Assembly: GCF_019039035.1 (NCBI RefSeq)
Contig: NZ_JAHNZT010000040.1
Location: 1 to 64,000 of the forward strand
Length of the DNA: 64,000 nucleotides
Origin: Citreicoccus inhibens
GTDB taxonomy: Bacteria > Myxococcota > Myxococcia > Myxococcales > Myxococcaceae
Direction: 5' to 3'
In this document: in pieces, positions 1-64,000 of the stretch
Layout: every line of letters begins with the position of its first letter
Position numbering within the stretch: the stretch's first letter is position 1
Program-made: the position numbers and the translations under genes
The notes under the pieces: generated by a model
What the model saw: the letters and a program-made list of their open reading frames with translations, nothing else
The model's database searches: none
Told to the model about the DNA's origin: nothing

Positions 1-117
1 GCTCTTGGCCAGCACCTTCGTGATGGCCGCCGTCAGCGACGTCTTGCCGTGGTCCACGTGCCCAATCGTTCCGATGTTCACGTGGGGAAGGCTACGATCG
101 AACTTTTCCTTGGACAT
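1..117 (-). CDS. tuf: Elongation factor Tu, N-terminal part
   Basis: Only the first 39 codons lie in the window; the gene runs off the left edge. The translation begins [20 protein letters not shown] and carries the P-loop GHVDHGKT at residues 19-26, which binds GTP in the translation factor that delivers aminoacyl-tRNA to the ribosome. A strong ribosome binding site, GAGGAG, precedes the ATG by seven bases. It lies directly downstream of four tRNA genes read in the same direction, the classic tRNA-tufB arrangement, so it is probably cotranscribed with them from the promoter near 640-665. Confidence 0.97.
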
Positions 118-136
118 GACACTCCTCGAAAAATGG

Positions 137-209
137 AGCCCTGAACCAGGATTGAACTGGTGACCTCATCCTTACCAAGGATGCGCTCTGCCAACTGAGC
201 TATCAGGGC
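137..209 (-). tRNA. tRNA-Thr (anticodon GGT)
   Basis: A 73-nt cloverleaf without an encoded CCA. The acceptor arms GCCCTGA and TCAGGGC pair perfectly, the D-arm has AGCTCAGTTGGCAGAGC, the anticodon loop reads CTTGGTAA with anticodon GGT, and the T-arm has GGTTCAA-type sequence. It is the last tRNA before tuf, 19 bp upstream of the tuf start codon. Confidence 0.97.
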
Positions 210-233
210 TTGGCGATTCACTACAACGATTGG

Positions 234-308
<75 letters not shown>

Positions 309-315
309 TGCCGAG

Positions 316-399
316 TGGAGGGAGATGGATTCGAACCATCGAAGGCGTAGAGCCGGCAGATTTACAGTCTGCTCCCTTTGGCCGCTTGGGTATCCCTCC
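316..399 (-). tRNA. tRNA-Tyr (anticodon GTA)
   Basis: An 84-nt class II tRNA with acceptor arms GGAGGGA/TCCCTCC, discriminator A, anticodon GTA in the loop CTGTAAAT, and the long variable arm typical of bacterial tyrosine tRNAs. It lies between tRNA-Thr(TGT) and tRNA-Gly(TCC), matching the Thr-Tyr-Gly-Thr order known upstream of tufB in other bacteria. Confidence 0.97.
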
Positions 400-482
400 A
401 GATATTCCCTTGTCCCTACATACATCATACTGCCGACTTCACCCACACAACTCGGGCCCTTGTCCGCGGCCCCGTCCTGCTT

Positions 483-555
483 GGCCGGCGGCGGGACTTG
501 AACCCGCGACCTACTGATTACAAATCAGTTGCTCTACCGACTGAGCTACACCGGC
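483..555 (-). tRNA. tRNA-Thr (anticodon TGT)
   Basis: A 73-nt cloverleaf with acceptor arms GCCGGTG/CGCCGGC (one G-U pair), anticodon stem-loop CTGATTTGTAATCAG giving TGT, and a GGGTTCAAGTCCC T-arm. It is the first gene of the tRNA-tuf cluster, about 80 bp downstream of the predicted promoter. Confidence 0.96.
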
Positions 556-636
556 ATTCGTCCAGCAACCGCCCCGCCGCCCTACCCTGTTCCGCAGGCT
601 CCGTCAACCACCCGGCACCGGCGTGCGAGGCGCGCC

Positions 637-665
637 CTTTTAGAAGTCCCCATCGCTCAAGTCAA
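637..665 (-). promoter_or_regulatory. Probable sigma-70 promoter of the tRNA-tuf operon
   Basis: On the minus strand TTGACT (660-665) is followed after 17 bases by TAAAAG (637-642). The spacing is ideal, the -35 is 5/6 and the -10 4/6 to consensus. It would start a transcript about 75 nt upstream of tRNA-Thr(TGT). A second TTGACG lies closer to the tRNA but has no credible -10. Confidence 0.55.
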
Positions 666-688
666 GGAGATTGATCCTTGGCGGGAGC

Positions 689-1492
689 TCAGGAGCGAGG
701 GCCGCTCCGCTGACGCGCGACCTCGTATAGCAGAATCGCGGCAGAAACCGACGCATTGAGTGAACCCACGCGTCCCGCCATGGGGATCCGCAGCCGGAAG
801 TCGCAGTGCTTGAGCACGCCTTCTCGCACGCCCGAGCCCTCCGCGCCCACGACGAGCGCCAGTGGGCCGTCCAGCCGAGCAGTCCAGAGGGAGTCCGTGC
901 CCCCCACGTCCGCGGCTGCGACCCAGAGTCCAGCGGTCTTCAGTTCCTCCAGCGCGCGGGAGACGTTGGTGACTCGCGCGACGGGGCAGTGTTCGACCGC
1001 GCCCGCTGAGGCCTTCGCCACCGTGCCCGTCACCTGTACCGCGCGGTCCTTGGCGATGACGACGCCATGCGCGCCCAAGGCATAGGCGGACCGGATGATG
1101 GCACCCAGGTTGTGTGGATCCTGAACGCCGTCCAGCACGACCACCAAGGGGGGCTGTCCCTTCTGCTTCGCCGCCTCCAGGACATCTTCCAGCTCCACGT
1201 AGCGGAAGCCGCGCATCTCGGCGAGGACGCCTTGGTGCACGCCTCCGTCCGCCATGGCGGACAGACGCTCCCGCGGGACTCGCTCCACCCGAATGCCCGC
1301 GTCGCGCGCCCGACTCAGGAGTTCGCCCGCCGCGCGGTCGCCCACCTGCCCCTCGACGATGTAGAGCCGGTCCACCTCGTCCGGACGCGCCCGCAGGGCC
1401 TCCAGCACGGGGTTGACGCCATACACGTGGCGCTGCGACTCGTTGCCGCCGCGCTCCCGCTCACCACGACCCTTGGACGGACGCTCGCGCAT
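689..1492 (-). CDS. rlmB: 23S rRNA (guanosine-2'-O)-methyltransferase RlmB-like (TrmH/SpoU family)
   Basis: A 267-residue SPOUT-class methyltransferase that uses S-adenosylmethionine to 2'-O-methylate a guanosine of 23S rRNA. The N-terminal substrate-binding domain begins HVYGVNPVLEAL at about residue 22. The knotted catalytic domain holds the three SPOUT motifs: DPHNLGAIIRSA (125-136), LVVGAEGSGV (213-222) and IPMAGRVGSLNASVS (236-250). Length and order match RlmB; a TrmH-type tRNA specificity is less likely because of the N-terminal domain. The start lies only 3 bp after the stop of the upstream exported-protein gene, so the two are surely cotranscribed. Confidence 0.9.
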   Translation of the reverse strand: MRERPSKGRGERERGGNESQRHVYGVNPVLEALRARPDEVDRLYIVEGQVGDRAAGELLSRARDAGIRVERVPRERLSAMADGGVHQGVLAEMRGFRYVELEDVLEAAKQKGQPPLVVVLDGVQDPHNLGAIIRSAYALGAHGVVIAKDRAVQVTGTVAKASAGAVEHCPVARVTNVSRALEELKTAGLWVAAADVGGTDSLWTARLDGPLALVVGAEGSGVREGVLKHCDFRLRIPMAGRVGSLNASVSAAILLYEVARQRSGPRS

Positions 1493-1495
1493 GCC

Positions 1496-1942
1496 CTACT
1501 GGACCTCGACCGGGACGGAAATGGTCTTCTGCTGCTTGGCGCAGAGCTTCTCCGTGCAGATGAAGAAGGTCAGCTTGGCATCCACCGAGCCCTTGCCCGC
1601 GGCGCCCGCCGTGAACGGCACTTCGAAGCGCGGATCCACGAACTGCGCGCCCGAGGGCTTCTTCGCCACCGAGTCCTCGCGGGTCAGCTTCTCCTTCGCG
1701 GGCGTCACCTGGTTCCCCTTCAGCTCGAGCTTCAAGGGGGCGTCCTCGGAGACGTGCGAGCCGCCCTTCGTCTTGATGGCCAGGACGAACGTGCCGCTCT
1801 GCCCCGCCTTCACCTGGGCCGTAGAGCCCGCGGTGCTGACCTCGTAGAAGCTGGTAGGGTCCACGTCCTGGGCGAGCGCGGGTGCGACGGCCAGCGCCAC
1901 CCAGAGGGCGGCCACGGGAGAGAGGCGTTGGATGCGCGGCAT
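1496..1942 (-). CDS. Small exported protein with a C-terminal Cys pair (DsbD-alpha-like pattern)
   Basis: A 148-residue protein with a clear signal peptide (PVAALWVALAVAPALA) and predicted cleavage near ALA-QDV. The start was set at MPRIQRL because AGGAG lies eight bases ahead of it; the longer reading frame adds an unconvincing N-terminus. The mature part is beta-rich and ends with FFICTEKLCAKQ, a C-x5-C pair. The same sort of pattern closes the periplasmic N-terminal domain of DsbD reductases, so a periplasmic thiol role is possible. That is inference; no transmembrane DsbD domain is attached. It sits between rimK and rlmB in one transcription unit. Confidence 0.75.
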   Translation of the reverse strand: MPRIQRLSPVAALWVALAVAPALAQDVDPTSFYEVSTAGSTAQVKAGQSGTFVLAIKTKGGSHVSEDAPLKLELKGNQVTPAKEKLTREDSVAKKPSGAQFVDPRFEVPFTAGAAGKGSVDAKLTFFICTEKLCAKQQKTISVPVEVQ

Positions 1943-2009
1943 GGTTCGTCTCCTGGTATGCGGGTGCTCCGTATCACGAGGCGTGGGACGGTAGGCGAGC
2001 CGATTCTCT

Positions 2010-2984
2010 TCAGCCACCACCCGACCCTGCCTTGGGAGGCCGTCCAGCCCCCTTGCGCCCTGGGAGCAGCACCGGCGACACCTCGGGCTCAGGCACGGAC
2101 ACGGGAGGGGCGCCGCCGATCAGCGCCTCGGTGCGCGCGATGATGGCGCCCGCCAGGTCCATGCCGGTGGCGGCCTCCATCTCTGGCAGTGAGGGCGAGC
2201 TGTTCACCTCGAACACCTTGGGCTCGCCCTGGACATCCAGCATGTCCACGGCGGCCACCTCCAGTCCGACCAGCCGAGCGGCCTTCTCCGCGATGGCTCG
2301 CTGACCGGGCGACAGCTCGAGCGCTTCGAGTCGCGCTCCCTTGTTCAGCGTATGGGACAGGCGCCCTGGCCGTGGACGCCGCCGCACCGCGGCGACCGCG
2401 CAGCCTCCGACCACGAGCACGCGGACATCCTGGCCCGTGCTCTTCACGTACTCCTGCATCACGAGGTTGTGCCCCAGGCCGAGCACCGCCTCCAAGGCTG
2501 CCTCCAGGGATTGGACGCTCTCGCAGACCATGACGCCGTGCTTCTCCTGGCCCTGGAGCAGCTTCACCAGCACGGGCACACCGCCCACGAGCCCCACCAT
2601 CTCCTTGAGGTGGGCGGCATCGCGGGCCATCACCGTGGCGGGGATGCTGATTCCATGCGCGGACAAGAGCTGCAGCGAGCGCATCTTGTTGCGCGACTGC
2701 GCGATGGCCTGCGCGTGGTTGACGAGTGGAACTCGCGCGAGACCGAACTGGTTCACCACCGCCAGTCCGTACGTGCTGATGGACAGGGCGATGCGCGGGA
2801 TGACGCCGTCCGTGGGGGCGAGCTTCTTCCGATCGTAGAAGAGCGTCGCGCTCCGGCCGTCCAACAGCATCTGGACTCGCAGCGGATTGAGGACGCGAAC
2901 CCGGTGTCCTCGTGCGCGCCCTGCCTCGACGAGCCGTCGAGTGGACGGGATGGAAGCTGCGCGCGAGAGGACAGTGATTTTCAT
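2010..2984 (-). CDS. rimK: RimK-family ATP-grasp ligase
   Basis: A 324-residue ATP-grasp enzyme. RimK of E. coli adds glutamates to the C-terminus of ribosomal protein S6; relatives glutamylate other proteins or cofactors. Visible features are the pre-ATP-grasp domain (1-95), the ATP-binding segment PVLVKLLQGQEKHGVMV, the QEYVKSTGQDVRVLVVG strand, and the metal/phosphate site VFEVNSSPSLP near residue 265. A basic, proline- and glycine-rich tail (LPGRKGAGRPPKAG) extends about 25 residues beyond the family's usual end. The substrate cannot be read from sequence. It is the first gene of a run with the exported Cys-pair protein and rlmB. Confidence 0.87.
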   Translation of the reverse strand: MKITVLSRAASIPSTRRLVEAGRARGHRVRVLNPLRVQMLLDGRSATLFYDRKKLAPTDGVIPRIALSISTYGLAVVNQFGLARVPLVNHAQAIAQSRNKMRSLQLLSAHGISIPATVMARDAAHLKEMVGLVGGVPVLVKLLQGQEKHGVMVCESVQSLEAALEAVLGLGHNLVMQEYVKSTGQDVRVLVVGGCAVAAVRRRPRPGRLSHTLNKGARLEALELSPGQRAIAEKAARLVGLEVAAVDMLDVQGEPKVFEVNSSPSLPEMEAATGMDLAGAIIARTEALIGGAPPVSVPEPEVSPVLLPGRKGAGRPPKAGSGGG

Positions 2985-3062
2985 GGGCGAGGCGGCGGAG
3001 CGGAGCGACGGTCCTATAGCCCTCGCTCCGCCTCGGGTAAAGCCACCCGCCCGACTCCCTGT

Positions 3063-4370
3063 CTAGTGCTTGCGGATCGCGCGCACTTCGACTGTCACGG
3101 GCGCTTCCGGACGCGAGGCCTTGAGTTGCTCGCAGGTGCCGCCCTTGAAGCTCACGCCGTCCGCGGTCAGCTCCCACGTGTCGGCGCCCGCGGGGACGCT
3201 CTTGTCGTTGACGTAGACGACGATGAGCTTGGGATCCTCGGGGATCTCGTAGCTCTTCATCTTGAAGAGGCAGGGGTCCTTGATCACGAGCTTGTTGCTG
3301 ATCGCCTCCAGTGCGGCCGCCAGTTCCTGCTGGTTGCCCGCCTGATAGAAGTGGCGCCGGCAGAAGCGCGTCGAGGGGTCACAGCTGTCGCCCGAGCCGC
3401 AGTCGGTCTGCTGCGTGGCCTCCGTGCAGGGCTGGAACCGGGCGAACTCGCCAGCGTCCGACACCGCGTTCAGCACCTCGGTCCCGACGCCGTTGTTCGT
3501 CTCGGCGCCGAAGCCGATGACGATGGTGCGGATCCCCTTGTCCTTGCGCAGCGCCCGAGCGGCCTGCACCGAGGCGTCCAGGTCCAGGCACCCCGCCTTG
3601 CGGTAGCTGCCCGAGCACTGGGACGCGTTGTCGAACGTGCACCGGCACTCGGCGCTGGGCCCTTCGATGGCGTTGTTGAAGTTGCAGTTGGGCAGACCGT
3701 CCGTCAACAGGATGACGAACTGATCGCGGTCATCCTTGTCGGGGGCGTTGAAGCTGGCGAGCCCGCTGACGAACGTCAGGCTGCCGCTCGTGGGCGTACC
3801 ACCCGCGGGCATCCCCACGCCGGCGTTCGGAATGGACTGGATGAGGGTGTTGATGGTGCTCGCGTGCGCGAGCAGCGAGTCATCATCCTCGCCGCTGGCC
3901 GGCAGGTCCTTGCGAACCGAGACCGCTGTCGCCGCGGCGCAGGACTCCGCCGCCGTCGCCGAGCCCGTGGAGTCGGGCGGAGGGACGGGATAGGTGGTCA
4001 GGCCGAAGCGCAGGAGCTTTCCACTGTTGGCCAGGAAGGGCCCCATGGCCGCCTGGAGATCAGACCACCGCGTCGGGCACTTGGAGGTGTCACACGGGGT
4101 GTCCTTGCCTCCGCAGGTCGCTCCCGACGGCAGCTTGCACAGCGCGGACGACGGATTCACCGGGTCGGTCATCGAGCCGGACGTGTCCACGAGGAGCATG
4201 ACGTTGGGCTTGCTGCGCTTGGCCTTGATCACATCCTCGACCGTCGTCTGCGCGATCGAGAGCGGATCCACGGGTTCGAAGTCGTACGTCTGGCAGCCAG
4301 CGAACAGCGTGCTTCCCATCACGACAATGCCGGCAAGCAGGGCGCTCAGGGGGGACTTGGTGGCGCGCAT
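3063..4370 (-). CDS. cglB: VWA-domain outer-membrane lipoprotein, CglB-like (adventurous gliding motility)
   Basis: A 435-residue lipoprotein with signal peptide and lipobox STLFAGC, followed by the segment QTYDFEPVDPLSIAQTT that I recognise from Myxococcus CglB. A von Willebrand A domain follows with the MIDAS motif MLLVDTSGSM at about residues 58-67, and many paired cysteines. CglB is a known outer-membrane lipoprotein of the adventurous gliding machinery, thought to act as an adhesin at focal adhesion sites and transferable between cells. Identification rests on my memory of the family and on the lineage; a generic VWA lipoprotein is the alternative. A poor AGGA lies upstream of the ATG. 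Confidence 0.75.
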   Translation of the reverse strand: MRATKSPLSALLAGIVVMGSTLFAGCQTYDFEPVDPLSIAQTTVEDVIKAKRSKPNVMLLVDTSGSMTDPVNPSSALCKLPSGATCGGKDTPCDTSKCPTRWSDLQAAMGPFLANSGKLLRFGLTTYPVPPPDSTGSATAAESCAAATAVSVRKDLPASGEDDDSLLAHASTINTLIQSIPNAGVGMPAGGTPTSGSLTFVSGLASFNAPDKDDRDQFVILLTDGLPNCNFNNAIEGPSAECRCTFDNASQCSGSYRKAGCLDLDASVQAARALRKDKGIRTIVIGFGAETNNGVGTEVLNAVSDAGEFARFQPCTEATQQTDCGSGDSCDPSTRFCRRHFYQAGNQQELAAALEAISNKLVIKDPCLFKMKSYEIPEDPKLIVVYVNDKSVPAGADTWELTADGVSFKGGTCEQLKASRPEAPVTVEVRAIRKH

Positions 4371-4613
4371 AAGCGTGCGTCTGTTCCTTCCGGCGGACTC
4401 GGCGCTCCGCGCGGTGTGGGGTTTCCAATGAGGGGACTGCGGAACTGCGTGTGGCCAGAGTAGCGCGCGACTCGGGGCGGGCGCTACAGCCTCAGAGGCC
4501 CACGCCCGAGGCGTTCAGTCAGGAGTGCCAAGTTGCAGCCGCAGCCGATGACCGCGGGCTTACACTGCACCCTGCCCCACACTGCCCCCGTGCTCGTGGG
4601 CTGAGACCCGGAC

Positions 4614-5006
4614 CTAGAGCGCGAGCACGCGCGCGCCCTCCGTCAGACGCCACATCGATGCGAGCCCCATGACCTCGTCCAGGGTGCCCTCCAGTTCCTG
4701 GGGCGTGAACCCGCAGATGCGTACGGTCGTGTCGCACGCGATGAGCCGAGCACCGAGCGCCCGCGCCTCCTCCAGCATTCGCGCGGGAGTGGGCACTCCC
4801 AGGCCCTCGGCGCGCGCGAGTTCCGTGCGCTCCCGCTCACTGTGCGCCAGCCCGAAGCTTCCGCGCACCAGCTGACGGAGGGCCTCGAACGCGAAGACGA
4901 CGTACACCTCGTCCCCCATCGCGGCGGCGGTGATTCCCATGGAGGCCGCCTGGAAAGCGGGTTCATAACTGGCGTGTTGAAGAAAGAAGAAGACGCGTCC
5001 GGCCAT
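4614..5006 (-). CDS. DsrE-family protein
   Basis: A 130-residue soluble protein starting MAGRVFFFLQHASYEPA. The small alpha/beta fold, the motif GDEVYVVFAFEALRQL after the first helix, and a single cysteine in LIACDTTVRICGF resemble the DsrE/DsrF and peroxiredoxin-like family linked to sulfur relay or simply uncharacterised. No partner genes (TusB/C or sulfurtransferases) are adjacent, so sulfur transfer is not supported by context. The gene is divergent from the HEAT-repeat gene, with 82 bp shared upstream sequence. Confidence 0.72.
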   Translation of the reverse strand: MAGRVFFFLQHASYEPAFQAASMGITAAAMGDEVYVVFAFEALRQLVRGSFGLAHSERERTELARAEGLGVPTPARMLEEARALGARLIACDTTVRICGFTPQELEGTLDEVMGLASMWRLTEGARVLAL

Positions 5007-5088
5007 GGCGCGGGCACAATACCGGGATCGAGTCCCGAGGGGCAGGCGACGTATAACCTGGGACATCGCTTCGACCGGGGAGTTCCGC

Positions 5089-5736
5089 ATGCCGACACCG
5101 CTGCTCCTCACGTCCCCAGGGCTTCGCTCGCGCACCTCGCTCGCGCGCAGGTGGCTCGTGGGGTCCGCGCTGGGTGTGCTGGCCGTGGGTGGGCTGGCCG
5201 CCGAAGCCGCGCTCGCGCCCGTCACGCATTCCCTCTCCGTCGACGCGGCCCCATCCACCGAGGGGGGGCTGCGAGACCGGGTCCTTGGACTGCTGGAGCA
5301 CAGCCCGCTTGAAGAGGGCGCCCGTGAGCAGTGGCGTGAACTCGGCACGGGTGCGGTCCCGATCCTCGCGGAGCTTGCGAAGAGCCACGATGTCCCCAGT
5401 GAGCGGCGGGCGCTCGCCGTGGCGTCCCTGGCTGTCGTAGCGCCTCCCCAGGGCGCGGACACCATCGGGGTTCTGCTGGCGGATCCGCATGCGCCCTCCG
5501 AGGTCCGCGCGAGCGCCGCGGCGGCCCTGGGACGAAGCCTGGGCCTGGAGGCGACGTCGCCGCTTCTCGCGCAGTTGCAGGACCGAGACGCGCGGGTGCG
5601 GACGGCCGTGGCGCAAGCACTCGGCCGGCTGGGTGGACAGGAGGTCCGGCAAGCCCTGGAGGACCAGGTCGCCCTGGAGGAGAGCGCCCAGGTCCGCGAG
5701 GCCCTGCAGCGCAGCCTCACGCTGACCGAGCCCTGA
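5089..5736 (+). CDS. Membrane-anchored HEAT-repeat protein
   Basis: A 215-residue protein. The start at MPTPLLLTSPG is supported by GGGGAG seven bases ahead. One hydrophobic segment (about 22-44, WLVGSALGVLAVGGLAA) is a signal peptide or anchor. Residues 105-210 form helical repeats of the HEAT/PBS-lyase type, visible in phrases such as EVRASAAAALGRSLG, RVRTAVAQALGRLGG and QVREALQRSL. Such repeats bind proteins or act as scaffolds; no enzymatic motif is seen. The specific role is unknown. Confidence 0.75.
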   Translation: MPTPLLLTSPGLRSRTSLARRWLVGSALGVLAVGGLAAEAALAPVTHSLSVDAAPSTEGGLRDRVLGLLEHSPLEEGAREQWRELGTGAVPILAELAKSHDVPSERRALAVASLAVVAPPQGADTIGVLLADPHAPSEVRASAAAALGRSLGLEATSPLLAQLQDRDARVRTAVAQALGRLGGQEVRQALEDQVALEESAQVREALQRSLTLTEP

Positions 5737-5795
5737 AGTCCTCGGACGACGGCAAGATACGCGCGGGGCTCGCGTCGGCCTGGGCCTTCCGTTAG

Positions 5796-6500
5796 ATGGG
5801 GGCCATGCGTCCCACCGTTCTCCTCTTCGACATCGACGGAACCCTGGTCACCACTGGCGGCGCTGGACGGCGCTCGATGGAGCTGGCCTTCGAGAAGCTC
5901 CACGGCCGCCGCGATGCCTGCGACTCCTTCAGTATGTCGGGAATGACCGACCGGGCCATCGTTCGCAAGGCGCTGAGCATCATCGGCGCCCCCGTGTCCG
6001 AGCAGGCCATCTCGGCGGTCGTCGATAGCTACGTCGCGCACCTTTCCGAGGAGGTCCACAAAGTGGATGACTCGGCGTTCCGCGTGCACCCCGGCATGCG
6101 GGAGGCCGTCCATGCGGCTCGCGCTCGCGCGGGTTTCGCAGTGGGACTGGGAACTGGCAACGTGCGCCCCGGAGCTCGAGTCAAACTGGAGCGCGTGCGC
6201 ATCCATGATCAGTTCTCCTTTGGTGGCTTCGGCTGCGACCACGAGGACCGCGTGGAGCTGATCCGAGCCGGGGCCATGGCGGGCGCCGCGCAGTTCGGTG
6301 TCCCCTTCGCCGAATGCCGCGTCGTCATCATCGGAGACACGCCCAAGGACGTGCATGCAGCCAAGGGCATCGGTGCCGAGTGCATCGGCGTGGGCACGGG
6401 CAACTTCTCCGCTGCGCAGCTCCGGGAAGCCGGCGCCGAGTGGGCGTTCGCGGACTTCTCCGAGCCCGCCGCGCTGAGTGCCCTGCTCGATGGACGCTGA
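5796..6500 (+). CDS. HAD-superfamily hydrolase, phosphoglycolate-phosphatase-like
   Basis: A 234-residue haloacid-dehalogenase phosphatase. Motif I is LLFDIDGTLV (nucleophile and acid-base Asp near residues 10-12), motif II GTGN, motif III a lysine after the cap, and motif IV VIIGDTPKDVHAA. The helical C1 cap lies between residues 20 and 95. The family cleaves small phosphate esters; substrate not predictable. An alternative ATG three codons downstream is equally possible, and neither has a strong ribosome binding site. Confidence 0.85.
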   Translation: MGAMRPTVLLFDIDGTLVTTGGAGRRSMELAFEKLHGRRDACDSFSMSGMTDRAIVRKALSIIGAPVSEQAISAVVDSYVAHLSEEVHKVDDSAFRVHPGMREAVHAARARAGFAVGLGTGNVRPGARVKLERVRIHDQFSFGGFGCDHEDRVELIRAGAMAGAAQFGVPFAECRVVIIGDTPKDVHAAKGIGAECIGVGTGNFSAAQLREAGAEWAFADFSEPAALSALLDGR

Positions 6501-6540
6501 AGGTGTGCTATCTCCCGCCGCCCCGCCCAGGAGCCCGCTG

Positions 6541-7677
6541 ATGTCTTCGACGCTCGAGTCCTATGAGCTGATCCGATTCGCCGAGGCCTTCGAGGCCCGG
6601 CTCGTGACCGCCGAAGAGATGCTCGCGGGCAGGTCGGGGCTCGACGAGGAGAAGCAGTGGCTGGCGACCGCCCTGGACCGGCTGCGGGTTGCTCGACAGC
6701 CCGCCCCGGCGATGCTCGCCCGCGTGAAGGACCTGCCCGAGTTGGAGGAGGCGCGCGAGGAGTACACGTTCGATCAGCAGGGGCGCTGGGTCGACACGCT
6801 CGAGAAGCTGCACGCGGGCATCACCTTCACCGCCAGCAGCCGAGCCCCTGTCATCGAGGCGCTCTTTCCGCACCTCAAGTTCCCACAGCTCCGTCGCGCG
6901 CCGCGTGAAGCCGTCACCGAGTTCGCCACGTCCTATGAGCGGAGGATGAAGAGCGCGTACGTCACGCGCATCTTCGCGCGCGAGGACTTCGCGCTGGTGC
7001 GCCCCGTGGTGGAGCAGGTCGTCGTCGCGCACGGCGCATGGCTCGCGAGCCTCACGCCCACGCCCATCGGCGAGGCGCAGGAGGCCGAGCTTCGCGAGGA
7101 CCTGGTCTCGCTCGGCAGGCGGCTGGAGCAGGTGCTGAGGCAGGGGCGGTTGCTCGCCGAGGCCGCGCTCGTGCCCGTGCCGGGGCTCTTCGAGGCCGCC
7201 GGCCTCACCCTCAAGCCTCGCAAGCGCGCGGGCCGGGGACTGGCGCTCACGTCCGACGAGGGCATGGCGGAGTTCCTCGAAGGCGAGCCGGAAGCGGACA
7301 CCGAGGGTTCGATCCTCTCGGAGGAGGGCGATGCACTCGCGACCGAGACGCCGCCCTCTTCGGATGAGACGGGTCCTTCCGAGCCCCCCACGGCGACGTC
7401 CGAAGCATTGGCCAGTGAGGAGCCCGAAGCGGCGGCTCTCGGTGCGCCCCCGCAGGAGTCCGCAGCCAGCGAGGTGATCCCCTCTCCAGATGCCAGCGAC
7501 GCCGTGGCTGCGAGCGCGGAGCCTGCCCCGCCAGCCCGACGAGGGCGGCCGAAGAAGGTCGCGGCCTCCGAGGAGATGCCCGCCCCCAGTCCCGAGCCCA
7601 CGAGCGAGGCGGAGGCCCCGCGTCGGGGCCGCCGCAAGAAGGCGGGCTCGACGACGCCCGAGACTGAAGCGCCCTGA
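6541..7677 (+). CDS. Uncharacterised protein with an acidic linker and two C-terminal AT-hook-like motifs
   Basis: A 378-residue protein; AGGAG lies six bases before the chosen ATG. Residues 1-235 are a helical domain I do not recognise (phrases AEAFEARLVTAEEMLAG, LEEAREEYTFDQQGRW). Residues 240-325 are acidic and low-complexity, rich in Glu, Ser, Ala and Pro. The end carries RRGRPKK (333-339) and RRGRRKK (361-367), which resemble AT-hooks that grip the minor groove of AT-rich DNA. An acidic region plus basic hooks is reminiscent of the myxobacterial CarD tail, but the N-terminal domain is different. It lies 41 bp ahead of hrpB. Confidence 0.7.
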   Translation: MSSTLESYELIRFAEAFEARLVTAEEMLAGRSGLDEEKQWLATALDRLRVARQPAPAMLARVKDLPELEEAREEYTFDQQGRWVDTLEKLHAGITFTASSRAPVIEALFPHLKFPQLRRAPREAVTEFATSYERRMKSAYVTRIFAREDFALVRPVVEQVVVAHGAWLASLTPTPIGEAQEAELREDLVSLGRRLEQVLRQGRLLAEAALVPVPGLFEAAGLTLKPRKRAGRGLALTSDEGMAEFLEGEPEADTEGSILSEEGDALATETPPSSDETGPSEPPTATSEALASEEPEAAALGAPPQESAASEVIPSPDASDAVAASAEPAPPARRGRPKKVAASEEMPAPSPEPTSEAEAPRRGRRKKAGSTTPETEAP

Positions 7678-7717
7678 GTTCCACCGTCCCCCACGTCGCG
7701 TAGCCCGAGGCCCTGTC

Positions 7718-10285
7718 ATGGCGGACGTCGCCCTTCCCATCGATCCGCTCCTGCCGGAGATCGTCGCCACGCTGCGTGGCCATCGTTCGCTCGTGCTGGA
7801 AGCCGCCCCGGGCGCGGGAAAGACGACGCGCGTTCCGCGTGCGCTCCTGGAGGCGGGGCTCGGGGGCGGCAAGGAGATCATCGTCCTTCAACCGCGCCGC
7901 CTGCCCACCCGGCTCGCCGCGCAGCGCGTCTCCGAGGAGATGGGTGAGCGGGTGGGCGAGACGGTGGGCTACCAGGTCCGCTTCGAGGACGTGCGGGGGC
8001 CGAAGACCCGTTTGTCCTTCGTCACCGAAGGTGTGCTCGGCCGGCGGCTCCTCTCCGACAAGACGCTGCGCGACGTGGGCATCGTCGTGCTCGACGAGTT
8101 CCATGAGCGGCACCTGTCCGCGGACATCTCGCTCGCGATGCTCCGTCAGTTGCAAGAGACCGCGCGCCCCGACCTCAAGCTCGTGGTGATGTCCGCGACG
8201 CTGGAGGCCGAGCCCGTCCGGGCGTTCCTCGGTGGCGCCCCCTCGCTCAAGTCCGAGGGCCGTCGCTTCGACGTGGCCATTGAGTACCTTCCCACTCCCG
8301 ACGAGCGGCACCTGGATCAACAGGTCCTGTCCGCCCTCAAGCGACTCTTCACCCAGGGCGTGGAGGGAGATGTGCTCGTCTTCCTCCCTGGCGCAGGGGA
8401 GATCCGCCGCGCCAAGGAGACGTGCGCCGAGTTCGCCGAGCGGCACGGCGCCGAGGTGCTGCCGCTGCACGGCGACCTCTCGCCAGCCGAACAGGACCGT
8501 GCGGTGCGCCGCAGTTCGCGCCGGAAGATCATCCTGTCCACCAACGTGGCGGAGACCTCCGTCACCATTGATGGCGTGGCGGTGGTCATCGACGCGGGAC
8601 TGGCTCGCGTCGCTTCGCATTCTCCGTGGTCGGGGCTGCCCCAACTCAAGCTCACCAAGGTGAGCCGTGCCGCCGCCACCCAGCGTGCGGGCCGCGCCGG
8701 CCGTACTCGCGCGGGCATGTGCCTGCGGCTCTATACCCAGCACGACTTCGACGGTCGGCCCGAGCAGGAAGCCCCGGAGATCCGCCGCACGGATCTCGCG
8801 GAGACCATCCTCGCGCTGCGAGCCTCGGGCGCGACGGACCTGAGCCAGTTCCCTTTCTTCGAGCCTCCGCCCGCCGCGGCCCTCGATGCCGCAGAGCTCT
8901 TGCTTCGCCGGCTCGGGGCGGTCGACGCCTCGGGGCGCGTGACCGAGGTGGGCCAGCGGCTGCTTCGCTTCCCGGTTCACCCTCGGCAGGCCCGCGTCAT
9001 CGTCGAGGGCGAGCGCCGTGGGGTGGGCGCGGATGCCGCCGTGCTCGCCGCGCTCATGGGCGAGCGGGACATCCGCCGGGAGGCGCGGGCCAACCTGGGC
9101 GGTGGCGGCTCGCGCGGCGCGGCGACGGTCAGTGGTCCATCCGACCTCTTGGAGTTGCTCGAGCGCTATCGCGAGGCCGAGCGCGCGAACTTCGCGTCCG
9201 GGCGCATGCACTCGCTCTCACTGGAGGCCGGCGCGGTTCAATCCGTCGAGCGGGTCCAGAAGCAACTCCGGCGACAAGTGCGCGAGCAGGGTCGACGCCC
9301 CGACACGGCCCAGGCCACCGAAGAAGCGCTGATGCTCAGCGTCCTCTCGGGATATCCGGATCGCGTGGCGCGCCGGCGGCGGGCTCGCGCTCCTGAGTTG
9401 GTGATGTTTGGCGGTGGCAGCACCACGCTCTCGGAGCTGAGCGTCGTGCAAGACGCGGAGTTGATGGTCGCGGTCGACGCCGAAGAGCGACCCGGCCGCG
9501 GCGCCCTGGTGCGACTGGCCAGCGCCATCGAGCCGCTCTGGCTCCTGGACCTCTATCCCGACGCCCTGGAGGAAGTGGACACGCTCCAGTGGAACCCCGA
9601 GTCGCGCCGTGTCGAGCGCCTCACGCGACTCGCGTACGGAAACCTCGTGCTGGAGGAGACGCGCACGCCCGCGCCCCCTTCCGAGGAGGCCGCCAAGGTC
9701 CTGGCCGGGGCCGCGCTCGCGGCGGGCCCCGAGCGCTTCGCCGAACCCGCCGCGCTGGAGCAGTGGCGCACCCGCGTGCAGTTGCTCGCGCAGGCCTTTC
9801 CCGAGGCGGGCTTCCCCACGGTGGACGCGACCCTCATGCGCGACGCGCTCGCCTCGCTGTGTGTGGGGGCGCGCAGCTTCGCGGACCTGGAGGGCGTCTC
9901 CTTGCTGGACGCGCTCTACGCGAAGCTCACGTCGGAGCAGCAGCGGCTGCTGGCCAACCATGCCCCCGAGCGCGTCACCCTGCCCGGAGGACGCGGCGTC
10001 CAGGTGCACTACGAGCCCAACAAGCCCCCCTGGGTCGAGTCACGGCTCCAGGACTTCTTCGGCATGGCGCAGGGACCGAGCGTGTGCGCGGGTCGCGTGC
10101 CGCTCGTGCTGCACCTGCTCGCGCCCAACATGCGCGCGGTGCAGGTCACCACGGACCTGGCGGGGTTCTGGGAGCGGCACTACCCCGCGCTGCGCAAGGA
10201 GCTGGGGCGCAGGTATCCGCGACACGCGTGGCCGGAGGATCCGCGACACGCGCAGCCGCCCGCGCCTCGACCTCCGAGGCGCTGA
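7718..10285 (+). CDS. hrpB: ATP-dependent RNA helicase HrpB-like
   Basis: An 855-residue DExH-box helicase. The start at MADVALPIDPLLPEI has GAGG seven bases upstream and places motif I, APGAGKTTRVP, near residue 30. Other motifs are DEFHER (motif II), SATLEAE (III), STNVAETSVTIDG (V) and QRAGRAGRTRAG (VI), followed by the HA2 domain and the HrpB C-terminal domain. HrpB is a widespread bacterial RNA helicase whose substrate is poorly known. It is slightly longer than E. coli HrpB, and ends convergently with the GNAT gene, 12 bp apart. Confidence 0.93.
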   Translation: MADVALPIDPLLPEIVATLRGHRSLVLEAAPGAGKTTRVPRALLEAGLGGGKEIIVLQPRRLPTRLAAQRVSEEMGERVGETVGYQVRFEDVRGPKTRLSFVTEGVLGRRLLSDKTLRDVGIVVLDEFHERHLSADISLAMLRQLQETARPDLKLVVMSATLEAEPVRAFLGGAPSLKSEGRRFDVAIEYLPTPDERHLDQQVLSALKRLFTQGVEGDVLVFLPGAGEIRRAKETCAEFAERHGAEVLPLHGDLSPAEQDRAVRRSSRRKIILSTNVAETSVTIDGVAVVIDAGLARVASHSPWSGLPQLKLTKVSRAAATQRAGRAGRTRAGMCLRLYTQHDFDGRPEQEAPEIRRTDLAETILALRASGATDLSQFPFFEPPPAAALDAAELLLRRLGAVDASGRVTEVGQRLLRFPVHPRQARVIVEGERRGVGADAAVLAALMGERDIRREARANLGGGGSRGAATVSGPSDLLELLERYREAERANFASGRMHSLSLEAGAVQSVERVQKQLRRQVREQGRRPDTAQATEEALMLSVLSGYPDRVARRRRARAPELVMFGGGSTTLSELSVVQDAELMVAVDAEERPGRGALVRLASAIEPLWLLDLYPDALEEVDTLQWNPESRRVERLTRLAYGNLVLEETRTPAPPSEEAAKVLAGAALAAGPERFAEPAALEQWRTRVQLLAQAFPEAGFPTVDATLMRDALASLCVGARSFADLEGVSLLDALYAKLTSEQQRLLANHAPERVTLPGGRGVQVHYEPNKPPWVESRLQDFFGMAQGPSVCAGRVPLVLHLLAPNMRAVQVTTDLAGFWERHYPALRKELGRRYPRHAWPEDPRHAQPPAPRPPRR

Positions 10286-10297
10286 GCCGCGCGGCGA

Positions 10298-10777
10298 CTA
10301 CAGGCGCTTGTGCATCTCCAGGTGGTCGATGCCGCCCTCCTGGAACACAGGGCCGAGCGCCTCGTAGCCATGGCGCTTGTAGAACTCGAGCGCGTAGAGC
10401 TGCGCATGCAGCATCACGCCGCCGACGCCCCGGTTGCGGGCCTCGTTCTCCAGCATGATGAGGAGCTTGGAGCCGACCCGGGCCTTGCGGTGCGACTGGA
10501 GCACGGCCATGCGGCCAATCTGGCCCCACTTGCCCTGCTGGCCAGGAGGCGGCTCCGACATCATCACGAGTCGCCCCGTGCCGATGGCGTGACCTCCCTG
10601 GTAGGCGAGGACATGGAACGCGTTCGCGTCCTCGGCATCGCGCTCGATGCCCTCGGGAACGTGCTGTTCCTCGATGAACACCACCTCGCGAATGGCGAGC
10701 GCCTGCATCAGTTCCGCCTCGTCCTTGACCTGGGCGATGGTAACGGGCGCCGGGGATGTCTCGGGAGGAGTCGCCAT
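10298..10777 (-). CDS. GNAT-family N-acetyltransferase (ElaA/YjcF-like)
   Basis: A 159-residue acetyltransferase starting MATPPETSPAPV; the longer open frame adds an unlikely N-terminus. The acetyl-CoA loop reads MAVLQSHRKARVGSKLL (R/Q-x-x-G-x-G/A type). The segment AIREVVFIEEQHVPEGIE near the start is typical of ElaA/YjcF-type members, and HAQLYALEFYKRHGYEALG is the usual C-terminal GNAT signature. The acetyl acceptor is unknown. It is divergent from the exported-protein gene at 10962. Confidence 0.87.
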   Translation of the reverse strand: MATPPETSPAPVTIAQVKDEAELMQALAIREVVFIEEQHVPEGIERDAEDANAFHVLAYQGGHAIGTGRLVMMSEPPPGQQGKWGQIGRMAVLQSHRKARVGSKLLIMLENEARNRGVGGVMLHAQLYALEFYKRHGYEALGPVFQEGGIDHLEMHKRL

Positions 10778-10961
10778 ATCGGAGCCAAGGTACACAAAAG
10801 GCAGGGAGGTCAACAGGCGGAAAAACAGGGGGGGCGCCCGGGCCGCGCGGTCGCATGAAGGGCCAGCGTCCACGCCTCGACCTCCAGGGTTGGACGTCTC
10901 ACGCCCCACGCGGCCCCTGCCCTACCGCTCGCCTCGCGGGGCGCCGTGCTAACGTCGGTCG

Positions 10962-12017
10962 GTGATGCGCCGCACTGCCCTCACTGCCCTCTGCCTCAGT
11001 CTGCTGTCCGCGACCGCCACCGCTCAGCCCGAGGTCTTCTTCGGGCCAGGCGAGCCGCCCGAGTTCCGGGAGGCCGACATGGACAAGCGCTTCCTTCGCT
11101 CGCGCGTCAACCAAGCGCTCAACCAAGGGACGAGCGACGCGAACTGCGCGCAGTTGGTGGGGGCGCTCCTGACGATGCTCGGCGAGACCGCGCCGACGCT
11201 CCACAAGCGCGACGAGAACTTCTACGTGGATCCGATGCTGCTCCAGGTCCTGGGCACGCAGCTCTCCACGCCTCGCTTCCCCGCCAACATCTACTTCGTG
11301 TCCATGGTGCGCCGGGTGCTCATCGACAAGAAGCTCTCTGATGAGTGGTTGAAGACGGCGGAGGCGCTGGCGCCGTACTACCCCGCCATGGACCTGGACA
11401 AGCTGCGCTTCCTCGCCACGGGCGTGAAGCCGGTGGACAGCTTCCTGTTCACCCTGCCCGCGCTGCGCGACCGCTATGAGGTGGAGGTGACGCGCGCCAA
11501 CGCCACCGTCTCGGGCACCGCCGAGGCGCTCTTCCGCGACAACTACCTGGACCATGAGGTCGCGTTCGGCGGCCTGGAGTTCGTGGACGCCAAGTTGGAG
11601 AAGCCCAAGAAGAAGCGGCTCAAGAAGGGCGAGGAGCCGGAGGCCCCGGCGCTCGTGGCCCACCTCCTCTGGTACCTCCCGGTGCCGCCCGAGCAGCGGT
11701 CCATGATCGTCCTCGACTACGGGAAGCCCAAGAAGCGGCCTTCGGTGAACATCACTGCGCGACTGCTGGACTCGCAGTTCCTCGATCTGGCGCGCGTTCC
11801 CAAGGGGTCTCGCCTGATGGCGCGCGGACGGCTCTGGGAGTTCAAGAAGGCCGTCACCGAGGTGGAGCTGCGCGACGCACTGCTCTTCCAGGATCGCGAT
11901 TGGTCGCAGGGCGCGAACCTCGCGGATCCGAACGCCGTGGCGGCCTGTCCGCTGGCGTTCAATGACCTGACCGGCCTGGCGCCGGTGCAGCCCGGCGGAT
12001 TCGGCAACCGTCGCTGA
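10962..12017 (+). CDS. Exported protein of unknown function
   Basis: A 351-residue protein with a signal peptide (TALTALCLSLLSATATAQ-PEV). The first codon may be GTG (10962) or the ATG directly after it. The mature part is mixed alpha/beta without a recognised domain; a lysine-rich stretch (KPKKKRLKKGEEPE) interrupts it near residue 215, and two cysteines (NCAQL, AACPL) are far apart. Its length, export and lack of recognisable motifs suggest a lineage-specific periplasmic or outer-membrane-associated protein. The neighbours give no clue. Confidence 0.7.
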   Translation: MMRRTALTALCLSLLSATATAQPEVFFGPGEPPEFREADMDKRFLRSRVNQALNQGTSDANCAQLVGALLTMLGETAPTLHKRDENFYVDPMLLQVLGTQLSTPRFPANIYFVSMVRRVLIDKKLSDEWLKTAEALAPYYPAMDLDKLRFLATGVKPVDSFLFTLPALRDRYEVEVTRANATVSGTAEALFRDNYLDHEVAFGGLEFVDAKLEKPKKKRLKKGEEPEAPALVAHLLWYLPVPPEQRSMIVLDYGKPKKRPSVNITARLLDSQFLDLARVPKGSRLMARGRLWEFKKAVTEVELRDALLFQDRDWSQGANLADPNAVAACPLAFNDLTGLAPVQPGGFGNRR

Positions 12018-12138
12018 GCGCGCATCTCGTGGCGGGACGCCCGTCCCGCTGCGCGCACCCGCCGCCCCCCGGACCCAAGGGGCGCGCGCATGGCACGTCC
12101 CCTGCTCTGTCTCGTGCGCTCCCACCACGAGGCATGAC

Positions 12139-12945
12139 ATGAAGGTCGATGGCCCCGACGCTCCCTCACGCGAATCCCCAGCGAACTCCGAGCGCTTTCG
12201 CGACGTCCTCCAGCGAGCGGATCCGCGTCGTCCCCCGCCCGCATCACGAGCGCCCTCTCCGCCCGGTGACGCCTCGATGCGCGGCCCCAAGAAGCCGGGC
12301 AACGCGCCCGCTCGCGCGCTGGGACCACCGACGGTCCGACCCAGTGGAGCATTCGTCGCGACCCAACGGAGTGCCTTCTCACTCGGCAGCACCACGGCAC
12401 TCGGACAGGCGCGGCAGTCCATGCATGTCGAGGCCCACCGCCTGAGCACGGTGCGCGGAGAGGCGCACGCGATGGGGCAACAACGCAACGACCAGCGCGC
12501 CTCGGAGCTCATCGAGAAAGAGCTGCGGCGCACGCATCCAGAGCCCTCAGCTATCCGGAGCCCGAGCACACGCCCCGACGGAGACGGGTCCGCTCCCTCA
12601 AGTCTGGCCCCGGTGCGCCCACCGCCGAGCGATAACCCCGTCCAGGCCGCGGGCGGGGCTCCTCCACCGCAGTCGGGTGCCATCATCGAAGCGCCCACCC
12701 GGGCCGAAGCGGCCCTCGCGTTGATCGAACGCATCGAGGTGCTCGTGAAGGCCCAGCGGCCCGCGCTCAGCCTCAGCTTGCGAGGCGCGATGGAAGCCAC
12801 CGTCGAGGTCCAGCGAACGGGCCCCCGAGAGATCGCGCTCCACATCCAAGGCCGCCAACGTCCCCTCGCGGGTGAGGACCTCTCGCGGCTGACCTCCGCG
12901 CTGGAAGCACGCGGCTTGCGGCTGCGCACCGTGCGCTCGGAGTGA
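12139..12945 (+). CDS. Proline-rich protein with a FliK/SctP-like C-terminal segment
   Basis: A 268-residue protein without signal peptide. Residues 1-200 are low-complexity, rich in Pro, Ser, Arg and Ala, with the short motif ERFRDVLQRAD near the start. Residues 205-268 look folded: a helix (LIERIEVLVKAQRP), a beta section (LSLSLRGAMEATVEVQ, REIALHIQGRQR) and a final helix-strand (LTSALEARGLRLRTVRS). This order resembles the C-terminal substrate-switch domain of FliK and type III needle-length proteins. No other flagellar or type III gene is visible in the window, so the match is tentative. A strong hairpin follows the stop. Confidence 0.6.
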   Translation: MKVDGPDAPSRESPANSERFRDVLQRADPRRPPPASRAPSPPGDASMRGPKKPGNAPARALGPPTVRPSGAFVATQRSAFSLGSTTALGQARQSMHVEAHRLSTVRGEAHAMGQQRNDQRASELIEKELRRTHPEPSAIRSPSTRPDGDGSAPSSLAPVRPPPSDNPVQAAGGAPPPQSGAIIEAPTRAEAALALIERIEVLVKAQRPALSLSLRGAMEATVEVQRTGPREIALHIQGRQRPLAGEDLSRLTSALEARGLRLRTVRSE

Positions 12946-12963
12946 GCCCGCGGGCCGCAATGA

Positions 12964-12999
12964 CAAAGGCCCTCGCGCCGTGGAGCGCAAGGGCCTTTC
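12964..12999. terminator. Bidirectional hairpin terminator between convergent genes
   Basis: AAAGGCCCTcGCGC and GCGCaAGGGCCTTT form a near-perfect stem around a short loop. The A-run on one side and T-run on the other give a U-tract to transcripts from both directions. It lies between the stop of the FliK-like gene and the stop of the ferredoxin gene. Confidence 0.75.
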
Positions 13000-13022
13000 T
13001 TGGAACCACGAAGGACGGTCGC

Positions 13023-13358
13023 TCAGTGACCCGGCTTCGGATCCAACTCGGAGCGCTTGCCTTCCTTGGTCTTGAAGTCCTCGGCCTCGGGCAGCGCGTC
13101 CTTCTTCTCGGTGATGTTGGGCCACGAGCCCGAGAAGTCGGCGTTGAGCTTCTTGTACTCCGCCCACTTCGCGGGGAGCTCCGTCTCCGGGAAGATGGCC
13201 TTGGTGGGGCACACCGGCTCGCAGGCGCCGCAGTCAATGCACTCGTCCGGGTGGATCACCAGGAAGTTGGCACCCTCATAGAAGCAGTTGACCGGGCACA
13301 CCTCGACACAGTCGGTGTACTTGCACTTGATGCATGGCTCGGCGACGACGTAGGCCAT
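13023..13358 (-). CDS. fdxA: Seven-iron ferredoxin (3Fe-4S/4Fe-4S), FdxA-like
   Basis: A 111-residue ferredoxin starting [17 protein letters not shown], with the cysteine pattern C-x2-C-x4-C-x3-CP in the first cluster region and [12 protein letters not shown] in the second. These ligate one 3Fe-4S and one 4Fe-4S cluster, as in Azotobacter and Pseudomonas ferredoxin I. It carries low-potential electrons; the partner is unknown. The acidic/lysine-rich C-terminal extension ([17 protein letters not shown]) is usual in length for the family. AGAGGAG lies seven bases before the ATG. Confidence 0.95.
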
Positions 13359-13448
13359 TGAGAACTCCTCTTAAAAGCGGATTTCAGCGCGTCCGTGGGC
13401 GCGCAGATTAGACCGTTTGCACTGAGGCTGACACCCGGAATCTGGGGG

Positions 13449-13470
13449 GCGAGCCATGCACGGGGCTCGC
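13449..13470 (-). terminator. Hairpin directly after the asd stop
   Basis: GCGAGCC (13449-13455) and GGCTCGC (13464-13470) form a 7-bp stem immediately downstream of the asd stop codon. No T-run follows, so it may be an mRNA-stabilising hairpin or a weak terminator before fdxA. Confidence 0.4.
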
Positions 13471-14559
13471 TCAGCCCAGCAATCCCTGGGCACGCAGCAT
13501 TTCGGCGGCGAGGATGGCGCCGCAGGCGGCTCCCATCTTCGTGTTGTGGGAGACGAGCACGTACTTGAAGCCGTTCTCCAGCACACCATCTTCGCGCACG
13601 CGCCCGACGCTGGTGTTCATGCCACCGTACACGTCGCGATCCAACCGAGGCTGGGGGCGGAACGGGTCATCGTGGACATGGATCCAGTGCGGCGGCGCGG
13701 AGGGCAGGTCGCGCGACACCTCGACGCCCTTCCACTCGCGCATGGCCTGGACGACCTCCTCGACGCTCGCCTTCTTCCCGAGCGAGACGAAGACGGACTC
13801 GGTGTGTCCCTCGAGCACGGCCACGCGGGTGCACGTGCAGGAGACGCGCACGTCATGAGGCGACAGCGCGGAGCCATCGGGACGCAGCGCGCCGAGGATC
13901 TTCTTGGTCTCCACCTCGACCTTCCCCTCCTCCTTCGGGATGTAGGGGATGACGTTGTCGAGGATGTCCATGCCGATGACGCCCGGGGAGCGACCGGCGC
14001 CCGAGATGGCCTGGAGGCTGGTCATCAGCACGGCCTTCACTCCGAAGCGCTCGATGAGCGGAGCGAGCGTGATGGCCAGGCCCGTGGTGGTGCAGTTGGG
14101 CATGGGCGCGATGAAGCCCTTCCAGCCGCGGCGCTTCTGCTGCTCGCGGATCAGCGGCGCGTGCGCGGCGTTGATGGGCGGAATCAGCAGCGGCACGTCG
14201 TCGTCGTAGCGGAACGCGCTGGCGGCGGAGATGACCGGGATGTCCCGGGCGAGGCGCGGCTCCAGCTCCCGAGCGACATCCGCCTCGACAGCGGAGAAGG
14301 CCAGATCGAAGTCCTTCGCCTGGACCGCGTCACCGCTGATGACCTTCATGCCCGCGACCGAGGGTGACAGCGGCTCGGAGATGAACCAGGCCGTCATCCC
14401 ATTGGCGGTGCGCAGCGCCTCCGCGTACGTCTTCCCCGCGGAGCGCGGAGACGCGGCGAGACCCGCGAGCTCGATGAAGGGGTGGTTCTTCAGGCCAGCG
14501 ATGAACTGCTGGCCCGCGAGTCCGGTGGCGCCAATGAGAACAGCGCGCAGCTTGGCCAT
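13471..14559 (-). CDS. asd: Aspartate-semialdehyde dehydrogenase
   Basis: A 362-residue NADP-dependent enzyme that reduces aspartyl phosphate to aspartate semialdehyde, the branch step to Lys/diaminopimelate, Met and Thr. The nucleotide loop is IGATGLAGQ (9-17). The catalytic cysteine is C156 in MPNCTTTGL, followed by QAISGAGR. These forms, and the length, fit the archaeal/fungal branch of Asd rather than the enterobacterial one. It is preceded by a rhodanese-like gene on the same strand, 68 bp upstream. Confidence 0.93.
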   Translation of the reverse strand: MAKLRAVLIGATGLAGQQFIAGLKNHPFIELAGLAASPRSAGKTYAEALRTANGMTAWFISEPLSPSVAGMKVISGDAVQAKDFDLAFSAVEADVARELEPRLARDIPVISAASAFRYDDDVPLLIPPINAAHAPLIREQQKRRGWKGFIAPMPNCTTTGLAITLAPLIERFGVKAVLMTSLQAISGAGRSPGVIGMDILDNVIPYIPKEEGKVEVETKKILGALRPDGSALSPHDVRVSCTCTRVAVLEGHTESVFVSLGKKASVEEVVQAMREWKGVEVSRDLPSAPPHWIHVHDDPFRPQPRLDRDVYGGMNTSVGRVREDGVLENGFKYVLVSHNTKMGAACGAILAAEMLRAQGLLG

Positions 14560-14627
14560 GGTCAGGGTTCTCCAGGGGGGCGGTCGACCGCTGCATACAC
14601 CCTTTCACGACGCGCTGCATCCGCTCC

Positions 14628-14999
14628 TCACGGAGGCGCGCAGGGAGGCGCGGCCGGGTGGCGCTCGGTGGGGTAGCCGGCGCCCATCCACGCCAGCAGA
14701 CCTCCGGACAGACACACCGCGTCGCGTCCATGGGCGCGCAGCAGTCGGCAGAGTTCCCAGGTATCCGCGCCATCCACGGCACAGCCACAGAGGATGATGA
14801 GCTCGTCGTCCGGAAGGATTGCCAGGTCGAGGGCAATCTCCGCGGCGGTCATCCGCAGCGCACCGGGAATCTGGGCCTCGAAGCGCACCCAGTCCTCCGC
14901 GCCGCGGCAATCGAGCACGAGGACGTCATCGTCCCCGAGGCGGGCATACAGCTCGTCGATGATGATGGTGGGCTCCACGGACCCTCCGCGTGGTGTCAT
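14628..14999 (-). CDS. Rhodanese-domain protein with an atypical active-site loop
   Basis: A 123-residue single-domain protein starting MTPRGGSVEPTIIIDELYARL. The rhodanese fold is visible: VLVLDCRGAEDW (strand 2 and CH2A-like motif), IPGALRM, ELIILCGCAVDGADT at the active-site position, and CLSGGLLAWMGAGYP (C-terminal signature). Canonical active loops read C-x4-R, but here the loop is CGCAVDGAD with no arginine, so sulfurtransferase activity is uncertain. It precedes asd on the same strand. Confidence 0.78.
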   Translation of the reverse strand: MTPRGGSVEPTIIIDELYARLGDDDVLVLDCRGAEDWVRFEAQIPGALRMTAAEIALDLAILPDDELIILCGCAVDGADTWELCRLLRAHGRDAVCLSGGLLAWMGAGYPTERHPAAPPCAPP

Positions 15000-15082
15000 C
15001 CCTCGCGGAGCAACCCGGGGCGTCTGCCCTTTGTTCCTGCCCGCCCGCCTGCCCGCCCCACCTCCGAGGGCGGGAGCGCGGC

Positions 15083-16234
15083 TCAGAGGCCGAGCTGCTT
15101 GGCGATGATCTCGTTCATCACCTCGCTCGTTCCTCCGCCGATGGGTCCGAGCCGAGCGTCCCGCCAGTGACGCTGGATGTCGTACTCCATCATGTAGCCG
15201 GCGCCTCCGTGCAGTTGGAGACACTCATCGGCCACGCGGCAGCACGTCTCCGTGGCGACCTTCTTCGCCATGGACGTCTGCGCCACGGCGTACTCGCCGG
15301 CGAGGTGGAGGCGCAGCGCGTGGTAGGTGAGCTGGCGCGCGCACTCCCGCGACGTGAACAGCTCCGCCAACTTGTGGCGCACCACCTGGAAGCCGCTGAG
15401 CGTCTGGCCAAAGGCGCGGCGCTGCTTCACGTGCTCCAACGCGGTCTCCAGCATGTCGTCCATGGCGCCCACCGCGCCCAGGGCGAGGGACAGTCGCTCC
15501 CACTGGAAGTTGCCCATGATCTGCGAGAAGCCCTGCCCCTCGACGCCCAGCAGGTTCTCCGCGGGCACGCGGCAGTCCTCGAAGAACAGCTCAGCGGTGT
15601 CCGAGGCACGCCACCCCAGCTTCTGGAGCTTCCGCCCCACGGAGAAGCCCGGCGTCCCCTTCTCCACCACCACCATGGACAGGCCCTTGTGCCCGCGCGA
15701 CGGATCCGTCTTGACCGCGAGGACGACGAAGTCCGCGCGCACGCCGTTGGTGATGTACGTCTTGGAGCCGTTGATGACGTAGTGGTCACCGTCTCGGTGC
15801 GCGGTGGTGCGGATGCCCGCCACGTCCGAACCCGCGTCCGGCTCGGTGATGCCCAACGCCCCCACCTTCTCGCCTCGGATGGCCGGAGCCAGCCAGCGGT
15901 GCTTCTGGTCCTCGGTGCCGAACAGATGCAGGGGGCCGGTGGAGATCGTGAACTGCGCGCCCAACCCCGCGGACACGCCGCCCGAGCCACACCGGCCCAG
16001 CTCTTCCAACAGCACCGCCTCATAGAGTTCGCCCGCGGCCGAGCCACCGTACGCCTCGGGGTACTTCAGCCCCAGGAAGCCCAGCTCACCGAAGCGACGG
16101 AACAGCTCGCGGGGGAACTCCTCCTTCGCCTCCCACTCCTGCGCGAAGGGCCGCAGTTCCTTCTCCACCACGGCGCGCACGGTGCGACGAAAGGCCTCGT
16201 GCTCTTCCTGGAACAATCCCTGCCCGTGCAGCAT
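15083..16234 (-). CDS. Acyl-CoA dehydrogenase, long-chain-type
   Basis: A 383-residue flavoprotein starting MLHGQGLFQEEHEAFRRTV. It has the helical N-domain, the FAD segment ALGITEPDAGSDVAG, the beta-domain YITNGVRADFVVL, and the C-terminal FAD/tetramer signature FGQTLSGFQVVRHKLAEL. The C-terminal motif reads IGGGTSEVMNEIIAK, so the catalytic Glu of medium-chain enzymes is Gly; as in long-chain and isovaleryl enzymes, the base is probably the Glu in NFQWERLSLA. It oxidises an acyl-CoA at C2-C3 and passes electrons to ETF. Exact chain specificity is unknown. Confidence 0.9.
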   Translation of the reverse strand: MLHGQGLFQEEHEAFRRTVRAVVEKELRPFAQEWEAKEEFPRELFRRFGELGFLGLKYPEAYGGSAAGELYEAVLLEELGRCGSGGVSAGLGAQFTISTGPLHLFGTEDQKHRWLAPAIRGEKVGALGITEPDAGSDVAGIRTTAHRDGDHYVINGSKTYITNGVRADFVVLAVKTDPSRGHKGLSMVVVEKGTPGFSVGRKLQKLGWRASDTAELFFEDCRVPAENLLGVEGQGFSQIMGNFQWERLSLALGAVGAMDDMLETALEHVKQRRAFGQTLSGFQVVRHKLAELFTSRECARQLTYHALRLHLAGEYAVAQTSMAKKVATETCCRVADECLQLHGGAGYMMEYDIQRHWRDARLGPIGGGTSEVMNEIIAKQLGL

Positions 16235-16320
16235 CGCGGTCCCTTTCCCGGGTGGACGCGAGCCTCGCGCCCGCTCCCATGCTAGCGGGGCACAGCCCGC
16301 ACCCGGACGCAGTTGCTTCC

Positions 16321-16350
16321 TTGACCCGGTGGTGGAGGGCTGCGTATAAA
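16321..16350 (+). promoter_or_regulatory. Probable sigma-70 promoter of tRNA-Cys
   Basis: TTGACC (16321-16326) and TATAAA (16345-16350) are separated by 18 bases, both 5/6 to consensus. The expected start is about 13 bases before the tRNA. Confidence 0.7.
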
Positions 16351-16369
16351 GCCGGCCCCACCGACTCAT

Positions 16370-16441
16370 GGCGCCATAGCCAAGTGGTAAGGCAAGGGTC
16401 TGCAAAACCCTCATTCCCCGGTTCGAATCCGGGTGGCGCCT
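16370..16441 (+). tRNA. tRNA-Cys (anticodon GCA)
   Basis: A 72-nt cloverleaf with acceptor arms GGCGCCA/TGGCGCC, anticodon stem-loop AGGGTCTGCAAAACCCT giving GCA, GGTTCGAATCC T-arm and discriminator U. CCA is not encoded. It is flanked by its own promoter and a strong hairpin terminator, so it is a single-gene transcript. Confidence 0.97.
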
Positions 16442-16447
16442 TCCGAC

Positions 16448-16484
16448 ACGGCCCGATGCGGACTTCCAAGCCGCATCGGGCCGT
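16448..16484 (+). terminator. Terminator of tRNA-Cys
   Basis: ACGGCCCGATGCGG (16448-16461) and its exact reverse complement (16471-16484) form a perfect 14-bp stem with a 9-nt loop, seven bases after the tRNA. The downstream TGTCGTTTCC is a weak T-tract. Confidence 0.75.
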
Positions 16485-16547
16485 TGTCGTTTCCGAGCCT
16501 GCCTGTCCGTGACGCCTGGACCCGTGGGGGCTACGGTGTCGCCCCCC

Positions 16548-18302
16548 GTGAGAACCGCCGGCCCACTCCTGCTCGTCTTGCTGTTCGCCGCCTGCGCCAC
16601 GCCGCGGCCGGCTCCCGTTGCCGAGGCTCCCGCGCCCCTCCCTGCTCCCGAGGCGCCGCCCCCCGTGGCGGAGCCAGCCCCCGAGCCGACGCCAGACACC
16701 CGCCCCCCCGCGCCCGAGCCAGGGCCGGACCTGTCCCTGGGACTGCCGGGGCCCTTGGAGCTCAAGCGCCTGGACTTCCGAGGCGGCGAGCCGCGCGTCC
16801 CCGTGAAGTTGATGGAGGGGCGCACCGAGGTGACGTTCTCACCGCGCAGCCGGATGCGGCTGCGGTTCGGAGGACCCGAGGACAAGGTCCTGGACGCCCC
16901 CGGTGGGACGCGCTGGTCGGTGCGGGCGACGCAGGGAGAGCCCGCAAAGGTCACCGCGCGCGTGCAGTTGGGCGAGTTCCGCTTCTCGGACAAGGAAGGC
17001 CTGGCGGCGATGCAGGCCGAGTGGCGCGCGCGCGGGCTGGCGGTCCGCACGCACGTACTGGGCTCGGTGTATGGCATCGCGGGCAAGGTCATCGACAACC
17101 GACGCTACCTGCTGCTCACCGACGAGGCGCTCACACTGGAAGCCGCGGCCGAACGGCAGGCCGAGTTGCTGCGCCGCTACGCCACCCGGACCGTCCTGTT
17201 CGAGGAGGTGCACCGCCCGGCGCGCGCCATCCTCGAGGTGAAGGATGAGCAAGGCAACGTGGTGGGGCTGGCGCAGGACCGACTGGACGCGGAGACGCCC
17301 GACGCAGAGGGCTTCGACGTGCGGCAGGTGGAGTACGGCGTGGGCTACGACTTCCACGCCTTCGAGGACCGCAGCTTCCGGGGCGCGCTTCAGTTCGTGG
17401 TGGACCGCGAGGGCAAGCTGGCCGTGGTGAATGTGGTCCCGCTGGAGGCGCTGCTCAAGGGGTTGGTGCCCTCGGAGATTTTCGCGCGTGCGCATCCCGA
17501 GGCCCTCAAGGCACAGGCCGTCACGGCGCGCGGCGAGGTGCTCGCGAAGGTGGGCATCAAGCACCTGGCGGACCCATACCTGCTCTGCTCGGAGCAGCAC
17601 TGCGCGGTGTACCGCGGTCGCACCGGCGAGGCGGCCAGCACCACGGCGGCGGTGGAGGCCACGCGGGGCGAGGCCCTGTTCAGCGCGGAGGGCCGCCTGG
17701 TGGACTCGGTGTACAGCGCCGTGTGTGGCGGGCACACCGAGGACAACGACGTGGTGTGGGGCGGGCCGCCAGACCCCAGCCTGAGGGGGCGACCGGACGT
17801 GCTCGGCCCCATGGACGGACGGCCGACGCCGGCTTCACTGGGAGCGTGGCTGTCCGCGAGCGACCTGCCCACCGCGTGCCGACTGTCCAGCTTCGCGCAG
17901 CCCAGCAAGTACCGCTGGGAAAAGCGCTTCACGGCGGCGCAAATGGACGCACTCACGGAGCGCCTGGGCGTGGGGCCGGTGCGGGCGCTGGGACTCTCCG
18001 AGCGAGGCGTGTCCGGCCGGGCGCGCGTGCTGACGGTGGCGGGCGCGCGCGGCACCACGCAGGTCCGAGGAGAGCTGAACATCCGCCGGCTCCTGGGGAT
18101 GCTCAACAGCACCATGGCCACGGTGGAGGAGGAGCGAGGCGCCGAGGGCCAGCTGACGGGCTGGCTGTTCCGCGGCGGAGGATGGGGACACGGCGTGGGG
18201 ATGTGCCAGACTGGGGCCATTGGCCGGGCGGAAGCCGGGCAGCGCTACCGAGACATCCTGCGCCACTACTTCAACGGGGCCGAGGTCGCCCCCATCTACT
18301 GA
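16548..18302 (+). CDS. SpoIID/LytB-domain lipoprotein (peptidoglycan-related)
   Basis: A 584-residue lipoprotein; the GTG at 16548 gives a compact signal MRTAGPLLLVLLFAAC with lipobox LFAAC. An in-frame GTG at 16509 is possible but lengthens the signal. Residues 20-70 are a Pro/Ala/Glu-rich linker. The SpoIID domain shows PLEALLKGLVPSEIF, HPEALKAQAVTARGE, SAVCGGHTEDND and the terminal GWGHGVGMCQTGA. SpoIID is a lytic transglycosylase in sporulating Firmicutes; relatives in Gram-negatives act on cell wall, so a role in envelope remodelling is likely. A cysteine pair (CSEQHC) is unusual. Confidence 0.87.
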   Translation: MRTAGPLLLVLLFAACATPRPAPVAEAPAPLPAPEAPPPVAEPAPEPTPDTRPPAPEPGPDLSLGLPGPLELKRLDFRGGEPRVPVKLMEGRTEVTFSPRSRMRLRFGGPEDKVLDAPGGTRWSVRATQGEPAKVTARVQLGEFRFSDKEGLAAMQAEWRARGLAVRTHVLGSVYGIAGKVIDNRRYLLLTDEALTLEAAAERQAELLRRYATRTVLFEEVHRPARAILEVKDEQGNVVGLAQDRLDAETPDAEGFDVRQVEYGVGYDFHAFEDRSFRGALQFVVDREGKLAVVNVVPLEALLKGLVPSEIFARAHPEALKAQAVTARGEVLAKVGIKHLADPYLLCSEQHCAVYRGRTGEAASTTAAVEATRGEALFSAEGRLVDSVYSAVCGGHTEDNDVVWGGPPDPSLRGRPDVLGPMDGRPTPASLGAWLSASDLPTACRLSSFAQPSKYRWEKRFTAAQMDALTERLGVGPVRALGLSERGVSGRARVLTVAGARGTTQVRGELNIRRLLGMLNSTMATVEEERGAEGQLTGWLFRGGGWGHGVGMCQTGAIGRAEAGQRYRDILRHYFNGAEVAPIY

Positions 18303-18416
18303 TTCCATCGGGACGGCTCGCGCGCCCCCGGGCTTGAGCGCGGAGATTTCCCTATCGCGTGTCGTCGGGCGCACGTTCGGGCATAGCGCGCCGGCTCGGA
18401 GGTTTATCATCCCACC

Positions 18417-19667
18417 GTGGCCCAGGGTTCATCGACAGATTGGCGCGAACGCCGCAGGCGCAGGAGCTCCAACCGGTTCCTCCTGTCGCTCCTCCTGGCG
18501 CTGCTGGGCCACGTCGCCTTCGTGGGCCTGCTCGTGCTGTTGTCGTACGTGCAGGTGAACCTGCCGGCGAGCGAGCGAGCGGCCGTGCACCGCCCAACCT
18601 CCGTGAACGTCCGTCCCCTCACCTCCAGCGAGTGGGCCAAGAACCGGGGGCAGACGTCGCCGCAGTCGCAGGTGGCGGAGCGGCCCCGGGCCCAGACGAA
18701 GAAGGACGAGAAGAAGCCCGACGAGACGACGAAGCCCAAGGGACAGGTCGTGGACACCGCGCCGGGCAACGAGCAGCGGCCCGACGACTCGAAGTACCTG
18801 GCCGAGCACGACAACACCGTCCAGAAGGAGACGCGCTCGCGCGAGCAGACGCCCTTCTACCGGAACGCCATGCCCCAGCGCACGGCGCCGCAGGAGCAGA
18901 AGGGCCTGCCCCAGGAGCAGATGCAGGCCCCACGCCTCAGCGGCAACAACGGCATGGGGAGCGATGACCGGCCGCTGGCCAAGGGCGGCAAGAAGCCCGC
19001 CTTCGAGGTTCCCGACACGCGCCACAAGCAGGAGGTGGCGGTGAAGACGGACCCCACCTCGCCGGGCCCTGGCGTCACGGTGGAGAACCAGAATGGCAGC
19101 GACGCGATGGTGGGCAACGCCAAGCGCCTGCGCATCCAGCCCGGTGAGGGCCAGGACAATGAGGAAGGTTCGCAGGGGCGGCTCGGCTCGCCGGGAATGC
19201 AGGCGCTGATGCCATCCCAGGCGGCCATGGACCGAGTGCTCGGCGCGGCCCCCAACGACAACCTGCGCGACGTGGACGAAGGCGACGCCACGATGCTCAA
19301 CACGCGCGAGTGGAAGTACGCGAGCTTCTTCAACCGCGTGAAGCAGAGCGTGGGGATGCACTGGAACCCCAACCAGCAGATGCAGATGCGGGACCCGACG
19401 GGCAGCACGTACTCGGGCAAGGACCGCTACACGCTCTTGAGCATCACCCTGGACGAGAAGGGCCAGGTGAAGGACATCCAGGTGGACAAGAGCAGCGGCC
19501 TGGACTTCCTGGACATGGAGGCGGTGTCCTCGTTCAAGCGCGCGCAGCCCTTCCCCAACCCGCCGTCGGGCCTGCTGGGCCAGGACGCGACGGTGCGCTT
19601 CCAGTTCGGCTTCTTCCTGGAGATGGGCGGCGGTCCGCGCATGCGGCTCTTCCGAGAGCCCAACTGA
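18417..19667 (+). CDS. TonB-like periplasm-spanning protein
   Basis: A 416-residue protein beginning at GTG. A basic cytoplasmic head (RERRRRRSSNR) precedes one membrane helix (about 21-46, FLLSLLLALLGHVAFVGLL). A long periplasmic linker of about 250 residues, rich in Gln, Lys, Pro and Asp, follows. The last 110 residues match the TonB C-terminal fold, with YTLLSITLDEKGQVKDIQV and SSGLDFLDMEAVSSFKRAQPFPNPP. TonB couples inner-membrane proton motive force to outer-membrane transport; no ExbB/ExbD genes are adjacent. Similar proteins in myxobacteria also serve motility or secretion, so the partner is open. Confidence 0.82.
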   Translation: MAQGSSTDWRERRRRRSSNRFLLSLLLALLGHVAFVGLLVLLSYVQVNLPASERAAVHRPTSVNVRPLTSSEWAKNRGQTSPQSQVAERPRAQTKKDEKKPDETTKPKGQVVDTAPGNEQRPDDSKYLAEHDNTVQKETRSREQTPFYRNAMPQRTAPQEQKGLPQEQMQAPRLSGNNGMGSDDRPLAKGGKKPAFEVPDTRHKQEVAVKTDPTSPGPGVTVENQNGSDAMVGNAKRLRIQPGEGQDNEEGSQGRLGSPGMQALMPSQAAMDRVLGAAPNDNLRDVDEGDATMLNTREWKYASFFNRVKQSVGMHWNPNQQMQMRDPTGSTYSGKDRYTLLSITLDEKGQVKDIQVDKSSGLDFLDMEAVSSFKRAQPFPNPPSGLLGQDATVRFQFGFFLEMGGGPRMRLFREPN

Positions 19668-19729
19668 GTCCGCGCACCGCGTGACTTTGCGCTTCGCGCC
19701 AGCGCCGCGACGGCACTAGCGTCACGGGC

Positions 19730-20641
19730 GTGAACGCCCCCGCGACAGACCGCACCCTCGCGCTCCAGGAGCGCAATCGGAAAGTCCGCCTCGTCCTCCT
19801 GGTCATCCTCGTGGCCAACTGGATTGTCGCCGCCGCCAAGCTCGGCTTCGGACTGATGTCTCAATCCGCCTCGGTCACGGCGGACGGACTGCACTCGTTC
19901 ATCGACGGCGGCTCGAACGTGCTGGGCCTCGTCGCCATGTGGGTCGCCTCACGGCCCGCGGACGAGGACCACCCTTACGGGCACGGCAAGTTCGAGGCGC
20001 TCGCGTCGCTGGGCATCGGCGCGATGATTGGCATCGGCATGCTGGAGCTGGGGCGCATGGCGCTCGACTCCCTGTTGCATGACCGACATCCGCAGGTGAC
20101 GGGCCTGATGGCCGGAGTGATGGCCGCGACCCTGGTCATCAACCTGGTGGTGACGCGCGTGGAGCGGCACTACGGCGAGAAGTACAAGAGCGCCCTGCTG
20201 CTCGCGGACGCGAGCCACACCCTGTCCGACGTGTTCGTCACCATCGCGGTGCTCATCTCCCTGGGCCTGGTGTCGCTGGGCTATCCGCGCGCGGACGGAA
20301 TCGTGGCGCTGGTGGTGATGGTCTTCGTGGCCTACGTGGCCTACGGCATCGTCCGTCAGGCGGTGGGCATCCTCTCGGACACGGTGCGGTTGGATCCCGC
20401 CGAGGTGTCGCAGCACACGCTGGCCGTGTCGGGCGTGCGCTCGTGCCGCAACGTGCGCAGCCGCGGCATGGAGGACAGCGTCTACGTCGACCTGAAGATT
20501 GAAGTGGATCCGCACCTCACCACCGCCCAGGCCCACGAGGTGGCGGACCAGGTGGAGGACAAGCTGCACGGCATCTACCCGCAGGTGGTGGACGTGGTGG
20601 TGCACGTGGAGCCGGCGCGCCAAGCGCCAGCCGCCACGTAG
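19730..20641 (+). CDS. Cation diffusion facilitator (zinc/iron/manganese efflux)
   Basis: A 303-residue inner-membrane antiporter beginning at GTG. Six membrane helices are visible. Metal-site motifs are TADGLHSFIDGGSN in helix 2 and LADASHTLSDVFVT in helix 5, an H-x3-D pair, plus the loop DEDHPYGHGKFE. The cytoplasmic C-terminal domain runs from about 215 (VRSCRNVRSRGMEDSVYVD) to the end. The D/H pair favours zinc, but the metal is not certain. A bidirectional hairpin separates it from gcvP. Confidence 0.92.
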   Translation: MNAPATDRTLALQERNRKVRLVLLVILVANWIVAAAKLGFGLMSQSASVTADGLHSFIDGGSNVLGLVAMWVASRPADEDHPYGHGKFEALASLGIGAMIGIGMLELGRMALDSLLHDRHPQVTGLMAGVMAATLVINLVVTRVERHYGEKYKSALLLADASHTLSDVFVTIAVLISLGLVSLGYPRADGIVALVVMVFVAYVAYGIVRQAVGILSDTVRLDPAEVSQHTLAVSGVRSCRNVRSRGMEDSVYVDLKIEVDPHLTTAQAHEVADQVEDKLHGIYPQVVDVVVHVEPARQAPAAT

Positions 20642-20654
20642 GGCCGCAAGACGA

Positions 20655-20686
20655 AGGCCGCCTCCCACGCGAGCAGGAGACGGCCT
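20655..20686. terminator. Bidirectional terminator between cation efflux gene and gcvP
   Basis: AGGCCGcCTCC (20655-20665) and GGAGaCGGCCT (20676-20686) pair with one central mismatch around a 10-nt loop. It lies between two convergent genes. There are no long U-tracts on either side. Confidence 0.6.
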
Positions 20687-20712
20687 GGGTCAAGTCACGA
20701 GGTGAACCGCGC

Positions 20713-23613
20713 TCAGGCGCCCTTCGGCTCCGGCGTCATGTAGTCCTCCAGCGGAGGGCACGAGCACACGAGCTTGCGGTCACCCAGCGCGTTGTTCAGG
20801 CGGCCCACCGTGGGCCAGAACTTGTTGTCGCGCACCCACGGGGCCGGGAACACGGCCTGGTCGCGCGTGTACGGCCGGTTCCACTCCGGCGCGGTGAGGA
20901 CGCGGGCCGTGTGCGGCGCGTTCTTCAGGACGTTGTTGTCCTTGGGCGCGCGGCCCTCCTCGATGTCGCGAATCTCCTGGCGGATGGAGATCATCGCGTC
21001 GCAGAAGCGATCCAGCTCGGCCTTGGACTCGCTCTCCGTCGGCTCGATCATCAGCGTGCCCGCCACGGGGAACGACACCGTCGGCGCGTGGAAGCCGTAG
21101 TCCATGAGGCGCTTGGCCACGTCCTCCACCTCGACACCGGTCGCCTTCTTCAGCGGACGCAGGTCCACGATGCACTCGTGCGCCACGCGGCCCTGCTGGC
21201 CCCGGTACAGGACCGGGAAGTGCGGCTGCAGCCGGTGGGCGATGTAGTTGGCGTTGAGGATGGCCACGCGAGTGGCCTGGGTGAGCCCCTCGCCGCCCAT
21301 CATCTGCATGTACATCCACGAGATGAGCAGGATGCTGGCGCTGCCCCACGGCGCCGCGGAGATGGCGCCGATGCCCTCCGCCCCGCCCGTCTGGATGACC
21401 GGGTGGCCGGGGAGGAACTTCACCAGGTGGCTCGCCACGCAGATGGGGCCCATGCCCGGGCCGCCACCGCCGTGCGGGATGCAGAACGTCTTGTGCAGGT
21501 TGATGTGGCACACGTCCGCGCCAATCAGGCCCGGCGCGGTGAGGCCCACCTGCGCGTTGAGGTTCGCGCCGTCCATGTACACCTGACCGCCGCGCTCGTG
21601 GACGATGGAGCAGATCTCCTTGATCTCCTCCTCGAACACGCCGTGGGTGGACGGGTACGTCACCATCAGCGCCGCGAGCTTGTCCTTGTGCGCGTCCGCC
21701 TTGGCGCGCAGGTCCGCCACGTCGATGTTGCCGTTGTCATCGCACTTGGTGACGACGACCTGGTAGCCGGCCATCACCGCCGACGCGGGGTTGGTGCCGT
21801 GCGCCGAGGACGGGATGAGGCACACGTCCCGGTGCCCCTGCCCGCGCGCCTGGTGGTACGCGCGGATGACGAGCAGGCCCGCGTACTCGCCCTGGCTGCC
21901 CGCGTTGGGCTGCAGCGACGTGCCCGCGAAGCCCGTCACCTGCGCGAGCGCGTGCTCCAACTGCTCGAAGATGACCTTGTAGCCGGCCGCCTGAGACGTG
22001 GGCGCGAACGGGTGGAGCTTGCTGAATTGAGGCCACGTCACCGGGATCATCTCCGCGGTCGCGTTGAGCTTCATGGTGCAGCTGCCCAGCGGAATCATCG
22101 AGTGCGTCAGCGAGAGGTCCTTGGCCTCCAGCCGCTTGATGTACCGCAGCATCTCCGTCTCGGAGTGGTACGCGTTGAAGACGGGGTGCGTGAGGTACGC
22201 GCTCTTGCGCCGCAGGCCCGCCTCGATGGGGCTCTCCAGCGCCGCGCCCACGTCCTCCAGGGACACCGAGGCGGACTTGCCCGTGCCCGCGACGAACGCG
22301 GCGAGGATCTCCTCCACGTCCGACGGACGCGTGGTCTCATCCAGCGTCACGCCCACCGACTTGTCGTCGATGCGGCGGAAGTTCATCCGGCCCGCCTCGG
22401 CGGCCGCGAGCACGCCGCGCACCTGCGCCGGCGTCAGCTCCACGCGCAGCGTGTCGAAGAACTGCTCGTGCCGCGGCTTGAGGCCCAGCTTCGTCAGGCC
22501 CGCGGCCAGCAGCGCCGTGAGGCCGTGCACGCGCTCCGCGATCGCCTTGAAGCCCTGCGGCCCATGGTAGACGGCGTACATGCCGGCCATGACCGCGAGC
22601 AGCACCTGCGCGGTGCAGATGTTGCTCGTCGCCTTCTCGCGGCGGATGTGCTGCTCGCGCGTCTGCAGCGCCATGCGCAGCGCGGGGCGGCCCTGCGCAT
22701 CCTCGGACACGCCGATGAGCCGGCCCGGCATGATGCGCGTGAAGGCGTTCTTCGTGGCGAAGTAGGCCGCGTGCGGACCGCCATAGCCCATGGGCACGCC
22801 CAACCGCTGCGCGCTGCCCACCACCACGTCCGCGCCGAACTCCCCCGGCGGCGTCAGGAGCGCGAGGCTCAGCAGATCCGCCGCGACGATGAACAGCGCG
22901 CCCGCCGCGTGCACCTTCTCGCCGAACGCGCGGTAGTCATGCACCGCGCCGTCCGTGGCCGGGTACTGCACCAGCGCGCCCACGAAGGGCCGCGAGGACA
23001 GGTCCACCGAGCGGTGGTCGCCCACCACGACCTCGACACCCAGCGGCTGGGCGCGGGTGCGCACCACGTCCACCGTCTGCGGATGACAGGCCTCGGAGAC
23101 GAAGAACGCCCCGCCCGTCACGTCGCTCTTGCCGTGCAGCGACAGCGACATGGCCTCGGCGGCGGCGGTGCCCTCGTCGAGCAGCGAGGCGTTGGCCACC
23201 TCCATGCCCGTCAGGTCCATCACCATCGTCTGGAAGTTGAGCAGCGCCTCCAGGCGCCCCTGCGCGATCTCCGCCTGATAGGGCGTGTACTGGGTGTACC
23301 AGCCCGGGTTCTGGAAGATGTTGCGCAGGATGACGTTCGGGGTGTGGGTGTCGTGGTAGCCCATCCCGATGAACGACTTGAAGACCTGGTTCTTCGCGGC
23401 GATCGCCTCGAGCTGCGCGAGCACCTCGGACTCGGCGCGCGCCGCCGGCAGGCGCAGCGGACCGGCCGCGCGGATGGCCGACGGCACGGTCTGCTCGATG
23501 ATGGCGTCAACCGAGTCCACGCCAAGCGTGGCCAGCATCTGCTGGAGCGCCCGGGCATCCGGACCGATGTGACGACCAGCGAAGGGCTCCTGGTACTTCC
23601 AATTCAAGGACAT
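20713..23613 (-). CDS. gcvP: Glycine dehydrogenase (decarboxylating), P-protein, single chain
   Basis: A 966-residue PLP enzyme of the glycine cleavage system. It decarboxylates glycine and passes the aminomethyl group to lipoyl-GcvH. The start [19 protein letters not shown] is the family's normal N-terminus; the open frame extends 15 codons further through a palindrome. Both halves of the fused enzyme are present: the degenerate N-terminal half ([13 protein letters not shown]) and the catalytic half with the PLP lysine in [17 protein letters not shown]. It is the third gene after gcvT and gcvH, with an unusually wide 97-bp gap before it. Confidence 0.97.
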
Positions 23614-23641
23614 GGTGGGAAGGCTCGCGTTCGAGTCGAAG

Positions 23642-23658
23642 GTGTCGGAATCCGACAC
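23642..23658 (-). promoter_or_regulatory. Perfect palindrome upstream of gcvP
   Basis: GTGTCGGA-A-TCCGACAC is a perfect 8-bp inverted repeat with a single-base centre, 28 bases before the gcvP start inside the gcvH-gcvP gap. It suits a dimeric repressor operator or a short mRNA hairpin; neither can be decided here. Confidence 0.45.
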
Positions 23659-23710
23659 TCGTGCCGAAATCAGGGAGCGTCCCTAACACCCAGGCCGCCC
23701 CGGTTCACTG

Positions 23711-24100
23711 CTACGCGTTCTTCAGCAGGTCGGCGTACGCCTCAGCGGACAGGAGCCCGCTCACTTCCTGGGTGTCCGTCAGCTCGAGCTCGAGGATCCA
23801 CCCATCGCCGTAGGGGTCCGTGTTGATGTCCGTGGGGTTGTCGGTCAGGTCCGAGTTCACCTTCAGGACCTTGCCGGACAGCGGGGCGTACAGCTCGGAC
23901 ACCGCCTTGGTGGACTCGATGACGCCGAACTGCTTGCCCTTGGTGAGGGTGGCGCCCACCTTGGGCAGCTCCACGTAGACCACGTCGCCCAACGAACCCT
24001 GGGCGTGGTCCGTGACGCCCACCACGGCGCTGGAGCCCTGCAAGCGGGCCCACTCGTGCTCCTCGGTGTACTTCAGCTCGCTCGGAATCTTCTCGGACAT
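23711..24100 (-). CDS. gcvH: Glycine cleavage system H protein
   Basis: A 129-residue lipoyl carrier that shuttles the aminomethyl group of glycine between GcvP, GcvT and dihydrolipoamide dehydrogenase. The lipoylation lysine sits in VIESTKAVSELYAP, followed by GKVLKVNSDLTDNPTDIN, both standard. The start MSEKIPSELKYTEEHEW is canonical. It lies 40 bp after gcvT on the same strand. Confidence 0.98.
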   Translation of the reverse strand: MSEKIPSELKYTEEHEWARLQGSSAVVGVTDHAQGSLGDVVYVELPKVGATLTKGKQFGVIESTKAVSELYAPLSGKVLKVNSDLTDNPTDINTDPYGDGWILELELTDTQEVSGLLSAEAYADLLKNA

Positions 24101-24140
24101 GTCGATGAACCTCGGGATGCCTGGGGTCTGGAAAGGGGTC

Positions 24141-25226
24141 TCAGGACTTCTTCAAGAAAGGGGTCTTCACCACCACCGCCGGCACGGGACGTCCACGGAT
24201 GTCCACGTCGAAGGTGGAGCCCTCGGCCGCCAGCTCGGTGGGCACGTAGCCCATGCCAATGGGCTTCTTCACGGAAGGCCCCATCGTGCCGCTGGTCACC
24301 TCGCCCACCGGCTTGCCGTCCTTGTGGATGGCATAGCCGTGGCGCGGGATGCCACTGCCCGTGAGCTCGAAGCCGACGAGCTTGCGCTTCACGCCCGCGG
24401 CCTTCTGCGCCACGAGCGCGTCCTTGCCGATGAAGCCCTCGGGCTTGTCCAGCTTGACGATCCACCCGAGCCCCGCCTCCAGCGCGGTGTGGGCATCGTC
24501 GATGTCATTGCCGTAGAGCGCGTACTTCATCTCGGTGCGCAGCGAGTCGCGCGCGCCCAGGCCCGCGGGCTTCACGCCGTCCGCCTGTCCCTCGGCGAGC
24601 AGCGCGTTCCACAGCTTCTCCGCGGCGTCGGGCGGGCAGTACAGCTCGAAGCCGTCCTCGCCCGTGTAGCCCGTGCGGGACACGATGCACTTGACGCCCG
24701 CGACCTCGCCCTCGGCGAAGCGGTACGTGCCAATGCGTGACAGGTCCACGCGGGTGAGGCGCTGCACGAGTCCGGGGGCCTTGGGCCCCTGCACGGCGAT
24801 CTGCGAGAAGTCATCTCCGCGGTCCACCGGCTGCACGCCCTGGGCATGCTCGCGCATCCAGGCGAAGTCCTTGTCGCGGTTGCTCGCGTTGACGCAGATG
24901 AGGATGCGCTCGGGGCTGAAGCGGTAGACGACGATGTCGTCGACGAAGCCGCCCTGGTCGTTGAGCAGACCGGCGTAGACCGCCTGGCCGTCCGCGCAGC
25001 GGGCGAGATCGTTGGAGATGAGGCGATTGACGGTCTGCAGGGCACCGGGGCCGTTGAACTCGATCTCCCCCATGTGCGAGACGTCGAAGAGGCCGACGGC
25101 GGTGCGCACCGCCTCGTGCTCCGCGATGACCGACGAGTACTGCACCGGCATGTCCCATCCCGCGAAGTCGACCATCCGGGCCCCCAGCTTGCGGTGGGCC
25201 TCATTGAGGGGCGTACGCCGGGCCAT
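24141..25226 (-). CDS. gcvT: Aminomethyltransferase (glycine cleavage T protein)
   Basis: A 361-residue tetrahydrofolate-dependent enzyme that releases ammonia from the H-protein-bound aminomethyl group and forms 5,10-methylene-THF. Folate-binding signatures include [26 protein letters not shown] and the C-terminal [20 protein letters not shown]. It opens the gcvT-gcvH-gcvP operon and is divergent from metF, which uses its product. The 94-bp shared upstream region is too short for a tandem glycine riboswitch. Confidence 0.97.
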
Positions 25227-25320
25227 CTTCTTCTCCTGAAGGGGGTGGAAAGGCGCGCGGACTATAGCCGCGCACCTTCTCCAATCAAGGCCGACGGGGA
25301 CGGTCTACACTGGTCCTGAC

Positions 25321-26193
25321 ATGAAGATTCGTAATCGGTTGAATCCGTCCCAGCCGTGCTTCTCGTTCGAGTTCTTCCCGCCGAAGACAGACGAGGGCGT
25401 GGCCTCGTTGTTGCGGACATTGGAGGACCTCGCGCCGCTGGAGCCGGGCTTCGTCTCGGTGACGTACGGAGCGGGAGGCAGCACGCGCGACCGGACGGTG
25501 GAGCTCGTCACGCGCATCAAGCAACAGACCGGCATCGAGGCGATGGCCCACCTGACGTGCGTGGGACACACGCGTGACGAACTGCGTGATCTGCTCGCAC
25601 GGCTTGCCGCGTCAAAGGTCGAGAACGTGCTGGTGCTGCGCGGGGATCCACCGCAGGGGCAGACCGCGTACGAGCCCACCGCGGGCGGCTTCCGCTACGC
25701 CGAAGAGCTGGTCCGATTCATCCAAGAAGAGGATTTCAACTTCTGCCTGGGAGGTGCGTGCTATCCGGAGGGGCACCCGGAGACCGGCTCGCGCGACGAG
25801 GACCTGAAGCACCTCAAGGCGAAGGTGGACGCGGGCCTGGACTTCGTGGTGACGCAGCTCTTCTTCGACAACGCGTTCTATTTCGACTTCGTGGAGCGGG
25901 CGCGACGCGTGGGCATCAACGTCCCCATCGTCCCCGGCATCATGCCCATCACCAATTACGAGCAGGTCCAGCGCTTCACGCGCATGTGCGGCGCGACGGT
26001 CCCCATGCGGCTGGCGCTGCAGTTGGAGCGCGTGAAGGATCAACCCGACGCCTTGGTGCAGCTCGGCGTGGCGCACGCCACGGTGCAGTGCATGGAGCTG
26101 TTGTCGCGCGGGGTGCCGGGGCTGCACTTCTACACCCTCAACAAGTCACCGGCGACGCGGATGATCGTGAGCGCGTTGAGGGCTCGCTCATGA
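25321..26193 (+). CDS. metF: Methylenetetrahydrofolate reductase
   Basis: A 290-residue FAD enzyme that reduces 5,10-methylene-THF to 5-methyl-THF for methionine synthesis. The start CFSFEFFPPKTDEG contains the catalytic-type Glu. FAD/folate motifs include VTYGAGGSTRD, AHLTCVGHTRDEL, LVLRGDPPQG and TQLFFDNAFYFDF. Length fits the bacterial MetF without a regulatory domain. It is divergent from gcvT, which makes its substrate, and overlaps the next gene by ATGA. Confidence 0.96.
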   Translation: MKIRNRLNPSQPCFSFEFFPPKTDEGVASLLRTLEDLAPLEPGFVSVTYGAGGSTRDRTVELVTRIKQQTGIEAMAHLTCVGHTRDELRDLLARLAASKVENVLVLRGDPPQGQTAYEPTAGGFRYAEELVRFIQEEDFNFCLGGACYPEGHPETGSRDEDLKHLKAKVDAGLDFVVTQLFFDNAFYFDFVERARRVGINVPIVPGIMPITNYEQVQRFTRMCGATVPMRLALQLERVKDQPDALVQLGVAHATVQCMELLSRGVPGLHFYTLNKSPATRMIVSALRARS

Positions 26194-26612
26194 GCGGCCC
26201 GGGCCTGCAGTTGGAGCCGGGAGACCCGCGCGCCAGGGTCCTGGACATGGTGAGGCCACCGGCCTTCTTCCTCATGTGCGTGGGGACCCTGTCCATCTTC
26301 TACAATGTCTTGCAGGTGGTGCTGTTCGTCCTGCGCATCCCCTCCCCCTTCGCGGCGCAGAGCACGGACCCGTCCGTGTTCACGCTGTCGTGGTACTTCG
26401 TGCTCACGGTGCTGGTGGGGCTCATCTGCGGCACGCTCTCCATCTGGGGTGCGCTGAGTGCCATGCGCCTGAAGGGCTACGGGCTGGCCACCGTGGGCGC
26501 CATCACCGCCATCTTCCCCACCTTCCCCGTGTGTTTCGCGGCCACCCCGGTGGCGGTGTGGATGCTGTTCACCCTGCGCCGTGAGGGCGTACGTCAGGCG
26601 TTCGCGCCCTGA
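26190..26612 (+). CDS. Small integral membrane protein
   Basis: A 140-residue protein whose ATG overlaps the metF stop (ATGA), implying translational coupling. Three hydrophobic segments are seen at about 24-48, 67-90 and 98-127. No catalytic or binding motif is recognised; a Pro/Phe-rich stretch (IFPTFPVCFAATPV) lies in the third. The link to metF is only positional. Confidence 0.75.
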   Translation: MSGPGLQLEPGDPRARVLDMVRPPAFFLMCVGTLSIFYNVLQVVLFVLRIPSPFAAQSTDPSVFTLSWYFVLTVLVGLICGTLSIWGALSAMRLKGYGLATVGAITAIFPTFPVCFAATPVAVWMLFTLRREGVRQAFAP

Positions 26613-26645
26613 GTCCGCGACGCCTCTCGGGCGAATGGCGGAGAA

Positions 26646-26687
26646 CGTCTCGGCAAAGACAGCCTTCACGCACCTCCGGCCGAGACG
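26646..26687. terminator. Inverted repeat after the metF operon
   Basis: CGTCTCGGC (26646-26654) and GCCGAGACG (26679-26687) are perfect 9-bp complements with a 24-nt loop, 33 bases after the stop of the membrane-protein gene. No T-run follows. Terminator or operator for the downstream DUF2378 gene are both possible. Confidence 0.4.
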
Positions 26688-26811
26688 AATCACAGTCATC
26701 CCGAAAGGGTCGTCCCTACTATCCCTGTCTGGTTCGTGAGGCCCGGCAGGGCGCCCCCCACGGCGATGTGTCGTGACGTGAGCGCCCTGCCCTCATCTCG
26801 GGGATGGGTTC

Positions 26812-27426
26812 ATGACAGTCTATGCAGCCCGGAGAGCCGTCAGCAGCGGGCCGGCCGAAGAACTGCAGATGCGGTGGGCGTTGACGACACCCGATGATCG
26901 CGTTCGAGGCATGTTCTTCCTCGGGGTCCTCGAGGTCATCCGCAACTCGGTGGGCACGGAGGCCGCGGAGGAGTGTCTCGCCTGCACGGGGGAGCGGCGC
27001 TTCGTGCCTTTCCTCATGTACCCGGTGGCGGCATTCCTGCACATGTCATTCCGTGCCGCGTCGATGCTGGCGCCTCGCAAGGGCGGGTTTGATCGCGCGA
27101 TGCGAGCGATTGGGGCGCAGGCGACCTCGGACTTCCTGTCCTCCCTGGTGGGGCGCAGCTTCCTGATGCTCGCGGCGTCAGATCCGAGGCGTCTGGTGAC
27201 GAACCTCCCGTCCGGCTACCGCACCGTGGTGAGCTACGGCGAGCGCCACGTCACCTGGAGCGGGCCCTCCAGCGGCTGCCTCCGCGTGGCGCGCGACTTC
27301 ATGCCCCACACCTACCACGAGGGTGTTCTCCAGGCGGTGTTGGAAGCCATTGGCACGCAATGCCCCATGGTGCACGGCAAGGCCACCGGCCTGCTCGACT
27401 GCGACTATTCCTTGTCGTGGGAATGA
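26812..27426 (+). CDS. DUF2378 family protein (myxobacterial paralogous family)
   Basis: A 204-residue cytoplasmic protein. Phrases such as RVRGMFFLGVLEVIRNSVG, FVPFLMYPVAAFLHM and ARDFMPHTYHEGVLQAVLEAIG match the TIGR02265/DUF2378 family, which is expanded in myxobacteria and has no assigned biochemical role. Members resemble heme-NO/small-molecule sensor folds only loosely. Two cysteines (EECLACTG) occur early. It stands alone with 199 bp of upstream sequence. Confidence 0.8.
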   Translation: MTVYAARRAVSSGPAEELQMRWALTTPDDRVRGMFFLGVLEVIRNSVGTEAAEECLACTGERRFVPFLMYPVAAFLHMSFRAASMLAPRKGGFDRAMRAIGAQATSDFLSSLVGRSFLMLAASDPRRLVTNLPSGYRTVVSYGERHVTWSGPSSGCLRVARDFMPHTYHEGVLQAVLEAIGTQCPMVHGKATGLLDCDYSLSWE

Positions 27427-27607
27427 GGCCGCGGCGCGTCAGAGAACCCGACGCACACAGGGCCAGCTGCGCTGGGATTGCGATGTCTGGCCTTGCCGCC
27501 GGGTTGACCACCTGAGCGCACGTGCTGTTGCCCAGCCAACAAGGGGCGCATCATGCGCGACGCCCGAGCGCAATCCCCGCGCCGCGCGCGTACCAGGAGC
27601 CACGCCC

Positions 27608-27886
27608 ATGAAGAAGGTCCTCCGAAGGAAGACGTTCGTCGTGATGTTCTCCGCCTTCGCTCTCGCCGCCTGTGGTGTTCCCGAGGAAGACACGCGCGCG
27701 CCGCTCGAGGAGCGTCCCGTCTCCGCGCAGGCCTACCCGGACTGCAATCCCGCCACGGATTGCATCGTGGACTCGCCGCACGTCACGTGTGGCGACGGCG
27801 TCATCATGGACGCGTGGAGCACGCCGGACGGCTGGTGCATCAATCGGGACGTGTGCGGCCGACGCGGCGGCTACATCGTCTGTTGA
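27608..27886 (+). CDS. Small cysteine-rich lipoprotein
   Basis: A 92-residue protein with signal peptide and lipobox ALAAC (lipidated C22). The mature part of about 70 residues has six further cysteines (46, 52, 61, 77, 83, 92), the last being the C-terminal residue. Even spacing and a terminal Cys suggest three disulfides in a compact extracytoplasmic fold. A GGAG lies about ten bases before the ATG. Family not recognised. It ends convergently with folD. Confidence 0.7.
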   Translation: MKKVLRRKTFVVMFSAFALAACGVPEEDTRAPLEERPVSAQAYPDCNPATDCIVDSPHVTCGDGVIMDAWSTPDGWCINRDVCGRRGGYIVC

Positions 27887-27901
27887 GGTGACGTCCCGCC
27901 G

Positions 27902-27940
27902 CGACGCCGCCCTCACTTCCCCGAGCGCAGGGCGGCGTCG
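27902..27940. terminator. Hairpin over the 3' end of folD
   Basis: CGACGCCGCCCT (27902-27913) and AGGGCGGCGTCG (27929-27940) are perfect 12-bp complements with a 15-nt loop. The structure spans the last codons and stop of folD and faces the stop of the Cys-rich lipoprotein gene, so it could end both convergent transcripts. Confidence 0.55.
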
Positions 27941-28761
27941 AGCGTGTTGCGCATCAGCATGGCGATGGTCATGGGCCCCACCCCACCGGGCACCGGGGTG
28001 ATGAAGCTGGCGCGCTCCGAAGCGCTGGCGAACGCCACGTCGCCCACGAGCTTCCCGTCCGCGCGCCGGTTCATCCCCACGTCGATGACCACGGCGCCGG
28101 GTTTGATCCACTCGCCACGAATCAGCTCGGGCACGCCCACCGCGACGACGAGGATGTCCGCGAGCGGCACCTCGCGGGCCAGGTCGCTCTTGCTGTGGCA
28201 GAGCGTCACGGTGGCGTCACGCTGAAGCAAGAGGAGCGCCTGAGGCTTGCCCACGATGTTGCTGCGCCCCACCACCACGGCCTTCTTGCCGGCGGGATCG
28301 CAGCCCACCTCCGCCAAGAGGCGCATCACGCCCAGCGGGGTGCACGCGCGCGGGCCCGGGCGGCCCAGCATCAGGCTGCCCGCGTTGAGCGGATGGAAGC
28401 CATCCACGTCCTTTTCGGGTGCCACGGCGGCCAGGATGGCGTCCGCGTCCAGGTGCTTGGGGAGCGGCAGCTGCACGAGGATGCCGTGCACCCGCGGGTC
28501 CTCGTTGAGCTGGCGCACGAGCGCCACCAACGCGTCCTGGGTGATGTCCGCGTCCGGATGCAGCTCCCAGGACTGGAAGCCCACCTCGGCGGCGGCCTTC
28601 TTCTTCCCATTGACGTAGATGCGCGACGCGGGGTCCTCGCCCACGCGCACCACCGCGAGCCCCGGGACGAACCCCTTCGACGATTGGAGCGCGTCCACGC
28701 CAGCGCGCACCTCCGCTCGCACCTTCGCCGCGATCGCACTTCCGTCAATCAACTGGGCCAT
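27913..28761 (-). CDS. folD: Methylenetetrahydrofolate dehydrogenase/cyclohydrolase
   Basis: A 282-residue bifunctional enzyme interconverting 5,10-methylene-, methenyl- and 10-formyl-THF. Signatures are [14 protein letters not shown] (catalytic Tyr-x3-Lys), VQLPLPKH, and the NADP loop [18 protein letters not shown]. It completes the one-carbon group here with gcvTHP and metF, though under its own promoter. It is divergent from the DjlA-like gene. Confidence 0.97.
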
Positions 28762-28782
28762 GGCGCGGCGGACTCTATGAGA

Positions 28783-28804
28783 AACTGCGGCGGAACTGCG
28801 GCGA
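28783..28804. repeat. 11-bp tandem repeat between folD and the DjlA-like gene
   Basis: AACTGCGGCGG is followed at once by AACTGCGGCGA. The pair lies in the short divergent promoter region, 22 bp before the folD start. Direct repeats at one helical turn suit a regulator site, but the case rests on this repeat alone. Confidence 0.4.
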
Positions 28805-28838
28805 AACCGCCACGGTCCATCGGGAGGGAAGCGCGCGA

Positions 28839-29657
28839 ATGAGCGCAGGAAAAGTGCTGGGAGTCATGGTGGGCCTGGTGGGTGGGCTGCTCATCGGAGG
28901 GCCGTGGGCCATCGTGCTCGGCATCCTCGGGGGCTTCGCCGCGGGCCACTTCTATGACGAGCAGCACGCGCCCCCGCCCGACTTCCCCGAGCTGTTCGCC
29001 GAGTTCCCCGCGCCCCCCGTGGTGGACTCGGACGCCGTGATGCGAGAGGACACCCGCGAGGATGACGCGCGCGCGGAGCGGATCCGTCACCGCTGCGCGC
29101 TCTTCGTCGAGGTGGCGCGCGCGGATGGCGACGTCCGCCGCGAGGAGGTGCGCGAGGTGCGCCGCCACTTCGAGACCGTCGTGCAGGCGGATGCCCAGGA
29201 CCTGGAGGTCGTCCGCCGCCAGCTCAAGGCCCTCCTCGGCCGCCCCGCGTCGCTGAACCTCCAGGCCTCGCTCGAGGCGTGCCGCGAGGACCTATCCGAT
29301 GACGAGCGCTACACCCTGCTCGATGCGCTCTATGACCTGGCGCTCGTGGATGGCCCCCTGCAGCGCTCGGAGCGCGAGTCCCTTCGCCACGTGGCCGAGG
29401 GACTGGACATCCCCGAGGACACGGCCCAGGAGCTGGCCACGCTCCACCTGGGCGACGGCCTGGAGCACTACGCCTTGCTGGGCCTCACGCCCGAGGCCAC
29501 CGACGCCCAGGTGAAGAGCACCTTCCGCCGGCTCGCGGCCGCCCATCATCCGGACAAGGTCGCGCACCAGGGCGCCCAGGCCGCCGAGCAGGCCGCCCAC
29601 CGCTTCCAGGAGATCCGCGACGCCTACGAGGAAATCCGCAAGCTGCGCGGACTGTAG
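28839..29657 (+). CDS. DjlA-like membrane co-chaperone (TerB plus J domain)
   Basis: A 272-residue protein. A glycine-rich hydrophobic anchor (about 7-38, [21 protein letters not shown]) has the GxxxG look of the DjlA membrane helix. Residues 80-195 are a TerB-like helical domain. The C-terminal J domain (210-272) holds [15 protein letters not shown] and the DnaK-stimulating HPD triplet in [12 protein letters not shown]. coli DjlA controls the Rcs envelope response via DnaK. It is shorter in the middle than E. coli DjlA. The Smr gene follows 26 bp later. Confidence 0.87.
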
Positions 29658-29683
29658 CCTCGCGATAGAACTCGGAAACGACC

Positions 29684-30394
29684 ATGAGCAAGCAGCGAGG
29701 CGGTCCGCCGCCCAAGAAGGAAGCGGGTTTTCACAACAACCCCTTCAAGTCCGCCATCAAGTCCATCCAGGACGAAGCGAAGCAGGCCCAGCAGAAGCAG
29801 GCCGCCGAGGAGGCCTCGAAGCGCAAGGCGCCGCCCAGGCCGCCCAAGGCCGTGAAGCCTCGGCCGGAGGACGACGACGCCTCCCTCTTCTTCTCCGCCA
29901 TGGATGGCGTGCAGCAGCTCTCCAATCGCGGTGAGGCGCCCACGCCCAACCCGCGCCTGCCGGAGATCATCGACGAAAACGCCGAGGCGCTCGCGCAGCT
30001 CTCCGAGATGGTCGCGGGCGAAGGCACGTTCGACGTCGCGGATTCGAACGACTTCATCGAGGGCGCGTCGCCGGGATTGGACCGCAACCTCATGCGCGCG
30101 CTGCGGCGCGGGGACTTCTCCGTGCAGGGCCGGTTGGACTTGCATGGCCTGACGCAGACCGCGGCGCGCGATGCGGTGGAGCGCTTCCTTTCGGACAGCC
30201 GCCGCGCCAACAAGCGCTGCGTGCTCATCGTCCATGGGCGAGGGCTGCACTCGACGAACGAGATTCCCGTGCTGAAGGAGGGCCTGAAGACGTGGCTCTC
30301 CCAGAAGCGCGTGGGCCGCATGGTGCTGGCGTTCGCCACCGCACGTCCGCAGGACGGGGGCCAGGGCGCGGTGTACGTGTTGCTGCGCCGTTAG
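29684..30394 (+). CDS. Smr-domain protein
   Basis: A 236-residue protein. The first 125 residues are basic and low-complexity (KKEAGFHNNPFKSAIKSI). The Smr domain covers about 145-236 with the signature LDLHGLTQTAARDAVERF and IVHGRGLHS. Smr domains are nucleases acting on RNA or DNA, including stalled-ribosome rescue (SmrB) and anti-recombination (MutS2); a stand-alone Smr with a basic extension resembles SmrA/SmrB. Substrate unknown. Confidence 0.88.
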   Translation: MSKQRGGPPPKKEAGFHNNPFKSAIKSIQDEAKQAQQKQAAEEASKRKAPPRPPKAVKPRPEDDDASLFFSAMDGVQQLSNRGEAPTPNPRLPEIIDENAEALAQLSEMVAGEGTFDVADSNDFIEGASPGLDRNLMRALRRGDFSVQGRLDLHGLTQTAARDAVERFLSDSRRANKRCVLIVHGRGLHSTNEIPVLKEGLKTWLSQKRVGRMVLAFATARPQDGGQGAVYVLLRR

Positions 30395-30430
30395 CTTTAC
30401 GCCCGGCCGGCACTGTGCATACATGCCGCC

Positions 30431-31426
30431 ATGGTTCGCGACCTCATCGATTTGCACATCCATGTGGGCGGCGCCGTGGCGCCCCACATCCTCTGGTCCA
30501 TCGCCCACCAGCAGGGCTTCAAGCTCCCCGTCAAGAACTACTTCGACTTCGTGGAACTCATCACCTCGCGGCCCGGCAAGGTGGGCAGCCTGGATGACTA
30601 CCTGAAGATCCTCCACACCTGGACGGAGAAGATCCAGTCCTCGCCGAGCGCCATCGAGCGCTCGGTCTACGAGGTGATTGGCAAGGAGTACCGCGGCAGC
30701 CGCGTGACGCAGATCGAGCTGCGCTTCAACCCGATGAAGCGCAACCTCAACTCCGAGCTCGACCTGGACCACATCATCCACGCCGCGCTCCGGGGCATGG
30801 ACCGGGCGGTGTTGGAGTACGGCGTGAAGGTGGGGCTCATCTTCTGCCTGGCCCGCGAGTTCGACCACAAGATGAACAGCATCATCGTGGACAAGGCCAT
30901 CAAGTACCGCACGCGCGGCGTCTATGGCATCGACCTGGCTGGCACGGAGAAGGACGCCATGGAGCTGCGTCCCGAGGTGGTGGTCCAGTACGAGGAGCTG
31001 TTCGCCCGCGCGCGCAAGGCGGGGCTCAAGTGCACCGTGCACACCGGCGAGACGGCCGGCACCGGGGCCGAGGGCGTGATGTCCGTGGTGGACAAGCTCA
31101 AGCCGCACCGCATCGGGCATGGCATCCGCGCCGCGTATGACGAGGCCGCCATGAAGCTGCTGCGCGAGAACGACATCACCCTGGAGCTGTGCCCCACCTC
31201 CAACCTGCACACCAAGGCGGTGGAGGGTCTGGACGAGCTCAAGCACATCATGCGGACCTTCTGGGACCGCAAGGTGAAGTTCACCATCAACACGGATGGC
31301 CCGTACCTGCTCGAGACGGACATGCGGCGGGAGATCGAGCTCATCGAGTCCAATGGCCTGCTGACCTCCGAGCAGGTGGACCAGACGCTCGCGTGGGCGC
31401 GTCAGGCGTCCTTCATCCCGAGCTGA
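30431..31426 (+). CDS. Adenosine-deaminase-like amidohydrolase with altered substrate residues
   Basis: A 331-residue TIM-barrel metal-dependent deaminase. Zinc ligands are present: H9-x-H11, H204 in CTVHTGET, and D289; the proton shuttle E207 and H230 (RIGHG) are kept. Against mouse adenosine deaminase two substrate-contacting aspartates differ: HxHxD reads HIHVGG (G13 for D19) and NTDD reads NTDG (G290 for D296). The chemistry should be a hydrolytic deamination, but the substrate may not be adenosine. The stop overlaps the pyrD start (TGATG), suggesting cotranscription in nucleotide metabolism. Confidence 0.82.
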   Translation: MVRDLIDLHIHVGGAVAPHILWSIAHQQGFKLPVKNYFDFVELITSRPGKVGSLDDYLKILHTWTEKIQSSPSAIERSVYEVIGKEYRGSRVTQIELRFNPMKRNLNSELDLDHIIHAALRGMDRAVLEYGVKVGLIFCLAREFDHKMNSIIVDKAIKYRTRGVYGIDLAGTEKDAMELRPEVVVQYEELFARARKAGLKCTVHTGETAGTGAEGVMSVVDKLKPHRIGHGIRAAYDEAAMKLLRENDITLELCPTSNLHTKAVEGLDELKHIMRTFWDRKVKFTINTDGPYLLETDMRREIELIESNGLLTSEQVDQTLAWARQASFIPS

Positions 31427-32508
31427 TGCGCATGTACGGATTCACGCGCGCGTTCCTCTTCGGCCTCGACGCCGAGCGGGCCCACCGCCTGGGCATCGCG
31501 GGCCTGCGCTTCCTCGGCCGTTCCCGCTCGCGCTGCGAGGCCATGCGCACGCGCGCGCTGGCGCACGCGACGGGAGACCTGTCGGTGGAGCTGGCCGGGC
31601 TGGCCTTCGCCCACCCGGTGGCCCTGGCGGCGGGGCTCGACAAGGAAGCCGAGGCGGTGGACGGGCTGTTCGCGTGCGGCTTCTCCGCGGTGGAGATCGG
31701 CACGCTGACGCCGCGCCCCCAGCCGGGCAATCCGAAGCCGCGGCTCTTCCGGCTGCCCGAGCACCGGGCCGTCATCAACCGGATGGGCTTCAACAACCAC
31801 GGCGCCACGGCCGCGGCCGAGCGCCTCCGCGCCCGCACGTGGAAGCCCGCGCCGCTGGGCGTGAACATCGGCAAGAACAAGGACACGCCCCTGGAGCGCG
31901 CCGTGGAGGACTACGTCGCGTGCGTGGAGCAGCTCGGCGCGCTGGGGGACTACGTCGTCGTCAACGCGTCCTCGCCCAACACCCCCGGCCTGCGCAAACT
32001 CCAGGAGCCCGAGCAGCTCGCCGCCCTCTTGCGCGCGGTGCAGGAGCGGCTCGAAGCGGTTGCTCCGGGCAAGCCGCTGTTCCTCAAGATTGCTCCGGAC
32101 CTGACGCCCGAAGCGGTGGATGAAGTGGTGGACGTGGCGCGTGCGTGCCGGCTCGCGGGCCTCATCGCCACCAACACCACCATCACCCGCCCCATCGAGC
32201 ATCCGCTGACGAAGGAAGCGGGCGGCCTCTCTGGCGCGCCCGTGCGCGAGCTGTCCAACGCCGTCATCCGGCGCGCGTACCAGCGCAGTGGCGGCGCCCT
32301 GCCCATCATCGGGGTGGGCGGCGTCTTCACCGCACAGGACGTCTACGAGAAGTTGCGCGCAGGCGCCACGCTGGTGCAGGTGTACACGGGTTTCATCTAC
32401 GAGGGCCCGGGCATGGTGTCGCGAATCCTGGGTGAACTGGGCGCGCTGCTGGCACGCGACGGCTTCACCTCCGCGCGCGCCGCCATCGGCGTGGACGCCG
32501 CGCGCTGA
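31426..32508 (+). CDS. pyrD: Dihydroorotate dehydrogenase (quinone), class 2
   Basis: A 360-residue flavoenzyme of pyrimidine synthesis that oxidises dihydroorotate and reduces quinone at the inner membrane. The start ATG overlaps the previous stop. An amphipathic N-terminal segment (MYGFTRAFLFGLDAERAHRL) is the class 2 membrane-binding helix. FMN/orotate motifs are VALAAGLDKEAEAV, INRMGFNNHG, VVNASSPNTPGLR (class 2 catalytic Ser), and IIGVGGVFTAQD. It ends 3 bp from the convergent HAD gene. Confidence 0.95.
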   Translation: MRMYGFTRAFLFGLDAERAHRLGIAGLRFLGRSRSRCEAMRTRALAHATGDLSVELAGLAFAHPVALAAGLDKEAEAVDGLFACGFSAVEIGTLTPRPQPGNPKPRLFRLPEHRAVINRMGFNNHGATAAAERLRARTWKPAPLGVNIGKNKDTPLERAVEDYVACVEQLGALGDYVVVNASSPNTPGLRKLQEPEQLAALLRAVQERLEAVAPGKPLFLKIAPDLTPEAVDEVVDVARACRLAGLIATNTTITRPIEHPLTKEAGGLSGAPVRELSNAVIRRAYQRSGGALPIIGVGGVFTAQDVYEKLRAGATLVQVYTGFIYEGPGMVSRILGELGALLARDGFTSARAAIGVDAAR

Positions 32509-32511
32509 GCC

Positions 32512-33189
32512 TCACCTCCGGCCGCCCACCTCGTCCAGGTGGACGAGCAGGTCGGCGGGGTCATCGAACACGCGGTAGGCCCCGGCGCGCTCCAGCTCGT
32601 CGGGGCCATAGCCGCCCGACAGCAGCCCGATGCCCAGGCCTCGGGCTCGCTGGGCGGCGAGCATGTCCCAGACGCTGTCCCCCACCACGGTGCTCGCATC
32701 CATCGAGACGCCCAGACGGTCCGCCGCCTCCAGGAACAAGTCGGGGTCTGGCTTGGCGTACTTGACCTGATCTCGCGTGACGATGGGCACGCGGGTGCGG
32801 TCCACCTGGAGCATGTCGATGACGGGGCTGGCGCTCTCCATGCGGCCGCTCGTCGCGATGGCACACGGGATGCTCGCCTCCGTCAGCGCGGCGAGCAGCT
32901 CGCGGGCGCCGGGCAAGGGCCGCACGTCCTTCATCCAGCGGCGATAGGCGACGGCGTGGCCTCGAGCCAGGCGCTCGATGCGCTCCGGCGTCAGGGTGAG
33001 GCCCGTCTCGCGCAGCAGCATGTTGGAGAACAGCCCCCCGCTCATGCCGATGCGCCGGTGGATGCGCCACACGGACAAGGGAATGCCCTCGCCGTCGAGC
33101 GCCTCGCGCCACGCGAGGACGTGTTGATAGACACTGTCGACGAGCGTCCCGTCGAGGTCGAACAAGAACGCGACCCGAGGACGAACCAT
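32512..33189 (-). CDS. HAD-superfamily phosphatase
   Basis: A 225-residue hydrolase starting MVRPRVAFLFDLDGTLVDS (motif I). Motif II is AIATSGR, motif III the lysine in KYAKPDPDLFL, and motif IV VVGDSVWDMLAA. The C1 helical cap lies between residues 20 and 90. The pattern resembles beta-phosphoglucomutase/phosphoglycolate phosphatase relatives. Substrate unknown. It is divergent from the YeaQ-like gene with 160 bp between starts. Confidence 0.88.
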   Translation of the reverse strand: MVRPRVAFLFDLDGTLVDSVYQHVLAWREALDGEGIPLSVWRIHRRIGMSGGLFSNMLLRETGLTLTPERIERLARGHAVAYRRWMKDVRPLPGARELLAALTEASIPCAIATSGRMESASPVIDMLQVDRTRVPIVTRDQVKYAKPDPDLFLEAADRLGVSMDASTVVGDSVWDMLAAQRARGLGIGLLSGGYGPDELERAGAYRVFDDPADLLVHLDEVGGRR

Positions 33190-33349
33190 GGGTCCTCCCT
33201 CCAAATCCAGACATGGGGAAACCTGAGCGCGCGCGAGGGCCTCGACAACGCGAGGCCCGCCCCTTCGCCCTGAGAGTGGGCGACCGTGCATCCGCCCCGC
33301 GCCATGCACATCCTCGTCTTCGAACCCGAGGTGCAAGAGGAGGCGCGTC

Positions 33350-33619
33350 ATGTCGCTGGAGACACTGCTGCTGTGGGCAGTGATTGGACTCGTCGCCGGG
33401 TGGCTGGCATCCGCCGTGGTCGGAGGCGGCTACGGCCTCATCGGAGACATCGTCGTGGGCGTGGTGGGCTCGTTCCTCGGCGGTTTCATTTTCCGGGCCC
33501 TCCACACCGGGGCCCCGTTCGGCGGGCTGGCGGGGACCATCTTCGTGGCCTTCGTTGGAGCGGTGGCCTTGCTGCTCGTCTTGAGAGCCATCCACTCGAC
33601 GACGGTGAGGCGCACCTGA
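33350..33619 (+). CDS. GlsB/YeaQ/YmgE-family membrane protein
   Basis: An 89-residue protein with three hydrophobic helices and the family's glycine-rich phrases LVAGWLASAVVGGGYG and VVGVVGSFLGGFIF. The family (once called transglycosylase-associated) is small, stress-linked and of unknown mechanism. GAGGAGG lies seven bases before the ATG. Its stop codon lies inside a large inverted repeat shared with the convergent protease gene. Confidence 0.88.
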   Translation: MSLETLLLWAVIGLVAGWLASAVVGGGYGLIGDIVVGVVGSFLGGFIFRALHTGAPFGGLAGTIFVAFVGAVALLLVLRAIHSTTVRRT

Positions 33620-33683
33620 GCCGTTCCGAGCAGCGGACACGGCGGCGCGGACTCCTCCGCCGTGCCCACCCGGGACGGCTCAG
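33616..33683. terminator. Nested bidirectional hairpin carrying both stop codons
   Basis: The outer arms CTGAGCCGTTCC (33616-33627) and GGGACGGCTCAG (33672-33683) pair with one G-U. The inner arms CACGGCGG (33638-33645) and CCGCCGTG (33657-33664) pair perfectly. The left outer arm contains the TGA of the YeaQ-like gene; the right one, read on the minus strand, contains the TGA of the protease gene. It probably ends both transcripts. Confidence 0.65.
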
Positions 33684-35677
33684 CGAGTGACGCTCAGCGC
33701 GGTGTCATCCAGAAAAAAGCTGGTCGCGTCCGCCGCGTCTTCCGTGCCCTTGAAGGAGATGCGCACGGTCTGCCCCTTGTAGGCGCTCAGGTCGAACGTG
33801 CGCTGGACGTACGCGGTCCCCTTGTCCAGGTTGCTGTACGTGGCCAGCGTGCCCAACACGGCGCCCGCGCTGTTCTGCACCTGGATGGCCAGCGTGTCGT
33901 AGACCGTCGTCGTCGTGGTCTCCGAGGTGGTGATCTTCACCCAGACACTCAGCGAGGCCGAGCACGCCGTCGAGGGAACCGTGACCTGCTGGTAGAGAGA
34001 GTCCGAGTGGCTGGAGCCGTATCCATTGAGCCAGGCCTTGTACGTGCCCGTGCGCGGCGCGCTGCCGGATGTGGTGCCGTCGATGACGTCCGTGCTCAGG
34101 CTCCATCCGGTGTTGCCGCTCTCGAAGCCCGGGTTGGCCAGCAGCTGCTCGGAGATGGTGCAGCTGCCCACCACGTTGTCCACCGTCACGGACACGCTGG
34201 AGGACGTCCCCACGTTGCCCGCAGCGTCATACGCCTTCGCGGTGAGGACGTAAGCGCCGTTGGCCACGGAGGCGGTGTTCCAGTCGACCGCATACGGCGC
34301 GGTGGAGTCAGTGCCCAGCAAGGTGGTGCCGGCGTAGAACTCCACGCGCGAGACGCCCACGTTGTCCGAAGCGGTGGCGCTCACGGTCGACGTGCCGCTG
34401 AGAACGGCGCCGGCCGCAGGCGCGGTGAGGGACGTGGTGGGCGCGGTGGTGTCAGCCGGACCGCCGGTGATGAACAGCGTGTAGAGCAGCAGGTTGGGCG
34501 AGCCGGCGCCGGGGCTCGTCACCTTGCCGGAGGTGGCGTTGGCGACGAGCGCGTCGCGCACCTGCGCCGGGGTGGCTCCGGGGTTGGCGCTCAGGTACAG
34601 GGCCGCGGCGCCCGCCACGTGAGGAGACGCCATGGACGTCCCGCTCATGGACGTACTCCCGGTGGTGCTGGAGTACGAGGCCGAGGTGATGCTGGAGCCC
34701 GGCGCGAAGATGTCCACGCACGTCCCATAATTGGAGAACGAGGAGCGAGCGTCGCTGCTCGTGGTGGAGCCCACGGTGATGGCGTTGGGCGTGCGCGACG
34801 GCGAGTAGCTGCACGCATTGGCCGAGTCGTTGCCGGCCGCGACCGCCGTGGCGACGCCCGCGGCGACCATCCGCTCCACGGCATCATCCACGGCCTGTGA
34901 GGGATCGCCCCCGAGGCTCATGTTGGCGACCGCCGGCTTGATGTGGTGGGCCGTCACCCAGTCCATGCCGTCGACGACCTGCGCATCATCGCCGTAGCCC
35001 GTGCAGTCCAGGACGCGCACCGCGTGCAGGGTCACCTTCTTCGCCACGCCCCACGTGGTGCCACCCACCGTGCCCGCCACGTGCGTGCCATGGCCGTGGC
35101 AGTCGCTCGGGTCCGTGTCGTTGTCGATGGAGTCATGCCCCTCGCCCACGCGGCCGGTGAACTCCGTGTGGTTCAGCCGCATGCCAGTGTCGATGATGTA
35201 CGCGTGCACGCCGGTGCCATCGACGTTGTACGTGTACGCGCTGTCGCGCGGCAGGTTGCGCTGATCGATCCGGTCGATGCCCCAGGTAGCCCCCGTCTGG
35301 GTTCCCACCACGTGGAGCCGGCCGTTCTCCTGCACGTAGGCCACGCGTGGATCCGCGAGCAGCGCCTGGACCTGGGCCTCGCTCATGTTGACGAGGAAGC
35401 CCTGGAGCGCGTGCTGGTACGTGCGCAACACCTTGCCGCCATGCCGCGCGGTCAACTCCTGACCGATGTCCACGGCGCCGCGCGGGCGGACACCCGCGGC
35501 GCCGTCGCGCAGCACCACGATGTATTCGCCAGGACGCGCCTGCGGCCGGCGCAGGAGCTGGGCCACGTGCCCCACCTCCTGCGTGCCCGCATTCGGTTCG
35601 GATGAATCGGACGGCGGTCCACACGCCACGGTGAGCAGCGAGGCGGCCAGCACCGCCTGGGTCAGGTTCCGGATCAT
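33680..35677 (-). CDS. Subtilisin-like (S8) serine protease, exported, with Ig-like and C-terminal beta domains
   Basis: A 665-residue exported protease with signal peptide and possible lipobox LLTVAC (C19). An I9-type propeptide (EYIVVLRDGAAGV to VAYVQENG) precedes the catalytic domain. The triad is D163 (YIIDTGMRLNH), H196 (CHGHGTHVAG) and S348 (SGTSMASPHVAG), as in proteinase K relatives. Residues 410-500 are a bacterial Ig-like domain (VEFYAGTTLLGTDS). The C-terminal 150 residues (LLANPGFESGNTGWSL) form a carbohydrate-binding-like beta sandwich. It suits the predatory, protein-degrading life style. AGAGGA lies eight bases before the ATG. Confidence 0.93.
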   Translation of the reverse strand: MIRNLTQAVLAASLLTVACGPPSDSSEPNAGTQEVGHVAQLLRRPQARPGEYIVVLRDGAAGVRPRGAVDIGQELTARHGGKVLRTYQHALQGFLVNMSEAQVQALLADPRVAYVQENGRLHVVGTQTGATWGIDRIDQRNLPRDSAYTYNVDGTGVHAYIIDTGMRLNHTEFTGRVGEGHDSIDNDTDPSDCHGHGTHVAGTVGGTTWGVAKKVTLHAVRVLDCTGYGDDAQVVDGMDWVTAHHIKPAVANMSLGGDPSQAVDDAVERMVAAGVATAVAAGNDSANACSYSPSRTPNAITVGSTTSSDARSSFSNYGTCVDIFAPGSSITSASYSSTTGSTSMSGTSMASPHVAGAAALYLSANPGATPAQVRDALVANATSGKVTSPGAGSPNLLLYTLFITGGPADTTAPTTSLTAPAAGAVLSGTSTVSATASDNVGVSRVEFYAGTTLLGTDSTAPYAVDWNTASVANGAYVLTAKAYDAAGNVGTSSSVSVTVDNVVGSCTISEQLLANPGFESGNTGWSLSTDVIDGTTSGSAPRTGTYKAWLNGYGSSHSDSLYQQVTVPSTACSASLSVWVKITTSETTTTTVYDTLAIQVQNSAGAVLGTLATYSNLDKGTAYVQRTFDLSAYKGQTVRISFKGTEDAADATSFFLDDTALSVTR

Positions 35678-35841
35678 GGGGTCCTCTCGGGAAGGACTTC
35701 GCTCGCGCGCATGCGCGGGCCCGGGCGAATAAGCCGCCCCTCCAGAAACAGGTCAATGCTGTTTTTCAAGAAAATAAATCAAAACCAGTAATTCATGACA
35801 CTTCATCACCACGGCCGCCTCGGGAAGTTCGAGCGGTTCAC

Positions 35842-35869
35842 TTGCAAAGTCGCTCGGAATCAATATTCT
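35842..35869 (+). promoter_or_regulatory. Possible sigma-70 promoter of the DUF2089/LiaX-like operon
   Basis: TTGCAA (35842-35847) and TATTCT (35864-35869) are 16 bases apart, each 4/6 to consensus, in a stretch much richer in A and T than the surrounding DNA. The start would fall about 20 bases before the DUF2089 gene. Confidence 0.45.
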
Positions 35870-35886
35870 CAATGTCGAAATTGATT
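35858..35886 (+). promoter_or_regulatory. Inverted repeat over the predicted promoter start
   Basis: AATCAAT (35858-35864) and ATTGATT (35880-35886) are perfect 7-bp complements spaced 15 bases apart. They bracket the -10 element and the expected start point, where a repressor operator would sit. The downstream gene encodes a helix-turn-helix protein, so autoregulation is a fair guess but not shown. Confidence 0.4.
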
Positions 35887-35897
35887 TTTGAGAGTCT

Positions 35898-36332
35898 ATG
35901 ACCACCAAGACTTCAATCCACCCGATGCCGACCCGGTGCCCCGTTTGTGGTGAAGCGACCCACATCGAGCGCGTCCGATGTGATGACTGCGACAGCGCGG
36001 TGGAGGGGCGGTTCTCCGCGGGCTGGGTGCAGCAACTGGCGCCGGAGCAGCTGGCCTTCGCCCGGGTCTTCTTGAGCTGCCGCGGGAAGATCAAAGACGT
36101 GGAGCAGGTGTTGGGCGTCTCGTACCCCACGGTGGTGGCGCGACTGGACGAGTTGGTGGCGGCGCTCGGTGGAGCCGGGCCCCTGCCGCCCGCGCCTCCG
36201 CCCCCCCCATCGCGTCCGCTCCAGTCGGCGCGCGGAAACCTGCGCCGGGCCCAGATTCTCGATGACCTCGCGGCCGGGCTCATCGACGCGGATGAGGCCG
36301 CACGTCGACTGACGAAGCGCTTTCAGGAGTGA
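35898..36332 (+). CDS. DUF2089-family helix-turn-helix protein
   Basis: A 144-residue protein. The zinc-ribbon-like start (CPVCGEATHIERVRCDDCD) and the following helices (LAFARVFLSCRGKIKDVEQVLGVSYPTVVARLDELV) are the DUF2089 signature, with the last part a winged helix-turn-helix. A proline linker leads to a C-terminal module ILDDLAAGLIDADEAARRL, a short helical hairpin that recurs at the end of the next protein. DUF2089 members elsewhere are linked to envelope-stress loci. The stop lies six bases before the next start. Confidence 0.85.
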   Translation: MTTKTSIHPMPTRCPVCGEATHIERVRCDDCDSAVEGRFSAGWVQQLAPEQLAFARVFLSCRGKIKDVEQVLGVSYPTVVARLDELVAALGGAGPLPPAPPPPPSRPLQSARGNLRRAQILDDLAAGLIDADEAARRLTKRFQE

Positions 36333-36337
36333 TGCCC

Positions 36338-37339
36338 ATGAACGAACCCGAAACGAAGCCGTTCTCTCATGAGGGCCCCACGCGCCATGAGTTGCCGTGG
36401 GGAACGGACGCGGTGCTGGAGATCGAGGCGGACGCCGCGGTCCTCACCGTTGGGCCCCTCACCGAGGGCGAGACGCCCTACATGCTCGTGCATGGCGGGG
36501 TGGAGGCCGCGGTGCGCGAGGTCGGCAAGGTGACGAAGGTGGAGTTCGGGGCGCGTGAGCCCTCGGGCTTCTTCTCCTTCTTCCTGCGCGCCGCCCCCCA
36601 CGTGCAGCTCTTCCTGCCCAACAACCTCCGCGCCAGGTTCAAGCTCGACGCGGGCGCGATCCGCATCGCCGGGCTCCAGGGCTGCCACTTGGACGTATCC
36701 ACCAACGCGGGGGCCGTGAAGCTGCGCGGCGTGGAAGGACGACTGAACCTGCGCACGCGAGCGGGCGCCATCTTCGGCGAGCAGCTCGCGGGCGCCATCC
36801 AGGCCCACACGGGCGCGGGCACGGTGAAGCTGGACATCCTCAGCCTCACCCCGGGCGAGCACCTCATCAGCTCACAGCTTGGCGCGCTGGAGGTCCGCCT
36901 GGCGCCGAACCTGGACGTGCGCGTCGAGGCGAGCACCACGCTGGGCTCGGTCCGCAATCGCTATCCCCCCCACCCCAACGCCGCCGCCACGCTGCGGCTG
37001 ATGACCGAGCTCGGCTCGGTCCGGGTCCGCGGGGCGGGCGGGGGTGAGCAGGATGATGCGCGCGACGACCACGACCCTTGGCGCCACGATGCCGAGCGCT
37101 GGCAGCGGCAGGCCGAGCGCTGGCACCGCCGCGCGGACCGCCACGCGCACCGCTGGGCCCGGGCCTGGGAGCGAGCTGCCCCTTGGGGTGGCGCCCCCGC
37201 CGACTCGCACGTCCGTCCCCCCGAGCCCGGGACGGCTGGCATCCCAGACGAGGAGTTGCGTCGCGTGTTGCAGCTCGTGCAGGACGGCAAGGTCAGCGCC
37301 GAGGACGCACAGAAACTGCTGCGCGCCATGCAGCGTTGA
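36338..37339 (+). CDS. LiaX/YvlB-like protein: DUF4097-type beta repeat with SHOCT-like C-terminal module
   Basis: A 333-residue protein; AGGAG lies eight bases before the chosen ATG. Residues 20-235 form repeated beta strands of the DUF4097 adhesin-like type (VDVSTNAGAVKLRGVEG, LNLRTRAGAIFGEQL, VEASTTLGSVRNRY). Residues 237-275 are rich in Arg, Trp and His with WxR repeats. The end, ELRRVLQLVQDGKVSAEDAQKLL, matches the helical module of YvlB/LiaX, known in Firmicutes antibiotic and envelope-stress sensing. No signal peptide or membrane helix is visible. It is cotranscribed with the DUF2089 regulator. Confidence 0.72.
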   Translation: MNEPETKPFSHEGPTRHELPWGTDAVLEIEADAAVLTVGPLTEGETPYMLVHGGVEAAVREVGKVTKVEFGAREPSGFFSFFLRAAPHVQLFLPNNLRARFKLDAGAIRIAGLQGCHLDVSTNAGAVKLRGVEGRLNLRTRAGAIFGEQLAGAIQAHTGAGTVKLDILSLTPGEHLISSQLGALEVRLAPNLDVRVEASTTLGSVRNRYPPHPNAAATLRLMTELGSVRVRGAGGGEQDDARDDHDPWRHDAERWQRQAERWHRRADRHAHRWARAWERAAPWGGAPADSHVRPPEPGTAGIPDEELRRVLQLVQDGKVSAEDAQKLLRAMQR

Positions 37340-37395
37340 GTCCGCGCAGAGAAGACGCGCGCGCACCGCGCTGGCTCCGGTAAGGTCCGCGCCTC

Positions 37396-38670
37396 ATGTC
37401 TCTCACGCAGCCGTCCGCCCCCATCGCCCCGGCTCCCGAGCCGTCTTCCGTCCCGCTCCCCCGAGACGCGGCGCGCGGCTCGGGAAAGACCCTCTCCCTC
37501 GAGGGGCTGCGTGGGCTGGCGGCCTTCACGGTCATCCTCTCCCACTGCCTCTACGGGTTCTATCCGTTCCTCCATGAGGGGGGCGCCACGCAGCTGCGGG
37601 AGCCGTGGGAGCCCGTCCTCTTCGACAGCCCCCTCTGCGCGCTCTACAACGGCACGTATTCCGTCTGCGTGTTCTTCGTGATGAGTGGTTATGTGCTGAC
37701 GCGAAAGTTCTTCGCGCATGGCGAGGTCGCGCCCTTGCAGGAGGCCGCGGTGAAGCGCTACCTGCGACTGGGCCCACCGGTGCTCGTCTCGGTCCTGTTC
37801 GGCTATGGGCTGCTCAAGGCGGGCTTGTTCCCGGCGGGCAAGAGCGACCTGGGCCCGTTCCTGGCCTCCGCGTATCAGCAGGCGCCGTCGCTCGTGGAAG
37901 CCACGAAGGAGGGACTCTATCGGGCGCTGCTCCTGGGCTCGTCGCGGTACAACTACGTGCTCTGGACCATCCAGGTGGAGTTCATCGGCTCCATCGCGCT
38001 CTTCGCCTTCCTGGCACTGTTCGGGCGCTTCCGTGGCAGCGGCTGGTTGGCCACCGCCGTGTCGCTGTTGTTCATCCGCCTCTTCCCCGAGAACGGGCTC
38101 TTCTATTCGCTCTTCTTCGTGGGGGCGTACATGCACCGGTGGCCCGATCTGGGCCGCCAGCCCGTGCTCCTGGCGCTCGCGGTGCTCGTCGGGCTCTACC
38201 TGGGGGGCTACCACTGGAACAGCGCGGCCTATGCGCACGTCGTCGCGGTGGCCAACTGGATCCAGGTCCACATCGCCACCTTCGCGTGGCCGCTCTTCTT
38301 CCCCGCGGTGGGCTCGGTGCTGCTCGTCTGGGGAATCGTGCGGGAGAACGCTGTCGCGCGGTTCCTCTCGCTGCGCCCGCTCGTGTGGCTGGGTGACAAG
38401 TCCTTTGCCATCTACCTCTTGCACAGCACGGTGCTGTCGTCGCTGGGCGTGTTCGTCTACATGGGAATGCCCACGCACCTGTCCTATCTGACACGGGCGA
38501 GCGTGGCGTCCCTCTGCGTCATCATAGGCACCTTGCTCGTCGCGATTCCCTTCGCACGCTTCGTCGACGCGCGTTCGGTGCGGCTCTCCACGTGGTTTGG
38601 CAAGCTCGCCATGGGCCAGCTCCAGGCATTCCCTGGCGCGGGCGCTGCGAAGCGAGCATCGCAACGCTAG
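37396..38670 (+). CDS. Acyltransferase 3 family membrane protein
   Basis: A 424-residue polytopic membrane protein. After a proline-rich 30-residue head, the family start LSLEGLRGLAAFTVILSHCLYGF contains the conserved His. About ten membrane helices follow (LGVFVYMGM and others). Such enzymes O-acylate sugars, lipids or antibiotics at the membrane. Nine bases separate it from the ABC exporter pair, which suggests joint work on an exported acylated compound, but that is inferred from position only. Confidence 0.87.
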   Translation: MSLTQPSAPIAPAPEPSSVPLPRDAARGSGKTLSLEGLRGLAAFTVILSHCLYGFYPFLHEGGATQLREPWEPVLFDSPLCALYNGTYSVCVFFVMSGYVLTRKFFAHGEVAPLQEAAVKRYLRLGPPVLVSVLFGYGLLKAGLFPAGKSDLGPFLASAYQQAPSLVEATKEGLYRALLLGSSRYNYVLWTIQVEFIGSIALFAFLALFGRFRGSGWLATAVSLLFIRLFPENGLFYSLFFVGAYMHRWPDLGRQPVLLALAVLVGLYLGGYHWNSAAYAHVVAVANWIQVHIATFAWPLFFPAVGSVLLVWGIVRENAVARFLSLRPLVWLGDKSFAIYLLHSTVLSSLGVFVYMGMPTHLSYLTRASVASLCVIIGTLLVAIPFARFVDARSVRLSTWFGKLAMGQLQAFPGAGAAKRASQR

Positions 38671-38679
38671 TTCAATCCC

Positions 38680-40473
38680 ATGACAGACAGGCAACGGCCC
38701 GGGCAGTCCAAGGCAGGTGTCAAAGCCGTGGGGCGGGCCCTCGGCTACCTCCGCGGCTATCGCTGGGACACTGGGGGAGCCCTCCTTTCCATCCTCTTGC
38801 TCTCCGCGGCGAACCTCGCCGCGCCCCAGCTGGTGCGGCGCGCCATTGACGGCGGGCTCGCCAAGATGGAGCACCGGACCTTGATGCTCGCCGTGGCGGG
38901 CATGGTGGCCCTGGCCGCGGCCCGCGGCCTGTTCACCTTCTTCCAGGGGTACCTCGCGGAGCGGGCCTCGCAGGGCGTCGCGTTCGATCTCCGAGACGCC
39001 CTGTTCGCCCGCATCCAGCGACTGAGCTTCAGCTACTACGACCAGGCGCAGACGGGGCAGCTGCTCACCCGCCTCACCAATGACGTGGAGCAGGTGCGCA
39101 CGTTCGTGGGCTCGGGCGTGGTGCAGGTCGTGGCCTCCGCGGCGATGCTGGTGGGCTGCGCGGTGCTGCTGCTCGCGCTCAATCCCATCCTGGCGATGGG
39201 AGCGCTGGGCGCCATCGCGCCCATCTTGTGGGTGCTCAAGAGCTTCGTCGCGAGAATCGGCCCGCTGTTCGGCCAGGGGATGATTCTCCTGAGCAAGCTC
39301 AGCACGGTGCTCCAGGAGGACCTGCGCGGACTGCGGGTGGTGCGCGCCTTCTCTGGCGAGGCACGTGAAACCGCCCGCTACTCGGCCATCAACGACGAGC
39401 TGCTCGGGCAGAGCCTCCAGGCCATCGACGCGATGTCGAGCAACTTCCCCTTCGTGGGCCTCTTCGCGAACCTGGGCACGCTGGTGGTGGTGGGCCTGGG
39501 CGGGGTGTTGATCTTCAAGGACCGCCTCACGCTGGGCGAGCTCATCGCCTTCAACAGCTACCTGGGGTTCCTGCTGATGCCCATCATGACGCTGGGGTTC
39601 CTCGCGGCGCATCTGGCGCGCGCGGGCGCCTCGGCGGTCCGGGTCTTCGAGCTGCTCGACACGGCCGTGGAGGTGGCGGACGCACCGGGTGCGCGGGAGC
39701 TGCCGCCCCTGGAGGGCCGGCTGGAGCTGCGCGACGTCCGCTTCCGTTATGCCGGCAGCGAGCGGGAGATCCTCCGCGGGGTGAGCTTCGTCGCCGAGCC
39801 CGGGCAGTTGGTGGCCATCCTCGGCACCACGGGCGCGGGCAAGAGCACCATCATCAACCTGGTCCCCCGGTTCTATGACGTGACGGGCGGCAGCGTCCTC
39901 GTGGATGGCCATGACGTGCGCGAGGTCACGCTCGCCAGCCTGCGCGGGCAGATTGGCGTGGTGCTTCAGGACGCCCTGCTCTTCTCGGGCACCGTGCGCG
40001 ACAACATCGCCTATGGCCGGCCCGACGCGAGCATGGAGCAGGTCCGCGCGGCGGCGCAGGCGGCCCAGGCCGCGGAGTTCATCGAAGCACTCCCGGGTGG
40101 CTACGACACGGTGGTGGGCGAGCGCGGCGTGGGATTGTCGGGCGGACAGCGCCAGCGGCTCGCCATCGCGAGGGCCCTGCTCACCGAGCCCCGGCTGCTC
40201 ATCCTCGATGACAGCACCTCCGCGGTGGACGCGGAGACCGAGGCCGCCATCCAAGGCGCGCTGGACCGGCTGATGCGCAAGGCGGGCTGCACCTCGCTCG
40301 TCATCGCGCAGCGGATCAGCACCGTGCGCGACGCGGACCTCATCATCGTGCTCGACGAAGGGCGCGTGGCGGCGAGCGGCAAGCACGAGGAGCTCCTCGC
40401 GACCAGTGAGCTGTACAACCAGATTCTCGGCTCGCAGCTCCAGCCGGCCGCAGCCATGGAGGCCGCGTCATGA
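38680..40473 (+). CDS. ABC exporter half-transporter, subunit with degenerate ATP site (TM287-like)
   Basis: A 597-residue fusion of a six-helix membrane domain (1-320) and an ATPase domain (350-597). Walker A is LGTTGAGKST, the signature LSGGQRQRL and Walker B LLILDDSTSAVD. The catalytic Glu after Walker B is replaced by Asp, as in the TM287-type subunit of heterodimeric exporters. It overlaps the next ABC gene by ATGA, so the two form one asymmetric exporter. Substrate unknown; multidrug or a natural product are possible. Confidence 0.92.
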   Translation: MTDRQRPGQSKAGVKAVGRALGYLRGYRWDTGGALLSILLLSAANLAAPQLVRRAIDGGLAKMEHRTLMLAVAGMVALAAARGLFTFFQGYLAERASQGVAFDLRDALFARIQRLSFSYYDQAQTGQLLTRLTNDVEQVRTFVGSGVVQVVASAAMLVGCAVLLLALNPILAMGALGAIAPILWVLKSFVARIGPLFGQGMILLSKLSTVLQEDLRGLRVVRAFSGEARETARYSAINDELLGQSLQAIDAMSSNFPFVGLFANLGTLVVVGLGGVLIFKDRLTLGELIAFNSYLGFLLMPIMTLGFLAAHLARAGASAVRVFELLDTAVEVADAPGARELPPLEGRLELRDVRFRYAGSEREILRGVSFVAEPGQLVAILGTTGAGKSTIINLVPRFYDVTGGSVLVDGHDVREVTLASLRGQIGVVLQDALLFSGTVRDNIAYGRPDASMEQVRAAAQAAQAAEFIEALPGGYDTVVGERGVGLSGGQRQRLAIARALLTEPRLLILDDSTSAVDAETEAAIQGALDRLMRKAGCTSLVIAQRISTVRDADLIIVLDEGRVAASGKHEELLATSELYNQILGSQLQPAAAMEAAS

Positions 40474-42278
40474 GGCGCCCGGGCAGCATCGAGTCCATGG
40501 CGGAGCTGGAGGTCCAGCACGCCGCGCATCGCGGGGAGGTCGCTCGGCGACTCCTGACGGAGCTGCGGCCGTACCGCGGCATGTTGACCGTGGCCATGGT
40601 GTTCATCGCGGTGGGTGCCGGAGCGCAGTCCCTGGCGCCGTACCTGGTGAGCCGCGCCATCGACCGGGACATCGGGCACCGCGACCTCCTGGGGCTCGCG
40701 GGCACCATGGGCGCGCTGCTCGTCGTCTACCTGGTTGGAGCGTTCGCCCAGCGCGAGCAGACCCGCCGCGTGGGCGCGATGGGGCAGCGCGTGCTCGCGG
40801 TGCTGCGCGTGCGGCTCTTCACCCAGCTCCAATCGCTCCCCCTCGCCTACTTCGACAAGCGCTCCCTGGGCGACCTGATGAGCCGCGTCGCCAGCGACGT
40901 GGAGACGCTCAATCAGTTCTTCTCGCAGGGGCTGACGCAGTTGCTGGGGTCGCTCATCGGGTTGGTGGGCATCCTCGTGACGATGCTGGTGCTCAACGCG
41001 CCCCTGGCGCTCGCGTGCTTCACCATCATCCCCGTGATGCTGGCCACGACCTGGCTCTTCGCGGCGCGCGCGCGACGCGCGTATCGCAAGACGCGGGAGA
41101 CGGTGGGCAACGTCACCGCTGAGCTCCAGGAGGAGATCGTCGGCGTGCGGCAGGCCCAGGCCTTCAACCGGACGGAGATGAACATCGAGCGCTTCCGCCA
41201 GCGCAACGCCGCGAACCGCGATGCGAACGTGGCCGCGGTGGGCGTCACCTCCGCGTTCTCTCCCGCCATCGACGTGCTGTCCGCCCTGTCCACCGCGCTG
41301 GTGATTGGCTATGGCGGCTCGCTCGTGCTCGCGGGGCGCTTGAGCGTGGGGATGCTCGCCGCGTTCCTCATCTACGTGCAGCAGTTCTTCCGGCCCGTGC
41401 AGCTCGCGGCGTCGGTCTACACGTTGATGCAGTCCGCGCTCGCGGGCGCCGAGCGGGTGTTCGCCATCTTCGACGAGCCGCGCGAGCCCGCGGACATCCC
41501 CGGGGCGCACGTCCTGCAACGCGTCGAGGGGAACCTGGAGTTCGACCGGGTGTCCTTCCACTACGACCCCGCGAACCCGGTGCTGCGCGACGTGACCTTC
41601 CAGGTCCGCCGAGGCCAGACCGTGGCCCTCGTCGGCAAGACGGGCGCAGGAAAGACGACGGTCGCGAGCCTCGTCCCTCGCTTCTACGACGTCACCTCGG
41701 GCACGGTCCGTCTGGATGGCCACGACGTGCGCCAGGTGACGCGCGCGAGCCTTCGCCAGCAGCTCGCGATGGTGCTCCAGGAGCCCGTGCTCTTCTCGGG
41801 GACCATCGCGGACAACATCGGCTACGGGAAGCCGGACGCGACGCGCGAGGAGATTGAAGCGGCCGCGCGCGCCGTGCACGCGCACGACTTCATCGCGGCG
41901 TTGCCCAAGGGCTATGACAGCGTGCTCGGGGAGGGGGGCTCCTCGCTGAGTCAGGGGCAGCGCCAGCTGCTCGCGTTCGCGCGCGCCGTCATCACGGATC
42001 CGCGCGTGCTCATCCTGGATGAGGCCACCGCGAACATCGACACGCGCACCGAGGCGCTCATCCAGCAGGCCCTGGCCACACTGCTCGCCGGGCGCACCAG
42101 CATCGTCATCGCGCACCGGCTGAGCACCATCCGGACCGCGGATCTCATCCTCGTCATCGACGCGGGCCGGGTCGCGGAGCAGGGCACGCACGACGAGCTG
42201 CTCCGACACGGTGGGCTGTACGCGGACCTGTACCAACGGCAGTTCCGGGAGTCGCAGCCGGTGCGCAGCACGGGGTAG
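40470..42278 (+). CDS. ABC exporter half-transporter, catalytically complete subunit (TM288-like)
   Basis: A 602-residue half-transporter starting at the ATG that overlaps the previous stop. The membrane domain (1-335) is followed by an ATPase with Walker A VGKTGAGKTTV, signature LSQGQRQLL and Walker B LILDEATANID, with the catalytic Glu present. The LSQGQ variant signature contributes to the partner's degenerate site, the pattern known from TM287/288. The pair should hydrolyse ATP mainly at one site. Confidence 0.92.
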   Translation: MRRPGSIESMAELEVQHAAHRGEVARRLLTELRPYRGMLTVAMVFIAVGAGAQSLAPYLVSRAIDRDIGHRDLLGLAGTMGALLVVYLVGAFAQREQTRRVGAMGQRVLAVLRVRLFTQLQSLPLAYFDKRSLGDLMSRVASDVETLNQFFSQGLTQLLGSLIGLVGILVTMLVLNAPLALACFTIIPVMLATTWLFAARARRAYRKTRETVGNVTAELQEEIVGVRQAQAFNRTEMNIERFRQRNAANRDANVAAVGVTSAFSPAIDVLSALSTALVIGYGGSLVLAGRLSVGMLAAFLIYVQQFFRPVQLAASVYTLMQSALAGAERVFAIFDEPREPADIPGAHVLQRVEGNLEFDRVSFHYDPANPVLRDVTFQVRRGQTVALVGKTGAGKTTVASLVPRFYDVTSGTVRLDGHDVRQVTRASLRQQLAMVLQEPVLFSGTIADNIGYGKPDATREEIEAAARAVHAHDFIAALPKGYDSVLGEGGSSLSQGQRQLLAFARAVITDPRVLILDEATANIDTRTEALIQQALATLLAGRTSIVIAHRLSTIRTADLILVIDAGRVAEQGTHDELLRHGGLYADLYQRQFRESQPVRSTG

Positions 42279-42514
42279 CGGAGGAGGGCCTGAGTGGTCG
42301 CCGGGTCTCCGCTGCCGCCTCGCGGAGTCGGACGGCACCCGGTGTCCACCGCGGGGAAGCGCGGGGGCCGAGCGGGGTGTTTTGGAGCAACAGCACCGCG
42401 CTTCGCGTTGGCCGGGCAACAGGACGGTCGCGCGTCCTCGGATCACTCCCACGCCCGTGGGATAGATCTTCCATCCCCCTGAAGGGTTCGTCTGTCCCCT
42501 GCCCCGCTCCGCTC

Positions 42515-45382
42515 GTGCCACTCCTCCTGGTGGATGACTGCATCGCCCGCTCGCGGGCCCTGGAAGATGTCCTGGCACCGCTTGGGCGGCCGATGGTGAA
42601 GGTCCGCTCGGTGGACGCGGCCCTGGATGCGCTCGAGCTCACGACCTTCGCGGCCATCCTCCTCTCCGTGGACCTTCCCGGCACGAACGAGCGAGAGGCC
42701 CTGGCGCGCCTCCAGCGCCACGCACGGGGCGCAGAGACCTCCATCCTCCTGCACGCCACCTCGCCCCAGGACGCGAACCGGATGGCCGAGGGATACGCGG
42801 CGGGCGCGGTCGACTACCTGGTCGAGCCCATGCCCCCGGAGCTGCTGCGCGCCCGCGTGCAGGTCTTCACCGCGATGCACCAGCGGCGGGTGGCCGTGGC
42901 CCGGCGCGAGGCCGCGGTCCTTCAGCGCGAGCAAGCCGCGCCCCCACCCGATGCTCCCGGGTGCCCCACGCAGGACCTGGACGACCTCACCGAGACCGTG
43001 CCCCTGGGCATGGCCTTGTTCGATCGCCAGCTGCACTACCTGCACCTCAACGCGCTGCTCGCCTGCGCGCACGGAGTCGACCCCGAGGCCGCGCGCGCCC
43101 GCAGCGCCTGGGATGTGGCCCCCACGCTCGCGCCCCTGTTGCGGGAGCGGGTCGAGCGCGTCTGGGCGACAGGCGCCCCGCTGCTCGGCATGGCCACCAC
43201 CCTGCCCGCGCCCGGGGGCCGAGGGCCCTCCCGCGAGTTCCTCTTCAACTACTACCCGGTGAAGGGGAACGACGGCGCCGTCGTCGCGGTGGGCGCCATC
43301 GCCCTGGATGTCACCGAGCAGACGCTGGCGAGGCAGCATGTCGAGCAGCTGAATGCCTCGCTCGCGGATCAGCAGCAGTGGCTGGAGTCCATCCTGGATC
43401 GACTCCCTGTGCCGCTCATCCTGGTGGAGCCCGGCACCGCGCGCATGACGTTCGCCAACGCCGCGGCGGATCAACTCTGGGGCGGACGCTTTCCGAAGGC
43501 CGCTTCACGAGAAGAGCACGCGCGGACGTTCTCCGTCACGGACACGCGAGGCTTTCCGGTGCCCGTGGAGCAGATGCCCTCCATCCGCGCGGCCCAGGGC
43601 GAGCACGTGAGTCAGGAGCAACTGGAGCTGTCCACGCCGCGCGGCCGTACCTCCATCCTGGTGGACTCGGCACGGGTCCCCGCGGTGGGCGCCCTCCCCT
43701 CCACGTGCGTGGTGACCTTCCAGGACATCTCCCCCCTGAAGATGGTGGAGCGCGCCTTGGAGAAGCGCGAGCAGGAGTACCGCATGCTCGCGGACGCCAT
43801 GCCCCAGATTGTCTGGACCGCGCGCGCGGACGGACACATCGACTACATCAATCAGGTCTTCGCGACGTTCATCGGCGGAAGCGTGGAGACCGCGCTGGGA
43901 ACGTCCTGGGTGGACGTCCTTCACCCGGACGACGTCCCCGGCGCCGTGGAGGCGTGGCGACACTCCGTGGAGACCGGCGCCCCCTATGAGACGGAGTTCC
44001 GCATCGCGGACAAAGACGGAGACTACCGCTGGTTCCTCACCCGCGCCACGCACATGCCCGACGAGCTGGGCCGCCCCGCGAAGTGGTTCGGTACCTCGAC
44101 GGACATCGACGCCACCAAGCGCAGCAAGGATCGCAACCGCTTCCTGGCCGAGGCCAGCGCGGTGCTCGGACAGTCCTTCAATCCCGAGGTGACGCTCGAC
44201 CAGTTGGTGCAGCTCACCGTGCCCACGCTCGCGGACGCGTGCGCCGTGGACGTGCTGGATGAGGGAGGCACCATCCGGCGGCTCGCGCTCGCGCACGTGG
44301 AGCCCCAGCGCACGCTCGAGGCCTGGGAGCTCACGCGCCGCTACCCCCTGAATCCCCAAGCCGCGCGGGGCATCCCGCAGGTACTGCGCACGGGCCGCTC
44401 GGACTGGGTGGCGGACATCGGGCTACTGCAGATGGACGCCTCGACCGAGCCCGCCCAGCGACACTTCATCGAGAAGCTGGGGCTGAAGTCGTATCTGGTC
44501 GTGCCGCTGGTGGCGCGAGGCAAGGTGCTCGGCGCGCTCACCCTGGTCTACGCCAACTCCGGGCGCCGCTACACCGAGTCGGATCTCCAGACGGCCGAGG
44601 ACCTGGCTCGCCGCGCCGCGCTCGCGGTGGACAACGCACGGCTGTATGCGGCCTCGCAACAAGCGGTGCAACTCCGCGATGAGTTCTTGTCCGTGGCCAG
44701 CCATGAGCTGAAGACCCCGCTGACCCCCATTCAGCTCAAGGTGCAGGCGCTGCAGCGTCGCATCGCGGCGGAGCCCGCGGGGGTGCTGCCCGCGCGCCAG
44801 GTGGCGGAGGTGTTGGACGCGGTGGCGGGTCAGGCCCGCAAGCTGTCGAGCCTGGTGAACGGCTTGCTGGATGTTTCGCGGATCAGCCTGGGGCGACTGG
44901 AGTTGAACCTGGAGCAGGTGGACCTCGCGATGGTGGTGCACGAGGTGCTCGCGACCTTCGCGAACGAGGCGGCCAAGACGGGCTCATCGCTGGAGCTGCG
45001 CGCGGAGGGCCATGCCATGGGCTGGTGGGATCGACTCCGGCTGGAGCAGGTGGTGACGAACCTGCTCTCCAACGCGGTGAAGTATGGCGCGGGCCGCCCC
45101 GTGAAGGTGTGCGTCGAGACCACCGAGTCCACGGCCCTGCTGACCGTGCGCGACGAGGGCATCGGCGTCCCCACCGAGGCCCAGCGCCGCATCTTCGAGA
45201 AGTTCGAGCGCGCCGTGTCGGACCGCCACTACGGAGGGCTGGGCCTGGGGCTCTACATCACGCGGCAAGTCGTGGAAGCGCTGGGTGGCACGGTCCGCGT
45301 GGAGAGTGCCCCCGGCCGAGGCGCGCTCTTCTCGGTGAGCCTCCCACGCCAGGGGCCTCCGACCCAATCCCGGAGTGCCTGA
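42515..45382 (+). CDS. Histidine kinase with N-terminal pseudo-receiver, PAS repeats and GAF domain
   Basis: A 955-residue soluble kinase. The GTG start at 42515 puts LLLVDD at residues 3-8, the normal place in a receiver; a GTG at 42377 extends the frame. The receiver fold (1-125) lacks its phospho-acceptor (LLSVDLPG, Ser51 for Asp) and its conserved Lys (LVEPM, Glu104). Two or three PAS domains (about 145-530), a GAF domain (550-690), HisKA with H730 in SHELKTPLTP, and a HATPase (TNLLSNAVKYG, DEGIGVPTE, GLGLGLYI) follow. No membrane helix is seen. No partner regulator lies beside it. Confidence 0.9.
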   Translation: MPLLLVDDCIARSRALEDVLAPLGRPMVKVRSVDAALDALELTTFAAILLSVDLPGTNEREALARLQRHARGAETSILLHATSPQDANRMAEGYAAGAVDYLVEPMPPELLRARVQVFTAMHQRRVAVARREAAVLQREQAAPPPDAPGCPTQDLDDLTETVPLGMALFDRQLHYLHLNALLACAHGVDPEAARARSAWDVAPTLAPLLRERVERVWATGAPLLGMATTLPAPGGRGPSREFLFNYYPVKGNDGAVVAVGAIALDVTEQTLARQHVEQLNASLADQQQWLESILDRLPVPLILVEPGTARMTFANAAADQLWGGRFPKAASREEHARTFSVTDTRGFPVPVEQMPSIRAAQGEHVSQEQLELSTPRGRTSILVDSARVPAVGALPSTCVVTFQDISPLKMVERALEKREQEYRMLADAMPQIVWTARADGHIDYINQVFATFIGGSVETALGTSWVDVLHPDDVPGAVEAWRHSVETGAPYETEFRIADKDGDYRWFLTRATHMPDELGRPAKWFGTSTDIDATKRSKDRNRFLAEASAVLGQSFNPEVTLDQLVQLTVPTLADACAVDVLDEGGTIRRLALAHVEPQRTLEAWELTRRYPLNPQAARGIPQVLRTGRSDWVADIGLLQMDASTEPAQRHFIEKLGLKSYLVVPLVARGKVLGALTLVYANSGRRYTESDLQTAEDLARRAALAVDNARLYAASQQAVQLRDEFLSVASHELKTPLTPIQLKVQALQRRIAAEPAGVLPARQVAEVLDAVAGQARKLSSLVNGLLDVSRISLGRLELNLEQVDLAMVVHEVLATFANEAAKTGSSLELRAEGHAMGWWDRLRLEQVVTNLLSNAVKYGAGRPVKVCVETTESTALLTVRDEGIGVPTEAQRRIFEKFERAVSDRHYGGLGLGLYITRQVVEALGGTVRVESAPGRGALFSVSLPRQGPPTQSRSA

Positions 45383-45431
45383 CTCTTTCTGACGCGCCCG
45401 CCACGCCCTGCTCGGGCAGAATCGCGGCCCG

Positions 45432-46241
45432 ATGTCCCCCGCGTCTCTCTACTTCGAGCGTCGCCCGTGCGCCGCGCTCGCGCCCTACGTCCAGTGCTTC
45501 TGGGCCTTGTCGGCCCAGCTGGCCTCGCCGCCGGACAACCGGGTGTTGCCAGATGGATGTCTCGACATCCTCGTCAACCTGAGTCCGGGCCAGCGCGCAG
45601 CGGATGCGCGGCCGCAAGTCATCGGCACGATGCTGTCCGCCGAGGTCGTCCCGCTGGAGCCGGCTGCGTGCTTCGTCGGCGTTCGCTTTCGTCCCGGTGG
45701 CGCGCGTCCGTTCCTGCGCGTCCCGCTCGACGAGGTGACTGGCTCGCAGCTCTGCCTCGACAACCTCTGGCCCAGCGCCCTGACCGACGGGTGGACCGAG
45801 CGGCTCCTCGAAGCGCCGGGGGATGAGGCGCGCATGGCGCGGATGGAGGAGCTGCTCTTGCGGCGACTCCCGTCGATGCAGCCCGATGCCGCGCTCTCCC
45901 ACGCGGTGGAGCGCATCCGGGCCTCTCGGGGACGAGTCACAGTGGAGTCCCTGGAAGCCACGCTCGGCGTGGGCGCGCGCCAGCTCGAGCGCCGCTTCCA
46001 GACCGCGGTGGGACTGGCGCCCAAGGTGCTGTGTCGCATCGCGCGGATGCAGCACGCGGTGGAGTGGCTGAAGCGCACGCCCACGCTGCCGGGTGCGCAG
46101 CTCGCGCTCGCGGCCGGCTATTTCGATCAGGCCCACCTGGTACGGGAGTTCAAGGCCCTGGTGGGCGCGTCTCCAGGCGCCTATGCCCGCGAGCTCGCCT
46201 CTGTCGGATTCGTACAATTCCCCTCGGAGGAAGCCCTCTAG
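45432..46241 (+). CDS. AraC-family transcription regulator
   Basis: A 269-residue regulator. The N-terminal 150 residues (PCAALAPYVQCFWALSAQL, CFVGVRFRPGGARPFL) match the sensor domain often found in this AraC subgroup. The C-terminal two-helix-turn-helix region includes VTVESLEATLGVGARQLERRF and AAGYFDQAHLVREFKALVGASP. It probably controls the neighbouring VOC gene 35 bp downstream. Ligand unknown. Confidence 0.88.
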   Translation: MSPASLYFERRPCAALAPYVQCFWALSAQLASPPDNRVLPDGCLDILVNLSPGQRAADARPQVIGTMLSAEVVPLEPAACFVGVRFRPGGARPFLRVPLDEVTGSQLCLDNLWPSALTDGWTERLLEAPGDEARMARMEELLLRRLPSMQPDAALSHAVERIRASRGRVTVESLEATLGVGARQLERRFQTAVGLAPKVLCRIARMQHAVEWLKRTPTLPGAQLALAAGYFDQAHLVREFKALVGASPGAYARELASVGFVQFPSEEAL

Positions 46242-46276
46242 AGTCCGGGGTGTCCTTCACGAGCACCGGAGTCCCC

Positions 46277-46642
46277 ATGTCGTCCGCATCCCAGCAGGCC
46301 GCGCAGCACCACCGCATCGACTACATCGAGTTCAACGTCACCGACCTCGCCGCGACGAAGCGCTTCTACAGCACCGTGTTCGGCTGGAGCTTCGAGGACT
46401 ACGGCCCTGCCTACAGCGCCTTCAACGATGGCCGACTGAGCGGTGGCTTCACGACGGATGGCGCGGTCACTCCCGGCGGGCCGCTCATCGTCCTCTACTC
46501 GCGTGACCTGGAAGCGACGCTCGATCGCGTGCGCAAGGCTGGCGGGGTCATCACCAAGAACATCTTCAGCTTCCCCGGCGGCCGGCGCTTCGAGTTCACC
46601 GACCCGAGCGGCCACCGCCTCGCTGTGTGGACCGAGCCCTGA
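46277..46642 (+). CDS. VOC-family (glyoxalase/bleomycin-resistance fold) protein
   Basis: A 121-residue protein; GGAG lies seven bases before the ATG. The fold is clear from IEFNVTDLAATKRFYSTVFGW, FNDGRLSGGFTTDG and FEFTDPSGHRLAVWTEP. Some metal-ligand positions (H-x-E type) are visible (HHRID near the start, F-E-F near the end). Function ranges from isomerases to resistance proteins; no substrate can be given. It follows the AraC regulator in one likely operon. Confidence 0.88.
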   Translation: MSSASQQAAQHHRIDYIEFNVTDLAATKRFYSTVFGWSFEDYGPAYSAFNDGRLSGGFTTDGAVTPGGPLIVLYSRDLEATLDRVRKAGGVITKNIFSFPGGRRFEFTDPSGHRLAVWTEP

Positions 46643-46764
46643 GCTCGCAAGGGACCGGCAGGGGGCTCCACCCCGCGCCCCCGGGAATGAACGGCCCCCT
46701 CGCCACTGTGACTTGAAAAGCGGAGGCACCCGCCGTTAGCAAGGAGGTCTTTTCGAGGACCGCC

Positions 46765-47814
46765 ATGCCCCTGCCTCGCCTGTCCATTCTCGACCTCATC
46801 CCCGTCGGCACGGGCTCGACGGGGCCGCGGGCCCTGCGCAACAGCCTCGACCTGGCGCGCCGCGCGGATCGCCTGGGCTTCACGCGGTACTGGATCGCCG
46901 AGCACCACAATTCTCGGGGGCTGGCGAGCTCCGCGCCGGAGATCATGATCACCGCCATCGCGCGGGAGACGGAGCACCTGCGCGTGGGCTCGGGCGGCAT
47001 CATGTTGCCGAACCACTCGCCGCTGAAGGTGGCGGAGACCTTCCTCACGTTGGAGGCGCTCTATCCTGGGCGCATCGACCTGGGGCTGGGGCGCGCGCCG
47101 GGAACGGATCAGCTCACGGCCCTGGCGCTGCGCCGCTCGATGGAGGCCCTCACCGCGGATGACTTTCCCGAGCAGCTCTCCCAACTGCGCGCCTTCGCCG
47201 GTGAGGAAGCGTTCTCGGAGCCGGACCATCCCTTCCAGCGGATCCGCGCTTCTCCGGCGGACATCACGCTGCCGCCCATCTGGCTGCTCGGCTCCAGCGG
47301 CTTCAGCGCCCGATTGGCCGCGGAGCAAGGCCGGGGCTTCGCCTTCGCCTACCACTTCAGTCCCGAGGCGGCCTACTCCGCCATGCACACGTACCGGAGC
47401 CAGTTCCGCCCCTCGGCGCACCTGGAGCGGCCTTACGCCATCCTGGGTGTCTCGGTGGTGTGCGCGGAGACGGACGAGCGCGCGGACCTGCTCGCCGGGA
47501 CGCATGACCTCTTGTGGGTCAACTTCCGCAACGGACGCAACGGCCCCATTCCCAGTCCCGAGGAGGCCCGCGCCTACGCGTACTCTCCCATGGAGCGTCA
47601 GCAGGTCGGCGTCGCGCGGTCCATCCTCGTGTGCGGGTCACCTGCTCGGGTGCGGGCCCGGCTGCTCGAACTCGCCGAGCAGATGGGCGCCGACGAGCTG
47701 ATGGTCACCTCGCACATCCACGACCACGCCGAACGGGTCCGCTCCTACGAATTGCTGACCGGGGCCTTCGAGCTGCCTCGCCCCGCGGAGGGCACGCGCG
47801 CCTCCGCGGAGTGA
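46765..47814 (+). CDS. LLM-class flavin-dependent oxidoreductase (luciferase-like)
   Basis: A 349-residue TIM-barrel flavoprotein of the bacterial luciferase superfamily. Signatures are RADRLGFTRYWIAEHHNSRG, VGSGGIMLPNHSPLKVAE and PGRIDLGLGRAPGTD near the start, typical of the MsnO8-like group. It probably uses reduced FMN for an oxidation; the substrate is unknown. A separate promoter is likely given the 122-bp gap. It ends 9 bp from the convergent exported protein. Confidence 0.9.
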   Translation: MPLPRLSILDLIPVGTGSTGPRALRNSLDLARRADRLGFTRYWIAEHHNSRGLASSAPEIMITAIARETEHLRVGSGGIMLPNHSPLKVAETFLTLEALYPGRIDLGLGRAPGTDQLTALALRRSMEALTADDFPEQLSQLRAFAGEEAFSEPDHPFQRIRASPADITLPPIWLLGSSGFSARLAAEQGRGFAFAYHFSPEAAYSAMHTYRSQFRPSAHLERPYAILGVSVVCAETDERADLLAGTHDLLWVNFRNGRNGPIPSPEEARAYAYSPMERQQVGVARSILVCGSPARVRARLLELAEQMGADELMVTSHIHDHAERVRSYELLTGAFELPRPAEGTRASAE

Positions 47815-47823
47815 GTCCTGGAC

Positions 47824-48726
47824 TCAGTGGCGGTGGCCCCCCCGCCCGCCCCCGTGCCCGCCCGAGCGCGGACCGGGGCTCGCGGAGTGGTAGTGCGAGG
47901 GCGGAGGCGCACGCACGCGGCTCTCGTAATGCGTCCAGCGGCCGTCATGGTAGCGGTATCGCGGCTCGGGCACGTGGCGCCACGACACCATGGGGTAGCG
48001 GTACCAGCTGCGCAGGAAGACGTTGGGACGCCCCAGCGTGACCGCGATGCTGGCGTGGCGATACACGGGGATGGAGACACTCAACGTCCCCCGCGAGGCC
48101 CAGCCACCGCCCACGAAGACCCAGGACGGTCCCCGGCGGACCCAACGCGGCGAGACGAAGGCGAGGCCGGCGCGAGGCGGAACAATCCAGCCGCCCGTCA
48201 CCCAATCCCAGCCGCCGACGCCCCAGTACCAGTAGCCCGGTGCCCAGACGTACTCCGGAGCGGGGGGCTGCGGGCGAACCTCCTGCCGCAGCGGAGGCGG
48301 CGCCTGAGCCGTCGTCACCTCTTCGTTGTCCACCGCGATGGGGATCTCCACATCCGTGGAGCCGGGGCGCGCCCAGCCGCCCGACACCCAGCGCCAGACG
48401 TCTCCATCCTGCGCCCAGTAGCCGTTGACGAACTGGTAGCCCGGCATGCGCTCGACCCAGCCACCGGACTTGAAGACCCACTGGCCGCCATCCCAGAACC
48501 AGAAGCCCGATGCCCACACCGAATCACTGTCCGGGCGCGCGGTGGGGTTCTCGGCCGGCAGCTGGGGGGGCGGCGAAGGCGCCACGGGACCCGAGTCGTC
48601 ATCCATGTCCGAGTCGCCGTAGGACTCGGAAGCGGGCTCCATCGCGGCCACCGGAGCCGTCTGCGCGAAAGCGCCCTGCGTCGCCAAGCCCACCGCCAGA
48701 CATACCCACCATCGAGAAGAAGCCAT
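47824..48726 (-). CDS. Exported YXWXXGYW-repeat protein
   Basis: A 300-residue protein. The start at MASSRWWVCLAVGL gives a signal peptide ending AFAQ-TAP. An acidic, proline-rich stretch is followed by tryptophan-rich repeats (FWFWDGGQWVFKSGGW, WAPGYWYWGVGGW, WVFVGGGWASRG) of the YXWXXGYW type found in exported proteins. The last 25 residues are Gly/His-rich (GGHGGGRGGHRH) and could bind metal. Such proteins are thought to lie in the envelope; no mechanism is known. Confidence 0.82.
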   Translation of the reverse strand: MASSRWWVCLAVGLATQGAFAQTAPVAAMEPASESYGDSDMDDDSGPVAPSPPPQLPAENPTARPDSDSVWASGFWFWDGGQWVFKSGGWVERMPGYQFVNGYWAQDGDVWRWVSGGWARPGSTDVEIPIAVDNEEVTTAQAPPPLRQEVRPQPPAPEYVWAPGYWYWGVGGWDWVTGGWIVPPRAGLAFVSPRWVRRGPSWVFVGGGWASRGTLSVSIPVYRHASIAVTLGRPNVFLRSWYRYPMVSWRHVPEPRYRYHDGRWTHYESRVRAPPPSHYHSASPGPRSGGHGGGRGGHRH

Positions 48727-48962
48727 GACCCATCTCCACGCGGACTGCCGCCTGAGCCGCACCAGCCACGCCCGCGCTGGCACGACGGACTCTCAGGGCG
48801 TTCAACACTCGCGCTGAGACTCCAACGCCCACGACTTATTCACAACAGCGCACTGTGTTCGATGCCCGACACGCGCCAAGACGCGCGGCGTCGCACCCCC
48901 CTGGTTCACCCCCTGGGGTACAGGCAAGCGAGCAGGCCCGGCGGCGGCAACACCCAGGAGCG

Positions 48963-50360
48963 CTACCTCTGCGGCGCGGCGACCGCGGGACGCGCGCGGG
49001 CATGGAAGAAGCTCAGCCCGCGCGCCTCCAGCCAGTCGAGCTTCGCCTGCAGGTGGGTCCATGAGGGATCGGGGTACACCGAGAAGCCCGTCTCGCGATC
49101 GCACCGCGCAATGTCATGCTCGCGCAGGTAGCAGTCACGCCAGTGCCGCTTGCCGGTGGAATAGGCGCGCGCCTCGTCGAGGCTCGGCCCCATGCGCAGC
49201 TCCTTGGCCACGCACAGCAAGAGGAAACACACGGGCAGCGCGCGGGCCACGTGGGGCGAGAACCGCGTGTCGCGCAGCATGAGGTACAGCGCGAGCAGCC
49301 CGGGAATCACATAGGGCACGTAGCGGCTGGCCGCGGCGAACTCCAGCCCGGTGCAGACCCGCCCCACCGCGCTCTGCGCCGCGAAGAGGACCGCGAAGCC
49401 CGCGAGCGCGCTCACGGCCCGCGCGCGAGCCGTCCCGCCCCGCGAGCGGAGCACCTGCACCGTCGCGCCCACGGCGGCCCCCAGGACACCGAGCCCCAGC
49501 GCCCCCGCGAGCACTCCCGCCGCCGCGCCATGTCCCGGCAAGACACCAAAGGGACGCGCCAACACGAAGGCGCCGAATGGCAGGTACTCCAGCGGGCGCG
49601 GATGCGGGAAGACAAAGCACTCCACCGCGGGCTGCAAGGTATAGCCATGCAGGAAGAGCAGCACGCCCGCGGCCGAGAGCAGCGCGGCCACCAGTTGCAC
49701 CACGCGCTCGCGCACGGTGAGCCCAGGGCCCAGGGCGAACACCAGGAGCATCGCGGGGATGATCCCGCCCAGCGTCATGCCGAAGCCTCCACTGACGCCC
49801 AGCAGAGACAGCACCGCGAGGAGCACCGCGCGAGGCGCGGGGGACTCGAGCGTGAGCGCGCACCCGACTGCGACGAGGATGAGGCATGGCAGCGCCCCAT
49901 GCGCCAGGTTCGGCGTGCCCGCGTAGGTCTCCGCGTTCTGCGTGGTGAGGAAGAGCAGCGGAACCACCGCGTCCACCAACCGCAGCGACCCAGCCGCGCG
50001 CCGCACGAGCACGAGCGCGAGCCCACCTGCGAGCAGCATCACCACCGCGGCACACGCCGCATCCGCGCGGCCGTTCCAGTCGCTCACGCGGTAGACGCCC
50101 GCGATGATCCACTGCGCGAGCCCCTGCCGATGCGGGCCATGCTGCCAACGAAAGAGCGTCCAGGCGTCGGCGCCGTCGAAGAGGCCCTGGAGAAAGTCCC
50201 ACTGGTCCCAGAACACGAGGTTGACCGCGAAGCGATCGACGAAGTGCCCCAGCCGCAGCGCGAGCAGCACGAACACGCCCGCCAACACGGCCGCGACAGC
50301 GCGAGGCCGCCGTGTCATCGACAGGACAATCGGCTCACGGAAGAGGGACGCGCGCGGCAT
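48963..50360 (-). CDS. Polytopic membrane protein, glycosyltransferase-like or polysaccharide-related
   Basis: A 465-residue protein with about ten to twelve hydrophobic helices (VAAVLAGVFVLLALRLG, VVMLLAGGLALVLV, LLLCVAKELRMG). The early periplasmic loop WDQWDFLQGLFDGADAW followed by HRQGLAQWIIAG has the look of a GT-C type glycosyltransferase. The lineage of GT-C enzymes uses lipid-linked sugars, but I cannot see a definitive catalytic motif. An alternative ATG at 50318 shortens it by 14 codons. It is next to O-antigen genes on the same strand. Confidence 0.7.
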   Translation of the reverse strand: MPRASLFREPIVLSMTRRPRAVAAVLAGVFVLLALRLGHFVDRFAVNLVFWDQWDFLQGLFDGADAWTLFRWQHGPHRQGLAQWIIAGVYRVSDWNGRADAACAAVVMLLAGGLALVLVRRAAGSLRLVDAVVPLLFLTTQNAETYAGTPNLAHGALPCLILVAVGCALTLESPAPRAVLLAVLSLLGVSGGFGMTLGGIIPAMLLVFALGPGLTVRERVVQLVAALLSAAGVLLFLHGYTLQPAVECFVFPHPRPLEYLPFGAFVLARPFGVLPGHGAAAGVLAGALGLGVLGAAVGATVQVLRSRGGTARARAVSALAGFAVLFAAQSAVGRVCTGLEFAAASRYVPYVIPGLLALYLMLRDTRFSPHVARALPVCFLLLCVAKELRMGPSLDEARAYSTGKRHWRDCYLREHDIARCDRETGFSVYPDPSWTHLQAKLDWLEARGLSFFHARARPAVAAPQR

Positions 50361-50418
50361 GCGAGGGCGAGCACCCTAGCAGAGCGATGGACCGCGCCTT
50401 CAGCGTCGAGACTTGGAC

Positions 50419-50540
50419 AAAAAAGAGAGCGCTCGCCGGTACCTTGGAGTTTTACCGGCGAGCGCCCCGGGCCTCTGGCCTGTCGGCCGGGCCTCGTAAA
50501 GTCGCAGGCAGACACCGCGAGCCAGAGGCCCTCGGTACCA
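50419..50540 (-). ncRNA. Candidate small RNA ending in a strong intrinsic terminator
   Basis: On the minus strand a long helix is closed by GGGCCTCTGGC (50521-50531 read in reverse) and GCCAGAGGCCC (50469-50479), both perfect 11-bp complements 41 nt apart. It is followed by a 13-bp perfect hairpin GCGCTCGCCGGTA/TACCGGCGAGCGC (50429-50465) and then TCTCTTTTTTG, a classic rho-independent terminator. The nearest upstream gene (GT4) ends at 50906, too far away to be a usual terminator position. No clear promoter was found. It could also be a long 3' end of the polysaccharide operon. Confidence 0.45.
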
Positions 50541-50905
50541 CCATCATGTCTGGATGCCCGCGCGTGGGTCCAATTCGCTGCCCCTCGCTCGCGGACACCT
50601 CTTGGAACCGTTTCCCACCCGGTACGATTCCAGCCGCACGCGCCCGGCCACCCCGCCCCTCTTTCCCCAGCAACCGACACCCTGGGCACGGAGGCTGTTT
50701 CCTGCAACGCGTGACGCGCCCTTACCACACTCTTGCGTCAAACATCACGAAAATCTCGTTTTTCCACTCTGCCCCATCTGAATACAGGGTAGGAGTCGTG
50801 CGCGCGCCTCTACAACGGACGAGGCTGCGGATCTTCAAACGAGCGAGCGTGCCCCCCATTGCGCCGACGGGGAGGAAGTATCCACGCCGGTCTGACATGC
50901 GGCGA
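50541..50905. other. Non-coding stretch between the small-RNA candidate and the GT4 gene
   Basis: No reading frame here has coding character. Around 50735-50800 the sequence becomes AT-rich (AAAATCTCGTTTTTCC). Three GGTAC elements occur between 50438 and 50635. I see no convincing promoter or start. Confidence 0.5.
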
Positions 50906-52063
50906 TCAGGCGTCCGGCCCTCGGGCAATCCGCCGGTACAGCGCGTCGTGCAGCCGCACCATCCGCTCCAGGGAGAGCTCCCGGGCGACGAAGGCCCGAG
51001 CGGCGGCTCCCATTTCGCTCGCTTTCCCAGGATTTGCGAGAAGCTGTCGGAAGACCTGGGCGAGTTGGGCGGGCCGCTCGGCCTCGACGACGCGCCCGCG
51101 CTCTCCCTCGACGATGAGGTCCGTGTTCCCCCCCACCCGCGTCACCACCATGGGCAAGCCGGACGCCATGCCCTCCATGACGGCATTGGACATCCCCTCC
51201 GCGGACGAGCACAGGACGCCGAAGGTCGCCTTGCCATAGATGGCGGGGACGTCGGTGCGATGTCGGAGGAAGTGCACCGTGTCCGCGATGCCCAGCTCCG
51301 CCGCGGTGCGCTCCAGCGCGGGGCGACGGGGACCATCTCCCACCAGGTACGCATGCAGGCGCGTGCCGCTGTGGCGCAGCATGGCCAGCGCGAGCAGCAG
51401 GTCCTCCTGCCGCTTCACCGCGTGGTTCATGTTGGCCACGTGGACGACCACGGGGGCACCGCCCGTGTCCGGCAGTGGACCCTTGAGGCCCTCGGCGACG
51501 CGGGCGTCGAAGCGCGCCAGGTCCAAGCCGTTGTGGATCACGGAGATGCGCGAGGCGGACAAGCCCTCGCGCTCGACGAGCATCTTCCGGATGGCCTCGG
51601 CGTTGGCCACCACGTGGTCCGCCAATCGGGTCATCCGCGAGTGGAGGGCGCGGCGCGCGCGCCCCTGCCAGTGCGACAAATCCAGACGCCCGACGATGAC
51701 CTTGGTGCCCGCGAGCTTCGCGGCCGGCACCGCGACGATGCTCGAATAGAAGTCATGCACGTGCACCAGCTCGACGCGCTGCTGCTTGAGCCAGCGCGCC
51801 ATGCGGTACACCTGCCGGGCGGTGTTGGGCTGAGCCAGCGAGCCGCGCAGCGAGAACACCTGCGGCGCATAGCCGAGCTTCCACACCGTGCCCATCAACG
51901 GGCCCACGTCCTCGAGGACCGAGACCTGGAGCCGATAGCTCGGCGGCAGGCCGCGCAGCAGCTCCAGCACCTGCACCTCGGTGCCCCCGATGTGGAACGA
52001 GCGCGTGAACTGCACCAGCCGAAGCGGCTGGTCTCGTCCCATCCGCGCTTCCTCACGCCGCAT
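50906..52063 (-). CDS. Glycosyltransferase family 4
   Basis: A 385-residue GT-B glycosyltransferase. It starts with QFTRSFHIGGTEVQVLEL, the family's donor-side glycine motif. The C-terminal domain has the nucleotide-sugar signature SSAEGMSNAVMEGMASGLPMV with the E-x7-E pattern. It adds a sugar to a lipid-linked or growing glycan in the cytoplasm. The start overlaps the stop of the O-antigen ligase gene, so the two are translationally coupled in surface polysaccharide synthesis. Confidence 0.92.
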   Translation of the reverse strand: MRREEARMGRDQPLRLVQFTRSFHIGGTEVQVLELLRGLPPSYRLQVSVLEDVGPLMGTVWKLGYAPQVFSLRGSLAQPNTARQVYRMARWLKQQRVELVHVHDFYSSIVAVPAAKLAGTKVIVGRLDLSHWQGRARRALHSRMTRLADHVVANAEAIRKMLVEREGLSASRISVIHNGLDLARFDARVAEGLKGPLPDTGGAPVVVHVANMNHAVKRQEDLLLALAMLRHSGTRLHAYLVGDGPRRPALERTAAELGIADTVHFLRHRTDVPAIYGKATFGVLCSSAEGMSNAVMEGMASGLPMVVTRVGGNTDLIVEGERGRVVEAERPAQLAQVFRQLLANPGKASEMGAAARAFVARELSLERMVRLHDALYRRIARGPDA

Positions 52064-53339
52064 GGCCGGATCCCTCCCACGCCCCCCTCACGGGGTCGCC
52101 GTCCACGACGGGGGCGTACTGCGGCGCCCGGGCGCGCTCTCCTGCCAGGACGATTCGGTGAACGCTCGCGGCCAGCCCGAACAACACATACAGGTGCGCC
52201 GAGAGGATGTAGCCAGAGAACAGGTCACAGATGAGGTAGCCCGCCATGGACGACGACAGCGCCCGGGCAAGCCACCCCAACTCGACATCGCGCGAGGCCG
52301 CGAACGCGCCCCCCGTGGCGCCGCCCACGAACGTGAGGAAGAAGAGCAGCCCCACCCAACCCAGCTCGCCAATCACATCCAAGAAGATGTTGTGCGCCAC
52401 ATAGGCCCGGTGGGCCTCGGGGGGCGCGTAGAGCGGCCACGCGTAGCGGAACCCTCCCGCGCCCACGCCCAGCAGGGGCTGATCCAAGCTGATGCGGCTG
52501 GCCACCTGCCACGCGTAGACGCGGCCCATCGCGGAGGCGTCCTCGTGGAAGTCGGCCACCGTCTCGTTGCGATCCCAGAAGCTCTTGGGCGCGAACACCG
52601 CCAGGCCCGCGACGAAGAGCGAGCCCACCACGATGGCCTGCATGCGCCGCTTCTCGCGAATGGCCCACAGCGCCATCGCCACCGACAACCCGATGAAGCC
52701 ACCGCGCGAGTGGCTCAAGACAATCGCCACCACCGCCAGCACCGCCGCCGCGGCGCACGCCAGGCGGAAGAGCCACGGGCTGCCCTTGCGCGCGAGCATC
52801 GCCACCGCCAGCGGCACCACCACCACCATGTTCATGGCCATGTGGTTGGGATCCGCGTAGACGCCCACCCAGCGCGAGCGGAAGCCCTCCACCATGTTCT
52901 CGCCCACGATGTACCAGTTGATGACCCCGATGGACGTCACGATGGAGGCCAGCACCATCGCGATGCCCATGGCCATCAACCGGCGTCCGGTGGTGATGAC
53001 ATTGACGAGCGTCAGGTAGATGGCCGCGAGCTTGAGCAGCTCGATGCCCTGCGCGCGCGTCACCTCGGGATCCACCGACCAGGCCATGGACACGAAGGCC
53101 AGCGTCGCGAACGCCAGGAGCGCCCAGCCGCGCGCGCCGTCGAGGTAGAGCGGCTCGGCGCGTCCCAGCCGCCGCATCACCATCAGCCCCGCGGCCAGAC
53201 CGGATGTCACCAGCGCCAGCCGCAGCGGCTCCAACACGGGCAGCCATTCCCCCGGCACCGCGTACATGACCGCCGCGAACGACACCAGCATGCAGAACGC
53301 CATCACGTCACGGCGCTGCTCCTGCCCGCCCGGCCCCAT
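52053..53339 (-). CDS. O-antigen ligase/polymerase family (Wzy/WaaL-like)
   Basis: A 428-residue membrane protein with about eleven helices. The start at MGPGGQEQRRDVM follows GGGGAGG; the longer frame is unlikely. The periplasmic loop contains YVAHNIFLDVIGELGWVG, the HNxFL...E.G..G motif of the Wzy_C/O-antigen ligase family. Such proteins polymerise O-units or attach them to lipid A core; which one is not decidable. It is coupled to the GT4 gene. Confidence 0.88.
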   Translation of the reverse strand: MGPGGQEQRRDVMAFCMLVSFAAVMYAVPGEWLPVLEPLRLALVTSGLAAGLMVMRRLGRAEPLYLDGARGWALLAFATLAFVSMAWSVDPEVTRAQGIELLKLAAIYLTLVNVITTGRRLMAMGIAMVLASIVTSIGVINWYIVGENMVEGFRSRWVGVYADPNHMAMNMVVVVPLAVAMLARKGSPWLFRLACAAAAVLAVVAIVLSHSRGGFIGLSVAMALWAIREKRRMQAIVVGSLFVAGLAVFAPKSFWDRNETVADFHEDASAMGRVYAWQVASRISLDQPLLGVGAGGFRYAWPLYAPPEAHRAYVAHNIFLDVIGELGWVGLLFFLTFVGGATGGAFAASRDVELGWLARALSSSMAGYLICDLFSGYILSAHLYVLFGLAASVHRIVLAGERARAPQYAPVVDGDPVRGAWEGSGHAA

Positions 53340-53498
53340 GCCCTCGTCCTCCCCGCCTGTCGCCTGTCGAACTGCCCTGCACTGCGCGGTGGTTCGGAAA
53401 GCGAAGCGCGTGCCACGGCGAGGCGCCGCGCAAAGCCCTGTATCTCCAGGGCCTTGCACGGAAGTTCCGCGCCCATGCCGAGCGCGGGACTGAAAAAC

Positions 53499-55160
53499 CT
53501 ACGGAACCGCGCCGCCCTCCATGGGCAGGACCGCGGAGGCGATGGGGTCCAGCCGGCCCTCCAGAAGCCAGGCCGTGCCCAACTCGGACAGCAAACGCTC
53601 GAGCGCGAGGCCCACCATGCGCCGCAGCTCCTGCCGCGCCTCGGCGGGGACGGCCGGCTCCAGGCCCGCGATGGCGCGATCGGCCGCGCTCGGCCGCAAG
53701 CGCGGCGCGTCCGGAGTGCCCTCGAAGAGACGCTGCCCCAACTCCACCACGCGCCCTTGTGGCACGGGCCGCACGTGGACCCGCTCCTCCAACACGGCCA
53801 TGGCCACCGCGGCGGCCAGGAGCCGCTCGATGCCCAGGATGGGCAGCGGCACGCCGAAGCGAGCCACCACCTCGCGCGCCGAGCCCTCCGTGCCTCCCAG
53901 CAGCGCCGCGAACACCGCCACCTGCCCCTCCGCGCGGGTGAGGACCGCCTCGGACGAGGCCAGCTCACGCAGCGAGCGGAACGGCACCGGCTCCGCCCCA
54001 GCGACACGCAGCGCCCGGCGCGGTCGCTTGCGGCGCAGCGCCTCGAGCGCCGCGGTCTCCTCGGGCAGCAGCAGCGGCACGTCCTCCACGCGCGCGAGCG
54101 GCTGCTTGAAGAGCCGATCCGCCCGGAACTTGAGGTGGAGCGTCAGCGTGAAGCCCGTCTGGAAGACCCGCCGCATCGGCGTGTCGCGGAGCACGTCCCC
54201 CGCCCGCGCCGGATCCGAACCCGACAGTTGCTCCAACCCCAGGGACAACGAATCGCGCACCGTCTCGCTCACGCGGCGCACGGCCTCGAGGTCGCCCGGG
54301 TCCTCCAGCTCCGCCACGAGCACGGCGTTGGCCACTTCACGCAGCTCGTCCTCCGCGTTCATCCGCTCCACGTCGCTCAGCTCGCGGAACGCGGCCTCCA
54401 GGTAGTCAATGTGGCCGCCGGTGGCCACGAGCGCCGTGCCCGGTCCCCCTTGGGGACGCGGCCCCACCTCCACGCGGCTGAACAGCGACATGGCCTCCTC
54501 CAGCGAGGGGAAGCCCAGGTCCGACAGGCGCGCGCGACGGAACTGGAACGCGGCCTCCTCCATCTCCGAAGGCAGCTCCCAGCGCACGGCCTCCATCAGC
54601 CGCACGGACTCGAAGGGGTTCTCCGCGATGAGGTCATTGAGCAAGGCGCGCATGGCGGACATCTCCACGCCCTCCGCCTTGATTTCGACGAGGTAGCGCC
54701 CCTCGGGAGTCTCCAGCGTCATCCCCTCGGGGTTGACGTCGGGGTTCTCCTCCAGGTCGTGCACCACGCTGAACTCCTTCAGCAGGTACTCGAGCACCTC
54801 CAGGTCCAAGGCGTGGACCTTGCGCAGGAAGTCCTCCAGCTCATCTCCCCGCGCGGCGCGCAGCCACGTGAGGATGTCGTGGGGCGCGAGCGCGTCCTTC
54901 TTCCAGCCCCCCAGGTCCACGAAGGTGCGGAACTGCGCGGGCGAGGCCCACTGCACCAGCTCCGTGGAGTCCGCGAGCCCGACCTCCTGGATGGTGACGT
55001 AGAGGTCCTCCGCCGGCAGCGAGCGCACGAGCGCGCGCGTATCCGGGGAGTCGAGAATCGCGTCCATGCGCTGCCGCGGCGCGAGCTGCATCAACCGCTG
55101 GCGCAACTCACGCGGAGCGAGGGGCGAGGAAGCACCGTTCGTCTTGCCGTTCTGGGACAC
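53499..55160 (-). CDS. DUF6178-family protein
   Basis: A 553-residue soluble protein. Helical phrases LMQLAPRQRMDAILDSPDTR, VQWASPAQFRTFVDLGGW and SGDPARAGDVLRDTP match DUF6178, a family of unknown role in Myxococcota and other Deltaproteobacteria-derived lineages. No enzyme motif is seen. It follows engB on the same strand, 45 bp later, after a small hairpin. Confidence 0.78.
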   Translation of the reverse strand: MSQNGKTNGASSPLAPRELRQRLMQLAPRQRMDAILDSPDTRALVRSLPAEDLYVTIQEVGLADSTELVQWASPAQFRTFVDLGGWKKDALAPHDILTWLRAARGDELEDFLRKVHALDLEVLEYLLKEFSVVHDLEENPDVNPEGMTLETPEGRYLVEIKAEGVEMSAMRALLNDLIAENPFESVRLMEAVRWELPSEMEEAAFQFRRARLSDLGFPSLEEAMSLFSRVEVGPRPQGGPGTALVATGGHIDYLEAAFRELSDVERMNAEDELREVANAVLVAELEDPGDLEAVRRVSETVRDSLSLGLEQLSGSDPARAGDVLRDTPMRRVFQTGFTLTLHLKFRADRLFKQPLARVEDVPLLLPEETAALEALRRKRPRRALRVAGAEPVPFRSLRELASSEAVLTRAEGQVAVFAALLGGTEGSAREVVARFGVPLPILGIERLLAAAVAMAVLEERVHVRPVPQGRVVELGQRLFEGTPDAPRLRPSAADRAIAGLEPAVPAEARQELRRMVGLALERLLSELGTAWLLEGRLDPIASAVLPMEGGAVP

Positions 55161-55179
55161 GGCGCGGTCCCTACCACAG

Positions 55180-55200
55180 CCCCTCCTCGCCCGGGAGGGG
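55180..55200 (-). terminator. Hairpin between engB and the DUF6178 gene
   Basis: CCCCTCC (55180-55186) and GGAGGGG (55194-55200) form a 7-bp stem in the 45-bp gap between engB and the DUF6178 gene. It lacks a T-run and may only modulate readthrough. Confidence 0.35.
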
Positions 55201-55205
55201 AACGC

Positions 55206-55826
55206 TCAACGGCGCGTTGCCTTGCCAAACGTATCCAGCAGCGTGCCCCACACCTCGTCCACCCCCAGCCGCTCGGTGGAGGAGAACGGCATCACCGCCT
55301 CGCGAGGCAGCGCGAGCTGCTCCGCCAGCGCGTGCAGCCGAGGCTTGCGCTGCGCCTTGGTGAGCCGGTCCACCTTGGTGGCCACCACGAGGATGCGCCG
55401 GCTGTGCGCCTGGAGGTAGTCCAGGGTGAGGAGATCATCCGCGGTGGGGCCCACCTCCGCGTCGATGATGCTCACCACCACCTCCAGCCGGTGCCGGTTC
55501 TGGAGGTACGAGGTGATCATCTCCTGCCACTGCGACTTGTCCGTCTTGCTCGCCTTGGCGAAGCCATAGCCGGGCAGGTCCGCCAGCCGCACCGTGTGCC
55601 GGACGCCGTCGCGCTCCAGGTCCACGTCAAAGAAGTTCAGGGTGCGCGTGCGCCCCGGGGTGTTCGACACGCGCACCAGCTTCTTGCGCTGGGTGAGCGT
55701 GTTGATCATCGAGGACTTGCCCACGTTGGAGCGGCCCACGAAGGCCACTTCCGCGGCGTGGTCCGTGGGCAGGCCCTTCAGCTCCACGGCGGTGGTGACG
55801 AAGCGGGCGTCGAGAATCTTGATCAA
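55206..55826 (-). CDS. engB: Ribosome-biogenesis GTPase EngB (YihA/YsxC)
   Basis: A 206-residue GTPase needed for assembly of the large ribosomal subunit. Motifs are G1 GRSNVGKSSMINTL, G3 DLPGYGFAKAS, G4 ATKVDRL and G5 FSSTERLG; length fits the family. Its ATG lies six bases after the stop of the cytochrome gene, so both are cotranscribed. Confidence 0.95.
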   Translation of the reverse strand: MIKILDARFVTTAVELKGLPTDHAAEVAFVGRSNVGKSSMINTLTQRKKLVRVSNTPGRTRTLNFFDVDLERDGVRHTVRLADLPGYGFAKASKTDKSQWQEMITSYLQNRHRLEVVVSIIDAEVGPTADDLLTLDYLQAHSRRILVVATKVDRLTKAQRKPRLHALAEQLALPREAVMPFSSTERLGVDEVWGTLLDTFGKATRR

Positions 55827-55832
55827 GCGGGG

Positions 55833-56339
55833 CTACTTCCTGGCGCTCGCGGGGGGCGGCGTGGAGGGGGGCGCCTCGGCCCGGGCGGCCTTGCGGGTGC
55901 GCTCGGCGGACCAATGGTCGATGGCCTTGAGCGCGTCCTTGAAGTCGAACGGCCGGAGGGAGGGCGAGGAGGCGTCGTGGCACGTCCGGCACATCTTCTC
56001 GGACGGGTCCACCAGCCCCACCAGCCGCGCCAGCTCCGCGTCCTTCATCACGTACGAGGGCGAGTAGTACTGCCCGCCGCCATGGCACGTCTCGCAGGTG
56101 ACGGCCGCGGTGCCCTGCTCGGCCTGGTCCGGGGCGTGGCAGGACAGGCAGCGCGCATCCTTCTTCTGCTGCTCGCCCAGCGAGTCCGTGGCCCGCGCAT
56201 GCTTGGACTGCATCCAGGCGTCATAGGCCTCGGGGTGGCAGCCCTTGCAGCTGTCGGGACCCACGAAGTCGGCGGCCCCGGCCGCGCCGCAGACGGCCAG
56301 CAGGAGGACGGGGAGGACCTGGAGGGTACGCACGCGCAT
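55833..56339 (-). CDS. Exported tetrahaem cytochrome c
   Basis: A 168-residue protein. The start at MRVRTLQVLPVLLLAVCGA gives a signal peptide ending GAAGA-ADF. Four CXXCH haem sites occur: CKGCH, CLSCH, CETCH and CRTCH. Spacing resembles the NapC/cytochrome c554-type multihaem group. It would carry electrons in the periplasm; the partner reductase or oxidase is not nearby. It forms an operon with engB. The 131-bp gap to the divergent BamE-like gene holds both promoters. Confidence 0.9.
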   Translation of the reverse strand: MRVRTLQVLPVLLLAVCGAAGAADFVGPDSCKGCHPEAYDAWMQSKHARATDSLGEQQKKDARCLSCHAPDQAEQGTAAVTCETCHGGGQYYSPSYVMKDAELARLVGLVDPSEKMCRTCHDASSPSLRPFDFKDALKAIDHWSAERTRKAARAEAPPSTPPPASARK

Positions 56340-56469
56340 GGCCGTCGGACGTAGCAGAGGGCTCCGGATGGGGCAAGGCGTCTCGTTCATGATTGAATGT
56401 CCGATGCCCATGCACGTTTACAGGGAAGGGCCTTGAGTCGTGCCGGTCCGATCCGTTAGGGGAGCCGTG

Positions 56470-56937
56470 ATGCGTACCTTCGCCCTCGTCGCCATCCTCT
56501 TCGCCGCCGTGCCCGCCGCCGCCAAGCCCTGGCAAGGCATCGAGCCGGGCGTCTCCAAGCGCGAGGAAGTCCTCAAGAAGTTTGGTGAGCCCTCGCGCAC
56601 CGTCACCCAGGACGGCAAGGAGGTCATCGCCTACTTCTCGAAGGAAGCCATCAAGGGCACCACCCAGACCCAGTTCAAGGTGGATCCCGCCACGCAGCTC
56701 GTCGAGCGCATCGATGTGTTCCCCGGTCCCGTCATCGACAAGGAGACCATCGAGAACAGCTACGGCCCGGCCTGCCCCGCGGGCCCCGCGCCGGCCACGC
56801 CCTGCTACCTGCGCAAGCTGACGGACGACTTCCGCACCTACTTCCTCTACCCCAAGCTGGGGCTGGCCATCTTCTTCAACGAGGATGGCAAGACGGTGCA
56901 CTCGTTCATCTTCACCACGCAGAAGGCCGCCAAGTAG
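56470..56937 (+). CDS. Exported protein with BamE/SmpA-like fold
   Basis: A 155-residue protein with signal peptide (FALVAILFAAVPAAA-KPW). GGGGAG precedes the chosen ATG. The mature part begins WQGIEPGVSKREEVLKKFGEP, the pattern of the BamE/SmpA and related outer-membrane lipoprotein fold (G-x-s-k-e-e-V-x-x-x-x-G-x-P). No lipobox Cys is at the cleavage site, so it is probably soluble periplasmic. Two cysteines (CPAGPAPATPC) follow later. Role unknown. It ends 2 bp before coaE. Confidence 0.72.
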   Translation: MRTFALVAILFAAVPAAAKPWQGIEPGVSKREEVLKKFGEPSRTVTQDGKEVIAYFSKEAIKGTTQTQFKVDPATQLVERIDVFPGPVIDKETIENSYGPACPAGPAPATPCYLRKLTDDFRTYFLYPKLGLAIFFNEDGKTVHSFIFTTQKAAK

Positions 56938-56939
56938 CC

Positions 56940-57536
56940 GTGCATGTCTTTGGGCTGACGGGCGGCATCGCGTCCGGCAAGAGCACCGTCACGCGGATGC
57001 TCCGCGAGTTGGGCGCGCAGGTGCTGGACGCGGACGTGCTGGCCCGCGAGGTCGTCGAGCCAGGCACTCCGGGCCTCGCCGCGGTCGCCGCGAGATTCCC
57101 GGGTGTGGTCGGCCCCGATGGGCGGTTGGATCGCGCGAAGCTGGGCGCGCACATCTTCGCCACGCCGACCGAGCGCGCCGCCCTCAACGCCATCACCCAC
57201 CCGCTCGTACGCGAGGCGTTCATCCGCCGCGTGCAGGCCCTGGAGGCGCAGGGCGTGGAGCGCGTCATCTACGACGTGCCGCTCCTCATCGAAAGCGGGA
57301 TGCACGCGTGGATGGCGGGCGTGGCGCTCGTCTGGGTGCCTCGGGACGTGCAGAAGGCACGGCTGATGTCGCGCGATGGACTGGACTCGAGCGCGGCGGA
57401 GGCTCGGCTGGCCGCTCAGCTCCCGCTGGATGACAAGCGCGCGCATGCGACGTGGGTCATCGACAACAGCGCGGGCCTGGATGCCACCCGGGCACAGGTG
57501 GAAGCGATGTGGCGCGCCATGCTCGCGCACGGCTGA
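56940..57536 (+). CDS. coaE: Dephospho-CoA kinase
   Basis: A 198-residue kinase that phosphorylates dephospho-CoA, the last step of coenzyme A synthesis. It starts at GTG, giving VFGLTGGIASGKSTVTRML with the P-loop GGIASGKS. The substrate segment DADVLAREVVEPG and the LID phrase LMSRDGLDSSAAEAR are typical. It follows the BamE-like gene by 2 bp. Confidence 0.96.
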   Translation: MHVFGLTGGIASGKSTVTRMLRELGAQVLDADVLAREVVEPGTPGLAAVAARFPGVVGPDGRLDRAKLGAHIFATPTERAALNAITHPLVREAFIRRVQALEAQGVERVIYDVPLLIESGMHAWMAGVALVWVPRDVQKARLMSRDGLDSSAAEARLAAQLPLDDKRAHATWVIDNSAGLDATRAQVEAMWRAMLAHG

Positions 57537-57559
57537 CGGGCGGGTATGCTGCGCGCCGA

Positions 57560-58723
57560 ATGAGCGAGACGCGGAAGAAGGGCTCGGCGACGTACTTCAT
57601 CACGGGCTACCCGGGGTTCATCGGCAAGCGGCTGGTGGAGCACATCGCGAGGGAGGACCCCAAGGCGCACATCTACGCGCTGGTCCAACCCAAGGTGCTC
57701 AAGGAGGCGCAGAAGCACGCGGCGCACATCCAGGGTGCGCGGGTGGAGCTGCTCACGGGCGACGTGGTGGACATGCACCTGGGCCTGTCCGGCGAGGAGT
57801 ACCAGCACCTGTGCGAGCGGGTGACGGACGTCTTCCATCTCGCTGCGGTGTCACAGCTGGGCGTGGCCAAGGAGACGGCGTGGCGCGTGAACGTGGACGG
57901 CACGCGCAACATGCTGGAGCTGGCGCGCGACTGCGAGCACCTCGCGCGCTTCAATGACTTCTCCACCTGCTACGTGTCCGGAGACCGGGTCGGCGTCATC
58001 GCCGAGGATGAGTTGGACCGCGCCCAGGGCTTCCGCAACGCCTACGAGGAGTCGAAGTTCCAGGCGGAGCGGCTGGTGCAGCGCGCGGCGGCCACTCTGC
58101 CCGTGACGGTGTACCGGCCATCCAGCGTGGTGGGCGACTCGCGCACGGGAGAGATTGATCGGTTCGAGGGGCCTTACTACCTGGGCATCCTCCTGGTCAC
58201 CTCGCCGCTGGTGGTGCCGCTGCCCTTGCCGGGCAACGGCGTGGCGCCGCTCAACGTGGTGCCGGTGGACTTCGTCGTCGAGGCGGTCTGGCGGCTGTCC
58301 AAGGACCCGCGCGCGGCGGGCCGCACCTTCCATCTGGTGGACCCCAATCCCATGAGCGCGCGGCGCGTGTACGAACTCATCGCGGAGAAGGCCAACAAGC
58401 GGCTGCCTCGCTTCAACCTGTCAGCGCGCGCGGCGGACGTCATGCTGCGTCTGCCCTTGTTGGAGAAGCTGGCCCGGCCGCAGCGCGCGGCCATCAGCTA
58501 TGTGAATCATCTGGCCATCTACAATTGCCACAACACGCTGGAGCTGCTCGACGGCACGGGCGTGCGATGCCCCCCGTTGTCTTCCTATCTGGAGCAGCTC
58601 GTGGCCTACGTGCGCGAACAATACAAGCAGCGGCGTGAGGGCGCGGAGGTGGAGGATCCTCTGGACCACGGACCGTTCGCGGCGGTTGAAGAAACCGGGC
58701 CCACTCCCCGTCCCGGGCGCTGA
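57560..58723 (+). CDS. Extended short-chain dehydrogenase (thioester-reductase-like)
   Basis: A 387-residue protein with NAD(P) loop GYPGFIGKRL (about 16-25) and HLAAVSQLGVA. The catalytic Y-x3-K is NAYEESKFQAE, and STCYVSGD supplies the Ser/Thr. The pattern is that of extended SDRs related to Male-sterility/thioester-reductase domains (NAD_binding_4) that reduce fatty acyl groups or modify nucleotide sugars. No acyl-carrier or sugar-nucleotide genes adjoin. The stop is one base before the next start. Confidence 0.87.
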   Translation: MSETRKKGSATYFITGYPGFIGKRLVEHIAREDPKAHIYALVQPKVLKEAQKHAAHIQGARVELLTGDVVDMHLGLSGEEYQHLCERVTDVFHLAAVSQLGVAKETAWRVNVDGTRNMLELARDCEHLARFNDFSTCYVSGDRVGVIAEDELDRAQGFRNAYEESKFQAERLVQRAAATLPVTVYRPSSVVGDSRTGEIDRFEGPYYLGILLVTSPLVVPLPLPGNGVAPLNVVPVDFVVEAVWRLSKDPRAAGRTFHLVDPNPMSARRVYELIAEKANKRLPRFNLSARAADVMLRLPLLEKLARPQRAAISYVNHLAIYNCHNTLELLDGTGVRCPPLSSYLEQLVAYVREQYKQRREGAEVEDPLDHGPFAAVEETGPTPRPGR

Positions 58724-58724
58724 T

Positions 58725-59654
58725 ATGAACTTGCGCTCCCCTGCCCTGCTCTCCGCCGCGCTCCTGTGCGGCACCGGCTGTGTCGTGAAGGATTCCTCGT
58801 CGGATCCGTGCAGCCCCAATCCCTGTCGGGATGCCAACCGGGGCCAATGCGTGGTCGAGTCGAACGAGGCCCGCTGCCTGTGTGACACGGGCTTCGTGGC
58901 ACGACCGAACGGGAACTGCGAGCCCGTGAGCGCGGCCAACTGCGCCGAGCACGGAGGGGATGCCGCGGAGCCAGATGACTGTCAGGCCCGAGCCCGCCCC
59001 CTGGCGGCGGGCAGTGGCGTGCATCAACAGACCATCGACCCCATTGGGGACTTCGACTTCTTCCGGGTGGATGGCCAGCTGGGCCATATCTACAGCGTGA
59101 CCGTGAAGCCCTCGGGCAGCCTGATGCCGCGCGTGGATGCGTTTGATCAGGGAGGCAAGTATCTCGGGACGCATGAGAGCACGGTGCAGGCGGTGCTTGG
59201 GTTCAAGGCCCGGAGCGCCGCGCCGTACTTCCTGCGTGTCAGTCATTCGCCCGTGGACATCTCGGCCGCGGTCGGCGCGTATGCGTTGACGCTGACCGAC
59301 CTGGGAATGGATGACCACGGAGACACCCCGGCGGAGGCCACGTCGCTGACGCCAGACAGCTTCGGCACGACGAGCCCCCAGGACCACTTCGGCCGCTTCG
59401 AATACCAGTACGACGACGACTGGTTCCGCTTCAGCGCGAGCAGCACGCGCAACTACCGCATCACCTTCCAGGGACCGAACGATCGCGTCCTGCCCGTGGT
59501 CGCCGTGTTTGGGAATGGCGACACCCAGAATCCGATCTTCACGGAGCAGAACCCGACGATCGACTTCACCGTGCCCTCGGGAGGCACCGTGTACCTGCGC
59601 ATGTTCCTGCCCAGCGGCCAGGGCAGCTACGCGTTCCACCTCTACGAGGGCTGA
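58725..59654 (+). CDS. EGF-like domain lipoprotein
   Basis: A 309-residue lipoprotein with lipobox LLCGTGC at the signal end. An EGF-like motif follows (CSPNPCRDANRGQC, CLCDTGF), then two repeated beta domains of about 100 residues each (DFFRVDGQLGHIYSV and DDWFRFSASSTRNYRI), of the pre-peptidase C-terminal type. Surface-exposed adhesin or enzyme-associated roles are usual. The start lies one base after the SDR stop, so it is translationally coupled to it. Confidence 0.8.
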   Translation: MNLRSPALLSAALLCGTGCVVKDSSSDPCSPNPCRDANRGQCVVESNEARCLCDTGFVARPNGNCEPVSAANCAEHGGDAAEPDDCQARARPLAAGSGVHQQTIDPIGDFDFFRVDGQLGHIYSVTVKPSGSLMPRVDAFDQGGKYLGTHESTVQAVLGFKARSAAPYFLRVSHSPVDISAAVGAYALTLTDLGMDDHGDTPAEATSLTPDSFGTTSPQDHFGRFEYQYDDDWFRFSASSTRNYRITFQGPNDRVLPVVAVFGNGDTQNPIFTEQNPTIDFTVPSGGTVYLRMFLPSGQGSYAFHLYEG

Positions 59655-60020
59655 CCTCCGCCCTCACCCGAAGCATCCCCTCCCAGCCCAGGCGTGAGGC
59701 CAGGAGCCGCGGCACCGCCCGGCTTCCGCCAGGGCACCCGTCCCCCCCTCTCCCGACCAGGACCGCATCCGCGCGGCCCGAGGGCGTGGAGAGGCCCGGG
59801 CCAGAGAACGTGTCGCGTCGGAGCGCGGGCGTCGTTGACCGCCCCAGCAAATCCAAACATCCCGCGCGCGGCTCCGAGACATCCCCACAAACAAGACGCC
59901 CGGCCCTGCCCTTCGCGAGTTTCGAGGGGACCGACCGCGGTTACAGCGAAACCAGAACTCCCCCCGTTACAACGACACCGAAAACAAAACCCGCATCGTC
60001 GCGATTCTCTGATTACACAG

Positions 60021-60057
60021 ACGGAATGTTGCGGCCCCCCTCTTCTCAACGTTCCGT
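60021..60057. repeat. Inverted repeat in the M36 upstream region
   Basis: ACGGAATGTTG (60021-60031) and CAACGTTCCGT (60047-60057) are 11-bp arms with one G-T mismatch and a 15-nt loop. It is not followed by a T-run, so it may be an operator or structured 5' RNA. Confidence 0.4.
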
Positions 60058-60267
60058 CGTCCTGGTTAGCATGCGACTTCACTAGAACGAATTGCCGTGA
60101 ACAGCGTGGCTGAAGGCTCGGCCGTGGAGCTCAGTCGATTGGCGGACCGCCGTCACAGACCGTCCCAAGTGGTACTCCGACCGTCAGAGGCCGCACGGAC
60201 TCGTGCGAGCACCCTGGGCCGCCCGCAGCACCTCCAATGTTTCACGCCGCCCCCCGCCCGTCGCATG

Positions 60268-60285
60268 TGTCGCAACACTGCGACA
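60268..60285. repeat. Short hairpin upstream of the M36 protease
   Basis: TGTCGCA and TGCGACA are perfect 7-bp complements around the tetraloop ACAC. It is about 140 bases before the start codon. Confidence 0.4.
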
Positions 60286-60312
60286 AGACAGGGCCGGGGG
60301 CGTTCTCATTCC

Positions 60313-60330
60313 GGCTGAGTTTTTTCAGCC
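60313..60330. repeat. T-loop hairpin upstream of the M36 protease
   Basis: GGCTGA and TCAGCC pair around GTTTTT. Its nearness to the start codon (about 95 bases) suggests 5' leader structure rather than a terminator, since the T-run is in the loop. Confidence 0.35.
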
Positions 60331-60423
60331 CGGACCTGTAGGCGCCCCCTCGCCACCCTCGGCCGGGGTGCGCCTGCCGTTGTGCAGTCCCGCAGTGGTT
60401 CTCACCCCCCAGAAGGAAAGCGC

Positions 60424-63400
60424 ATGCGTCTCAGGGAAAAACTGTTGACCAGCCTGCTGCTGGTGCCCGTGGCCGGCACCAGCGCGTGGGCCAAGGAGCG
60501 GTCGAATTACGACGCGTTCCTGGAGCAGCGTGATTCTCGTCCCCTCGCCCTGGATGCGTCCTCGGCGGCGGCCCGAGGCATCAGCATCGAGCAGACCGAG
60601 GCCCGGCTCGGCGTCCCCACGTTCGTGTGGGCCAACTCGAATGGCTCGGCGAGCCGGTCGGTCATCCAGACCCAGGCCATGCTGCGCCCCGAGACCGCCG
60701 CGCGCGCGCACCTGCAGAACGTCGCGGATGCCTACCGGCTGACCCGCGATGACGTGGCTGGCGCGAACCTGCGCTCCCTCCACCAGACGGGGCAGGGCGC
60801 GGTCGTCGCGACCTTCAACCAGTCCATCGACGGCGTCGAGGTGTTCCGCAACGAGGTCAAGGTCGTCATGGACCAGAACCTCGGGCTCGTCGCGGTGTCC
60901 GGCTACCTGGCCCCCACCGAGATGTCCCTGGCCGCGCGCACCAGCTCTCGCACGGGCGCCTTCCGCCTGAGCGCCGCGGACGCGGTGGCCGCGGCCTTCA
61001 AGAACAGCACCGGCTCCGAGGCATCCCCCCGCGCCTTCACGAACACCGGGACCAAGGGCGACTACACCTTCTTCGACATGGACGAGGGCTCGACCTCGGC
61101 CCTGCCCCAGAAGCTCGTGTCCCCTGCCCGCGCGAAGAAGGTCTTCTTCACGCTCGCTGGCCGCCTGGAGCCCGCGTACTACGTCGAGGTCAACGCCGGC
61201 CCCAAGGCCTCGAGCAGCTCGACCTACTTCTCCTACGTGGTGTCGGCTTCGTCTGGCGCGGTGCTGTTCCGCAACGACCTGACCGCGCACGCCGCGGCGC
61301 CGTACAAGTACACGGTCTGGGCGGACACCTTCCCGCCGTACATCCCCTACGACGGTCCGCAGGGCAATGACGCGACCCCGCACCCGACGGGGACGCCGAA
61401 CCGGTTCCAGGCGCCGCTGAACCTCCCGCCCAACGTGGTGGAGATCAGCAACAGCCCCTTCAGCCGGAACGACCCCTGGCTGCCGGCGAACGCCACGCAG
61501 ACCACCGGTAACAACGTGGACGCGTACGCCGACCTGGGCGGCGGTGACGGCTTCCAGCCCTCCACCGACTTCCGCGCCGATGTGACGGCTCCCAACACGT
61601 TCAACTACGTCTACGACACGACCAAGTCGCCGCAGACGAGCCAGGAGCAGATCAAGGCGTCCATCGTCAACCTGTTCTACGTCACCAACTTCCTGCACGA
61701 CTGGTACTACGACGCGGGCTTCGACGAGGCCGCGGGCAACGCCCAGGCGTTCAACTACGGCCGCGGCGGCGTCGAAGGCGACCAGATGCGCGCCGAGGGG
61801 CAGGACTCGACCTCGCGCAACAACGCGAACATGCGCACGCCGGCGGATGGCGCCTCGCCCCGCATGCAGATGTACGTGTTCGACGGCCGACCCGAGGTGC
61901 GCGTCTCGGCCCCCTCGTCCATCGCGGGCCTCTACGACTCCAACTCGGCGCCCTTCGGCCCGTCGAAGTTCGAGGTCGAGGGCACCGCGCTGTTCGCCCC
62001 CGCGAACAACGCCCTGGGTTGCGACGCCTTCCCGGCGGACACGTTCAAGGGGAAGATCGCGATCATCACGCGCGGCACGTGTAACTTCACCGCCAAGGCG
62101 ATGAATGCCCAGACGGCCGGCGCCAGCGCCGTCATCATCGCGAACAACGCGGCCGGTGACGCGCCGGGACTCGGCGGCGAAGAGCCCAAGATCACGATCC
62201 CCGTCCAGTCCATCAGCCAGGCCACGGCCGCGGCCTGGAAGACCGAGACGGACAAGGGCGAGACGCTGTCCCTGAAGATGCGCCGTTCGCCCGACCTGGA
62301 CCGCGACGGCACCATCGACAACGGCATCATCGCGCACGAGTGGGGGCACTACATCAGCAACCGCCTCGTCGGGAACTCGGCGGGCCTGGTGAACAACCAG
62401 GGTCGCTCGATGGGCGAGGGCTGGGCCGACTTCCACGCGATGCTGATGCAGGTGAAGGCCAGCGACGTCACCAAGGCCGGCAACAACCAGTGGCAGGGCG
62501 TGTACTCGGTCGCCGGCTACACCTCCAGCGGTGGCGCGAACAACGGCTACTACTACGGCATCCGCCGCATCCCCTACAGCACGGACCTCACCAAGAACGC
62601 GCTGACGTTCAAGCACTTCGCCAACGGCAACCCGCTGCCCGATAAGCAGACCGCCGGCACCCAGTCCGCCCTGGGCAACGCCGAGGTCCACAACGGTGGC
62701 GAGGTCTGGGCCACCATGCTGTGGGAGTGCTACGCCTCGCTGCTCAACGCGCATCCCTTCGCGGAGGCGCAGGACCGGATGAAGCGCTACATCGTCGCCG
62801 CGTACAAGGCGACGCCGAACTCCCCCACCCTGCTGGAGGCCCGTGACGCGCTCTTCGCGGTCACGAAGGCCAGCGACCCCGCGGACTACCAGCGCTTCGT
62901 GGCCGCTTTCGCCAAGCGCGGCGCCGGCTTTGGCGCCATTGCTCCGGACCGCGGCTCCTCGGATCACGTGGGCGTGGTGGAGAGCTTCGAGGCCGGCAAC
63001 AACATCCGGATCTCGGACTTCCGCCTCGATGACTCGCAGGTCGGGTGTGATCAGGACGGCGTGCTCGACGTCGGCGAGACGGGCATGCTGCACTTCACGG
63101 TGACCAACGTGGGTGCGTCGGACATCGGCTCCTTCACGGGCGTCGTCTCGTCCACCAGCACCACCGCCGCGGTGGTCTTCCCCGACTCCGGCGCGGTGAG
63201 CATCCCGTCGCTGGCGCGCGGCGCGTCGGCCACGGTCAGCGTCAAGGTGTCCCTGCAGGCCGTCAGCGATTCGGTCGCCTCGGCGGGCCTGAAGGTCGAC
63301 TTCACCTCGGCGGAGCTGCCCGCGGCGAGCAAGTCGGCGACGTACGACCCGCGCATCAACTACGACATCGTCTACGGCAAGTCCGCCACGGACACGTTCG

Positions 63401-64000
63401 ACGTGGGCTTCCCCGCGTGGACGTCCAGCGCCAACTACGTCCTCGGCCGCAGCGACTGGACGCACGGCGAGGAGGACGGTGACGGCTTCGTCCACGGCCC
63501 CAACCCGGAGAAGTCGGGTGAGGTCACGCTGACGTCGCCGTGGGTGCACGTGAAGGACACGGGAGACTTCATCGTGTCCTTCTACGAGCGGCACTCCTTC
63601 GAGTCCGACTACAGCGGCAGCGGCCCGCTGGCTCCGTTCTATGACGGCGCCGTGCTCGAGCTGACCGTGGATGGCGTCGAGTGGTACGACGTGCTCGACC
63701 TGGGCTTCAACCCGGGCTACACGGCCAACGCCGCGATCGAGGAGGGCAACACGCCGCTCAGCGGCCGCCCCGGCTTCCTCGGCGCGAACTCCAACTTCCC
63801 GAACTGGAACGCGTCGAAGACGAACTTCAAGACGTTCCTCGCGGGGATGGATGTCCGCTTCCGCATCCGGATCGCGGGGGACGAGAACTCGGTCGGCAGC
63901 GGCATGGACATCGACGAGTTCAAGTTCACGAACATCACGGGCACGCCGTTCGCGGCCCTGGTGAGCGAGCCCAGCGATGGCACCAACTGCAACCGCCGGC
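60424..64000 (+). CDS. Secreted M36 (fungalysin-like) metallopeptidase with PA domain, truncated at window end
   Basis: At least 1192 codons; the frame is still open at the window edge. AAGGAAAG lies six bases before the ATG, and a signal peptide (LLTSLLLVPVAGTSAWA-KER) follows. An FTP-type propeptide (about 40-230) is seen in VVATFNQSIDGVEVF. The catalytic domain has HEWGH (638-642) and third ligand E665 in GEGWADFH, holding zinc. A protease-associated domain (about 520-620, GKIAIITRGTCNFTAKA) is inserted before HEWGH. The C-terminal part is beta-rich (FTVTNVGASD and others). It should digest extracellular protein, fitting a predator. Confidence 0.93.
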   Translation, partial: MRLREKLLTSLLLVPVAGTSAWAKERSNYDAFLEQRDSRPLALDASSAAARGISIEQTEARLGVPTFVWANSNGSASRSVIQTQAMLRPETAARAHLQNVADAYRLTRDDVAGANLRSLHQTGQGAVVATFNQSIDGVEVFRNEVKVVMDQNLGLVAVSGYLAPTEMSLAARTSSRTGAFRLSAADAVAAAFKNSTGSEASPRAFTNTGTKGDYTFFDMDEGSTSALPQKLVSPARAKKVFFTLAGRLEPAYYVEVNAGPKASSSSTYFSYVVSASSGAVLFRNDLTAHAAAPYKYTVWADTFPPYIPYDGPQGNDATPHPTGTPNRFQAPLNLPPNVVEISNSPFSRNDPWLPANATQTTGNNVDAYADLGGGDGFQPSTDFRADVTAPNTFNYVYDTTKSPQTSQEQIKASIVNLFYVTNFLHDWYYDAGFDEAAGNAQAFNYGRGGVEGDQMRAEGQDSTSRNNANMRTPADGASPRMQMYVFDGRPEVRVSAPSSIAGLYDSNSAPFGPSKFEVEGTALFAPANNALGCDAFPADTFKGKIAIITRGTCNFTAKAMNAQTAGASAVIIANNAAGDAPGLGGEEPKITIPVQSISQATAAAWKTETDKGETLSLKMRRSPDLDRDGTIDNGIIAHEWGHYISNRLVGNSAGLVNNQGRSMGEGWADFHAMLMQVKASDVTKAGNNQWQGVYSVAGYTSSGGANNGYYYGIRRIPYSTDLTKNALTFKHFANGNPLPDKQTAGTQSALGNAEVHNGGEVWATMLWECYASLLNAHPFAEAQDRMKRYIVAAYKATPNSPTLLEARDALFAVTKASDPADYQRFVAAFAKRGAGFGAIAPDRGSSDHVGVVESFEAGNNIRISDFRLDDSQVGCDQDGVLDVGETGMLHFTVTNVGASDIGSFTGVVSSTSTTAAVVFPDSGAVSIPSLARGASATVSVKVSLQAVSDSVASAGLKVDFTSAELPAASKSATYDPRINYDIVYGKSATDTFDVGFPAWTSSANYVLGRSDWTHGEEDGDGFVHGPNPEKSGEVTLTSPWVHVKDTGDFIVSFYERHSFESDYSGSGPLAPFYDGAVLELTVDGVEWYDVLDLGFNPGYTANAAIEEGNTPLSGRPGFLGANSNFPNWNASKTNFKTFLAGMDVRFRIRIAGDENSVGSGMDIDEFKFTNITGTPFAALVSEPSDGTNCNRR

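Follow-up and report, generated by a model that had tools for sequence, protein, structure and literature searches.

The window analysed in this work is a stretch of 64,000 nt from Citreicoccus inhibens (assembly GCF_019039035.1, contig NZ_JAHNZT010000040.1, positions 1 to 64,000 of the forward strand). It carries two consecutive plus-strand genes, located where the earlier note on this DNA had put them: a DUF2089 regulator of 144 aa (P0001, 35898–36332) and a Toastrack protein of 333 aa (P0002, 36338–37339), separated by a stop-to-start gap of 5 nt, with AGGAG at 36325–36329 ahead of the P0002 start. A subtilisin-like S8 protease with an I9 propeptide, an Ig-like domain and a MAM-like tail (33680–35677, minus strand) is encoded divergently from the regulator, and 3' of the pair lie an Acyltransferase_3 gene and two ABC transporter genes (37396–42278), read in the same direction and separated by short intergenic gaps. 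The acyltransferase gene begins 57 nt after the pair, and the order recurs in the one other genome of the genus (L147). The other neighbourhoods examined (L044, L048, and L144–L146) differ, and on this ground we rejected the acyltransferase and the ABC transporters as members of the circuit. PspA, PspC, and LiaI-LiaF-TM are absent from the operon, the next three genes being the acyltransferase and the two transporters. PspA is encoded elsewhere in the C. inhibens genome, and also in two genomes devoid of DUF2089 (G062 and G031). In a Myxococcaceae MAG (L049, 1908–5069, also L030) genes for an ABC ATPase and for an FtsX-type permease come next after the DUF2089–Toastrack pair, whose Toastrack frame (L030) is interrupted by a stop.

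The regulator P0001 consists of three parts, all seen in its AlphaFold2 model (pLDDT 83.5). A zinc ribbon spans residues 14–43 (35937–36026, plus strand; PF22747, 45.4 bits over a cut-off of 27.6, E 8.7e-12), with cysteines C14, C17, C28, and C31 invariant in 76 aligned sequences, and a helix-turn-helix (HTH) follows at residues 47–91 (36036–36170, plus strand; PF09862, the DUF2089 HTH, 73.3 bits over a cut-off of 33.4, E 1.2e-20); these two matches confirm the zinc-ribbon HTH partner that had been read from the sequence before. The alignment A4 leaves out L049, L069, L076, L083, and L093. The third part is a SHOCT-like hairpin at residues 117–140 (36246–36317, plus strand), with modelled helices at 110–125 and 131–143, which matches PF22746 with 17.9 bits, below the cut-off of 27 (E 0.0023). 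By structure search the HTH fold weakly resembles sigma region 4 and LuxR-type HTH domains, none of them at E ≤ 0.001. No transmembrane segment is evident in P0001 (best 19-residue hydropathy 1.13), and apart from the ribbon and the hairpin the protein has no evident domain for dimerisation.

The P0002 model (pLDDT 86.6) shows a beta-helix, or Toastrack, domain at residues 15–232 (36380–37033, plus strand), a long helix at residues 247–280 (37076–37177, plus strand), and a two-helix hairpin at residues 304–332 (helices 304–315 and 321–332). The segment 305–332 (37250–37333, plus strand) matches PF22746 with 30.3 bits, above the cut-off of 27 (E 2.8e-7). The best PDB match by Foldseek is 4QRK, with a single-stranded beta-helix fold (E 1.7e-9, TM 0.35/0.49), which is given as a Toastrack structure in the parts of Ravi et al. 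(2024, PMC11237479) covered here; the YvlB/LiaX-type fold once proposed for P0002 thus held up. At family level P0002 stays below the cut-offs of PF13349 (DUF4097/Toastrack; 14.9 bits versus 22.9, its relative L050 scoring 22.2), of the NCBIfam LiaX model (NF038025; 14.8 versus 350, E 0.0089), and of the LiaG model (NF049997; 28 versus 285). An Arg/Trp/His-rich stretch had also been pointed out, and this is what the model folds into the helix 247–280, which is strongly amphipathic, with a moment of 0.74 against 0.20 ± 0.10 in shuffled sequences (none of 5000 as high). By eye, the helix is present in 14 of 20 aligned sequences, our own included, and is missing in L014, L025, L027, L031, L062, and L050; the P0002 of L030, with its in-frame stop, was left out of this alignment (A3). 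P0002 has no evident transmembrane segment (best 19-residue hydropathy 0.96), and its Trp/Arg helix might act as a stand-in for the membrane proteins found in other versions of the system.

Gene pairing and the shared hairpin

A DUF2089 domain over the cut-off was detected in 25 of 96 Myxococcaceae genomes. Counting outward from the 23 loci of P0001's type (own included) and dropping two that are cut by contig ends (L015 and L016), a P0002 homologue adjoins the regulator in 21 of 21 assessable loci, again with our own included, so that the expected co-occurrence of the two genes was indeed found; two of these (L011 and L019) reach a contig end, and a third, L030, is the one with the in-frame stop. 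The two remaining DUF2089 genes (L032 and L033) belong to another subfamily and have no P0002 homologue within 1.5 kb. Outside the Myxococcaceae, of the 74 loci scanned with Pfam, the next protein, picked mechanically, has PF22746 in 60 and DUF4097 in 22 (L029 and L044–L049 were taken as copies of rows already included and are not part of this survey). At locus L112 of Desulfosporosinus the module is present on the next protein, which gives no Toastrack match, and therefore a module-bearing partner, rather than the Toastrack domain as such, is the commoner feature. In L062, L072, and L120 the downstream genes encode small proteins with a SHOCT-like module at the start and an uncharacterised tail at the end.

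In the tree built here, which takes 7 of 30 Firmicutes loci and leaves out L045 and L046, the 11 Myxococcaceae rows group together (99/100) and fork with L050, L062, L065, and L058 without strong support (87/79), apart from five other Myxococcota rows. This placement hints at transfer. The Firmicutes set and the set of 80 kept among 568 DUF2089 relatives overlap by at least one locus (L112 = L174).

The SHOCT domain of Eberhardt et al. 2013 is said to be a short, mostly C-terminal module present on many proteins; the module described here belongs to a separate Pfam family, SHOCT-like_DUF2089-C (PF22746). Both C-termini match this family, P0002 above and P0001 below the cut-off, in agreement with the earlier note, which had aligned the two protein ends as one helical module and had asked whether profile searches would score them as unrelated. 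In the whole genome the cut-off is passed at two places, P0002 and the head of a polyketide-synthase (PKS) protein, with P0001 coming third. Taken alone, the two tails are modestly similar (5 identities in 25 residues), with the true register scoring best among all 25-mers of P0002 and 416 of 100,000 shuffles scoring as high. A regulator-only profile, built from the C-termini of the 105 regulators, out of 109 relatives, that fit a home-made seed profile, matches the P0002 orthologues L012, L020, L021, and L031 in their gene clusters. The window's own P0002 is missed by this profile at E ≤ 1 and is matched by the Pfam PF22746 model. With the same profile the module appears C-terminal on Toastrack proteins and N-terminal on Chloroflexota proteins of roughly 205 and 125 aa. 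Within the DNA stretch examined around each of the 74 non-Myxococcaceae loci (E ≤ 0.01), same-strand module-bearing proteins besides the regulator number at least one in 66, at least two in 39, and at least three in 17.

The modules of regulators and those of partners fall into two subfamilies, with similarities of 0.49 and 0.54 within and 0.28 across, values on which we rejected recent copying (gene conversion) between the two. Over 44 pairs, similarity is no higher between cognate than between non-cognate modules (0.287 versus 0.279, p = 0.10), which disfavours a private lock-and-key pairing; in this comparison the downstream picks for L010, L019, L020, and L021 were replaced by tblastn-based coordinates.

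The PKS match (C11:168638–168727, L002) reaches 29.2 bits alone. It could have been a chance hit inside a ketosynthase, an explanation that we discarded, as it sits at the head of the next PKS protein, which starts immediately behind the stop codon of a ketosynthase protein whose tail is a similar hairpin. Head and preceding tail hairpin share 8 of 19 residues, and 4 of 20,000 shuffles were as good. Docking domains of about 25 residues and two helices are known to bind pairwise at PKS junctions (VirA-VirFG, PDB 2N5D), according to the portions of PMC9113145 consulted, and it seems from these matches that the PF22746 family takes in PKS docking domains. The likeness lies in two-helix modules of this length that sit at protein ends and meet in pairs. 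The difference is that PKS docking domains link enzyme subunits, whereas here a regulator and a putative sensor would be joined. A profile of 19 modules gives no match to 2N5D at E ≤ 10, so that the link to that docking domain is one of analogy rather than of demonstrated kinship. In structure searches, no convincing match was obtained for the PKS head (best E 1.7), the PKS tail (0.077), or the profile of 19 modules (0.14), and our literature search found nothing joining the terms "docking domain" and "SHOCT".

Predicted operator array and promoter

The operator-like inverted repeat reported ahead of the regulator turned out, in upstream alignments and in spacing counts against controls, to be a conserved element and part of an array. 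In the window this predicted array reads TCAA-N5-TCAA, N8, TTGA-N5-GAGA (35860–35893, assigned to neither strand), with the conserved inner junction TCAA-N8-TTGA at 35869–35884, degenerate outer half-sites, and a spacing common to three groups. The junction lies just before the start in 18 of the 20 Myxococcaceae upstreams, the set on which the motif was defined; it is kept in L014, L027, L030, and L031, whose regulators are 53–63% identical to P0001, and the upstreams of L025 and L016 differ from it by one base. Outside the family the strict motif is found in 10 of 74 upstreams, against a shuffle mean of 0.42 and a maximum of 2 over 200 shuffles. It ranks first of 3,840 combinations (256 tetramers by 15 spacers) in these 74 loci, the next being TTGA-N5-TCAA with 8.

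The Firmicutes sample, fetched after the motif had been defined, comprises the best 30 loci (46 of 73 genomes match). None of its 30 upstreams contains the strict motif, and relaxed TYAA-N8-TTRA and TTRA-N5-TYAA each occur in 27 of the 30. The relaxation of the half-sites (T/C and G/A swaps) was chosen after viewing the Firmicutes sequences, with the N8 spacing fixed before. For the remaining spacers in the range 2–15 the counts stay at 0 to 9 of the 30, apart from TTRA-N8-TYAA (15) and TYAA-N5-TTRA (26), whose high counts arise because TTAA is its own complement. Taken together, the N5 and N8 spacings describe an array in which a 13-bp unit, TTRA-N5-TYAA, recurs every 21 bp, that is, every two helical turns. 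Three consecutive half-sites were found in 27 of 30 Firmicutes, 11 of 73 outside (mainly Chloroflexota), and 3 of 20 Myxococcaceae upstreams, with shuffle means of 0.07, 0.07, and 0.00 (60 shuffles); they are missing in the other 62 and 17 upstreams of the latter two sets. As a control we used upstreams of other genes in the same loci, 254 regions from which we first discarded nine that belong to divergent genes lying no more than 300 bp from DUF2089. Three of the 245 left have three half-sites (L074, L086, and L119), all located between a divergent gene and the DUF2089 frame, roughly 400–650 bp ahead of DUF2089; those of L074 and L119 precede a small intervening plus-strand gene.

Across one Firmicutes order, 41 of the 75 exact double units among the matches listed lie at most 600 bp upstream of a DUF2089 HTH, in 26 of 38 genomes, and 34 lie elsewhere; among the same matches, 12 of the 38 genomes have no exact double unit beside DUF2089. 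No wider regulon is visible in the C. inhibens genome, because TCAA-N8-TTGA occurs there 31 times and the reversed pattern 25 times. Besides the operator of the pair, this genome has a single further TCAA-N8-TTGATTTT site (L124, C38:66287–66306, TCAAACTAACACTTGATTTT), which lies between two genes that, by our own reading of the sequence, are presumably moeA and a Lys-rich gene. This element is unchanged in 36 of 45 genomes of the genera g1, g5, and g19, and was rejected as a regulon member since it is kept also where DUF2089 is absent; we record it as a conserved element with no assigned role. Behind a second operator copy in G053 (C55:305517–305536, about position 3018 of L141) come a broken DUF2089 start and then, at the contig end, a gene for an ABC-transporter ATPase. 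A different contig end matches the ABC part at 99%, and for this reason an assembly join or rearrangement is possible there and the transporter was not used as a regulon member. In L223 (G236, 1802–1856) a three-unit array overlaps the beginning of a 616-aa frame lying far from DUF2089, a possible second target.

The candidate core promoter of the pair is TTGCAA (35842–35847), 16 bp, and TATTCT (35864–35869) on the plus strand. It is mostly conserved in the aligned upstreams of the genus itself, of Corallococcus, and of g19 loci, and fits 8 of 12 consensus positions, below the threshold of our promoter scan, which found none. A sigma-70-like promoter is present in 26 of the 30 Firmicutes upstreams, and in 22 of these 26 the left half of a unit coincides with the −35 hexamer, compared to 12 of 38 promoters outside and 1 of 24 in the controls. 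In the window, the candidate −10 and DNA downstream of it are covered by the array, so that the place of the array relative to the promoter is not fixed. The −35 overlap in Firmicutes suggests autorepression, which is favoured because a protein bound over the promoter should block RNA polymerase.

Proposed mechanism and alternatives

Starting from domains, a gene pairing, an operator architecture, and an overlap with −35 elements that are established by computation, we infer that P0001 is the array-binding protein, that it represses, that the hairpins pair, and that the signal comes from the envelope. The locus would then be a two-gene, membrane-partner-free version of the predicted DUF2089–Toastrack (lia/PSP-like) system, with P0001 as an autorepressor relieved by P0002 through paired hairpins, a reading that we hold tentatively, at slightly less than even credence. 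P0001 would bind its own promoter at the array of units 21 bp apart and repress the operon, which in other lineages it would do by occupying the −35 hexamer. Its SHOCT-like hairpin would serve for docking or oligomerisation by pairing with another such hairpin, a step proposed by analogy with the PKS docking pair. P0001 has no other evident dimer domain besides the ribbon, yet its predicted site consists of palindromes repeated in phase; adjacent P0001 molecules may therefore be joined by the hairpin, and competition could come from a partner that carries the same hairpin. P0002 would carry the same kind of module behind its beta-helix, and in this clade the Trp/Arg amphipathic helix could touch the membrane; once the envelope is disturbed, P0002 would capture P0001 through the paired hairpins and repression would be relieved.

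Autorepression has to be weighed against the opposite sign of control, in which P0001 would activate its own operon, with units in phase upstream of, or on, the −35 recruiting RNA polymerase. The further units found upstream of the −35 at 21-bp steps in Firmicutes and the weak resemblance of the HTH to sigma region 4 are in line with activation, but the left half of the unit is usually the TTGACA hexamer itself, which would exclude sigma region 4, and the window array extends over the candidate −10 and downstream, so that we consider an activator unlikely. It is very unlikely, in our view, that the upstream element is an ordinary AT-rich promoter or the site of another regulator: it does overlap −35 and −10 elements, and the moeA intergenic site is kept with or without DUF2089, but spacings 5 and 8 stand out from the others, such overlap is nearly absent from control promoters, and all three control regions with three half-sites lie before a DUF2089 cluster.

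The role of the hairpin is a separate matter. Each protein might use it as its own membrane anchor or homodimer module, with no joining of regulator and partner, and the division into two subfamilies with no cognate signal speaks for this; it is a real possibility, one that we nevertheless rather doubt. The several module-bearing proteins linked with the regulator fit mutual contact, as does the PKS docking precedent, where the match is the head of a protein and not the interior of a ketosynthase. Carrying the repressor-and-capture reading further, DUF2089 proteins in general might be cross-phylum one-component autorepressors that rival the sigma factor for the −35 on a 21-bp-phased array and are switched by capture through the SHOCT-like hairpin, a PKS-type docking module shared with membrane-facing partners; this generalisation is conceivable, and we lean against it for the moment. 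If true, it would amount to a kinase-free envelope-stress circuit with an operator that can be read from sequence. The spaced operator in Firmicutes, Chloroflexota, and Myxococcaceae offers a direct binding test, the operator findings suggest that control by the regulator is mostly confined to its own cluster, and what the shared hairpin does is testable in a small two-protein system with no transmembrane parts.

The locus had been described in the earlier note as an undescribed envelope-stress circuit; its observation was borne out, and its interpretation found partial support and had in part already appeared in print. DUF2089 as zinc ribbon, HTH, and SHOCT-like module within Toastrack operons, with a proposed lia-like role, is already found in Ravi et al. 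(2024, mSystems, PMC11237479), as far as the sections covered here go. The four-gene context given there resembles ours in the composition of the regulator, its link to Toastrack genes, and the lia-like signalling proposed. In contrast, the window has two such genes, with no LiaI-LiaF-TM, B-box, or PspC partner, its Toastrack protein bears the Trp/Arg helix, and no operator is named for the context of Ravi et al. in those sections. More widely, the literature covered, supplements aside, names no target DNA or operator for DUF2089, and the regularly spaced predicted operator is the new, testable part of this analysis.

Two characterised proteins are close enough for comparison. One is YvlB of Bacillus subtilis, which we take to be CAB15517.1. 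For CAB15517.1 a SHOCT-like N-terminus is given by Ravi et al. (PMC11237479, in the part covered); the module would thus be N-terminal in YvlB and is C-terminal in P0002. YvlB is, like P0002, a DUF4097 (Toastrack) protein and interacts with PspA and LiaH, and the yvl operon, unlike the window pair, holds a PspC-domain protein, YvlC (PMC9239133, in the text covered); DUF2089 is absent from the main text of that paper. The other is LiaX of Enterococcus, whose NCBIfam model matches P0002 weakly and far below its cut-off, as given above; LiaX is under LiaFSR control and its N-terminal domain is released (PMC11601895, in the portion covered). DUF2089 genes also sit in leaderless-bacteriocin clusters, according to the parts of PMC9484092 and PMC7332713 covered, a context that fits membrane attack as a theme.
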